Source: Clostridia bacterium (GTDB taxonomy: Bacteria; Bacillota; Clostridia; UBA1381). Taken from it: a DNA stretch of 40,967 nt. The notes beneath the pieces are model-generated. The model saw only the letters and a list, made by a program, of their open reading frames with translations, searched no databases and was not told the DNA's origin. This document shows, piece by piece, positions 1 to 40,967 of this stretch. The stretch's first letter is position 1, and each line of letters opens with the position of its first letter. The stretch lies in assembly GCA_017443895.1 (NCBI GenBank), contig JAFSXU010000038.1, positions 1 through 40,967 on the forward strand. The letters are read 5' to 3'. Position numbers and translations under genes: made by a program.

Positions 1-38
1 TATTCATTATTCATAATTCATTATTCATTATTCATTAA
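1..38. repeat. Short ATTCATT repeats, piece of a dispersed element
   Basis: Several near-perfect copies of ATTCATTATTCAT run head to tail. The same AT-rich module occurs at 19316-19348 and, inverted, at 2140-2226, where it is the outer part of the larger mosaic repeat. The element probably continues left of the window. Confidence 0.5.
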
Positions 39-45
39 CTAACCC

Positions 46-76
46 CAAAAAACGGAGTATGCCTTGCATACTCCGT
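46..76 (-). terminator. Terminator after the 56-aa peptide gene
   Basis: On the minus strand an 11-bp perfect stem (ACGGAGTATGC, loop of 3, GCATACTCCGT) is followed by six T residues. It lies 16 bases beyond the stop of the small peptide gene and would end the two-gene transcript from 1931. Confidence 0.85.
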
Positions 77-91
77 CTATCATATCTTGAA

Positions 92-262
92 TTATTCAAC
101 AACCTGTAAGCTTACCCATGAGCCGTGCAATACATTTGCCTTGCCTGCCGTTGCAAGATCCTGTGAAACCTGGTCAAAGTCTGAAACAGTGGAGGTAGTT
201 AAAATATCCTCATTTCCAAACTCTATAATATCCATAGTCGGATTTTCATATATTTCTTTCAT
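92..262 (-). CDS. 56-aa YExPxM-type small peptide of unknown function
   Basis: A 56-residue peptide starting MKEIYENPTMDIIEFGNEDI. It is missed by simple ORF length cut-offs but has a very good ribosome binding site (AGGAGG at 272-277, 9 bases before the ATG) and follows the stop codon of the leucine-rich-repeat protein gene by 16 bases, so the two are co-transcribed and end at a clear terminator. There is no signal peptide and no transmembrane segment; the N-terminal half is the conserved-looking part. A second gene at 35703-35849 encodes a peptide with the same pattern (YE.P.M, FG.E.I, ST..DF) and sits in the same place behind another secreted repeat protein. I do not recognise a named family. 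It could be a chaperone, a modified-peptide precursor or a partner of the secreted protein; this is inference only. Confidence 0.8.
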   Translation of the reverse strand: MKEIYENPTMDIIEFGNEDILTTSTVSDFDQVSQDLATAGKANVLHGSWVSLQVVE

Positions 263-278
263 TTATTCTTACCTCCTG

Positions 279-1931
279 TTATTTGTACTCTACATATCCT
301 GCTTGTTCATATGTAGCTTTTGCCGTAGCATCTCCGTCCTTTAAGTCAGTAACTACATATACAACCTCTGTAGGCTCTGATGTAACATCTAAATCTCCGT
401 ATGAAAGCGGAGCTGTCTTTCTTGTCTCACCGTTACTTGTTATATACCATGTAACATCACCTAATTTATGTGCATCATCTGCTGTAAAGCTTGCAAGGAA
501 TGCCGTTGCACCTACATCAAAGAATGAATATGTATATGCTTTAAGGTTATCTTTACTTATCTGGTTTGTACCCTGTACATATACTTTAGCATTATTCGGT
601 TTCCAATCCCTGCCTGTGGCTACATCAGCCCATTGTTGTGCTGTTCCGTTATAGTATATACTTGTAAGGTTTCTGCAGATATCAAACGCATAAGTGCCAA
701 TGATTGTTACACTTTTCGGTATTGTAATGCTCGTAAGGCTTGGGCAGGCACTAAATGCCTCATTGCCAATAGTTGTTACACTTTGGGGAATTTCAATGCT
801 TGTAAGTCTGTTGCACCCCGAAAACACTCTGTTGCCTATAGTCGTTACACTGTTCGGAATTGTAATGCTTGTAAGACCGGCGCAACTGGAAAACGCACCC
901 TCGCCAATGCTTGTTACGCTGCTTGGGATTTCAATACTGGTAAGGCCGGAGCAGCTATAAAACGCATAACCACCAATGCTTGTTACGCTGTTTGGTATGT
1001 CTATGCTTGTAAGGTTTGAGCAAGTAGACAACGCATATTCGCCAATGCTTGTTACACCCGTGGGTATTGTAATGCTTGTAAGAGCGGCGCAACCATAAAA
1101 CGCATATTTGCCAATGCTTGTTACACCGTTTTCTATAACAACACTTGTTATATCCGCTGAATCGTTATTCCAGGGCGCATCGTTACCATTGTCATAATCA
1201 GCCATAGCTCCCGTACCGCTAATGGTAAGAGTGCCGTTTTCAAGTGTCCATGTTACATTGTCTCCGCAGTTGTTAGCGGGTGTCTGTGGTGCACCGATGA
1301 AAATAACTTGAGCTTTGTAAGGTTTCCAGAAGCTACCTTGACTTACATTAGCATTCCACTCTGCCTCTGTTCCGCAATAGTATATGCTTTCAAGGCTGCT
1401 ACAGCTTTCAAACGCATCGTCGCCAATCGTTTGTATAGTATGTGGTATTGTAACACTTGTAAGGCCGGAGCAACCATAAAACGCATAATCGCCCAAGGTT
1501 GTTACACCCTCAGGGATTGTAACGCTTGTAAGTGACTTACAGCCCTGAAATGCACCGTAACCAATGCTTGTTACGCTGCTCGGAATGTCTATGCTTGTAA
1601 ATGAACACTGAGACAATGCCCATCTGTCAATGAGCTTTACAGTGTTTGGAATTGTAACACTGCTGACAGTTGTACAGCCATTAAAAGCAACCGGGCCAAT
1701 ATTTGTTATGCCTGATTCTATAACAACGCTTGTTATAGAACTTTTGTAATTGTCCCATGGTGAAAACACCTGGCTGTAGTCAGGCATATCTCCCGTACCG
1801 CTGACTGTAAGAACACCATTGTTAAATGTGGCTGTTATGTCACCTGCCGCATTTGCAGTTACCGCAAGCGATACAAATGATGTCATTGCAATAGATAAAG
1901 CCGCAATGACGGATAAAATTTTTGTCTTCAT
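279..1931 (-). CDS. Secreted BspA-like leucine-rich-repeat protein
   Basis: 550 residues. Residues 1-29 are a classic Sec signal peptide (basic MKTK, hydrophobic core, ANA cleavage site). The body is two blocks of about 23-residue repeats of the form AFYGCSGLTSVTIPxxVTSIG (LRR_5, BspA/Treponema pallidum type), each block preceded by a copy of a short domain (GxLTxSGTGxMxDY, at about residues 38-54 and 228-250) and ending in a YYxGTxxxW segment. The last 100 residues are a beta-rich, repeat-free domain. There is no LPxTG motif, SLH domain or transmembrane anchor, so it is probably released or held non-covalently. This family commonly mediates surface adhesion. The start has AAAGGAG 12 bases upstream. 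It is translated just ahead of the 56-aa peptide gene at 92-262. Confidence 0.93.
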   Translation of the reverse strand: MKTKILSVIAALSIAMTSFVSLAVTANAAGDITATFNNGVLTVSGTGDMPDYSQVFSPWDNYKSSITSVVIESGITNIGPVAFNGCTTVSSVTIPNTVKLIDRWALSQCSFTSIDIPSSVTSIGYGAFQGCKSLTSVTIPEGVTTLGDYAFYGCSGLTSVTIPHTIQTIGDDAFESCSSLESIYYCGTEAEWNANVSQGSFWKPYKAQVIFIGAPQTPANNCGDNVTWTLENGTLTISGTGAMADYDNGNDAPWNNDSADITSVVIENGVTSIGKYAFYGCAALTSITIPTGVTSIGEYALSTCSNLTSIDIPNSVTSIGGYAFYSCSGLTSIEIPSSVTSIGEGAFSSCAGLTSITIPNSVTTIGNRVFSGCNRLTSIEIPQSVTTIGNEAFSACPSLTSITIPKSVTIIGTYAFDICRNLTSIYYNGTAQQWADVATGRDWKPNNAKVYVQGTNQISKDNLKAYTYSFFDVGATAFLASFTADDAHKLGDVTWYITSNGETRKTAPLSYGDLDVTSEPTEVVYVVTDLKDGDATAKATYEQAGYVEYK

Positions 1932-2132
1932 TCGTAGAAAACTCCTTTCTTAAAATTTATTTTTTATTTTTAAACATAAAAAGCACATATCACAAGGATA
2001 AACCGATTTATAAAATGGCGCAAAAATGCTATTGATTGATGTTATTATACGCTTCGCCATTTTGTCAACACATCTCCAATATAATATTTGAATTTTATCA
2101 TAATATTTTTGTACTGTCAATAATTTGCAGGA
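1932..2132. promoter_or_regulatory. Upstream region of the BspA-like gene with inverted repeat
   Basis: No gene seen. On the minus strand a TTGACA (2063-2068) is followed after only 13 bases by TATAAT (2044-2049), a non-canonical spacing. A 9-bp inverted repeat, AAAATGGCG at 2012-2020 and CGCCATTTT at 2055-2063, brackets the presumed transcription start and could be an operator or a 5' leader hairpin. Confidence 0.35.
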
Positions 2133-2440
2133 TAAATTTGATTAAATGAATAAAGAATGATTACGGTGGTTGACGGTAAATTTTGGTTTAGCGGTGTAAT
2201 TTTGATTAAATGAATAATGAATAATTATGGTGGAAAAATCTCCGATTTTTCTATAATATGGCGGTTGGGGGTAAATTTTGATTTAGCATACCAATTAAAA
2301 AATCGTAAATTGGTATGGTCGTAGGGGCAGGTCTCCGTGCCTGCCCGTATCCCCGATAATGCATACTGGGAACGGGAGGGCATGGAAACCCTCCCCTACA
2401 ATTTGTGATACCCATTTACACACATAAACCAAAATTTATA
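2133..2440. repeat. Mosaic dispersed repeat, copy A
   Basis: About 300 bp made of modules that recur elsewhere in the window: an ATTAAATGAATAATGAATAA module, a hairpin around CGATTTTT, a TAAATTTTGATTTAGC-type end, a GTAGGGGCAGG hairpin, a GGGAGGGCATGGAAACCCTCCC hairpin region, and a closing TAAACCAAAATTTATA end. The outer ends are inverted copies of each other. The left half matches the reverse complement of the repeat at 19145-19377; the right half matches those at 28089-28257 and 38172-38340. No ORF of note. Confidence 0.85.
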
Positions 2441-2618
2441 ATCCCCACGACAAAGTGGTCTGCGCAAAAAGCGCCAAGATTGATTTATTTTGGATGCAGA
2501 ACGGAAAAAGAGCATTATTTTGTTCTATAAAAACGGCAGGAGCAAGCCCCTGCCCTACAAAGCGTTCTGCGCCACCGCCCCCACTACAGCGTAGGACTGG
2601 ATGATTTTAGATGCAGAA

Positions 2619-2673
2619 CGGAAAAAGAGCAGGCTCAATAGTATGTTGATACATTGAGTCTGCTCTTTTTTTG
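2619..2673 (-). terminator. Second stacked terminator hairpin
   Basis: On the minus strand AAAAAAAGAGCAGACTCAATG pairs with the mirror segment ending in TGCTCTTTTT, a long stem with a T tract. It lies in the middle unit of the tandem array and would back up the rpoC terminator. Confidence 0.7.
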
Positions 2674-2740
2674 TAGCTTTAGCGGTCTGCGCTAAAAACT
2701 CCGAAATGCGTAGGAGCGAACGATTTTTGATGCAGAACGG

Positions 2741-2787
2741 ATAAAAAACACCTTCGATAGTACAAAAGTACATCGAAGGTGTTTTTT
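2741..2787 (-). terminator. rpoC: Terminator of the rpoB-rpoC operon
   Basis: Inside the first hairpin unit after rpoC. On the minus strand AAAAAACACCTTCGATG pairs with CATCGAAGGTG-type sequence to give a stem of more than 12 bp followed by six T residues. The symmetrical A and T tracts mean it could also stop plus-strand transcription. Confidence 0.85.
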
Positions 2788-2824
2788 GTTCGTAACAAAG
2801 TGGTCTGCGCAAAAAGCGCCAGTC

Positions 2825-5800
2825 CTACTTAATTTCACTGTTGGGGACTTCCTTATTATCTATCGTGATGTTTATGTCTTTATACATACTCATACCGGTA
2901 CCGGCAGGGATGAGCTTACCGATGATAACATTTTCCTTGATACCGTGTAATGGGTCGATCTTACCCTTGATAGCGGCATCGGTGAGGACCTTGGTGGTCT
3001 CCTGGAACGATGCGGCGGATAAGAACGAATCGGTAGCAAGGGATGCCTTGGTAATACCCAAAAGAACAGGTGAGCCGGTAGCAAAGTTAGTACCGCCGTT
3101 CTTCTTTACACGCTCGTTTGCATCTTCAAGCTCGAACTTATCAACAAGTCCGCCGATAAGAAGGTCGGTATCGCCGGCGTCCTCGACTCTTACTTTTCTG
3201 AGCATCTGACGGGTAATAACCTCCACATGCTTATCATTGATATCAACACCCTGCATACGGTAAGTTCTCTGTACCTCACGGGTGATATATACCTGAACGG
3301 CATGCGCGCCGTTAATAGCAAGGATATCGTTAGGGTTAACAGATCCGACTGTGAGCTCGCCACCCTTTTCCACATAATCGCCGTCATGGACTTTGATTGA
3401 TGCGCCGTAAGGAATGGTATAGGTCTTTGCCTCGCCCAAATCATCATTCTGGATAGTTACCTCTCTCTTTCTTGCAGATTCAGATACGGTTACAGTACCT
3501 GCAATTTCTGAGATTATAGCAACACCCTTTGGTTTTCTCGCCTCGAAAAGCTCTTCGATACGAGGAAGACCCTGTGTAATATCGCTGCCTGCAGCAACAC
3601 CGCCGGCGTGGAAGGTACGCATTGTAAGCTGAGTACCCGGCTCACCGATTGACTGCGCCGCAATAATACCTACTGTCTCGCCGACATTTACAAGGTCGCC
3701 TGTTGCAAGGCTGACACCGTAACACTTAGCGCAAACACCAACTCTTGAGTGGCATGTAAGCACTGAACGGATTTTTACCTTTTCTATACCGCACTTGACA
3801 ATCTCATCGCCCTGCTTGTCGCTTATAAGCTCTCCGCCCTTGACGATAAGCTTACCTGTAACAGGATTTACAATATCCTCTCTTGCAGTTCTGCCGACAA
3901 TTCTGTCATACAACGGCTCGATTGATTCCTTACCGTCTGTAATCTCAACAACCTCTTCATAATCGTCTGTTCCGCAGTCAAGCTCACGAACGATAACATC
4001 CTGCGATACATCAACCAGACGACGGGTCAGATAACCTGAGTCGGCTGTTCTTAAAGCTGTATCTGTAAGACCCTTTCTTGCGCCGTGAGATGATACGAAA
4101 TACTCAAGTACATTAAGACCTTCACGGAAGTTTGCACGGATAGGAATTTCGACTGTTCTACCCTGTGTGTCCGCCATAAGTCCACGCATTGCGGCAAGCT
4201 GACGGATCTGGTTTACGGAACCTCTCGCACCTGACACAGCCATCATGTTGATCGGGTTAAATTCACCGAAATGCTCCATCATGGCGTCTGTTACCTTTTC
4301 AGATGCCTTCTTCCAAATCTCGATTACCTGCTTATATCTTTCCTCGTTTGTCAAAAGACCCATGTTATACATGCTTGTGATGCTTTCAACTTCCTTTTCG
4401 GCGTCTGCAAGGATCTCCTTCTTAGCCTCGGGAACGATGATATCCGACACTGATACGGTCAATGCACCGATTGTTGAATACTTATAACCTGTAGCCTTGA
4501 TAAGGTCAAGGATCTCGGCAGTCTCGGATGTGCCGTGTTCTCTGATACAACGGTCAATTATCTTACCTAATTCCTTCTTGCCGACTATCTGGTCAATCTC
4601 GTAATCAAGCTCCTTTTCGGGGTCTGTTCTGTCAACAAAGCCGATATCCTGAGGGATATTGTTGTTGAAGATTATTCTTCCGACAGTTGTCTCGATTATC
4701 TTTGACTTAACCTCGCCATGAACGGTCTTTGTTACAAGAACCTTAATCTTCTCATGGAGGGTTGCCTCATGGTTATCATAAGCCAAAACTGCCTCCTCGG
4801 GAGATGAATATGTCTTTGTAACAAGTGCCTTTGCCTCTGCCATAAGCTTATTTGCAGAGATTTGCAGTGTTCTGTTCTTGAACACGAGGGTTATCGGGTT
4901 AATTCTGATATTTGTTTCGTTTAAGGCAACATCCTCGTTCTCTTTTAAGAAGTTCATTGCCTGCGCAAGATCGGTAAAGCTCTTTATCGGCTCACTGTCG
5001 TCTATAAACTCGAAGCTCTCCTCCTGCTCGATATTTTCAAGTCTGTTTACAAGATAGTTATATTTCGTTTCATCAGCCAAAACTGCATCGATTATTCTGT
5101 CATAATGCTCTTTTGCAACCGTGAGATAGTATGAACCCAAAATCATATCCTGTGTAGGAACTGTTACAGGGTTACCGTCCTGCGGCTTTAAGAGGTTATT
5201 TGCAGAAAGCATCAAAAATCTTGCCTCTGCCTGCGCCTCGGGTGATAACGGCACATGGATAGCCATCTGGTCACCGTCAAAGTCCGCATTATACGCCGTA
5301 CATACAAGCGGATGAAGCTTTAAGGCGTGTCCCTCAACCAATCTCGGCTCGAATGCCTGAATACCCAAACGGTGAAGTGTAGGAGCACGGTTTAAAAGCA
5401 CGGGGTGTTCACGGATTACATCTTCAAGCACATCCCAAACCTCCGGCTTTGTACGCTCTACCATTCTCTTTGCGCTCTTTATGTTATGCGCAAGACCACG
5501 GGCAACCAGCTCCTTCATAACGAAAGGCTTAAACAGCTCGATTGCCATTTCTCTTGGCACACCGCACTGGTAAATCTTAAGCTCGGGACCTACAACGATA
5601 ACTGAACGGCCCGAATAGTCAACTCGCTTACCGAGCAAGTTCTGACGAAAACGGCCCTGCTTACCCTTTAACATATCCGAAAGTGACTTTAAGGCACGGT
5701 TTCCGGGGCCTGTTACGGTTCTTCCGCGACGGCCGTTATTGATAAGCGCATCAACAGCCTCCTGGAGCATTCTCTTTTCGTTTCTTATGATGATGTCGGG

Positions 5801-6628
5801 AGCGCCAAGCTCTAACAATCTCTTTAATCTGTTGTTTCTGTTTATAACTCTGCGGTACAGGTCGTTTAAGTCAGATGTTGCAAATCTGCCACCGTCAAGC
5901 TGTACCATAGGACGAAGCTCGGGCGGAATAACGGGAACCTCGGTTAAAATCATCCATTCAGGACGGTTACCCGATAATCTGAACGCCTCAACAATCTCAA
6001 GACGCTTAACCAATCTTGCTTTCTTCTGACCGGTTGAAGCCTCAAGCTCTGCCTTTAACTCCTCTGAAAGGGCTTCAAGGTTAATCTTTTCAAGAAGCTC
6101 CTTAATGGACTCTGCGCCCATGCCTGCCTTGAACTTATCACCGTACTTATCAAGGGCGTCACGGTATTCTGCCTCTGATAAAATCTGGTTTTGTTCAAGC
6201 TGGGTATTGCCTGCATCGGTTACGATGTATGATGCAAAGTATAAAACCCTCTCAAGCTGACGGGGTGATAAATCAAGGATAAGTCCCATTGATGAGGGAA
6301 CACCCTTGAAGTACCAGATATGAGAAACAGGAGTTGCAAGTGAAATATGTCCCATTCTCTCTCGTCTTACCTTGGACTTGGTTATCTCAACACCGCAGCG
6401 CTCGCAGACCTTGCCCTTAAATCTTATCTTTTTATACTTACCGCAATGACATTCCCAGTCCTTTGTAGGTCCGAAAATCTTTTCACAGAAAAGTCCGTCC
6501 TTTTCAGGCTTTAAGGTGCGGTAGTTTATAGTTTCCGGCTTTGTAACCTCGCCGTATGACCATTCTTTGATGGTTTCGGGTGACGCAAGGCCGATTTTTA
6601 TCGCTTCAAAGCTATTAAATTCTAACAT
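2825..6628 (-). CDS. rpoC: DNA-directed RNA polymerase subunit beta prime
   Basis: 1267 residues, a usual size for Clostridia. It forms the catalytic cleft of RNA polymerase with RpoB. Visible landmarks are the N-terminal zinc site C60-x-C62 with C75-x2-C78, the lid/rudder and bridge region with [16 protein letters not shown] at 335-350, the Mg2+-binding catalytic loop NADFDGD at 447-453, and the C-terminal zinc site including [11 protein letters not shown]. The start is an ATG with GGAGG 8 bases upstream, and the gene begins 34 bases after rpoB, so the two form one operon. The stop codon is followed at once by the tandem hairpin array that holds the terminator. Confidence 0.99.
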
Positions 6629-6662
6629 TTAAAAACCTCCAAATTCAAATCATAGTATGTGA

Positions 6663-9600
6663 TTATTCAAAGTCGTCGTAATCGTCGTCGAAATCTTCCT
6701 CTCTGACTACAGCTTCTTCAAAATCGTCATCACTGTCAAAATCCACTGCATCATCCGCTTCGTCGTCAAGCTCATCATCACTGTCAAGCACCATGTCGGC
6801 GTCTGCGATGTTGTCCTCGCTCAAAGAGTTCTCAACTCCGTCGCCCTCCTCCATGGTAGCACGGATATCGTCTGTAACAACGAAATCGTCATCATCATCA
6901 AATGATGCGTCAAGGTCGATTTCCTGCATATTATGATCCAAAATCTTCATATCAAGAGCAAGTGACTGTAATTCCTTAATGAGTACCTTAAACGATTCGG
7001 GGATACCCGATTTTGGAATATTCTCGCCCTTTACAATAGCTTCATATGTCTTAACACGGCCCACAATATCGTCCGACTTAACGGTCAAAATCTCCTGGAG
7101 AGTGTATGCCGCGCCGTAAGCCTCCAACGCCCAAACCTCCATCTCACCGAATCTCTGGCCGCCGAACTGAGCTTTACCGCCCAAAGGCTGCTGGGTTACA
7201 AGTGAGTACGGACCTGTTGAACGGGCATGGATCTTATCGTCAACAAGGTGGTGGAGCTTCAGATAATACATGATACCTACGGTAACATCGTTATCAAACT
7301 TCTCGCCTGTTCGTCCGTCGTATACGGTGGACTTAAAGGTATCCTTTAAGCCGGCTTCTTTAAATGCCTGCTTTATATCCTCGTCCTGCGCGCCGTCAAA
7401 TACAGGTGTTGCAAGCTTTACAAATCTGTCGGGGCGCTTATGGTCGTAGGCTGATAAGAATTGCTTTTTAAATTCCTTATCAATTATGATATTTTCAAGC
7501 TCCTCCCTTGTCTTTAATGACAGAGTTCTGTACGCATAGCCCAGATGCATTTCAAGCACCTGACCGATATTCATTCGTGAAGGTACGCCCAACGGGTTTA
7601 ACACAATCTGGAGCGGTGTACCGTCCTCTAAGAACGGCATATCCTCGCGCGGTAATACTCTCGATACGACACCCTTGTTACCGTGACGGCCTGCCATCTT
7701 ATCGCCGACGGAGATTTTTCTCTTCTGGCAGATATAGCAGCGTACAACCTGGTTTACGCCTGCAGGTAATTCGTCGCCGTTTTCACGGGTAAATATCTTA
7801 ACATCAATAATGATACCACGCTCGCCGTGAGGTACTCTCAACGATGTATCTCTTACCTCTCTTGCCTTCTCGCCGAATATTGCACGGAGCAGTCTTTCCT
7901 CAGCGGTAAGCTCTGTTTCGCCCTTTGGCGTTACCTTACCGACAAGGATATCGCCTGCAACTACCTCGGCGCCGATACGGATAATACCGTTATCGTCAAG
8001 GTCTTTTAAGGCATCCTCGGAGACATTCGGAATATCCCTTGTTATCTCTTCAGGTCCGAGCTTTGTATCACGCGCCTCGCACTCGTATTCCTCCATATGA
8101 ACAGATGTAAACACATCGTTCATAACCAATTCTTCACTTATAAGAACAGCGTCCTCATAGTTATAACCCTCCCAGGTCATAAATCCGATAAGGATATTCT
8201 TACCGAGTGCCAGCTCGCCGTTATCCATTGCGGGGCCGTCTGCAATGATGTCGCCTGCCTTAACCTTCTCGCCCACATCAACGATAGGACGCTGGTTAAT
8301 GCTTGTGCTCTGGTTTGAACGGGTGAACTTAATAAGCTTATGCTCATGTGTTACACCGCTCTTACCCTTTATAACGATGTGGTCTGAATCAACCTTTTCA
8401 ACTACACCGTCCTCCTTTGCGCATACAGCAGAGCCTGAGTCTTTTGCGACCTTGTGCTCCATACCCGTACCTACAATAGGTGAGTCGGTTGTCAAAAGCG
8501 GTACCGCCTGACACTGCATGTTTGATCCCATCAATGCACGGTTAGCGTCGTCGTTTTCAAGGAACGGGATACAAGCGGTTACAACCGATACAAGCTGGCG
8601 CGGAGATACATCCATGAAGTCTACCTTTTCGGGGCGGACCTCTAAGATCTCGTCACGGTATCTTGCTGAAATCTTTTTGTCGATAAAGTGTCCGTTTTTA
8701 TCGAGTGGCTCGTTAGCCTGGGCAATAACAAAGCTGTCCTCGGTATCGGCGGTCATGTAAACGATCTCGTCTGTAACCTTCATTTTGCCTTTTTCGTTTA
8801 TAACCTTACGGTACGGTGCCTCGATAAATCCGTATTCGTTAATCTTTGCAAATGTGGCAAGAGATGTGATAAGACCGATGTTAGGACCTTCGGGAGTCTC
8901 TATCGGACACATTCTGCCGTAATGTGAATAGTGAACATCTCGAACTTCAAAGCCCGCACGCTCTCTTGAAAGACCGCCCGGTCCCAAAGCTGAAATTCTT
9001 CTCTTGTGTCGTAATTCTGCAAGCGGGTTAGGCTGGTCCATGAACTGTGAAAGCTGTGACGAGCCGAAGAACTCGTTAATTGCAGCAATTACCGGTCGTA
9101 TATTTATTAAAGTTGATGGTGTGATTATTTCAAGCTCCTGAGTAGACATTCTCTCACGAACAGTTCTTTCCATTCTTGATAAACCAATTCTGAACTGGTT
9201 TTGTAAAAGCTCGCCCACGCAACGAACACGGCGGTTTCCCAAATGGTCGATATCGTCAACTGAGCCTGAGCCGTTTGCAAGACAAAGAACATAGTTAATT
9301 GATGCAAACATATCCTCGATTATGATATGCTTTGGCGATAAGTCGCTTACTCTTCTGCGGATAAGCTCCTCAACCTCTTCACGGGTCTTGGCCTCGTCAA
9401 GGATTTCCATGAGCGCCTTTCTTGAAACCTTTGTTAAGTGCAGCTCGTCCATGAGGTCCTTTACATCGAAATCAACATACTCGTCAAGGTAAACCATATC
9501 GTTTGAGAATACCTTAACACGCTTGCCCTCGATTAAGAGATAAACCTCGTTTACGCCGGCACGCTCGATGGTGTCTGCCATTTCTTGGGAAACCTCGTCG

Positions 9601-10517
9601 CCTGCCTCGGCAAGGACTTCGCCTGTTCTTGGGTCGGCAACAGGCTCTGCCAATGTAAAGCCCTTAATTCTGTCGCCGATAGCCATTTTCTTGTTGTATT
9701 TATATCTGCCGACTCTTGCAAGGTCGTAACGCTTAGGATCAAAGAACATATTTGAAATAAGGCTCTCTGCATTCTCGACATTCAAAGGCTCGCCCGGACG
9801 CAGACGCTTATAAATCTCTAAAAGGCCTTCGTCTTTGTTTGTAGCGATGTCCTTTTCAAGAGTAGCTTTAATTCTCTCATCGTCGCCGAACATTTCAAGA
9901 ATGTCGGCATTGCTTGAAAGACCCATAGCCCTTAATAAAACTGTTACGGGGATTTTTCTTGTACGGTCAATTCTTACAGAGAAAACATCGTTTGAGTCTG
10001 TTTCATATTCAAGCCATGCGCCACGGTACGGAATAACGGTTGAGGCATAGAGCGGTTTACCGGTCTTATCCCTTGTAAATTCGTAATACATACCCGGGGA
10101 TCTTACCAGCTGGCTGACGATAACACGCTCTGCACCGTTAATTATAAATGTTCCCTGCTCGGTCATAAGCGGGAAATCACCCATAAAGATTTCCTGTTCC
10201 TTAATCTCGCCCGTTTCAGTGTTTAAAAGGCGGACAGAAACCCTCAAAGGTGCGGCGTACTTAACATCACGCTCCTTACACTCCTCAACAGAATACTTGG
10301 CATTGTAATCAAGCTTATAATCGTAAAATTCGAGAATAAGCTTACCTGCGTGGTCGGTTATGGGAGAAATATCGTTAAATACCTCTTTTAAACCTTCCTC
10401 AATGAACCATCTGTATGAGTCCTTCTGAACCTCGATAAGATTAGGCATCTCTAAAGCTTCCTTGATTTTGGAGTAGCTAAGACGAGTATTCTTACCTGCT
10501 TCTACCTCATGCATCAT
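6663..10517 (-). CDS. rpoB: DNA-directed RNA polymerase subunit beta
   Basis: 1284 residues. Together with RpoC it forms the polymerase active centre and binds rifampicin. The rifampicin-pocket segment reads [13 protein letters not shown] then [20 protein letters not shown]; the classic resistance positions D, H, R and S are all wild type, while DQP and ELR replace the Bacillus DQT and ELT. The switch and clamp segments [16 protein letters not shown] and [24 protein letters not shown] are intact. The last 80 or so residues are an unusually acidic tail with runs of Asp and Glu beyond the family core. The start is ATG ATG after GAGGTG. The gene has its own promoter and a 250-nt leader and is not next to rplJL. 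Confidence 0.99.
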
Positions 10518-10774
10518 AGTTTTTAATCACCTCATCATAAAAAAGTTGTCTGTTTCTTCTTTTTGCAAACCGCCAATGCCCAATCGCCTTTAATATATGA
10601 AAAAACCTTGTTTTTTCATAGGTAAAATAACCGCAGTTTGTTTACAAATTAAAGACATTATCCACAAGGTATTGTATTTTTTAAGCATTTGTGCTATTAT
10701 ATCTTGTGTCAGGGGAAAATCCCCGTTAAAAAATTGGATAAATTGGTAAATTTGCGTAAAAGATACCGAGTATC
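10518..10774 (-). other. Long 5' leader of rpoBC
   Basis: About 250 nt between the rpoB promoter and its start codon. It holds two hairpins visible by eye: GGGGATTTTCCCC, and a perfect palindrome in which TATGAAAAAAC pairs across AAG with GTTTTTTCATA-type sequence. A second TATAAT (10696-10701, minus strand) lies inside the leader and might be a second start point. No ORF is evident. It may be a site for control of RNA polymerase synthesis; that is inference. Confidence 0.5.
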
Positions 10775-10803
10775 ATACTATCACAAAAACCACCCTTTGT
10801 CAA
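10775..10803 (-). promoter_or_regulatory. SigA promoter of rpoBC
   Basis: Minus strand TTGACA (10798-10803), 17-base spacer, TAGTAT (10775-10780). It lies just downstream of the terminator that closes the preceding regulator genes, so rpoBC starts its own transcript. Confidence 0.8.
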
Positions 10804-10844
10804 TACGGAAAATTTGATTTTTTCGTATTTTTTTGTACAAAAAA

Positions 10845-10873
10845 ACAGTAACCATAATGCGGTTACTGCTATT
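10845..10873 (-). terminator. Terminator of the small regulator operon
   Basis: On the minus strand AGTAACC, loop GCATTAT, GGTTACT is followed by GTTTTTTTG. It separates the XRE/ribbon-helix-helix genes from rpoB. Confidence 0.85.
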
Positions 10874-10893
10874 TTTGTATTTACACCCTTAAA

Positions 10894-11091
10894 TTACTTA
10901 TTTCCATACATTTCTTCTATTAAATCCTGCGTAATTTCCCCATTCTGATTTTCAAATTCACAAACACACTTCTTTACAAGCTGTTCAAGCTGTTTATTTG
11001 ATGTCCTGCCCTCGTATTTTGCAATATATTGCAGTTTGTCAAGTAATACCCTGTCTATTCTCATTGTATAGCGCGGTAATTTATCTTTCAT
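10894..11091 (-). CDS. Arc-like ribbon-helix-helix small protein
   Basis: 65 residues. The segment RYTMRIDRVLLDKLQYIAKYEGRTSNKQLEQLV has the strand-helix-helix pattern of Arc/MetJ-type DNA-binding proteins: a short basic-polar strand (TMRID), helix A, a turn with GRTSNKQ, and helix B. Such proteins bind DNA as dimers. The ATG overlaps the stop of the upstream XRE gene by 4 bases (ATGA), so translation is coupled. A terminator follows. Role and target are unknown; an antitoxin-like or accessory regulator role is possible, but no toxin is adjacent. Confidence 0.75.
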   Translation of the reverse strand: MKDKLPRYTMRIDRVLLDKLQYIAKYEGRTSNKQLEQLVKKCVCEFENQNGEITQDLIEEMYGNK

Positions 11092-11366
11092 AATCTTTTT
11101 ACCTCGTTAAATGGTATATCGGGAAATTTAATATTTAACAAATCCCCTGCTTTCATATCCAAAGCATCAGCTATATTATATAAAACCTCAACCGAAAACG
11201 GGCGAATGATGTTAGGTGCTTCAATCGAGCTTAAATGTGAACGGCTTATGTGAGCCATATCCGCAAGTTTTTCCTGAGATAAGCCTTTCATTTTCCGTAT
11301 AGCCGCAATGGTTAAGCCTAATTCAATAAAACGATCACGGTTTCTAAATTCTATATCCTTGCTCAT
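11088..11366 (-). CDS. XRE-family HTH regulator
   Basis: 92 residues. The helix-turn-helix covers about residues 14-72: IAAIRKMKGLSQEKLADMAHISRSHLSSIEA with the typical LSQEKLA and second recognition helix SRSHLSSIE, followed by ALDMKAGDLL. The start has GGAGGTGTTATAATG. It shares a 150-bp divergent promoter region with the SLOG-fold gene at 11517, so it may repress itself and that gene. It overlaps the ribbon-helix-helix gene by 4 bases. Confidence 0.88.
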   Translation of the reverse strand: MSKDIEFRNRDRFIELGLTIAAIRKMKGLSQEKLADMAHISRSHLSSIEAPNIIRPFSVEVLYNIADALDMKAGDLLNIKFPDIPFNEVKRL

Positions 11367-11442
11367 TATAACACCTCCAAAGATTTATATAGTGTTATTA
11401 TAACTTGCCATTATATAAAAATCTGTCCTTATGGTTGAGCCA

Positions 11443-11471
11443 TTGACTAATATATTGAGCAATAGTATAAT
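11443..11471 (+). promoter_or_regulatory. SigA promoter of the SLOG-fold gene
   Basis: TTGACT, 17-base spacer, TATAAT. Flanking it are ATCTGTC (11421-11427) and its inverted copy GACAGAT (about 11500-11506), which could be operator half sites for the divergent XRE protein. Confidence 0.75.
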
Positions 11472-11516
11472 ATTTAAATGAATTTACTATTATATTAGAC
11501 AGATAGAGGTGTTTTT

Positions 11517-11957
11517 ATGTCCGTAACATTTTGCGGTCATGGCGATATATACTATGACAGCGATATTAAACAAAGCCTTCAAAAAGAGATAGAAACTGCA
11601 ATAAAGCGTGATGAAACGGAGTTTTTACTCGGTGGGTACGGAAATTTTGATTTATTGGCAGCCACCGTTCTTAAAAATTTGAAGTCAAAATATCCAAAAA
11701 TCAAATCCACGCTTGTTACTCCGTACATAGACAAGAAATATGATACCAATTTATACGATGAGAGTGTTTATCCGCCATTGGAGAATGTTCCCAAAAAATT
11801 TGCCATAATTAAAAGAAATGAATGGACGGTTGATAAATCCAATCTGATTATTGCATATGTAAAACACAGCTGGGGCGGTGCCTCACGGACACTTAACTAT
11901 GCCGTTAAAAAGAAGAAAGACATAGTTAATCTTGCAAATCAAAACTCAAATACCTGA
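11517..11957 (+). CDS. SLOG-fold (DprA/YpsA-like) protein
   Basis: 146 residues. MSVTFCGHGDIYY at the N-terminus, EFLLGGYGNFDLLAATVL at 36-53 and the DKSNLIIAYVKHSWGGASRTLNYA segment near the C-terminus fit the Rossmann-like SLOG superfamily (SMF/DprA, LOG, YpsA), in which the glycine-rich loops bind nucleotides. The ligand and job of this subgroup are not known to me. The start has GAGGTG and a near-consensus promoter. It is divergent from an XRE/ribbon-helix-helix pair, which suggests regulation by that pair. Some SLOG proteins act as nucleotide sensors in defence systems, but no effector gene is next to it here. Confidence 0.7.
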   Translation: MSVTFCGHGDIYYDSDIKQSLQKEIETAIKRDETEFLLGGYGNFDLLAATVLKNLKSKYPKIKSTLVTPYIDKKYDTNLYDESVYPPLENVPKKFAIIKRNEWTVDKSNLIIAYVKHSWGGASRTLNYAVKKKKDIVNLANQNSNT

Positions 11958-12054
11958 TTTGGGTATAATGGGGGTTTTCATTTTAGGCTATTGAAATAAA
12001 TTTAAAAACGCTGTATAATATAGGCAGTTAAATTGATAATTTACGGAGATACCA

Positions 12055-13029
12055 ATGTACGGATACACTATTTTTCATGAGGATATTTTAAATTCGCTTA
12101 TTAAATCGGTACGCTCAAACCTTGCATCGCAGACCTATATTTTTGAGGGTGATGCAGGGCTTAATTTGCTTGATGCGGCAAAGCTGTTTGCAATGGCGCT
12201 CACCTGTGAAAACACCGACACCGCACCTTGTAACACCTGCCATGTTTGCCACGAATCAAGCGTTGGGACAAATCCCGATATAATTATGGTTGAAAAGCCC
12301 TCGGACAGAAAATCAATCGGCGTTGACCCGATAAGGGATTTAACGGCAGATGTTATTATAAAGCCGTTCCACGGGCTAAGAAAGGTATATATTATCCGTG
12401 AAGGCGACCTATTGACCGCCGAGGCGCAAAACGCCCTTTTAAAAACACTTGAAGAACCGCCCTCATATGCGGTATTTATAATCATCACGACAAACCGAAA
12501 TTTAATGCTTCAAACAGTCCTCTCCCGTGCAACGGTAGTATTCTTCCCACCTGTAAAGGACGGCGTTATAAGAAACTACCTTGACGAGCACTATCCCGAG
12601 GCGCAGAACAAGGAAATGCTTGTTAAGCTCGCAGGCGGAATACCCAAAGAAATCGACAATATGATGGAGGACGAACAGTTTTATGTAACACGGCGTGAGG
12701 CGGCAGGAAAGCTCCCTCTTTTGCTCACAAAAAACAAACTCTACGCATTTGACATACAAAAATACCTTGTCGATAACAAGGACGATGTACAAAAAATACT
12801 CAATATGTGGATTTTAATGCTAAGAGATGTGCTTATAATATCCTTGGGCGAGGCGGATCGGGCAATAAATACCGACCTGTCCTCAGAGCTTGTACCGCTT
12901 GCACAAAAGGTCAGCCCGAAAATTTTGGTATCGGCAATTGACGAGATTTACTCCGCACTCTCCATGCTAAACCGAAATGTCAGCCTGAAATCTGTTGCAC
13001 TTCGCCTTCCGCTCCGCATAAACAGATAA
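12055..13029 (+). CDS. holB: DNA polymerase III delta-prime subunit
   Basis: 324 residues, a AAA+ clamp-loader subunit. Residues 31-38 (EGDAGLNL) are a degenerate P-loop without the Lys-Thr of a working ATPase, as expected for delta-prime. Four cysteines C51, C59, C62 and C65 form the clamp-loader zinc module. EAQNALLKTLEEPPSYAVFIIITTN is the conserved DEAH-region equivalent, and LSRAT replaces the usual SRC sensor motif. The start ATG follows GGAGAT; a TATAAT lies at about 12013-12020. It stands alone between the SLOG gene and the AbrB-type gene rather than in the tmk-holB cluster common in Firmicutes. Confidence 0.9.
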   Translation: MYGYTIFHEDILNSLIKSVRSNLASQTYIFEGDAGLNLLDAAKLFAMALTCENTDTAPCNTCHVCHESSVGTNPDIIMVEKPSDRKSIGVDPIRDLTADVIIKPFHGLRKVYIIREGDLLTAEAQNALLKTLEEPPSYAVFIIITTNRNLMLQTVLSRATVVFFPPVKDGVIRNYLDEHYPEAQNKEMLVKLAGGIPKEIDNMMEDEQFYVTRREAAGKLPLLLTKNKLYAFDIQKYLVDNKDDVQKILNMWILMLRDVLIISLGEADRAINTDLSSELVPLAQKVSPKILVSAIDEIYSALSMLNRNVSLKSVALRLPLRINR

Positions 13030-13032
13030 AAC

Positions 13033-13061
13033 TTGACAAATTATTCCAAATTTGGTATAAT
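13033..13061 (+). promoter_or_regulatory. Consensus SigA promoter of the AbrB-type gene
   Basis: TTGACA, 17-base spacer, TATAAT: a perfect match. It begins 4 bases after the holB stop codon, so the AbrB-type gene has an independent strong start. Confidence 0.9.
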
Positions 13062-13106
13062 TATTGTAAAATAACATATAATATTTATGGAAAGGAGTTT
13101 TATATT

Positions 13107-13355
13107 ATGAAATCAATAGGTATAGTAAGGAAGGTTGATGAGCTTGGCAGAATTGTATTGCCAAAGGAATTGAGAACCCAGTTTGAAATAGAGGAAAAAG
13201 ATCCTCTTGAAATTTACACAGAGGACGATAAGATAATTTTAAAGAAATACGAGCCACAGTGCATATTCTGTAAGGATGCAACGGATGTGTTTGTGTTCAA
13301 GGGCAAAAACATCTGCCCGCATTGCGCAAAGGAAATAATGGGAATTGTAAAATAA
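13107..13355 (+). CDS. AbrB/SpoVT-family transition-state-type regulator
   Basis: 82 residues. MKSIGIVRKVDELGRIVLPKELRTQFEIEEKDPLEIY is the swapped-hairpin AbrB DNA-binding domain. The C-terminus carries C52-x2-C55 and C70-x2-C73, a zinc-ribbon-like knuckle seen in many clostridial AbrB paralogues. AAAGGAG precedes the ATG. The family contains global regulators of post-exponential genes; the specific targets here cannot be read from the sequence. Confidence 0.92.
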   Translation: MKSIGIVRKVDELGRIVLPKELRTQFEIEEKDPLEIYTEDDKIILKKYEPQCIFCKDATDVFVFKGKNICPHCAKEIMGIVK

Positions 13356-13360
13356 ATTTT

Positions 13361-13396
13361 AAAGCCTGCGATTATATGGTCGCAGGCTTTAATTTT
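13361..13396. terminator. Bidirectional terminator between convergent genes
   Basis: AAAGCCTGCGA, loop of 8, TCGCAGGCTTT, followed by AATTTT; A-rich sequence on the left gives a T tract on the minus strand too. It serves the AbrB-type gene and the exchanger gene. Confidence 0.88.
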
Positions 13397-13404
13397 GAAA
13401 ATAT

Positions 13405-14385
13405 TTAAAACAAGTTTATAATTCCATAGCTACGCATCATAATAAATGCAAAGTAGCACCCATAAAACACAAGCATAAACACGCCCGTTCCGCGTGTAAA
13501 TTTTTCTTTTTTATAAAGCGGTACAAAGAGTATCAGGCTCATAATTACCAGCAGCGCCAAATCAAACAGCGGTTCTTTATACTGGATAATCATTTCAACC
13601 GTCGGCACAATCGGGTGCACCGCCGCACTTACGCCCAAAATCATCCACAGATTAAATATGTTTGAGCCTAAAATATTGCCGAGTGCAATATCTGTTTGTC
13701 CCTTTCTTGCGGCTATTACCGAGGTTACAAGCTCAGGCAGGGATGTTCCAAACGCCACAACCGTAAGTGCAACAAAGGTCTCCGTCATACCAAGTGCAAG
13801 AGCCAGATTTTTTGCGCCCTTTACGACCAGCTCGCCTCCGCCGACAACTGCCGACAAGCCTAAAATTATATATAGCGCACACTTTAGAGGCGGCAGGGAT
13901 TTTATATCCTCAACCTCTACCGTTTCTTTTCCGCTTTTTGCTGATTTTATAAGCATTATGACATAAAGGATAATTGCCGCCAAAAATACTATGCCGTCAG
14001 CTCTGCCAAGTCGCATACCTACCGCGCCCAGTACCAGCATCGACACCGCCGCAACAAGCGATATTAAATAATCACGCTTTAGAATTTTTCGGGTTGCGGG
14101 AATTGTGGTTATAACTGCGCTTATGCCGAGTATCAAAAAGAAGTTCATAATATTTGACCCGACAACATTACCCATTGCAATTGCATTCGAGCCGGCAAGC
14201 GCCGCCGATAATGAAACCGCAAGCTCCGGCGCAGATGTACCGAATGCTATAACCGTAAGGCCTATAACCATGGTCGGGATATTAAAGAGCTTTGCAAGCG
14301 CCGCCGCACCGTCTACAAAGTAATCCGCACCCTTTACCAAAAGCACAAACCCTATTACCAAAAATAAAATATCTAAAGCTATCAT
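13405..14385 (-). CDS. Calcium/sodium antiporter (CaCA family)
   Basis: 326 residues, about ten hydrophobic segments. Two inverted alpha repeats are visible: MVIGLTVIAFGTSAPELAVS then GNVVGSNIMNFFLILG in the first half, and FVALTVVAFGTSLPELVTS then GNILGSNIFNLWMILG in the second. The GTSxPE and GSNI motifs hold the ion-binding acidic and polar residues of K+-dependent or YrbG-like Ca2+/Na+ exchangers. It lies in the inner membrane. The ATG has AAGGAG 12-13 bases upstream. It is downstream of proA but a terminator-like hairpin separates them. Confidence 0.93.
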   Translation of the reverse strand: MIALDILFLVIGFVLLVKGADYFVDGAAALAKLFNIPTMVIGLTVIAFGTSAPELAVSLSAALAGSNAIAMGNVVGSNIMNFFLILGISAVITTIPATRKILKRDYLISLVAAVSMLVLGAVGMRLGRADGIVFLAAIILYVIMLIKSAKSGKETVEVEDIKSLPPLKCALYIILGLSAVVGGGELVVKGAKNLALALGMTETFVALTVVAFGTSLPELVTSVIAARKGQTDIALGNILGSNIFNLWMILGVSAAVHPIVPTVEMIIQYKEPLFDLALLVIMSLILFVPLYKKEKFTRGTGVFMLVFYGCYFAFIMMRSYGIINLF

Positions 14386-14404
14386 TATTTGTCATTACTC
14401 CTTT

Positions 14405-14435
14405 AAAAAACTGTCCGCCAAAGCCATGGACACAG
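14405..14435 (-). terminator. Probable terminator of proBA
   Basis: On the minus strand TGTCC, loop of 11, GGACA followed by GTTTTTT, 16 bases after the proA stop. The stem is short, so some read-through into the exchanger gene is likely. Confidence 0.55.
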
Positions 14436-14450
14436 CTTGATTATTAAGAT

Positions 14451-15707
14451 TTACTCCCTCACCTGTCCGTTGCCGTATACGATATATTTTACGGAGGTCA
14501 GCGCATCAAGTCCCATGGGGCCTCTTGCGTGCATTTTCTGTGTGGAAATGCCAATCTCCGCACCAAACCCGAACTCGAAGCCGTCGGTAAATCGGGTGGA
14601 GGCATTAACATAAACCGCCGCCGCATCAACCTCATTTAAAAACTGCTGTGAGTGGTTATAATTTGTGGTTATAATCGCCTCGGAATGTTTGGTGTTATAT
14701 TTATTGATATGAGCGATTGCCTCATTTATATCACTTACTACCTTAACCGAAATTATATAATCGTTATATTCTGTATAATAGTCCTCCTCGGTTGCCACAG
14801 ATATATTATCCTTACCCCAGATATTTTTCGATACCTCATCGGCACGGATTTCGACATTATTCTTTATAAGCGCATCAAAAATTACAGGCACAAACTCCTC
14901 TGCAATATCCTTATGAATAAGCAAGCTCTCCGCCGCATTGCATACTGACGGACGCTGTACCTTGGCATTTAAGATAACCTTTGTTGCCAAATCCATATCG
15001 TATTCGTTATCAACATACACATGGCAGTTTCCTGCCGCCGTTTCAACCACGGGCACGGTCGCATTCTCGACAACGCTCTTTATTAAGCCTTTACCTCCAC
15101 GAGGTATGAGCATATCTATATATCCGCTCATTTTCATAAGCTCAACAGACGCCTCTCTTGATGTGTCCTCAACTAAGTTTAAAGCTCCCTCGGGTATACC
15201 TTGACTGTATGCGGCATTTTGCATAATCTCCATTATCGCCTTGTTTGAGTTTATCGCATCAGATCCCCCACGCAATATGCACACATTCGAGGTTTTAAGG
15301 CACAAAGCCGCCGCATCAACCGTAACATTCGGGCGAGCCTCATAAATTATTGCAATAACGCCCATCGGGACTACCTTTGTGCCTATCAAAAGACCGTTGG
15401 GTCGTTTCCACATACTTTTTACACTGCCTATGGGGTCGGATAATGCACAAACCTCGTCAACTCCCTTTGCAATACTTAAAATCCTGTCCCTTGTAAGAGT
15501 AAGGCGGTCAATCATTGTCTGTCTTACGCCGTTTGCCTTGGCGTTTTCTATATCAAGCTTGTTTGCCTCGATAATTTTATCCGCATTTTCAACCAACGCT
15601 TTTGAGATTTCGGACAATGCCCTGTCCTTTACCTCGGTCGTTACGGTCGCCATTTTGTACATGGCTTCCCTTGCAAGATTACCTTTTTTCAGTAGCTCAT
15701 CTCTCAT
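14451..15707 (-). CDS. proA: Glutamate-5-semialdehyde dehydrogenase
   Basis: 418 residues. It reduces glutamyl-5-phosphate with NADPH to glutamate-5-semialdehyde, the second step of proline synthesis in the cytosol. Seen are IIYEARPNVTVDAAALCLKTSNVCILRGGSDA (cofactor region, about 118-150), the VPVVETAAGNCHVYVD segment, the catalytic cysteine in VQRPSVCNAAESLLIH near 255, and FTDGFEFGFGAEIGISTQKMHARGPMGLDALTS near the end. AAAGGAG lies 9 bases before the ATG. It follows proB in the same direction; the 218-bp gap between them is filled by a palindromic repeat element. Confidence 0.97.
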   Translation of the reverse strand: MRDELLKKGNLAREAMYKMATVTTEVKDRALSEISKALVENADKIIEANKLDIENAKANGVRQTMIDRLTLTRDRILSIAKGVDEVCALSDPIGSVKSMWKRPNGLLIGTKVVPMGVIAIIYEARPNVTVDAAALCLKTSNVCILRGGSDAINSNKAIMEIMQNAAYSQGIPEGALNLVEDTSREASVELMKMSGYIDMLIPRGGKGLIKSVVENATVPVVETAAGNCHVYVDNEYDMDLATKVILNAKVQRPSVCNAAESLLIHKDIAEEFVPVIFDALIKNNVEIRADEVSKNIWGKDNISVATEEDYYTEYNDYIISVKVVSDINEAIAHINKYNTKHSEAIITTNYNHSQQFLNEVDAAAVYVNASTRFTDGFEFGFGAEIGISTQKMHARGPMGLDALTSVKYIVYGNGQVRE

Positions 15708-15761
15708 GAAAATATCTCCTTTTAGTGGAAATTTATTTTTAAATACATTTTCTCAGTTTAA

Positions 15762-15927
15762 GACAAAGGAGAAGCGAGTAGGTTGCCGATTTGAGTGAGC
15801 GGTGCTGTTTATGCACCGCAAAGATGTGCGGCAGCCGTTAGGCTGACTTTTGGCTTTGCCAAAAGTTGCTGACCATAAGGTACCGCCCCGAACGAAAATC
15901 GGTAAGATACGACGCTTATCGTTTGTC
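15762..15927. repeat. Palindromic repeat element between proB and proA
   Basis: 166 bp with imperfect inverted ends: the left end GACAAAGGAGAAGCG matches the reverse complement of the right end, GACAAACGATAAGCG, and pairing continues inward (TTGCCGATTTGAG with TTACCGATTTTCG). The middle holds further hairpins, including ACTTTTGGC-TTT-GCCAAAAGT. The right end overlaps the proB stop codon by 2 bases. A shorter relative lies at 16761-16868. Confidence 0.8.
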
Positions 15928-16720
15928 ATTTGGCTATAAACAGAGTTCCCTCTATTATTCCGTCTAAAATATTATATATAGCGTCTGTTTTTTCGCCGTT
16001 TGTTATAACCATATTTATACCATGCTCGGTTGCAATTTTTGCGGCGTCAAGCTTGGTTACCATTCCGCCCGTACCGCGCGCTGTTCCTGCGCCGTCTGCC
16101 ATACCTCGCACAGCGTCAACATCATATACAATGTCTAAAAGCTTTGCATTCTTATTCTTATGCGGATCGCTGTCATAAAGTCCGTCAATATCGGACAAAA
16201 GAATAAGTAAATCCGCATCAATGAGCTTTGCAACAACAGCGGATAAGGTATCGTTATCGCCTATCTCTATCTCGTCATACGATACGGTATCATTTTCGTT
16301 TACAATCGGGATTATGCCAAGCTGCAGGAGCCTGTTTACGGTGTTTTTAGTGTTTTCGGCACGCTTTGGAGTTTCTATATCCTCACGAGTCAATAAAATC
16401 TGCGCCACGCTATGGTTATAACCGCCGAAAATCCGATCATAGAGCATCATAAGCTCGCACTGGCCAACCGCCGCAATCGCCTGTTTTGTCACCATATCAT
16501 CGGGGCGCTTTTCCATGCCCAGCTTCCCGACCGCAACGCCTATTGCGCCAGAAGATACCAAAACAACCTCCCTGCCCTGATTTGCAAGGTCGCACAAGGT
16601 CATTGCAAGGCGGTCGATGCGCTTTAAGTTAAGGCTTCCGTTATCATATGTAAGAGTTGATGTTCCAACCTTTACAACTATTCGTTTTGATGATTTAATA
16701 CTGGATATTCCGTTTGCCAT
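15926..16720 (-). CDS. proB: Glutamate 5-kinase
   Basis: 264 residues from the chosen start. It phosphorylates glutamate with ATP, the first and feedback-controlled step of proline synthesis. Seen are KRIVVKVGTSTLTYDNG (phosphate loop), EVVLVSSGAIGVAVGKLG, PIVNENDTVSYDEIEIGDNDTLSAVVAKLIDADLLILLSDIDGLYDSDPH, and GTGGMVTKLDAAKIATEHGI. It has only the amino acid kinase domain and lacks the C-terminal PUA domain of the E. coli enzyme, as is common in Firmicutes. A longer open frame starts at 16789, but the MANGIS start at 16720 has AAAGGA upstream and removes 23 non-homologous residues encoded by repeat-adjacent DNA. Confidence 0.95.
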   Translation of the reverse strand: MANGISSIKSSKRIVVKVGTSTLTYDNGSLNLKRIDRLAMTLCDLANQGREVVLVSSGAIGVAVGKLGMEKRPDDMVTKQAIAAVGQCELMMLYDRIFGGYNHSVAQILLTREDIETPKRAENTKNTVNRLLQLGIIPIVNENDTVSYDEIEIGDNDTLSAVVAKLIDADLLILLSDIDGLYDSDPHKNKNAKLLDIVYDVDAVRGMADGAGTARGTGGMVTKLDAAKIATEHGINMVITNGEKTDAIYNILDGIIEGTLFIAK

Positions 16721-16760
16721 TTTTAATTTAATCCTTTCACAAAAGCAGCGGTATAAATGT

Positions 16761-16868
16761 GTAGGGTGGGAAAGAAGCAAGCAGGTCACAGTTTTGAGCG
16801 AGTGGTGCTGTATATAGATACCGCCCCGAGCGAAAAATGCGAGATGCGCCGCTTATTTCTCACCCTAC
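16761..16868. repeat. Palindromic repeat element in the proB leader
   Basis: 108 bp with inverted ends GTAGGGTGGGAAAGAAGC and GTAGGGTGAGAAATAAGC (the latter read on the minus strand). The core (TTGAGCGAGTGGTGCTGT and ACCGCCCCGAGCGAAAAA) matches the element at 15762-15927 but lacks about 50 bp of its interior. It sits in the transcribed leader of proB. Confidence 0.8.
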
Positions 16869-16884
16869 CTTTTATTTCCAGTTA

Positions 16885-16913
16885 ATTATAACGCAAGTTT
16901 TGGGATTTGTAAA
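16885..16913 (-). promoter_or_regulatory. SigA promoter of proBA
   Basis: Minus strand TTTACA (16908-16913), 17-base spacer, TATAAT (16885-16890). The transcript would carry the palindromic element as its 5' leader. Confidence 0.75.
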
Positions 16914-16932
16914 GGAAATACCGATACTATTC

Positions 16933-16961
16933 TTTACAATATTTTTATATTGTGATATAAT
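16933..16961 (+). promoter_or_regulatory. SigA promoter of the nucleoid protein/chromate operon
   Basis: TTTACA, 17-base spacer, TATAAT, about 26 bases before the start codon and divergent from the proBA promoter. Confidence 0.75.
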
Positions 16962-16987
16962 TCGGCTTTGAAAGGAATGATAAAAAA

Positions 16988-17992
16988 ATGATTGTAGCTA
17001 TAAAAAGTGCTGTTTTACATATTTTGGACTCGAATAACCGACTGCCCATGCTATCGGAGCATGAAATGGATGTATCGGACGGCATGATAAACACATACCT
17101 TACAGGGCATATTGAAAAGGTATATGACGATGCAAGTCACAGAAATGCGGAGTTTCGTTCAAACAGCGGTCTGAAGTTCCATATAAACCAATACTCATCG
17201 GGGAACGAGGATTTTGTTACCCTCTCACGAAACATAGGCGAGCGTGTTTTTGAAGGACTTATAAACACGCAGGACGGCGGAGTTTGCGACATTGCCGTTT
17301 GTGATTTAATCATAAACGAAAGAAGTGTAATAGGAATTTTAAAGCTAAACGATAAAGTTGGGTTTACACATCAGGTTTTAAAAGACGATACGGGGATTAC
17401 AAACACAATAATAAACCACTATTCAATACTCCCCACACAGACGCAAAAGGTCACAGAATACGCATTTATTGATACTGAGGATTTAACAATCCGATATAAG
17501 GGTGCAAAATACCCTATCGACGGGGAAAAGGTTGATTTATTTGCCGAGATTTTACTTGAATGTGATTATGAAATATCGTCAAGGGAGGCGGTAAACACCG
17601 TTACAAAAACGGCGAAGAAAATCACGGCCGAAAACGGCGGTGATACGATGGAAACGGTCGCAAAGATAAAGGAATGTGTGATAGAGAACATTGAGCAGAA
17701 AATTCCGTTTAAGACCGCCGATATTGCAGACCATATCTTTGACGGACGACCTGTAATGCGTGACGAGTTCAAGTCAAAAATGGAGCAGTCGGCAGTTCCC
17801 GACGAGATTGAGGTAAACAAGTATGTTACCAAAAAAATGACCTCGAATATTAAGCTTGTAACGGATACGGGAATTGAATTATCGTTCCCTGCCGAGTATT
17901 ACACAAACAGCAAGTATGTTGACATTATAAACAACGAGGACGGAACAATTTCAATTTCGATAAACAATATCGGGGAGCTTATAAACAAATAA
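16988..17992 (+). CDS. Nucleoid-associated protein, NdpA/YejK family
   Basis: 334 residues, the usual length of the 37-kDa nucleoid-associated protein family. Landmarks are the opening AVLHILDSNNRLPMLSEHEMD, FVTLSRNIGERVFEGLI near 80, CDIAVCDLIIN then VIGILKLNDKVGFTHQ, and the C-terminal segment ending in INNEDGTISISINNIGELINK. The E. coli member associates with the nucleoid; the molecular role in Firmicutes is not established. AAAGGA precedes the ATG. The chromate transporter genes follow 12 bases later, so all three are likely one transcript. Confidence 0.85.
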   Translation: MIVAIKSAVLHILDSNNRLPMLSEHEMDVSDGMINTYLTGHIEKVYDDASHRNAEFRSNSGLKFHINQYSSGNEDFVTLSRNIGERVFEGLINTQDGGVCDIAVCDLIINERSVIGILKLNDKVGFTHQVLKDDTGITNTIINHYSILPTQTQKVTEYAFIDTEDLTIRYKGAKYPIDGEKVDLFAEILLECDYEISSREAVNTVTKTAKKITAENGGDTMETVAKIKECVIENIEQKIPFKTADIADHIFDGRPVMRDEFKSKMEQSAVPDEIEVNKYVTKKMTSNIKLVTDTGIELSFPAEYYTNSKYVDIINNEDGTISISINNIGELINK

Positions 17993-18004
17993 GGAGTTTT
18001 GTAA

Positions 18005-18547
18005 ATGAAAGAGCTATGGGATTTATTTTTCACATTTGCAAAGATAGGTACATTTACCTTCGGCGGCGGACTTGCGATGCTGTCGCTTTTGCAGCGTGAA
18101 ATAGTTGAGAACAAGAAATGGGCGACGGATGAGGAGCTTTTGGACTACTATGCAATCGGGCAATGCACGCCCGGCATAATTGCGGTAAACACCGCAACAT
18201 TTGTAGGCGTTAAACGGCGCGGAGCTTTGGGCGGAATTGTTGCAACGCTCGGTATGATAACGCCGTCAATTATAATAATAACAGCCATTGCGGCATTTTT
18301 GAATATGTTTTTGGAATACGAAATTGTCGGGCATATCTTATCAGGCATTCGTGCCGCCGTTGCGGTGCTTATTATAAATGCGGTTATAACGCTCAGCAAA
18401 AAAGCGTTTGTGGATAAGATAACCGTAGGCATTGCAATTGTTACATTTATACTGTCGTGTATTTTTACATCGCTTTCGCCTATATTGGTTGTAATTTGCG
18501 CATCTATTTTAGGGATAGCGATAAAAGGAAGGGGTAAGGCAGAATGA
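18005..18547 (+). CDS. Chromate transporter subunit, first half
   Basis: 180 residues, one CHR domain. It has the signature FTFAKIGTFTFGGGLAMLSLLQREIV (15-40) and the IGQCTPGIIAVNTATFVG motif (59-76), followed by hydrophobic segments. In short-chain ChrA systems two half-size proteins of opposite topology act together in the membrane, and this is the first. The native substrate is uncertain; chromate is the tested ligand of the family. AAGGAG precedes the ATG. Its stop overlaps the next start by 4 bases (ATGA). Confidence 0.92.
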   Translation: MKELWDLFFTFAKIGTFTFGGGLAMLSLLQREIVENKKWATDEELLDYYAIGQCTPGIIAVNTATFVGVKRRGALGGIVATLGMITPSIIIITAIAAFLNMFLEYEIVGHILSGIRAAVAVLIINAVITLSKKAFVDKITVGIAIVTFILSCIFTSLSPILVVICASILGIAIKGRGKAE

Positions 18548-19143
18548 TAATTTTAAAAACGCTGGGAATTTTATTTTATGAGTTCTTCAAAATTGGTCTT
18601 TTTGCGATAGGCGGAGGCCTTGCAACTATCCCGTTTTTAAAAAACCTTGCCGCAATAAGACCTTGGTTTACCTCGTCAATGCTCTCTGATATGATAGCGG
18701 TCTCCGAAAGCACGCCGGGACCTGTCGGCGTTAATATGGCGACATATTCGGGATTTATGGCAGGGCATCAGTTCGGACTTTTCTGGGGAATTGTGGGAGC
18801 TATAGTTGCCACATTCGGACTTGTTACACCGTCTGTTATTATAATATATTTCGTATCAAAGGCGTATAGACGGTTCAAGGAAAATCCGCTTGTAAATAAT
18901 GCGTTTTACGCCGTCCGCCCGGCAGTATGCGGTATGATTGCAACGGTTGGTATGTCAATTATCGCATCGGCTGTTTTAAAAGAGGGGTATACGGTACGGG
19001 AATTTTATAAGTATCTAAATTTAGAACCGCTTGTATTGTTTGTGGTTTTGCTCTTACTTATGAATGTGCCGAAAATAAAGAAATTGCACCCCGTTGTGTT
19101 TATAGTCCTTGCAGGAATTTGCGGCGCAGTATTTTCAATGTAG
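18544..19143 (+). CDS. Chromate transporter subunit, second half
   Basis: 199 residues, one CHR domain. FFKIGLFAIGGGLATIPFLKNLAA and MIAVSESTPGPVGVNMATYSGFMAG are the second-half versions of the family motifs. Five to six hydrophobic segments follow. Translation is coupled to the first subunit through the ATGA overlap, which supports a heterodimeric membrane transporter. A dispersed repeat starts 2 bases after its stop. Confidence 0.92.
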   Translation: MIILKTLGILFYEFFKIGLFAIGGGLATIPFLKNLAAIRPWFTSSMLSDMIAVSESTPGPVGVNMATYSGFMAGHQFGLFWGIVGAIVATFGLVTPSVIIIYFVSKAYRRFKENPLVNNAFYAVRPAVCGMIATVGMSIIASAVLKEGYTVREFYKYLNLEPLVLFVVLLLLMNVPKIKKLHPVVFIVLAGICGAVFSM

Positions 19144-19144
19144 T

Positions 19145-19377
19145 AAGTTTGGGTTTAGCGATGTAGCAAATGTTTATTGGTATCGTGGTAGGGGCGGATA
19201 ATATCCGCCCCTACAATCTCATACCAATTTACGGTTTTTCAAACGGTACGCTAAACCAAAATTTACCCTCAACCGCCATATTATCAAAGAAAAATCGAAG
19301 ATTTTTCCACCATAATTATTCATTATTCATCATTCATTATTCATTTAATCAAATTTACACATATAAACCCAAATTTA
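19145..19377. repeat. Mosaic dispersed repeat, copy D (inverted relative to A)
   Basis: Fills the whole gap between the chromate genes and hydF. It contains a perfect hairpin GTAGGGGCGGATA-TATCCGCCCCTAC, the GGTACGCTAAACCAAAATTTAC end, a CGAAGATTTTTCCACC module and ATTCATTATTCAT repeats. Its reverse complement matches 2140-2330 closely. Its right end supplies the stop codon of hydF. The central hairpin or the A/T-flanked arms may act as terminator for the two converging genes, since no other terminator is seen. Confidence 0.8.
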
Positions 19378-20559
19378 CAAACCAAATATTTGCTTTGCTC
19401 TGTCCAATATGCCGTTTAAATATGCGATTGCTATACCGTAATTTGTTATCGGGACATTGGCGCTTTGCGCAAATTTAATTCTGTTTTCCATTGTTTTTGA
19501 TGTTATCATACACCCACCGCAATGTATTACAAGGTCGTAATCGGACAGATTTTCGGGAAAATCATGATGCACGCTATAGTCAAAATGTAAATTCTTACCT
19601 GTTTTTTTCTTTAAGAGGTTCGGGATTTTCACCCTGCCTATATCCTCGTGTGAGGAGTTATGCGTGCACGCCTCGGCAATGAGGATTTTACTTCCGTCTT
19701 TTAGCTTATCTATTGTATATGCGCCCTCAATAAGCGCTTTTAAATCGCCCTTTTGTCTTGCCATAAGAATTGAATATGATGTAAGCAAAACATTGTCGGG
19801 TACTATCTTATCAACATATGAAAATGCCTGTGAGTCGGTTATAACAAGCCGTATCCTGTCGCCAAGCTCGGCAATGGTATCTGAGAGTTCACTGTCCCGT
19901 ACAACTATGGAGCGTATGCCGTTATCAAGGCAATCGCGTAAAGTTTGCACCTGCGGAAGAATAAGCCTGCCCTTTGGCGCCTCTGAATCAATCGGGATAA
20001 CATGAACAACCAAGGAGCCTTTTTCAACCAATCCCGAAATGATTTTTTCGTCATTTACCTTGATTTTTGATAACCGCTTTGCCAAAATATCTTTTAGCGT
20101 GTCAATTCCCGTATTCTCCTTTGCAGACACAAAAACGGCGTCGGGGTACTCATTTTCTAAATCTCCCACTCCCAAATCGGTTTTTGTAAAAACCAATAAA
20201 TGCGGAATATTAAAATTTTTAAACTCCAAAACCGCCTTTTCGTAATCGGATTTATTAAACGCACCCACATCTGCTGTATAAACGGCAAAATCCGTACGAG
20301 ATAAAAGCTTGCGCGCCTTTTTCTCACGAATGGCGCCAAGAGATGATACATCGTTAAAGCCTGCGCTGTCCATAAGCACAATGGGACCGTAGGGCAAAAG
20401 CTCCGCCGCCTTTTTTACCGTATCGGTTGTTGTACCGCTCGTATTTGATACAATGGATAAATCCTGTCCTAAAAGCGCGTTAAAAAGCGTTGATTTACCT
20501 GTATTGGTATTTCCGAAAATGGTAACATGGGTACGCAATGAATTTGGTGTCTTTTCCAT
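19375..20559 (-). CDS. hydF: [FeFe]-hydrogenase H-cluster maturation GTPase HydF
   Basis: 394 residues from the chosen start. HydF is the scaffold on which the 2Fe subcluster is built before transfer to HydA. GTPase motifs: P-loop GNTNTGKS at 16-23, switch region TSGTTTD, DSAGF, and TKTD. The C-terminal cluster-binding part shows CTHNSSHEDIGRVKIP and IHCGGCM, the conserved C-H/HCxxC ligand set. An upstream in-frame TTG would add four residues, but GGAGG sits exactly at the right distance for the ATG at 20559. HydE, HydG and hydrogenase genes are not in the window. Its stop codon lies in a dispersed repeat end. Confidence 0.96.
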   Translation of the reverse strand: MEKTPNSLRTHVTIFGNTNTGKSTLFNALLGQDLSIVSNTSGTTTDTVKKAAELLPYGPIVLMDSAGFNDVSSLGAIREKKARKLLSRTDFAVYTADVGAFNKSDYEKAVLEFKNFNIPHLLVFTKTDLGVGDLENEYPDAVFVSAKENTGIDTLKDILAKRLSKIKVNDEKIISGLVEKGSLVVHVIPIDSEAPKGRLILPQVQTLRDCLDNGIRSIVVRDSELSDTIAELGDRIRLVITDSQAFSYVDKIVPDNVLLTSYSILMARQKGDLKALIEGAYTIDKLKDGSKILIAEACTHNSSHEDIGRVKIPNLLKKKTGKNLHFDYSVHHDFPENLSDYDLVIHCGGCMITSKTMENRIKFAQSANVPITNYGIAIAYLNGILDRAKQIFGL

Positions 20560-20577
20560 AAAAACCTCCAAAATTTA

Positions 20578-20608
20578 AAGGGGCTGATGCCAAAGCTTCA
20601 GCCCCAAA
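20578..20608 (-). terminator. Terminator between the cohesin-like gene and hydF
   Basis: On the minus strand GGGGCTGA, loop of 10, TCAGCCCC followed by TTTAAATTTT. It lies 15 bases after the upstream gene and 22 bases before the hydF start; some read-through must feed hydF unless it has a promoter of its own, which I do not see. Confidence 0.8.
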
Positions 20609-20622
20609 ATCCTTTAAACAAT

Positions 20623-21591
20623 TTATTTACCTGAAACTGTAACAGGTGTTGTATCAACAACAAGATTTGTTCCGTTTATTCTGACATTCTTTCCGTCTTT
20701 CTTTGCGTCAAACGCTGTGTTATAACCACGGGTAAGCTCATATGAGTTAATAAGGGCAAAGTTACCGCCGTTATTGTTTAATGCCTTAAATGTAAACTTC
20801 ATAACTGCGCCGTCTGATGTAATCTTTTCATCTATGATAACAAATGCCGCCTTTGCCGCACTCAACGACTGATAATCAGGGTTTGACGCGCCCATTGTAG
20901 CCTCAATATCGCTCTCGTCTGTTGCAAGAGTTGCATCTACAAACTCAAAGCTCTCTTTATCGTAGGAAATAAGCGCTGCTGCGGTTGTCAGGTACGCATT
21001 TTCGGGGAAGTTCTTAATATTTACAAATACATTAACCTCATCACCCTCTGAAACCGTATCAACATCTGTTGATAATGAAACAGTAGGAATAGTTACATTT
21101 GCCTCCTCGCCACCGATTGACGGAAGCTTTTTGCCGTCCTCTGTAACGATTGATACGGTGTATGTATCCTGATCCCATGAAACATCTGCGCCGAATGCCT
21201 CTGAAATTGCACGGAGCGGAAGCATTGTGCGATCGTTTATTATTTGCGGTGCAACATCCAATGTAACAAGCTTTTCATCAGATGTCATAACGCTTGTGAA
21301 GTGATAGCATTTCATTGTGTTATCACCGATTGTAACATAAACTCTGTCAAGGTTGTCCTCACTGTCAATCTGCGCGGTTTTTGTTTCGTCAAGCCACTTC
21401 ACATCACAGCCCATTGCCTGGAATACCACCCTTGCAGGAACTAAGGTTCTGTCCTCAACAATAACGGGCGCCTGATCTGTAAAGCTTATCAAAGCGTCAT
21501 TTACATAAACCGAAACATCCTCTGCCAATGCTGTTATGCTCAAAGATGCGAGCATTGCAAGAGAAAGTAACATACTTAATATTTTTTTCAT
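20623..21591 (-). CDS. Secreted protein: copper amine oxidase N-like domain plus cohesin-like domain
   Basis: 322 residues. Residues 1-24 are a Sec signal peptide (MKKILSMLLSLAMLASLSITALA). Residues 25-145 are a copper_amine_oxidase_N1-type domain, a stalk or wall-associated repeat in Firmicutes without oxidase activity, shown by VYVNDALISFTDQAPVIVEDRTLVPARVVFQAMG and DRTMLPLRAISEAFGADVSWD. Residues about 160-300 resemble a cohesin/CBM-like beta domain: SLSTDVDTVSEGDEVNVFVNIKN, LTTAAALISYDKESFEFVDA, VMKFTFKAL. A TTG 27 bases upstream is in frame, but GGAGG is placed for the ATG at 21591. Function is probably at the cell surface; a dockerin partner is not visible here. Confidence 0.85.
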   Translation of the reverse strand: MKKILSMLLSLAMLASLSITALAEDVSVYVNDALISFTDQAPVIVEDRTLVPARVVFQAMGCDVKWLDETKTAQIDSEDNLDRVYVTIGDNTMKCYHFTSVMTSDEKLVTLDVAPQIINDRTMLPLRAISEAFGADVSWDQDTYTVSIVTEDGKKLPSIGGEEANVTIPTVSLSTDVDTVSEGDEVNVFVNIKNFPENAYLTTAAALISYDKESFEFVDATLATDESDIEATMGASNPDYQSLSAAKAAFVIIDEKITSDGAVMKFTFKALNNNGGNFALINSYELTRGYNTAFDAKKDGKNVRINGTNLVVDTTPVTVSGK

Positions 21592-21622
21592 TTTTATTAC
21601 CTCCAAAAATCTATTCAAGTAA

Positions 21623-21651
21623 AGTATAACATAAACTTTGAAATCTTACAA
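21623..21651 (-). promoter_or_regulatory. SigA promoter of the cohesin-like gene
   Basis: Minus strand TTGTAA (21646-21651), 17-base spacer, TATACT (21623-21628), about 30 bases before the start codon. Confidence 0.65.
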
Positions 21652-21748
21652 CAAAAAATCTGAAAAAAATAATATTTACAGTAGAAAAAAACTCAAAAAT
21701 ATAGTATAATAAAAGTTGAGGCAAATAATTTGAGAAAGGATTAGCGTT

Positions 21749-22591
21749 ATGCAGGCGTTTTTTGACTACATTTTAAAATATATCCAGCTTATAAGAATAA
21801 CGGATATTATAGATATATTCGTTGTTGCGATTATTATATATTACATACTTGCCATTGTTAAGGAAACGAGGGCAAAACAGCTTATAAAAGGAATAGCCCT
21901 TGTTTTTGCGGTATTTTTTATAAGCCAGTGGATGCACTTAAATGCGCTTAACTATATTTTAAGCGCAACGCTCCAGGTCGGCGCATTTGCGCTGGTCATT
22001 ATTTTCCAGCCCGAGCTTCGCAACCTGCTTGAGCGAATGGGCAGGATTAAGGTCGGGAGATTGATTGATTTTGGCTCCGATACATTAAACGATGAGCTTG
22101 AGCGGAGTATTGAGTCAATAGCTGTTGCGGCGGAGGATATGTCGGCAACAAAAACGGGTGCGCTTATGGTAATCGAGGGCGAAACAAAGCTCGGCGAATA
22201 CATAAGCACGGGAACGGTGCTTGATGCAAGCGTTTCAAGCGCATTGCTTGAAAATATATTCGTTCCAAACACACCCTTGCATGACGGCGCGGTAATTATC
22301 CGCGGTAACAAGATAATAACAGCAGGCTGTCTTTTGCCCCTTACCTCAAACACAAATCTGTCGAGGGATTTGGGAACAAGGCACAGAGCGGCAATAGGGC
22401 TTAGCGAGGTAACGGATGCGGTTATAGTTGTTGTATCGGAGGAAACGGGCAAGATAAGCGTTGCAAGAGAAGGGTCTCTTACCCGAAACCTATCGGGCGA
22501 GGCGCTTACACGGCTTCTTGCAAGGATTTTGCTAAAACCGCAAAACGACGATGCAATCGGAAAAATTAAATTTTGGCGTACACGCTCATAG
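21749..22591 (+). CDS. cdaA: Diadenylate cyclase CdaA
   Basis: 280 residues. It makes c-di-AMP from two ATP at the membrane. Three hydrophobic segments lie at about 20-36, 47-60 and 70-86, followed by the DAC domain with LHDGAVII (DGA 179-181) and GTRHRAAIG (GTRHR 209-213), the two catalytic motifs. The ATG has AAAGGA, and a TATAAT lies about 43 bases upstream. cdaR follows, as is usual; glmM, the common third gene, is replaced here by hslO. c-di-AMP controls potassium and osmotic balance and wall homeostasis. Confidence 0.97.
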   Translation: MQAFFDYILKYIQLIRITDIIDIFVVAIIIYYILAIVKETRAKQLIKGIALVFAVFFISQWMHLNALNYILSATLQVGAFALVIIFQPELRNLLERMGRIKVGRLIDFGSDTLNDELERSIESIAVAAEDMSATKTGALMVIEGETKLGEYISTGTVLDASVSSALLENIFVPNTPLHDGAVIIRGNKIITAGCLLPLTSNTNLSRDLGTRHRAAIGLSEVTDAVIVVVSEETGKISVAREGSLTRNLSGEALTRLLARILLKPQNDDAIGKIKFWRTRS

Positions 22592-22612
22592 ACTACGGAA
22601 AGGAATTTGGCG

Positions 22613-23788
22613 ATGATGAAGAATAATAAAAAGCCTCGCGGTAAGGTAAAAACAATGACAATCTCCGTTGTTGTCGCAATTCTTATCTGGGCGGCGGTAA
22701 TATACATAAATCCGCCCGAAATGACAACAACTATTTCAAATCTGCCCGTCCGTATAGTCGGTGAGGAAACCTTGCGTGAGCGAGGTCTTGCGGTTGTAGG
22801 CAGAAATAATATTCTGGGGCTTTCCGTGTCTGTAAAGGGAAAGAGAAACGATTTGTTAAATATGTCGGGCGGAATATATGTAGATGTAGATGTATCGGAC
22901 ATAACGCGTAAGGGCGAGTATGATTTTGAGGGCAATGTATCCCTGCCGTCATCAAAGCTCACTCTTGATGATACCAAGTTTGACTATGTACCGTTAAAGG
23001 TCGAGGAGATTACAACAAAGGAAATCCCTGTACGGACAGAGGTGGTCGGGAAAAATGATGCATATCTGATAGAACCGCTGCCCGAAACGAATAAAATAAC
23101 GCTTGAGGGAGCAAAGAGCGAGATGGATAATATATCCTATGCTCTTTTGAGTATTGATTCTGCCAATATGAACGAGGATGTGACGGTGGAAACGGGATTT
23201 GTTTATATGAACAGCGATAATATTCCAATCCCCGAATCTGAAACAATAAGAGCAAATACCGATATTATAACCGTTGAATGCAAGGCATACCATGCGGTTA
23301 CGGTCAATGTTGTGCCGACGCTTTCTAAAACGCTTGAAAAAAGCTATGTTTTAAATACGGATAAAACCACAGTATCTCCTCAGACGGTCAAAATTGGCGT
23401 GTATGATAAAAACAGCTCCGTAACAGATGTAAACGCCGTTGTTACAGAGATAAAGGACGAGGTTATAGCGCCTTTGGAGGAGGCTGACGGTATATTTATT
23501 CCGCCTGCACTAAATACCGTAACGGTAAGACCTGTTGCGGATAAAATAATCCAAAAGCCGATTACGGTAAATGTAACGGCGATAAATGTTATTCCGGGTC
23601 TTACTGTACGGGTTAATCCCGTAACGGTTACGGTATCGGGCAAGGAAAACGATATAGTGCCCGAAAATATCCGCGCGTCCGTAAATCTGAGCGGTATGAC
23701 GCAGGGTGAATACAGTGTTGAGGTTGAAATATCGTCAGATAACCTCACAATTGAGGGCAAATACTATGCCGAGGTTACAATTTCATAA
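22613..23788 (+). CDS. cdaR: CdaA regulatory protein CdaR (YbbR domains)
   Basis: 391 residues from the chosen ATG. An N-terminal membrane anchor (about 14-31, TISVVVAILIWAAVIYI) is followed by an extracytoplasmic part of about four YbbR repeats, recognisable by returning patterns such as VRTEVVGKNDAYLIEPLPETNKITLEGAKSEMDNI and VTVSGKENDI. It binds and modulates CdaA. An in-frame TTG at 22607 gives a two-residue longer frame, but AAGGA is placed for the ATG at 22613. It is 21 bases downstream of cdaA. Confidence 0.93.
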   Translation: MMKNNKKPRGKVKTMTISVVVAILIWAAVIYINPPEMTTTISNLPVRIVGEETLRERGLAVVGRNNILGLSVSVKGKRNDLLNMSGGIYVDVDVSDITRKGEYDFEGNVSLPSSKLTLDDTKFDYVPLKVEEITTKEIPVRTEVVGKNDAYLIEPLPETNKITLEGAKSEMDNISYALLSIDSANMNEDVTVETGFVYMNSDNIPIPESETIRANTDIITVECKAYHAVTVNVVPTLSKTLEKSYVLNTDKTTVSPQTVKIGVYDKNSSVTDVNAVVTEIKDEVIAPLEEADGIFIPPALNTVTVRPVADKIIQKPITVNVTAINVIPGLTVRVNPVTVTVSGKENDIVPENIRASVNLSGMTQGEYSVEVEISSDNLTIEGKYYAEVTIS

Positions 23789-23807
23789 AGAAAGGTTTTT
23801 ACACAAA

Positions 23808-24695
23808 ATGAATGATGTTATAGTACGAGGTACAAATTTAGAGGGCACAATGCGTGTGTATGTTGCAATAACCACACAGCTTGCAAACGAGGCGCACAAA
23901 ATCCATAACACCTCGCCGGTCGCATCGGCGGCGCTTGGCAGAACGCTTACAGGCGCGGCGATTATGGGCGTATCCTCATTAAAGAATGAAACGGACTCCG
24001 TTACCGTTCAGATAAAGGGCGATGGAGATATCGGAATGATTGTTGCGGTATCGGATGCAAAGGGATCAGTCAGGGGCTATGTTGAAAATCCGCTTGTTGA
24101 CCTGCCACTAAACAGCAAGGGAAAGCTTGATGTCGGCGGTGCGGTAGGCAAGGGCTATTTGAATGTAATAAAGGATTTGGGTTTAAAAGAGCCGTATATC
24201 GGTCAGGTGCCGATAATAAGCGGAGAGATTGCAGAGGATTTGACAAACTATTATGCAACCTCCGAGCAGGTCCCGTCCGCCATTGCTTTGGGCGTGTTGG
24301 TTGATACGGACTATTCAGTTAAGGCATCGGGCGGATTTATGATTCAGCTTATGCCCGGGGCAACCGATGAGATGGCAAATAGGCTTATGGAGACTATAAA
24401 CTCACTTGAGCCGGTAACTACAATGATTGATAAAGGAATGAGCGCCGAGGATATTTTCTTTAAGATAACCGAGGGCTTTTCAATGCTTATGGAAAACGCA
24501 GCCATAACGCCTCAATATAAATGCACCTGCTCAAAGGAGCGAATGGAAAGGGCGTTAATTTCAATCGGGCGCAAGGAGCTTACAAGCCTTATCGAGGAGG
24601 ACGGCCATGCCGAGCTACAGTGCCATTTCTGCAATAACAAATACGATTTTAATAAAGAAGAATTGGAAGAATTATTAAGACAGGCAAGGAAATAA
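23808..24695 (+). CDS. hslO: Redox-regulated chaperone Hsp33
   Basis: 295 residues. This holdase is switched on by oxidation of a zinc centre. The N-terminal substrate domain starts MNDVIVRGTNLEGTMRVYVAITT, and GDGDIGMIVAVSDAKGSVRGYV is typical. The zinc ligands are C239-x-C241 and C272-x2-C275. A longer open frame overlaps cdaR, but the ATG at 23808 has AGAAAGG upstream and matches the family N-terminus. The aldo/keto reductase gene follows after 2 bases. Confidence 0.96.
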   Translation: MNDVIVRGTNLEGTMRVYVAITTQLANEAHKIHNTSPVASAALGRTLTGAAIMGVSSLKNETDSVTVQIKGDGDIGMIVAVSDAKGSVRGYVENPLVDLPLNSKGKLDVGGAVGKGYLNVIKDLGLKEPYIGQVPIISGEIAEDLTNYYATSEQVPSAIALGVLVDTDYSVKASGGFMIQLMPGATDEMANRLMETINSLEPVTTMIDKGMSAEDIFFKITEGFSMLMENAAITPQYKCTCSKERMERALISIGRKELTSLIEEDGHAELQCHFCNNKYDFNKEELEELLRQARK

Positions 24696-24697
24696 CA

Positions 24698-25720
24698 ATG
24701 GATAAAGTAACTTTGGGAAGAACAGGAATTACCGTATGCAAGAACGGTTTTGGCGCACTCCCTATGCAGAGGGTATCGTTTGAGGAGGCGTCGTCTCTTT
24801 TGCGCACCGCATATGATAACGGAGTAAGATTTTTTGATACAGCACGGGCATATACCGACAGTGAGGAAAAGATAGGCTTTGCAATGTCAGATATTCGGGA
24901 TAAGATATATCTTGCCACAAAAACCATGGCGCAGGATGTTGATGGGTTTTGGCGTGATTTACATACAAGCCTTAAAAACCTGAAAACCGACTACATTGAT
25001 ATTTACCAGTTCCATAACCCTGCATTTTGTCCAAAGCCCGACGACGGCACAGGTCTTTATGAGGCGATGCTGAGTGCAAAGGCGGAGGGCAAAATACGGT
25101 TTATTTCAATTACCAACCACCGCCTGAGCGTTGCAAATGAGGCGATTGAGTCGGGACTGTATGACACAATACAGTTTCCGTTTTGCTATCTTGCAACCGA
25201 TAAGGATATTGAGCTTGTTAAAAAATGCAAGGAAAATAACCTTGGCTTTATTGCAATGAAGGGCTTATCGGGAGGTTTGATAACAAATTCCCGTGCCGCA
25301 TATGCGTTTATGAATGAATATGATAATGTCCTGCCTATCTGGGGCGTTCAGAGAATGAACGAGCTTATGGAGTTTTTAAGCTATAACGATAATCCGCCTA
25401 AAATGGACGGTGAAATTAAAGAGCTTATTGAAAATGACAGGGCGATGCTTTCGGGTAATTTCTGCCGTGGCTGTGGGTATTGTATGCCATGCCCTGTGGG
25501 AATTGAGATAAATAACTGCGCAAGAATGTCCCTGCTTCTTCGCCGTTCCCCGTCAGAGCTTCAGCTAACAGAGGAGGTGCAGGCAAAAATGAAAAAGATT
25601 GAGGATTGCCTCCACTGCGGAAAATGTAAGTCAAAATGCCCCTACGGGCTTGACACCCCGACACTGCTTGAAGAAAACTATAAAGATTATGTCGAAATTC
25701 TAAACGGAAAAGAATTTTAA
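24698..25720 (+). CDS. Aldo/keto reductase with C-terminal 4Fe-4S domain
   Basis: 340 residues. Residues 1-230 are an aldo/keto reductase barrel: MDKVTLGRTGITVCKNGFGALPM, VRFFDTARAYTDSEEKIG with the catalytic Asp and Tyr, LATKTMAQ with the Lys, and DYIDIYQFHNP with the His. The C-terminal 90 residues carry a cysteine cluster CRGCGYCMPCP and a ferredoxin-like CLHCGKCKSKCPYGLDTP, so electrons probably pass through iron-sulphur centres. Substrate unknown. It starts 2 bases after hslO, so translation is likely coupled. Confidence 0.93.
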   Translation: MDKVTLGRTGITVCKNGFGALPMQRVSFEEASSLLRTAYDNGVRFFDTARAYTDSEEKIGFAMSDIRDKIYLATKTMAQDVDGFWRDLHTSLKNLKTDYIDIYQFHNPAFCPKPDDGTGLYEAMLSAKAEGKIRFISITNHRLSVANEAIESGLYDTIQFPFCYLATDKDIELVKKCKENNLGFIAMKGLSGGLITNSRAAYAFMNEYDNVLPIWGVQRMNELMEFLSYNDNPPKMDGEIKELIENDRAMLSGNFCRGCGYCMPCPVGIEINNCARMSLLLRRSPSELQLTEEVQAKMKKIEDCLHCGKCKSKCPYGLDTPTLLEENYKDYVEILNGKEF

Positions 25721-25811
25721 AAAAGATTTAAAATCATCAACCCCGTCACATAAATGTGCCTGCCCCAATCTTGGGGCGGTGTGCCGATGGCACACAATGT
25801 AATCTTTTTTT
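25718..25811 (+). terminator. Multibranched terminator after the aldo/keto reductase gene
   Basis: AAAAAAGATT at the stop codon pairs with AATCTTTTTT at 25801-25810. The closed loop contains three local hairpins: CACAT-AA-ATGTG, GCCCCAA-TC-TTGGGGC and GTGTGCC-GAT-GGCACAC. A T tract ends the structure. It may act as terminator or as an element protecting the 3' end. Confidence 0.65.
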
Positions 25812-25859
25812 GAATAAGCAAAATCGCTCACCTTGCGAGCAATTTCCTATATTATAAAA

Positions 25860-26098
25860 AATTTTCTTGCCTTTAAGGTTTATTTAAGAATTGTATGCTA
25901 AATTAAGGTTGTACAGCAGATAATGTCCATAAAACCAATGCCGTTAAGTTAAGTGAATACAATATAGCTTGACAGTATCCCCCAAAACCCTATTGGTCTA
26001 ATGGCATACCTGTTATGTACTGCTTAAAATTCATGTTTTCATAAAATCCAATCCAAAAGAGGGTTGCTGCATTAAGGCGGCAGCCCTTTTGGGTTTCT
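25860..26098 (+). ncRNA. Candidate structured RNA upstream of glyS, possibly 6S-like
   Basis: About 200 nt without an ORF. A 9-bp helix ATGCCGTTA/TAATGGCAT (about 25939 and 26003) with an inner CAATA/TATTG helix and an outer GTACA/TGTAC helix forms a long irregular rod with an asymmetric internal loop. It ends in a terminator-like hairpin (GGGTTGCTGC... GGCAGCCCTTTT, 26057-26093). The rod shape recalls 6S RNA, but I see no sequence motif that proves it. No T-box (AGGGTGGNACCGCG) and no glycine riboswitch core is seen, and glyS has its own promoter after the hairpin. Confidence 0.4.
26057..26093 (+). terminator. Terminator hairpin ahead of glyS
   Basis: AAAAGAGGGTTGCTGC, loop ATTAAGG, CGGCAGCCCTTTT, then GGGTTTCTT. 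It closes the presumed RNA upstream. Confidence 0.65.
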
Positions 26099-26123
26099 TA
26101 TGCGATAAATTTACCTAAATTCC

Positions 26124-26152
26124 TTGACAAAATGCGTATATTTTTATAAACT
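26124..26152 (+). promoter_or_regulatory. SigA promoter of glyS
   Basis: TTGACA, 17-base spacer, TAAACT, about 35 bases before the start codon. It lies downstream of the hairpin, so glyS has independent transcription. Confidence 0.65.
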
Positions 26153-26186
26153 ATAAGAAGTAATTTAATTAGTGAGGTATCAAGAT

Positions 26187-27608
26187 ATGAATAATTCCGA
26201 TAAGACACTTGATAAGATTGTAAACCTTTGCAAGGGCAGGGGCTATGTATATGCAGGCTCGGAGATTTACGGCGGTCTTGCAAATACATGGGATTACGGT
26301 CCTTTGGGTGTTGAGTTTAAAAATAATGTAAAAAAAGCATGGTGGAAGAAGTTTATACAGGAATCAAAGTACAATGTAGGACTTGACTGCGCAATACTGA
26401 TGAATCCCGAGGTTTGGGTTGCATCGGGTCATGTGGGCTCGTTCTCGGACCCGTTAATGGACTGTAAGGAATGTAAATCCCGTCACAGAGCGGACAAGCT
26501 CATTGAGGACTTTGCCGCATCAAAGGGTGAGGAAATCGTGGTTGACGGCTGGTCAAAGGACGAGATGGAAAAGTATATCACAGAAAATAACATTCCCTGC
26601 CCCGACTGTGGCAAGCACAACTTTACCGATATTCGCGAGTTCAACCTTATGTTTAAGACCTTCCAGGGCGTTACGGAGGACTCGTCAAATGTTGTGTATC
26701 TAAGACCCGAAACGGCACAGGGCATATTTGTAAACTTTGCAAGCGTGCAAAGAACATCAAGAAAGAAGATACCGTTTGGTATCGGTCAGATTGGTAAATC
26801 GTTCAGAAATGAGATTACCCCGGGACAGTTTACATTCCGTACAAGAGAATTTGAGCAAATGGAGCTTGAATTTTTCTGCGCGCCCGGCACCGACCTTGAA
26901 TGGCACGCATACTGGAAAGAATATTGTATGAATTTCCTCTTGTCGCTTGGTATGAACAAGGATAATTTGCGTTTCCGTGACCACTCACCCGAGGAGCTTG
27001 CATTCTATTCAAATGCGACTGCCGATATTGAGTTTATGTTCCCATTCGGCTGGGGCGAGTTGTGGGGTATTGCGGACAGAACTGACTATGACTTAAAACA
27101 GCATATCGAGCATAGCGGAAAGAGCCTTGAATATGTAGAAACAACCACAGACGAGAACGGCAAGGCAGTTACAAGAAAGTACATTCCGTATGTAATCGAG
27201 CCGTCCTTGGGTGCGGACAGAGTTGCGCTTGCATTCCTCTGCGAGGCATATGACGAGGAAACCTTAACAGACGATAAGGGAAAGACTGATACAAGAGTTG
27301 TAATGCATCTTCATCCTGCGCTTGCGCCGATGAAGGCGGCAGTTTTACCGCTGTCAAAGAAATTAAATGACGGTGCAACAAAGATTTATGAGGAATTGTC
27401 AAAGCACTTTATGGTGGACTATGACGATGCAGGCTCTATCGGTAAGCGTTACCGCCGTCAAGACGAGATAGGTACTCCATACTGTATCACATACGATTTT
27501 GATTCTGAAACAGACGGCTGTGTTACAATCCGTGACCGTGACACAATGGAGCAGGAAAGAGTTAAAATTTCAGACTTGGTTGACTTTATAAATTCCAAGC
27601 TTGAATTT
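26187..27608 (+). CDS. glyS: Glycine--tRNA ligase, single-chain type
   Basis: 473-474 residues from the chosen start. This class II enzyme charges tRNA-Gly and is of the dimeric eukaryote/archaea-like type found in many Firmicutes, not the GlyQ/GlyS tetramer. Seen are [26 protein letters not shown], two cysteine pairs (CKECKSRH and CPDCGKH) of the insertion, [40 protein letters not shown] (motif 2 region), and [15 protein letters not shown]-type motif 3 ([13 protein letters not shown]). A GTG 15 bases upstream is in frame, but GTGAGG fits as ribosome binding site for the ATG at 26187. The stop codon is at 27609-27611. Confidence 0.96.
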
Positions 27609-27634
27609 TAAAAAAATATAAGGGGGATTTTATT

Positions 27635-28051
27635 ATGAAATTTATGGATGAGTTTAAGGAGTTCATTTCAAAGGGCAATGTAATGGACATGGCAGTCGGC
27701 GTTGTTGTCGGCGGTGCGTTCAAGGCGATTGTTGATTCGCTTGTTGCAGACATTATCATGCCTGCCGTATCTTTAATCACAGGCAAGGTAAACATTGCGG
27801 AATTGGCAGTTACAATACCAAATCCAATGGATCCCGATACTGCTCTTATCAGCTTAAACTACGGTAACTTCTTACAGCAGATTGTAAACTTCTTGATTAT
27901 TGCATTTACTATATTCTGCGTTGTAAAGGGTATGAACACATTGCGTGCAAAGTTTGAGAAGAAAAAGGAAGAGGAAGCAGAGGCAGCCGGTCCTACAACC
28001 GAGGAATTGCTAACCGAAATCAGAGACTTGCTCTCAAAAGAGGATAAATAA
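27635..28051 (+). CDS. mscL: Large-conductance mechanosensitive channel
   Basis: 138 residues. MKFMDEFKEFISKGNVMDMAVGVVVGGAFKAIVDSLVADIIMP is the N-terminal amphipathic helix and first membrane helix; the second helix follows around FLIIAFTIFCVVKGMN. The C-terminal helix is charged (KFEKKKEEEAEA, TTEELLTEIRDLL). It opens under membrane tension to release solutes. GGGGG precedes the ATG, and a strong terminator follows the stop. Confidence 0.97.
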   Translation: MKFMDEFKEFISKGNVMDMAVGVVVGGAFKAIVDSLVADIIMPAVSLITGKVNIAELAVTIPNPMDPDTALISLNYGNFLQQIVNFLIIAFTIFCVVKGMNTLRAKFEKKKEEEAEAAGPTTEELLTEIRDLLSKEDK

Positions 28052-28055
28052 CACT

Positions 28056-28086
28056 AAGGGCTGTTGAAAGCAACAGCCCTTTTATA
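28056..28086 (+). terminator. Terminator of mscL
   Basis: AAGGGCTGTTG, loop AAAG, CAACAGCCCTT followed by TTATAAAT, 5 bases after the stop codon. Confidence 0.9.
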
Positions 28087-28088
28087 AA

Positions 28089-28257
28089 TCAAATTTTGGT
28101 TTAGCGTACCATTGCAAAATCGTAAATTGATATGGGTTGTAGGGACAGGTCTCTGTGCCTGTCCGCATCCCCGACAACGCATATTGGGAACGGAAGGGCA
28201 TGGAAACCCTCCCCTACAAATTTCGATACCCATTTACACATATAAACCAAAATTTAT
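28089..28257. repeat. Mosaic dispersed repeat, copy B
   Basis: Starts AAATTTTGGTTTAGCGTACC and ends AAACCAAAATTTAT, so the ends are inverted copies. The middle has two hairpin modules, GGACAGGTCTCTGTGCCTGTCC and the GGGCATGGAAACCCTCCCC part. It is about 90 percent identical by eye to 38172-38340 and to the right half of 2272-2440. An open frame through it (28155-28271) would add 39 spurious residues to BirA. Confidence 0.85.
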
Positions 28258-28271
28258 ACCAAGGAGCTAAC

Positions 28272-29231
28272 ATGAAAAATAAAATTCTTTCCATACTGAA
28301 AAATGCCGACAATTATGTTTCGGGTCAAAAACTAAGCTCCGAGCTTAATGTTTCACGCTCTGCCATATGGAAGCACATAAAAAAGCTAAAGAGCGAGGGC
28401 TATAACATCGTTTCCGTTACAAACAGAGGTTATCGCCTTTTAGATGATGTTGATATTCTAAACGCCAACGAAATTGCAGACGGACTAAACACCTCGTTTA
28501 TAGGTCAGAATATTGTATTTTACGATACGGTTGGCTCAACCAACAACGAAGCAAAGCGTAACTTTGACAGCGCCGACGGAACAGTGTTTGCAGCGGATTT
28601 CCAAACCGCAGGCAAGGGCAGGCTCGGAAGAGCATGGCAAGCCCAAAAAGGCACAGCTATTGCAATGTCTATTTTACTAAATCCCGAAATCTCCCCTGCC
28701 GATGTTTCAAAGATAACTCTTGTTGCAGGGCTTTCGGTGTGCCGTGCATTATCAGATTTTGGCGCAAAAATAAAATGGCCAAACGATATCGTAACAGACG
28801 GTAAAAAGATATGCGGAATTTTAACCGAAATGTCGGCAGAAATAAATATGGTAAATTATGTGGTTTTGGGTATCGGCATAAATGTAAACGATACATCGTT
28901 CCCCGACGAATTAAAGGATAAGGCAACCTCACTGTACCTTACATCTGGCAAAAAGCACAGCAGAGCAAAAATAATCCGTAAGATACTTGAAGAATTTGAA
29001 ATACTATATGGCGAATTTTTAGAAAACGGACTTTTAAATATCATTGACGAATATAAGAAAAACTGCGTAAATATCGGTAAGGTATCGCAGGCTGTATATA
29101 AGGATAAAACCATAATCGGAACTGCCGTTGATATAACGCCCGACGGCGAATTGGTCCTTAAAACCGACACCGAAACCATAAATATATCCACAGGCGAAGT
29201 GTCCGTGCGTGGCATTTACGGGTATGTATAA
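28272..29231 (+). CDS. birA: Biotin--protein ligase / biotin operon repressor
   Basis: 319 residues from the chosen start. Residues 1-65 are an HTH_11 winged helix (KILSILKNADNYVSGQKLSSELNVSRSAIWKHIKKLKSEGY), so it is the bifunctional form that also represses biotin genes. The ligase domain shows GSTNNEAKR, DFQTAGKGRLGRAWQAQKGTAIAMS (biotinyl-AMP loop) and IKWPNDIVTDGKKICGILTEM, and a small C-terminal SH3-like domain ends the protein. The ATG at 28272 has AAGGAG; the longer frame upstream is repeat sequence. Confidence 0.96.
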   Translation: MKNKILSILKNADNYVSGQKLSSELNVSRSAIWKHIKKLKSEGYNIVSVTNRGYRLLDDVDILNANEIADGLNTSFIGQNIVFYDTVGSTNNEAKRNFDSADGTVFAADFQTAGKGRLGRAWQAQKGTAIAMSILLNPEISPADVSKITLVAGLSVCRALSDFGAKIKWPNDIVTDGKKICGILTEMSAEINMVNYVVLGIGINVNDTSFPDELKDKATSLYLTSGKKHSRAKIIRKILEEFEILYGEFLENGLLNIIDEYKKNCVNIGKVSQAVYKDKTIIGTAVDITPDGELVLKTDTETINISTGEVSVRGIYGYV

Positions 29232-29320
29232 TATTGTACATTAAATTATACCTCCATCCATTCAATGCTCAATTATACTCGCTAATTCTTGTGTAAATAT
29301 TATCGCTATACCTACACAAC

Positions 29321-29349
29321 TTGAAATTATCGGTAAAATATGATATAAT
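29321..29349 (+). promoter_or_regulatory. SigA promoter of the D12 methylase gene
   Basis: TTGAAA, 17-base spacer, TATAAT, about 33 bases before the ATG. Confidence 0.7.
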
Positions 29350-29381
29350 ACTTTTCGAATAAAAGATTAGGTGTAAACAAA

Positions 29382-30500
29382 ATGAATCCATTATTAAAGT
29401 GGCCGGGCGGCAAATCCGGAGAGATAACCAAAATCGAAAAATATATACCATCATACAGTAGATATGTTGAACCTTTCTTTGGTGGCGGAGCTATGTTCTT
29501 TTACCTCAACCCCCAAAGAGCAGCAATCAACGACATATCCCAATCATTAATTGATTTTTATAAATTGATTAAAAATCAAGATAATGTATTGTATGATTTG
29601 TTGTTGTGCTATAATAACAGTTTTTCAAATCTTCTTACGGTGTGTTATGATAATTATACGGATATTTTAAATTTATATAATCAATTATCTCAAGGCAAGA
29701 TAGATAAAAATGAATTAGAAAAACAGTTGCTTAGAATGCTGTCAAGTTTATCGGATAAAATAAATTCCGGTTTTTCAGAAAAGCTGCTTTTAGATAACAG
29801 TGCTTTTACTAAAAGAATTAGTAAAATGGCTATTGATAAGATGCGTCGGACAATAAAAAACAACGAAAAAGAACCGTTTTCAAAAGAAGATTTGAAAAAT
29901 AATCTGATAACAGGATTTGCAAGCGGATATTATATGTATTTCAGAGATGTGTATAACGATATAAATCTTGACCGTATTCAATCTCCGTCTTTGCAATATA
30001 AAATTGCAAATTTCTGTTTCATTCGTGAGTATTGTTACGGTTCCATGTTCAGGTATAATAAAAAAGGTGAATTTAATATTCCATACGGTGGAATGAGCTA
30101 TAACAAAAAGAATTTTAGAGATAAAATTGAGAATATGTTTAACAGGGATATTAAAAACATCTTTGTAAACACCGATATTGATTGTATGGATTTTGAAGAT
30201 TTCTTTCGTAAATCCAATTTGACAGAAAATGATTTTATGTTTCTTGATCCTCCATATGACACTGACTTTTCAGACTACGAAGGCAGGGATTTTACTAAAA
30301 CAGACCAAGAGCGTCTTGCACATTCTTTGACGAGAACTTCAGCTCGATTTATATTGGTTATAAAAAATACGGACTTTATCCATTCACTATATAAAGACAA
30401 ATTTAATATCCTGTCATTTGATAATCAATACACCTACAATGTCCGTAGCCGTAACGATCGTAATGTTGAACATTTACTAATAACAAATCTCCCTGTTTAA
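29382..30500 (+). CDS. Alpha-class (D12) adenine-specific DNA methyltransferase
   Basis: 372 residues. The N-terminus MNPLLKWPGGKSGEI and EPFFGGGAMFFYL (FFGGG 32-36) form the AdoMet site, and FLDPPYDTDF (DPPY near 289) is the catalytic motif IV; the order FxGxG then DPPY is that of Dam/DpnM-type D12 enzymes. It methylates N6 of adenine; the recognition site cannot be read here. Length exceeds Dam (about 280) because of a long middle region rich in Lys and Asn. It is convergent with the restriction operon and AT-rich like it, so it probably belongs to the same acquired island, but it could be an independent methylase. Confidence 0.88.
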   Translation: MNPLLKWPGGKSGEITKIEKYIPSYSRYVEPFFGGGAMFFYLNPQRAAINDISQSLIDFYKLIKNQDNVLYDLLLCYNNSFSNLLTVCYDNYTDILNLYNQLSQGKIDKNELEKQLLRMLSSLSDKINSGFSEKLLLDNSAFTKRISKMAIDKMRRTIKNNEKEPFSKEDLKNNLITGFASGYYMYFRDVYNDINLDRIQSPSLQYKIANFCFIREYCYGSMFRYNKKGEFNIPYGGMSYNKKNFRDKIENMFNRDIKNIFVNTDIDCMDFEDFFRKSNLTENDFMFLDPPYDTDFSDYEGRDFTKTDQERLAHSLTRTSARFILVIKNTDFIHSLYKDKFNILSFDNQYTYNVRSRNDRNVEHLLITNLPV

Positions 30501-30521
30501 TTGCAGGAAGATTTGTTTTGA

Positions 30522-31145
30522 TTATAAATTTATTATATCATTTATTCTTTTTCTCATTGAATTTTTGTATTGAGAACTACAAGATTCTAAACAATGTTCC
30601 CAATCACTAATATATTCTGCGGCTTTTTCTGAAACTAAAAACTTTATTTCATTGGATATAAGTTTTTTTATAAAATCTAAATATATCTTTTGGGTTTTAT
30701 CGTCATCTTCATATTCGTTTTCATATAAAATATAGTCAACAGCATATAATCCCCAACAATTGTAAATAAATGGATCAATAATTTCATAGATGAACTTTAA
30801 TGTTTGTAAATACAAACTTTCTATTCTAACTGCTCTTCCAAACATACTTAACTCGCGCCGAACTTTATAAAAAATCAGTAATTGATTTATATCAAATGAT
30901 ATATCTGTTAATCGAGTCAACCTTTGAAGCATTAAGTTCCATTCACATATCATTGAGACTTGATTTTCTTCTAAAATTTTTGAATTAGCAAGAAACTCAA
31001 ACGCACTGCAAACTTGTAAAAAGGATAGTTCTTCCCACTTGTCAATAATTGTATCTTGTAAAACGGCAAGTCTATTGGCAAATAACAATGCGCCTAAGCC
31101 TAACTCTTTCATATTTCTTGTAACAGTTACAATCATTTTATCCAT
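30522..31145 (-). CDS. Unknown helical protein, last gene of a restriction operon
   Basis: 207 residues from the chosen ATG; no family recognised. It is mostly predicted helix, without signal peptide or clear catalytic motif, and rich in aromatic, Leu and Ile residues (e.g. YIYxxIDPFIYNCWGLYAVDYILY in the middle) with acidic stretches (YENEYEDDDK). The start ATGGATAA overlaps the methylase stop by 8 bases and has GGAG 7 bases upstream; an in-frame TTG further up (31178) would lie 41 bases inside the methylase gene. Being co-translated with an endonuclease and methylase suggests a role in that system, for example a specificity, immunity or regulatory subunit; that is inference. Confidence 0.7.
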   Translation of the reverse strand: MDKMIVTVTRNMKELGLGALLFANRLAVLQDTIIDKWEELSFLQVCSAFEFLANSKILEENQVSMICEWNLMLQRLTRLTDISFDINQLLIFYKVRRELSMFGRAVRIESLYLQTLKFIYEIIDPFIYNCWGLYAVDYILYENEYEDDDKTQKIYLDFIKKLISNEIKFLVSEKAAEYISDWEHCLESCSSQYKNSMRKRINDIINL

Positions 31146-31842
31146 GGCAAAGCTCCAATCTATTTTGGGCAGCTTCAAAATATACGCTATCTATCTCACA
31201 TCCACCAAATTTTCTGCCAAGCTGTAATGCGGCCACTCCCGTTGAGCCCGTTCCCATAAATGGGTCAAAAACAATATCGCCCTCATTACTTGCAATACTA
31301 ATAAGATGTTTTAACAACTTAACTGGTTTTTGAGTCGGATGTTTTGGATTTTGTAGCCTTTCGGGACTCATACAAATAGGGCTTTCAAAAAAATTGTGCA
31401 TTTCTCTTTGATTTGAAAAATTCCACCTATGTCCTTTATTCCACATGCAAACTATCATTTCACAGCTATTTAAAAAACCGTTTTTAAATATTTTTGGCAC
31501 AGGATTTGTTTTGTGCCATACAAAAAATTGAAATGTATCAAACTCTTTATCAAACGCTTCATGCCATTTCCCGATTAAATTATAGCTTGTAAATGCAAAA
31601 ATATTTCCATCTTTTTTTAAAATCCTTTTAAAATCATAGACTAACTCCTGTGGATTAAACTCAACCTCATCCCATTTAGCTATATCGTTATTTAATGCTT
31701 CTCTTCCGGGTAAGTATATGTTGCCTGTTGAGTATTTTGCAATATTATATGGCGGATCGGTTAGAATTAAATCAACGCTGTTATCCGGCATGGTTTTCAT
31801 AAATTCGTAGCAATCCGTATTATGTATGCTGATTTTAGCCAC
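31138..31842 (-). CDS. Beta-class DNA amino-methyltransferase of the restriction system
   Basis: 234 residues. DLILTDPPYNI (DPPY 29-32) precedes the AdoMet motif FDPFMGTGSTGVAALQLGRKFGGCEID (FMGTGSTG 195-202), with HPTQKP at 168-173; this order defines beta-class N6-adenine or N4-cytosine methylases such as DpnA and MboII-type enzymes. It should protect the sites cut by the neighbouring endonuclease. The start codon is GTG, 3 bases after the endonuclease stop, with GGGGTG upstream. Its end overlaps the unknown gene downstream. Confidence 0.9.
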   Translation of the reverse strand: MAKISIHNTDCYEFMKTMPDNSVDLILTDPPYNIAKYSTGNIYLPGREALNNDIAKWDEVEFNPQELVYDFKRILKKDGNIFAFTSYNLIGKWHEAFDKEFDTFQFFVWHKTNPVPKIFKNGFLNSCEMIVCMWNKGHRWNFSNQREMHNFFESPICMSPERLQNPKHPTQKPVKLLKHLISIASNEGDIVFDPFMGTGSTGVAALQLGRKFGGCEIDSVYFEAAQNRLELCHG

Positions 31843-31845
31843 CTG

Positions 31846-32709
31846 TCACACCCCAAGACATTTCTTTATCATAATTTTAATTCTTTCATTTAAGCCTATT
31901 TCATCCAATGCTTCTTTATAAATGCGAGTAAAATCATTAAATGAAATTTCTTCCGGCAAAATCTTATTCCACAAAGCAGAGCCAATTAAGAACATTGATG
32001 GATAGTTCAAATGCTTTTTCACCGCACCTTTCCAAACATTGCCTTCCCCGTCTTTGTTATACAATGTTGCAAAATATGCTTTGCAATTATCTATGCCCAT
32101 ATCAACATATATTGTCAAGAGCTTCTCAACATTTGACGGTGCATTGGAGCTATCTAAGTCACCGCCTGCCTTTAACTCACATATATTCCAGTCCGTGCCA
32201 TCGTAAAATGCCAAGTCAACCGGCTTTGAATAAATTTTTGTTGTTCTATATTCATCAGCAAGCGGGAGCAGGTATTCTTTTATACTTTCTTGTGTTACTC
32301 TGCTTTCAACCCTGTCACGACCTCTGCCTTTTGCCTCATTATTTGCTCTGAATGCCGCTATTTGTCCTCTTAAATCTCCATTAAAGGTATCAACATCTGT
32401 AACAACAATCTGATTTGAAACGGTATCCGGATCTATATCGTGCTTCAAACCACGCGGATTGACAATTGATGGTACATTTTCTTCTCCAAAACGGAGTCTT
32501 GCTATTCTTTTGGCACACGCTTCAATGGCAAAGCCACTTTTGGACTCAAAACTGCTTACAAATACCATATTTGCCGTAATCTGAGCATCCATTTGACTTA
32601 ATAGGAAATTGTTTACCTTTCTGTCGTAGTTGATTTTAAAATCAGCTTCAATTGCTTCCATTAGTTTTGAAAACTCTTCATAAACGATGTTTTTTATCTG
32701 TTTCCTCAT
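31846..32709 (-). CDS. Type II restriction endonuclease, TdeIII-like
   Basis: 287 residues. A PD-(D/E)xK nuclease core is visible: PVDLAFYDGTDWNICELKAGG with D165, E178 and K180. The overall pattern, including DLDSSNAPSNVEKLL and YPSMFLIGSALWNKI, fits my memory of the TdeIII family of type II enzymes; the cleavage site is not certain. It starts 3 bases after the controller gene and ends 3 bases before the methylase gene, a compact controller-endonuclease-methylase operon. Confidence 0.75.
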   Translation of the reverse strand: MRKQIKNIVYEEFSKLMEAIEADFKINYDRKVNNFLLSQMDAQITANMVFVSSFESKSGFAIEACAKRIARLRFGEENVPSIVNPRGLKHDIDPDTVSNQIVVTDVDTFNGDLRGQIAAFRANNEAKGRGRDRVESRVTQESIKEYLLPLADEYRTTKIYSKPVDLAFYDGTDWNICELKAGGDLDSSNAPSNVEKLLTIYVDMGIDNCKAYFATLYNKDGEGNVWKGAVKKHLNYPSMFLIGSALWNKILPEEISFNDFTRIYKEALDEIGLNERIKIMIKKCLGV

Positions 32710-32712
32710 TTG

Positions 32713-32919
32713 TCACACCCCTTTAAACAATTCTGATAATGTCAAATCAAGTCCATTGGCAATTTTTTCGAGATTTACAATAGATATATTTCTTTTGCCT
32801 GATTCAACGGAAGAAAAGTATGTTCTATCCATACCGATTTTAAGTGCAAATTTTTCTTGACTTAACCCTGTTTCTCGTCTTAACTCTCTTATCCTTATTC
32901 CGATTTTTTCTTGAATCAT
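32713..32919 (-). CDS. Restriction-modification controller protein (XRE HTH)
   Basis: 68 residues from the chosen ATG. IGIRIRELRRETGLSQEKFALKIGMDRTYFSSVESGKRNISIVNLEKIANGLDLTLSELF is a complete helix-turn-helix of the C-protein type, in which MDRTYFSSVESG and NISIVNLEKIA are characteristic. C proteins time expression of endonuclease after methylation. The GTG at 32928 is less well placed than the ATG at 32919, which has AGAGG 8 bases upstream. A C-box-like sequence lies in its promoter region. Confidence 0.88.
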   Translation of the reverse strand: MIQEKIGIRIRELRRETGLSQEKFALKIGMDRTYFSSVESGKRNISIVNLEKIANGLDLTLSELFKGV

Positions 32920-32959
32920 ATTCAACACCTCTTAACTTATTTTAACATTATGCTGAAAA

Positions 32960-32990
32960 TGAAACAACGGACTATAGGTAACAATTGGTC
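32960..32990 (-). promoter_or_regulatory. Probable C-box operator of the restriction operon
   Basis: On the minus strand CCTATAGTCCGTTG resembles the controller-protein C-box core TATAGTCCGTG known from PvuII- and Esp1396I-type systems. It lies about 50 bases upstream of the controller gene. Confidence 0.5.
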
Positions 32991-33081
32991 TATATTATAA
33001 AAAAATACCAGCAATTAACATTGTTTTTATAACTACTATCTGAACTATATTTTGCCGTAAATATGAACTGAATGTAAACTT

Positions 33082-33108
33082 TTAGCACTCAAGTGAAAAG
33101 AGTGCTAA
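33082..33108 (+). promoter_or_regulatory. CIRCE element (HrcA operator)
   Basis: TTAGCACTC, nine bases, GAGTGCTAA: a perfect CIRCE inverted repeat, 8 bases upstream of the -35 of the htpG promoter. Confidence 0.95.
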
Positions 33109-33115
33109 TTTTTTA

Positions 33116-33143
33116 TTGACTTTTAGGTGGGTTGTGCTAAAAT
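33116..33143 (+). promoter_or_regulatory. SigA promoter of htpG
   Basis: TTGACT, 16-base spacer, TAAAAT, about 40 bases before the start codon. Confidence 0.65.
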
Positions 33144-33186
33144 AGCATATAGAAATATTTGACAAATTTATATAGAGGTGATTTTT

Positions 33187-35028
33187 ATGGCAAAGGGAAA
33201 TATTTCAGTTGATTCGGAGAACCTGTTTCCTATCATAAAGAAATGGTTATATTCGGACAAGGATATATTTTTAAGAGAGCTTGTTTCAAATGCGTGCGAT
33301 GCGGTTACAAAGCTAAAAAAGTTAGCGGTGCTTGGCGAGGCGGATATCAGTGCCGATGAGCAGTACAAGGTTACGGTAACGCTTGACAAGGACGCAAAGA
33401 AGCTTATCATAAGCGATAACGGTATCGGAATGAATGCCGAGGAAATTGACAAATACATCAATCAGATAGCATTTTCGGGCGCATCTGATTTTTTGGCAAA
33501 GTACCAGCAGGACGGCGACAAGGAAAACTCACAAATTATAGGTCATTTCGGACTTGGTTTCTATTCGGCGTTCATGGTTGCGGATAAGGTAACAATTGAC
33601 TCACTCTCATACCGTAAGGGCGAGAAAAGCGCAAAATGGGTATGTGACGGAAGCATGGAATATGATATGACGGACGGTGAGCGCACCGAGCGCGGTACTA
33701 CAATAACTCTTGATATTGCCGAGGATTCGGAGGAGTTTTTGGACGAGTTTAAGATCCGTGAGATTTTAAACAAATACTGTGCATACCTCCCAACCGAGAT
33801 TTATTTTGAGGTTGTCGGCAAGGAAAAAGAAAAGGACAAAGACGGAAACGAGATTGACCAAAAGCCGATAAATACAACAAATCCGCTGTGGATGAGAAAG
33901 CCGTCGGAATGCACCGACGAGGACTACAAGGAATTTTACAGAAACACATTTATGGACTTTAACGAGCCGTTGTTCTGGATTCACTTAAATGTCGATTATC
34001 CGTTTAACTTAAAAGGCATACTCTACTTCCCCAAGCTCAACCATGAGTTTGCAGGAACAGAGGGACAGGTAAAGCTGTTTAACAACCAGGTATTCGTTGC
34101 GGATAATGTAAAAGAGGTTATCCCCGAATTTTTACTGCTGTTAAAGGGTGTTGTTGACTGCCCCGATTTACCGCTTAATGTATCAAGAAGCTTTTTGCAG
34201 AATGACGGATATGTAAAGAAAATATCAAGCCATATCACGAAAAAGGTTGCAGACAAGCTAAAGAGCATTTATAAAGACGATAAGGCTGCATATGAGCGCT
34301 ACTGGAGCGATATTGATATATTTATTAAATACGGCTGTTTAAGAGACGAAAAGTTTTATGAGCGAGTAAAGGATATTATAATCTATAAGGATATAAACGA
34401 TAAGTATATCACAATTGATGAATACCTTGAAGGGGACAAGAAAACCGTATACTATGTAAGTGATGAAAAAATCCAGGCGCAGTATATCAATATGTTCAAG
34501 GAGCAGGGACAAAATGCACTTGTTATGCCGTCCGTTATGGACACGCACTTTATTTCGTTTATGGAAACAAAGCTTGACGGCGTTAAGTTTGAGAGAATTG
34601 ACTCGTCAATTTCAGATGCGGTAAGCGATGAGAAAAAAGACGAAACCGATAAGGATAAGGAGCTTGTTGAACAGTTTAAGAACACATTAAATGACGATAG
34701 CCTAAAAATCGAGGTAAGAGGCCTTAAAAATGCGCAAATTCCTGCGCTTATACTCTTATCCGAGCAGTCAAGACGAATGCAGGAGATGTATAAGTCAATG
34801 GGACAGCAAATGTCGTATATGGCAAATATGTTCCATGACGAATTTACACTTGTTCTAAACTCAAATAATGAGCTTATACAGAAAATTGATACCTTATCAG
34901 ACGAGGATAAGACACTTGCAATTGAGCATATATATGACCTTGCAAAAATCTCAAACGCACCCCTTGAGGGCGAGCAAATGACAAAGTTCATTGAGCGTTC
35001 ACAGAAGCTACTGGGAAAATTATTCTAA
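33187..35028 (+). CDS. htpG: Chaperone HtpG (Hsp90)
   Basis: 613 residues. Residues 1-215 are the GHKL ATPase domain: SDKDIFLRELVSNACDAVTKL, DNGIGMNAEEI, GHFGLGFYSAFMVA and RGTTITLDI are the four nucleotide-binding motifs. The middle domain contains YFPKLNHEF and LPLNVSRSFLQND, and the C-terminal dimerisation part ends the chain. The GTG at 33178 is in frame, but GAGGTG acts as the ribosome binding site for the ATG at 33187. The CIRCE operator upstream puts it under HrcA, unlike B. subtilis, where htpG is HrcA-independent. A strong terminator follows. Confidence 0.97.
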   Translation: MAKGNISVDSENLFPIIKKWLYSDKDIFLRELVSNACDAVTKLKKLAVLGEADISADEQYKVTVTLDKDAKKLIISDNGIGMNAEEIDKYINQIAFSGASDFLAKYQQDGDKENSQIIGHFGLGFYSAFMVADKVTIDSLSYRKGEKSAKWVCDGSMEYDMTDGERTERGTTITLDIAEDSEEFLDEFKIREILNKYCAYLPTEIYFEVVGKEKEKDKDGNEIDQKPINTTNPLWMRKPSECTDEDYKEFYRNTFMDFNEPLFWIHLNVDYPFNLKGILYFPKLNHEFAGTEGQVKLFNNQVFVADNVKEVIPEFLLLLKGVVDCPDLPLNVSRSFLQNDGYVKKISSHITKKVADKLKSIYKDDKAAYERYWSDIDIFIKYGCLRDEKFYERVKDIIIYKDINDKYITIDEYLEGDKKTVYYVSDEKIQAQYINMFKEQGQNALVMPSVMDTHFISFMETKLDGVKFERIDSSISDAVSDEKKDETDKDKELVEQFKNTLNDDSLKIEVRGLKNAQIPALILLSEQSRRMQEMYKSMGQQMSYMANMFHDEFTLVLNSNNELIQKIDTLSDEDKTLAIEHIYDLAKISNAPLEGEQMTKFIERSQKLLGKLF

Positions 35029-35039
35029 AGGGACACAAA

Positions 35040-35084
35040 AACATACGGTTTTGTATAACGCAAAACCGTATGTTTTAAAAATTT
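35040..35084 (+). terminator. Terminator of htpG
   Basis: AACATACGGTTTTG, loop TATAACG, CAAAACCGTATGTT followed by TTAAAAATTTTT. Confidence 0.9.
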
Positions 35085-35106
35085 TTATTAAACTTTCTTT
35101 TTCATC

Positions 35107-35135
35107 TTGACTTTTATTGAAAAACAGCATATAAT
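35107..35135 (+). promoter_or_regulatory. Promoter of the presumed antitoxin RNA
   Basis: TTGACT, 17-base spacer, TATAAT. Transcription would start near 35142. Confidence 0.8.
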
Positions 35136-35141
35136 ATTATC

Positions 35142-35226
35142 AGATAAAGGGCAAGACCGCAAAGCGGTTAGCCAATTAAGCAATGTGATAACTGCCCATT
35201 TTGGTGTAGGGGGCAGTTATTTTTTT
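35142..35226 (+). ncRNA. Presumed antitoxin RNA of a type I toxin-antitoxin locus
   Basis: About 85 nt from a near-perfect promoter to an intrinsic terminator (ATAACTGCCC, 13-base loop, GGGCAGTTAT, T tract; 35188-35226). It contains GGGCAAGACCGC-AAA-GCGGTTAGCC, a hairpin. The RNA is convergent with the peptide gene and overlaps its last codons and its 3' end. Its 5' part resembles the leader of the peptide mRNA (GGGCAAGCC and GCGGTTAGCC), so the complement made by a read-through peptide mRNA would pair with its own leader. An open frame over it (35107-35289) has no start signal and is not a gene. Confidence 0.65.
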
Positions 35227-35285
35227 ACGGTAATAATCAGCACTATAAGTGTAATTATATACAACATTATGTACACATATTCCAT
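35217..35285 (-). CDS. 22-aa hydrophobic peptide, presumed type I toxin
   Basis: 22 residues beginning MEYVYIMLYIITLIVL and ending VKK: one membrane-spanning helix with a basic tail, the usual build of type I toxins and holin-like peptides. The ATG has GGAGGTGG 4-5 bases upstream, the strongest ribosome binding site of the neighbourhood, but in the mRNA this site pairs with CCACCT of the leader (35328-35333) around an inner hairpin, so translation would be shut off. I do not recognise the peptide family; it resembles the arrangement of TxpA/RatA and Fst/RNAII loci. It is far too short for routine gene callers. Confidence 0.65.
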   Translation of the reverse strand: MEYVYIMLYIITLIVLIITVKK

Positions 35286-35380
35286 ATGACCACCTCCAAT
35301 CTCCGCTGAAAATCAGCCGGAATTAAAAGGTGGCTAACCGCCCTCAGGCTTGCCCTGTTATCCGGTCGGATTTCTCCGAC
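35286..35380 (-). other. Structured leader of the toxin-like mRNA
   Basis: About 95 nt. A 5' hairpin GGTCGGA-GAAA-TCCGACC protects the end of the RNA, followed by GGGCAAGCC ... GGCGGTTAGCC, and then the stem that hides the ribosome binding site (CCACCT with AGGTGG, inner hairpin GGCTGATTTTCAGC). Confidence 0.6.
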
Positions 35381-35386
35381 CACTGC

Positions 35387-35415
35387 ATTTTATAACAATC
35401 CCACAGGAAAATCAA
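35387..35415 (-). promoter_or_regulatory. Promoter of the toxin-like mRNA
   Basis: Minus strand TTGATT (35410-35415), 17-base spacer, TAAAAT (35387-35392). Confidence 0.65.
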
Positions 35416-35512
35416 TGTTTTTTATTTTAAATTATTGTTACAGCTCAACGGCATAAATAACGCACATATCGGGCGCTTGTTACGGCGTTGTTGCTCCCAA
35501 TCGCAACACGCC

Positions 35513-35606
35513 TATAAATCGCAAGCGATTTATAATAGATAATATCCGCCCCTACCACCCATACCAATTTACGGTTTTTTAAATGTTACGCTAAACCAAA
35601 ATTTAT
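35513..35606. repeat. Short palindrome plus truncated mosaic repeat, copy E
   Basis: A perfect 10-bp inverted repeat TATAAATCGC-AA-GCGATTTATA (35513-35534) is followed by half of the GGATAATATCCGCCCCTAC hairpin and the ATACCAATTTACGGTTTTT ... ACGCTAAACCAAAATTTAT end known from copy D. The rest of the element is missing. The stretch 35416-35512 shows nothing I can name. Confidence 0.7.
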
Positions 35607-35616
35607 ATCCACCCAC

Positions 35617-35648
35617 GCAAAAACGGCTGTTAAAAACAGCCGTTTTCA
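35617..35648. terminator. Bidirectional terminator after the 48-aa peptide gene
   Basis: AAAACGGCTGTT, loop AAA, AACAGCCGTTTT with A and T runs on both sides. Confidence 0.88.
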
Positions 35649-35702
35649 CAAAGACATATCGAAAGCTGGGGTAATATGTCATAATATATAAAAACTTATA
35701 TA

Positions 35703-35849
35703 TTATTCAAATAATGATGTAGCCTGAATCTGACCTAACGGCTCATCAGCACTCTTTATAAAATCTTCTGCTGTACTTGCGCAGATAATATTCTCTTCCC
35801 CGAATGACATAACCTCCATATTGGGAGTTTCATATCTTTCTAATTCCAT
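35703..35849 (-). CDS. 48-aa YExPxM-type small peptide of unknown function
   Basis: 48 residues beginning MELERYETPNMEVMSFGEEN. The start codon overlaps the stop codon of the secreted GLUG protein gene (TAATG), with GGAGGG 11 bases upstream, so translation is coupled. It shares with the 56-aa peptide at 92-262 the pattern YE.P.M....FG.E.I...ST..DF and the same position behind a secreted repeat protein; the C-terminal halves differ. No signal peptide or membrane segment. Function unknown; see the finding on the pair. Confidence 0.8.
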   Translation of the reverse strand: MELERYETPNMEVMSFGEENIICASTAEDFIKSADEPLGQIQATSLFE

Positions 35850-37315
35850 TATTCATTTCCCTCCTTATTGTGGTTATACTCATTTACAGATGCACCCTTT
35901 ACAGGAGACCATACCGCCTTATCACCAATCTTAATAAATGACATAGCATAAATCGGTGTATCAAGCTTATTTTCAGGCACTCCCATAATATCAGCACTGA
36001 ATGTTGTCTTTTGACCTGCTGTATTTCCCTCAAGGTAAACATTTGATTCCTGTATGCTAACTTCATTACCAACAAGTGCAAAATATGTACCGTATGCTGT
36101 TACTGTATCGTCTGAATTTACCTTTGTGATAAAACGGATATTGCCCTTGTCCTGTGAATCAACATATGCATCAACATACAAAATATCTGCGAGATTATAT
36201 AAATAAGTATTGTTTTCACCTGAGTTTGTACCGTTTACTGTGATATTATCAGTTCCGCCGGTTAATGTTGGCTTAACAGGCAGAGTATCTGTTCCTGTTT
36301 CACCGCCCGTAATATAACCAAGTGATGCCGTTACACCCTCTGGCTTAGTTAAAGTGATATTTGAAACAGACGCATTCTCTAATTTACCGTCAACTTGATT
36401 GTTGTAGGTCACATAAAGTCCTACTATTCCGCCTATGCCCATTTTCGTTTTTTTGCTGTTTGCATAGTCTTGAGTAGCATTTGTTCCTACAGTAACATTG
36501 CTTACATTTATGTTTGTAATTGCTTGATGGTTATATGCTATACCTGTAACACCGCCGACTCTCCTTGTACCCATAACGGTAATATTTGAAACCTCTACAG
36601 TATCGAGGAGACCGCTCTGTAATCCGACTACACCGCCGACATTGTCGCCCTCCAATTCATTAGCAGAATATTCAGCTTTAACATAGTTTTCGCTATCCGT
36701 ACTACCTTCTACTTTAATATTTTTTAAGTGAATATAGCTGTACCCAACGATACCGCCCACATAATAATTTCCGCTTATTTGTATAGTACCTTTTACAGTA
36801 ATATTTTGCCATACCGAGTTTAGAGCATTACCTACAACAGCACCTACATGCTGCTTACCTACGATGCTTACATTTTCTATGGTTAGGTCTTTACAACCAA
36901 CCGCCTCTGCCGGTATAACATCCTTAAGGTTACAATAACCAAATAAACCTACATAGTCCATATCAGGCCGGTTGATTTTAAGATTTTTAATTGTATAGTT
37001 CTGTCCGTCAAAATATCCCATAAATGGATAACTCGCTGTACCAATCGGTGTCCATTCCTGATTATCAAGGTCAATATCGGCATCAAGCTTTATGGTTTTC
37101 TTATTAAAATCACTACCCGCATTTACCAACTGTGCAAGACCTGCAAGCTGTGCGCCTGTTGACAATGTAAATACTGTATCGTTTTCGTGACCGGTGTACC
37201 AGTCTGTATCTGCGTTATCGCTCCACGCATCGCCCTCTGCCATTACAGGCACGGTTAAAAGCCCGATACACATTGCAAGTGTTGCAAGCAATGCAACTAT
37301 TTTTTTAATTTTCAT
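35849..37315 (-). CDS. Secreted GLUG-repeat surface protein
   Basis: 488 residues. Residues 1-27 are a signal peptide (MKIKKIVALLATLAMC... VMAEG). The mature part starts with AQLAGLAQLVNAGSDFNKKTIKLDADIDLDNQEWTPIGTASYPFMGYFDGQNYTI, the usual lead-in of GLUG/beta-helix adhesins, followed by several copies of the GLUG motif (VGAVVGNA, VGGIVGYS, VGGVVGLQ, VGGVTGIA, IGGIVGLY). The last 115 residues are a separate beta domain with RFITKVNSDDTVTAYGTYFALVG. No LPxTG or other anchor is seen. AAAGGAAATGATGAAAA precedes the ATG. It is followed by, and coupled to, the 48-aa peptide gene and has a long leader with an attenuator-like hairpin. Confidence 0.88.
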   Translation of the reverse strand: MKIKKIVALLATLAMCIGLLTVPVMAEGDAWSDNADTDWYTGHENDTVFTLSTGAQLAGLAQLVNAGSDFNKKTIKLDADIDLDNQEWTPIGTASYPFMGYFDGQNYTIKNLKINRPDMDYVGLFGYCNLKDVIPAEAVGCKDLTIENVSIVGKQHVGAVVGNALNSVWQNITVKGTIQISGNYYVGGIVGYSYIHLKNIKVEGSTDSENYVKAEYSANELEGDNVGGVVGLQSGLLDTVEVSNITVMGTRRVGGVTGIAYNHQAITNINVSNVTVGTNATQDYANSKKTKMGIGGIVGLYVTYNNQVDGKLENASVSNITLTKPEGVTASLGYITGGETGTDTLPVKPTLTGGTDNITVNGTNSGENNTYLYNLADILYVDAYVDSQDKGNIRFITKVNSDDTVTAYGTYFALVGNEVSIQESNVYLEGNTAGQKTTFSADIMGVPENKLDTPIYAMSFIKIGDKAVWSPVKGASVNEYNHNKEGNE

Positions 37316-37622
37316 TTTTCATCATTTCCTTTCCTGTATGTTTGTTGTTTTATTGCGTGTAAAACTACACACCCCCTTATCAATCACGCACTGTAAATTA
37401 TAATATTTGCAAAATAAAAATGCGCCAACACGGAGCTGACGCATGAAAACGCAAACCCCTGTTGTCGCCAAACAAACAGTGCATGATGAAAATATTTATA
37501 TCAAATCAAATGCATAGGATGGGATTTACAGTTTTTCCGAAAATCTCCTATACATTTTTCACAAAAATAAGCATAAAAATACAAATATTTTCATTACGCA
37601 ATATTAAACTGTTTATTTGGCA
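37316..37622 (-). promoter_or_regulatory. Long structured leader with attenuator-like hairpin
   Basis: About 300 nt of leader. A first hairpin pairs ATAGGAGATTT with AAATCCCATCCTAT (about 37510-37553). Later ATGCGTCA pairs with TTGGCGCAT (37420-37444) and is followed by TTTTATTTT, an intrinsic-terminator pattern roughly 95 bases before the start codon. No reading frame longer than about a dozen codons with a start signal is seen. I could not match it to a known riboswitch. Confidence 0.5.
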
Positions 37623-37628
37623 ATTTTC

Positions 37629-37657
37629 AGTATAACAAATTAAAACCAATTTGTAAA
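37629..37657 (-). promoter_or_regulatory. SigA promoter of the GLUG gene
   Basis: Minus strand TTTACA (37652-37657), 17-base spacer, TATACT (37629-37634). Confidence 0.65.
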
Positions 37658-37752
37658 TACCAAATCAAAAATTTTTTGCAACAATTCGGAATAACACCAA
37701 GAACACCGCTATGCGGTATCATCAGGAATTATTTCCTACAGTTAATATTTTT

Positions 37753-37800
37753 AATTCCAAAACGGAATTTTACTTTATTATAATTCCAATTTGGAATTAT
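37753..37800. promoter_or_regulatory. Two palindromic operators of the XRE regulator
   Basis: AATTCC-5 bases-GGAATT occurs at 37753-37769 (up to 37769) and again at 37782-37798; the second extends to a 21-bp near-perfect palindrome. Centres are 29 bp apart, about three helix turns, and the second overlaps the -35 region of the XRE gene (TATAAT at about 37820). Related sequence ATTCGGAAT lies at about 37685. Confidence 0.75.
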
Positions 37801-37857
37801 GTCAAGAATTTTTTTACTTATAATAGGGTAAACTATTCTTAAAAGGACTTATTGATT

Positions 37858-38109
37858 ATGAAGACAAGGAAACAGGTATATGGGGACAAAAACATTGTTG
37901 GCAGAAATATAGAACGGATAAGGAAAGCAAGAGGGATAAAGCAAAAGGATTTTATTGCGCAAATCCAGATTATGGGTTGTGATATGAACCCGACAAGCTA
38001 TTCAAAGCTTGAAGGTCAGGTACGGAGCGCAACGGACAGGGAGCTTTTTGTTATTGCCAAGATTTTTGGCGTTCCTATGGAATACCTTTTTGACGAAAAT
38101 TCAAAATAG
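37858..38109 (+). CDS. XRE-family HTH regulator
   Basis: 83 residues from the chosen ATG. VGRNIERIRKARGIKQKDFIAQIQIMGCDMNPTSYSKLEGQVRSATDRELFVIAKIFGVPMEYLF covers a full helix-turn-helix with a longer loop between helices 2 and 3. It is likely autoregulated through the two palindromes upstream. It is divergent from the GLUG protein cassette, whose promoter lies about 100 bp away, so it may control that too. A terminator follows. Confidence 0.88.
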   Translation: MKTRKQVYGDKNIVGRNIERIRKARGIKQKDFIAQIQIMGCDMNPTSYSKLEGQVRSATDRELFVIAKIFGVPMEYLFDENSK

Positions 38110-38110
38110 A

Positions 38111-38157
38111 AAAACGGCATTTGCAAAGGAGCAAATGCCGTTTGGGTTTGTTTTTTT
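38111..38157 (+). terminator. Terminator of the XRE gene
   Basis: AAACGGCATTTGC, loop AAAGGA, GCAAATGCCGTTT, then GGGTTTGTTTTTTT. Confidence 0.85.
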
Positions 38158-38171
38158 AAATTTGTTGGTAT

Positions 38172-38434
38172 ATAAATTTGGATTTAGAATATCGTTGAAA
38201 TTATTGTTAATGGGTATGGTTGTAGGGACAGGTCTCTGTGCCTGTCCGTATCCCCGATAATGCATATTGGGAACGGGAGGGCATGGAAACCCTCCCCTAC
38301 AAATTTCGATACCCATTTACACATATAAACCAAAATTTATCCCAAAACGCCACATTATTAAAAAATCGGGAGGGCATGGAAACCCTCCCCTACAAAATTT
38401 GATACCATTATTCGTGCGCTAAACCAAAATTTAC
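38172..38434. repeat. Mosaic dispersed repeat, copy C, with partial duplication
   Basis: 38172-38340 is close to copy B (28089-28257). After it a second GGGAGGGCATGGAAACCCTCCC hairpin module and a GCGCTAAACCAAAATTTAC end (38366-38434) repeat the right part. The element fills the gap to within 6 bases of the paaK stop codon and may serve as its terminator. Confidence 0.85.
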
Positions 38435-38439
38435 CTATG

Positions 38440-39741
38440 TTAATCGTGCAATTTTCTGTTATCAATAACCCGTCTTGCCTTGCCCTCACTGCGCTCGATT
38501 GATTTTGGTCTTAGAAGGTGAATTTTTGCGCCGATACCGAGCATTGATCTTAACTGTGTTTCAAGATTTTTCTTTTCCGCTTCAACATCACCGTTGAACT
38601 TAGGACTAAGCTCCACATTTATATCGAATGTATCTGTATTATTAACTCTGTCAACAACTATCTGATAGTTTGGCGATACCTCGATACTGTTACGGAGAAG
38701 TACCTCCTCTATCTGTGACGGGAATACATTTACACCTCTTATTATAAGCATATCGTCAGTTCTGCCGGCAGGCTTTCTCATTCTTACATGCGTTCTTCCG
38801 CAAGCACAAGGCGTATAGTCAAGACGGCACAAATCCCTTGTTCTGTAACGAAGAAGAGGCTGTCCCTCTTTGGTTATGGTGCTTAAAACAAGCTCACCAA
38901 ACGAGCCCTCAGGCAATACCTCGCCTGTATCGGGGTCGATAATTTCAGGAATAATCATATCCTCGCAGATATGCATACCCTGCTGATACTCGCACTCATA
39001 TGAAACGCCCGGTCCCATAATCTCGGTAAGTCCGTAAATATCGTAAGCCTTAATTCCCAAGGACTCCTCAATTTGCTTGCGCATTTCCTCAGTCCATGGC
39101 TCTGCGCCGAAAATTCCTGCCTTTAATTTAAGCTGATTTTTAACGCCCATTTCCTTAACTGTTTCGCCAAGATACATTGCATATGACGGAGTACAGCAAA
39201 GGTGGGTACTGCCCAAATCACACATAAAGCGTATCTGTCTTTCGGTATTTCCCGAAGATGTAGGGATAACCATTGCTCCAACCTTTTCAGAGCCCTGATG
39301 TGCGCCTAAACCGCCCGTAAACAGGCCGTATCCGTACGATACCTGAACGATTGATTTCTCATCACCGCCTGCGGCAACAAGCTGGCGTGCAAATCCGTTT
39401 GACCACTGGTCAAGGTCGTTCCTTGTATAGCCTGCGACAATCTGCTTACCTGTCGTTCCCGACGATGCCTGTATGCGGACAATATCACGCTTATGCACTG
39501 CAAGCAACTGGAACGGATAATAATCCCTTAAATCCTGCTTCGTGGTAAACGGAAGCTTTGAAATGTCGGACAACTCCTTAATATCCTTTGGCTTTACACC
39601 TGCATCGTCCATTCTTTCTTTGTACATGGGTACATTTTCGTAAATACGCCTTACCTGCCATTTGAGCTTTTCAAGCTGATGCTTTTTTATTTCCTCCCTT
39701 GGCATGGTTTCAATTTCCGGCTGAAAATACTTTCTTTCCAA
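38440..39741 (-). CDS. paaK: Phenylacetate--CoA ligase family enzyme
   Basis: 433 residues, the standard length. It activates phenylacetate or related aryl acids with ATP and CoA. SSGTTGK at 93-99 is the AMP-binding loop, DIYGLTEIMGPGVSYEC is motif A5, RTRDLCRLD follows, and the C-terminal domain ends with EGKARRVIDNRK. Clostridial copies often work with indolepyruvate ferredoxin oxidoreductase, but no iorAB genes are in the window. The start is TTG: the conserved N-terminus (YFQPEIETMPREE) needs it, and an in-frame stop lies two codons upstream. GGAG is 12 bases before it. Confidence 0.93.
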   Translation of the reverse strand: MERKYFQPEIETMPREEIKKHQLEKLKWQVRRIYENVPMYKERMDDAGVKPKDIKELSDISKLPFTTKQDLRDYYPFQLLAVHKRDIVRIQASSGTTGKQIVAGYTRNDLDQWSNGFARQLVAAGGDEKSIVQVSYGYGLFTGGLGAHQGSEKVGAMVIPTSSGNTERQIRFMCDLGSTHLCCTPSYAMYLGETVKEMGVKNQLKLKAGIFGAEPWTEEMRKQIEESLGIKAYDIYGLTEIMGPGVSYECEYQQGMHICEDMIIPEIIDPDTGEVLPEGSFGELVLSTITKEGQPLLRYRTRDLCRLDYTPCACGRTHVRMRKPAGRTDDMLIIRGVNVFPSQIEEVLLRNSIEVSPNYQIVVDRVNNTDTFDINVELSPKFNGDVEAEKKNLETQLRSMLGIGAKIHLLRPKSIERSEGKARRVIDNRKLHD

Positions 39742-39798
39742 AATTCAATCACTCTCCTTATATATATGTATTCCGTCTCAAAAATTCTGTATGCTCTT

Positions 39799-39827
39799 AT
39801 TATATCCCCATTGTAAATAATTGTCAA
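39799..39827 (-). promoter_or_regulatory. Perfect consensus SigA promoter of paaK
   Basis: Minus strand TTGACA (39822-39827), 17-base spacer, TATAAT (39799-39804). Confidence 0.9.
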
Positions 39828-39860
39828 TAAATGATGTGTATGCTTTTTAAAATTTATGCT

Positions 39861-39889
39861 TCATATTTTAAAATACGCACTCATATATT
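39861..39889 (+). promoter_or_regulatory. Probable SigE promoter of spoIIID
   Basis: TCATATT (-35), 14-base spacer, CATATATT (-10), close to the mother-cell SigE consensus (KMATATW and CATACAMT). Position about 60 bases before the start codon; no SigA match is seen on this strand. Confidence 0.6.
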
Positions 39890-39948
39890 TGTAACAAATC
39901 ATGTTTTTTGGGGGCTGTAAGTTATAGCCCGGAAAGGTCGGTGGATAG

Positions 39949-40233
39949 ATGAAGGACTATATAGAACAGCGCGCTGTGGAGCTTGCAAAATACATCGTTT
40001 CAAATAACGCCACAGTCCGCCAGACTGCAAAAACCTTTAATATCAGCAAAAGTACGGTACATAAAGATGTTCATGAGCGCCTGAAAAAAATTAACCCGTC
40101 ACTGTATAAAAAAGCACAGGCAATCCTTGAATTTAACAAATCCGAGCGCCATATACGGGGCGGAATGGCAACTCGCCAAAAATATAAGTGCATTCGCCAA
40201 ATGAGCGCACAGGCAAACAAATCCTTCACCTGA
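39949..40233 (+). CDS. spoIIID: Sporulation transcriptional regulator SpoIIID
   Basis: 94 residues. MKDYIEQRAVELAKYIVSNNATVRQTAKTFNISKSTVHKDVHERLKKINPSLYKKAQAILEFNKSERHIRGGMATRQKY is the family sequence nearly end to end: helix-turn-helix (about 23-45) and basic C-terminal helix. It acts in the mother cell after SigE. GGTGG precedes the ATG. It supports a spore-forming host. The leader has a hairpin GGGCT/AGCCC at about 39913-39930. Confidence 0.97.
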   Translation: MKDYIEQRAVELAKYIVSNNATVRQTAKTFNISKSTVHKDVHERLKKINPSLYKKAQAILEFNKSERHIRGGMATRQKYKCIRQMSAQANKSFT

Positions 40234-40317
40234 ATTTTTGTAAAATTTCCATAATTTACCTTTTATTGCCGTTTTGTGTACCATAAAACGGTCAGAACTT
40301 ACATTTTTCAAAAAAAG

Positions 40318-40397
40318 CGAACAAATTTTCGTAAAAAGTGCTTGACACCGAACATATTTTCTGGTATAGTAGTCTCATAAGAGAGAACAACTGTTCG
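40318..40397 (+). promoter_or_regulatory. Three LexA-type boxes around the promoter of the LysM gene
   Basis: CGAACAAATTTTCG (40318-40331), CGAACATATTTTCT (40349-40362) and AGAACAACTGTTCG (40384-40397) resemble the Gram-positive SOS box CGAACRNRYGTTCG; the third has a perfect GAAC-4-GTTC. The promoter TTGACA (40342-40347), 17 bases, TATAGT (40365-40370) is embedded in them. Confidence 0.75.
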
Positions 40398-40420
40398 CTT
40401 TGGCTATGGAGGATAAGGAT

Positions 40421-40756
40421 ATGAGAAACGAATCAAGAAGAGAAATAAGATACAAAAAAGAGAGAAGAGCCCGTAAAAGACGGAGAAAGGTTTTAGGAAG
40501 ACTTGCGGTTTTATTTTCAACGCTTGCGCTTTTAACGGCGCTTGGAATTAACTTTATCGGAACAGCGTTTGCTCTTGACAACGGCGCAAAGTACAGCATA
40601 AAGGTTGCGCCCGGCGATACATTATGGAGTATTGCGCAAAGGTATAATACAAAGAACCGTGATATAAGATATGTTGTTGATGACATTATGCGTGCAAACG
40701 ATTTGGACTCAACAAGATTGCATGTCGGGGATACGCTGGTTATCCCTGCAAGATAA
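40421..40756 (+). CDS. YneA-like SOS cell-division suppressor with LysM domain
   Basis: 111 residues from the chosen ATG. A very basic N-terminus (RYKKERRARKRRRK) precedes one membrane segment (about 27-47, LAVLFSTLALLTALGINFIG), and the C-terminal half is a LysM domain (YSIKVAPGDTLWSIAQRYNT ... LHVGDTLVIPAR) that binds cell wall. Size, layout and LexA-type boxes match YneA, the SOS-induced division inhibitor of Bacillus. The ATG at 40421 has GGAGG 8 bases upstream; in-frame TTG (40400) and ATG (40406) starts are less well placed. lexA itself is not in the window. Confidence 0.85.
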   Translation: MRNESRREIRYKKERRARKRRRKVLGRLAVLFSTLALLTALGINFIGTAFALDNGAKYSIKVAPGDTLWSIAQRYNTKNRDIRYVVDDIMRANDLDSTRLHVGDTLVIPAR

Positions 40757-40774
40757 ATGCTCAGGCATTTTTAA
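40755..40774 (+). terminator. Terminator of the LysM gene
   Basis: AAATGC, loop TCAG, GCATTT followed by more T residues. Short stem but right position. Confidence 0.6.
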
Positions 40775-40827
40775 ATATGCCCCCATTCATTCAATACTTT
40801 TATTTTTCTAAAAGGAGAGCCAAAAAT

Positions 40828-40967
40828 TGAACCGACCCCCAAAAGTTAGACCAAAAAATCTAACGATTGGGAGGTCGGTTTTTATGTCTAAATATGATTT
40901 TGAATTTAAGCAAAAAATTGTACAAGAATATTTGAATGGTGAAGGCGGTTACTTTTATCTTTCAAAA
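40828..40967 (+). mobile_element. Left end of an IS3-family (IS150-like) insertion sequence, cut by the window
   Basis: TGAACCGACCCCCAAAAGTT at 40828 resembles the terminal repeats of IS150-group elements. It is followed by a large hairpin (AACCGACC ... GGTCGGTT) that contains the ribosome binding site of orfA. The right end is outside the window. Confidence 0.75.
40884..40967 (+). CDS. IS3-family transposase OrfA, N-terminal fragment
   Basis: 28 residues visible, beginning MSKYDFEFKQKIVQEYLNGE, the usual opening of the orfA helix-turn-helix protein of IS150-type elements. GGGAGG lies 11-12 bases upstream, inside the terminal hairpin. The gene runs off the window end, so nothing can be said about intactness. 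Confidence 0.8.
   Translation, partial: MSKYDFEFKQKIVQEYLNGEGGYFYLSK

Follow-up and report, generated by a model that had tools for sequence, protein, structure and literature searches.

A tandem array behind rpoC and a dispersed, probably mobile palindromic repeat of Clostridia

The REP/BIME repeats of enterobacteria, which are associated with RAYT, are built on palindromes of 20-40 nt with a 5' GTAG-type tetranucleotide. About 11% of E. coli REPs lie within 15 nt of a stop codon, and REPs in this position stall ribosomes (PMC12306157). We analyzed a 40,967-nucleotide stretch of a Clostridia genome (the window), in which rpoC is followed by a tandem array of hairpin units. The repeated element is like REP/BIME in being a short intergenic palindrome 3' of genes, with imperfect stems, tandem clusters and many copies. 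In contrast to REP/BIME, the element is a nested three-way-junction unit of 117-350 nt that begins with GGGGCTG/TAGGACTG and has no GTAG motif, and it is not associated with Y1 or RAYT proteins; a GTAG-REP in the array is a separate insert in one unit, unit C.

Non-autonomous IS derivatives and MITEs, such as Correia/nemis, RUP and the enterobacterial RU repeats, share with the element short inverted ends, sharp boundaries, dispersal and a lack of coding capacity. The element has terminal inverted repeats and near-identical, sharp-ended copies at unrelated loci, as MITEs do; it differs from MITEs in that no cognate IS sharing its ends turned up in the genomes checked, no target duplication was demonstrated, and its arms covary instead of decaying. 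Intrinsic terminators resemble the inner hairpin (P3) of the window genome, which has an A-tract, a GC stem and a U-tract right behind the stop codon. Sequence and folding place a GC hairpin with a U-tract in units A and B, but many relatives lack it, and the element differs from terminators in its conserved core, in an outer stem beyond the U-tract, and in a U-tract that only some members of the family have. Integron attC sites offer a comparison of working principle only: they are likewise stop-adjacent, strand-biased long hairpins with conserved boxes and a variable terminal structure. By inspection, however, the attC boxes RYYYAAC/GTTRRRY are absent from the element, which instead has outer arms GGGGCTGTYGC/GCRACAGCCCC and core GCAGAAC/GTTCTGC, and which does not lie in cassette arrays. 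By analogy, the element would work like the REP/BIME and MITE families and partly like terminators. Because it differs from RAYT-REPs in both GTAG motif and RAYT association, showed neither a cognate IS (in the genomes checked) nor a clear target duplication as expected of MITEs, and matched no Rfam family, we class it as an interspersed palindromic repeat outside any named family.

The array behind rpoC and the anatomy of its unit

Unit sequences are written on the gene (minus) strand. The array has the following features:

2825-2827, minus strand: rpoC stop codon TAG (ORF 2825-6628), at the high end of the array
2711-2827, minus strand: unit A, directly 3' of rpoC (covariance model R1, 118.6 bits, E 4.1e-31); in order, P1 arm TAGGACTGG (beginning within the stop codon), core CTTTTTGCGCAGACC, P2 slot ACTTTGT, the P3 hairpin, core CCGTTCTGCATCAAAAA and the P1' arm
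2738-2793, no strand assigned: P3 of unit A, inverted repeat I1 (91% complementary), by folding
2592-2709, minus strand: unit B (covariance model R1, 92 bits; inverted repeat I2), with the core as in unit A, P2 GCTAAAGC and P3 GAGCAGACTCAA..TTGAGCCTGCTCTTTTT
2475-2591, minus strand: unit C, degenerate, with a box at 2493 and a disrupted P3
2535-2558, minus strand: GTAG-REP hairpin GTAGGGCAGGGGCTTGCTCCTGCC inside unit C, from sequence, flagged as terminator-like
2450-2476, minus strand: truncated fourth unit, left core only, 27/27 identical to 2795-2821

The TAG bases of the rpoC stop codon are also the first P1 bases of unit A. On the plus strand, the box GATGCAGAACGG lies at 2493, 2610 and 2729, and a GGTCTGCGC-type box lies at 2457, 2684 and 2802, with the variant GTTCTGCGC in unit C. 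The original prediction described a three-unit array with a 118 bp repeat, partly complementary outer boxes and unrelated inner stems. The array is real and slightly larger than claimed, with three units and a truncated fourth left end, and the boxes do pair, through a GCAGA/TCTGC stem. The tandem periodicity holds as well, but the spacings are 117 and 119 rather than exactly 118.

Folding gives each unit as a single long hairpin, imperfectly paired and containing a three-way junction. From the stop codon the order is P1 arm, CTTTTNGCGCAGANC, P2 slot, TACGAA, P3 stem, tip and P3 stem, TCCGTTCTGCATCNAAAAN and P1' arm. An invariant junction core (CTTTTNGCGCAGANC / GTTCTGCATCNAAA) thus joins three variable arms: an outer one (P1), one in a side slot (P2) and an inner one (P3). 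The P3 tip is conserved as GTAY-NNNN-RTAC; in unit A it is GTAC-NNNN-GTAC, and P3 reads as A-tract, GC stem, loop, stem and U-tract on both strands. Complete additional hairpins can be accommodated in P2 and in the P3 loop, and P2 ranges from a mini-hairpin of 2-3 bp (GCTAAAGC) to long hairpins; at L007, L008, L013 and L017 it is about 80-115 nt long with a terminator-like hairpin inside. Unit C keeps both core boxes and an 8-bp stem (GCAGAACG/CGTTCTGC), and its P3 is occupied by the GTAG-REP hairpin. Folding z-scores on the two strands were -8.2/-9.3 for unit A, -6.5/-7.8 for unit B and only -1.1/-3.9 for unit C. The P3 hairpins of units A and B are dissimilar, and B is therefore no fresh copy of A.

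The REP hairpin in unit C is of the same type as a GTAG-type REP pair at 2318-2402 (GTAGGGGCAGG..CCTGCCC and GGGAGGG..CCCTCCCCTAC). Two divergent RAYT-type Y1 proteins (PKRKTIRLKHYDYSQNGYYFITICT) encoded elsewhere in the genome (C68:14114 and C8:10985) are likely partners of this pair. A composite dispersed repeat, AAATTTTGGTTTAGCGTACCAAT..AAATCGTAAATTGGTATGGTCGTAGGG, at 2270-2402 leads into the REP pair and is also found in this genome 3' of units at L009, L012, L024, L034 and L042.

The letters of P1 and P3 vary freely, yet the arms stay paired through compensatory substitution. Among ten copies of the window genome, 26 of the 49 consensus pairs had compensatory changes on both sides, and 92.8% of cells were paired, compared with 76.4% after shuffling (0/500 shuffles reached 92.8%) and 38-49% when slid. 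Orthologous units of G000, the genome of the window species, and of its closest relative G001 also covary (L023 vs L058). The inner stems are thus not wholly unrelated: their letters differ as predicted, but they follow a common plan of A-tract, variable pairs, bulge and GTAY-NNNN-RTAC tip. With a strand-neutral pairing procedure, G.U exceeded A.C on the strand opposite to the mRNA in P3 (27:12 distinct events, p = 0.02). The core wobbles on that strand were 22:1 for G.U vs A.C, a count that is not independent because the copies share ancestry. If real, this bias would mean that the better-folding strand is not the mRNA strand, something not expected of a simple terminator.

Dispersal in the order and position at stop codons

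The 2.72-Mb genome of the window species contains the box GATGCAGAACGG 17 times and a reversed control 0 times. The boxes, searched for in this genome and in relatives, are therefore not confined to the array, and a single local duplication is refuted. Covariance model R1, built from ten copies of the window genome, found about 37 model-strand copies there, many of them in tandem at 115-130 bp, with head-to-tail arrays on C10, C13, C21 (two loci), C33, C52, C60 and C71. We surveyed 95 species in 27 genera of the order, counting matches at E<=1e-6. Carriers were 29 of the 95 species and 12 of the 27 genera, with 1-35 copies each, and distribution was patchy within genera, congeners often having no copy at all. 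Named carriers among gut and rumen Clostridia MAGs include HAN068, E13__bin172, RUG13671, RUG12270, RGIG2264, SUG1513 and SUG1652. Left and right end patterns numbered 33/29 in G000, 36/36 in G041 and 36/24 in G042, against 0-4 for controls.

A further subfamily, also amplified, has ATTCTGCACTATTTTGCC as its right core and the hairpin GAGGCTGTTGC..GCAACAGCCTC; it was seen at L210, L218 and on contigs C30, C33, C55, C64, C77 and C98 of G013 and lies near contig ends, where assemblies break at repeats. In G004, a congener with no detectable units, a P3-like hairpin (AACGTACCATCGTACGCC, L101) with the same tip lies about 200 nt downstream of rpoC and is perhaps a diverged subfamily with another core. 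A phage origin was rejected: one viral contig matched the exact pattern (L152), but its surroundings held no unit by the covariance model.

For 68 distinct copies there was enough flank to determine position. Sixty lay directly 3' of a co-directional gene, and the next gene was convergent in 45. Fifty started between -9 and +13 nt from the stop codon of the preceding gene, and several of those beyond this range were second or third units of arrays. The proportion within about 13 nt of a stop codon is thus 50/68, compared with some 11% for E. coli REPs at a limit of 15 nt (PMC12306157). Ordinary terminator-like hairpins of the same genome, a non-random sample of 27, started a median of 13 nt from the stop codon. 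Since ordinary terminators also start near the stop codon, we conclude that the element occupies the terminator niche.

At the rpoC locus, G000 and G001 have the array; in G003, G004, G007 and G013 a plain terminator-like hairpin takes its place. It looks as if P3 in the window species replaces the ordinary rpoC terminator of its relatives, judging from these sequences. Unit A is orthologous in G000 and G001. Unit B has no counterpart directly after unit A in G001, where the sequence following unit A is that which follows unit B in G000; the number of units has therefore changed since the two species split.

Evidence for copying and the search for a mobilizing enzyme

Copying is indicated in HAN068 (G042), where L140 and L202 match at 97.7% identity across 348 bp, have sharp ends and lie in unrelated flanking sequence. 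Their alignment begins exactly at GGGGCTG. The unit here has a long form of about 348 bp (GGGGCTG... ...CAACAYCCCC), which carries further hairpins at three places: P2, the P3 loop (CTATCGGCT..AGCCGATAG, CGCCACAGGCG and GTTTTGC..GCAAAAC) and the 3' side of P3. A simple hairpin, GGGGCTGTTGCTTAACGCAACAYCCCC, lies within its 3' end, and simple hairpins like it are found by themselves behind stop codons in G000 and G009. In G000, the simple hairpins L243-L253 (GGGGCTGTTGCATTAAAAATGTAGACAGTCCC and close variants) lie a few nucleotides after stop codons and may be the simplest forms related to the outer arms of the unit. The G009 site L208 (GGGGCTGTTGCTTTTTAACGCGACAGTCCCC) looks like an unfilled counterpart of sites such as L060, in which a unit lies between GTTGC and TTTTTAAC. 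As these sites are paralogous, they suggest rather than prove that the unit may insert into a hairpin loop. Terminal inverted repeats (GGGGCTGTYGC / GCRACAGCCCC) are present in G041, G009 and G013 and are reduced to P1 arms in G000. Flanks are A/T-rich with no constant target-site duplication; no strain-level pair of empty and filled sites and no clear target-site duplication was found, which we counted against mobility.

No mobilizing enzyme, no transposase enclosed by matching element ends and no recombinase adjoining copies was found in the genomes checked. Paired ends lay 77-290 bp apart, and no inverted end pair 0.7-3 kb apart was listed in 8 genomes (for G041, among the matches listed). 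For these genomes we rejected an autonomous IS with the same ends, as the pairs are too close and end-like sites do not flank transposases; most of the end-like GGGGCTGTTGC sites of G000 are not IS ends but simple hairpins next to stop codons. Y1 transposases were present in 14 of the 29 element-bearing genomes and in 35 of the 66 others, and so are not associated with the element across the 95 genomes. The copy-rich genomes G078, G085 and G086 have no Y1 transposase, and a RAYT/Y1 partner was rejected after RAYT loci in G000, G012, G034, G010 and G013 proved to have no flanking units. The sole adjacency seen between a P3-like hairpin and a RAYT-type gene was in G019 (L092, 3077-3140), where a weak hairpin (E 0.22) lies about 220 bp downstream of the gene. 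Rfam gave 0 matches in the window at the gathering score and otherwise only chance matches below threshold, and we found no description of the element among open-licence papers.

Competing explanations and a proposed mechanism

Taken together, we favor, with moderate confidence, the interpretation that the array consists of tandem copies of a REP/MITE-like palindrome that is dispersed, non-autonomous and probably mobile and that colonizes transcript ends. The strong covariation around an invariant core, also between orthologous G000/G001 units, the strict stop adjacency in a single orientation, the folding bias toward one strand and the ribosome stalling by stop-proximal E. coli REPs (PMC12306157) would also suit a functional 3'-UTR RNA or cis-element (protecting mRNA or affecting translation termination), or an RNA of the antisense strand, spread by ordinary duplication with mobility incidental. 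We consider this unlikely, given the patchy presence even inside one genus, the near-identical sharp-ended copies at unrelated loci, the variable hairpin content of the slots and the lack of an Rfam match. Plain intrinsic terminators, alike by descent and convergence, with the array arising by local slippage, are improbable. Such terminators would account for the P3 plan and its location, for simple GGGGCTGTTGC..GCAACAGCCCC-type hairpins that also follow stop codons and, through slippage, for the perfect 27-bp duplicate within the array. They need no invariant 12+10-nt core, three-way junction or P1 pairing downstream of a U-tract, however; P3 of other genomes has no U-tract, unit B is no fresh copy of A, and dispersal of the core already disfavors them.

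The wobble bias, the fixed orientation next to stop codons and the bulges and loops at fixed places recall a single-strand hairpin substrate, like integron attC or IS200/IS605 ends, on whose folded strand, opposite to the mRNA, a recombinase acts. With attC boxes absent, Y1 transposases unassociated (14/29 vs 35/66 genomes) and no recombinase found adjoining copies, we hold this to be highly improbable. A mobile system with folded hairpins as both cargo and target, to which we give little credence, would have the folded strand opposite to the mRNA as active substrate; units would enter the loops of terminator hairpins already present next to stop codons, further hairpins would enter the slots of units, and transcript ends would grow by enzyme-driven nesting.

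Dispersed boxes and carriers in 29/95 species favor a family of mobile palindromes over the other options of the original prediction. A stacked terminator is plausible for the window genome, where P3 has an A-tract and a U-tract, but not for the many relatives whose P3 has no U-tract. Hairpin exchange is partly borne out by extra hairpins in defined slots of different copies (P2, P3 loop, P3 side) and by the REP hairpin inside the unit at 2475-2591, but most P3 differences look like compensatory point change and not wholesale swapping.

Under the preferred reading of a mobile palindrome, transposition, or some comparable way of copying, would spread the element, and copies would survive most readily at sites that tolerate a terminator hairpin or benefit from one. 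The window species would now use P3 as the intrinsic terminator of its rpoBC operon and for transcription arriving from the other side, and selection for pairing (for termination, mobility or both) would preserve the base pairs of P3 and P1 even as the sequences of these arms drift. From its sequence, P3 probably ends rpoBC transcription there as a bidirectional terminator-like hairpin. The excess of G.U over A.C on the strand opposite to the mRNA weighs against this terminator part, and since P3 of several relatives has no U-tract, terminator function is not general.

The family looks undescribed, probably mobile and able to serve as a gene's transcription end. If this is correct, uncultured gut Clostridia carry a sizeable repeat family at gene 3' ends, including that of rpoC, which appears to replace the terminators of the genes it colonizes. 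The simple hairpin, the 117-nt unit, the 348-nt nested unit and the tandem arrays would form a natural series in which to ask how palindromes spread, gain hairpins and keep their arms paired, and the family would bear on the automatic annotation of terminators and 3' ends in these genomes.
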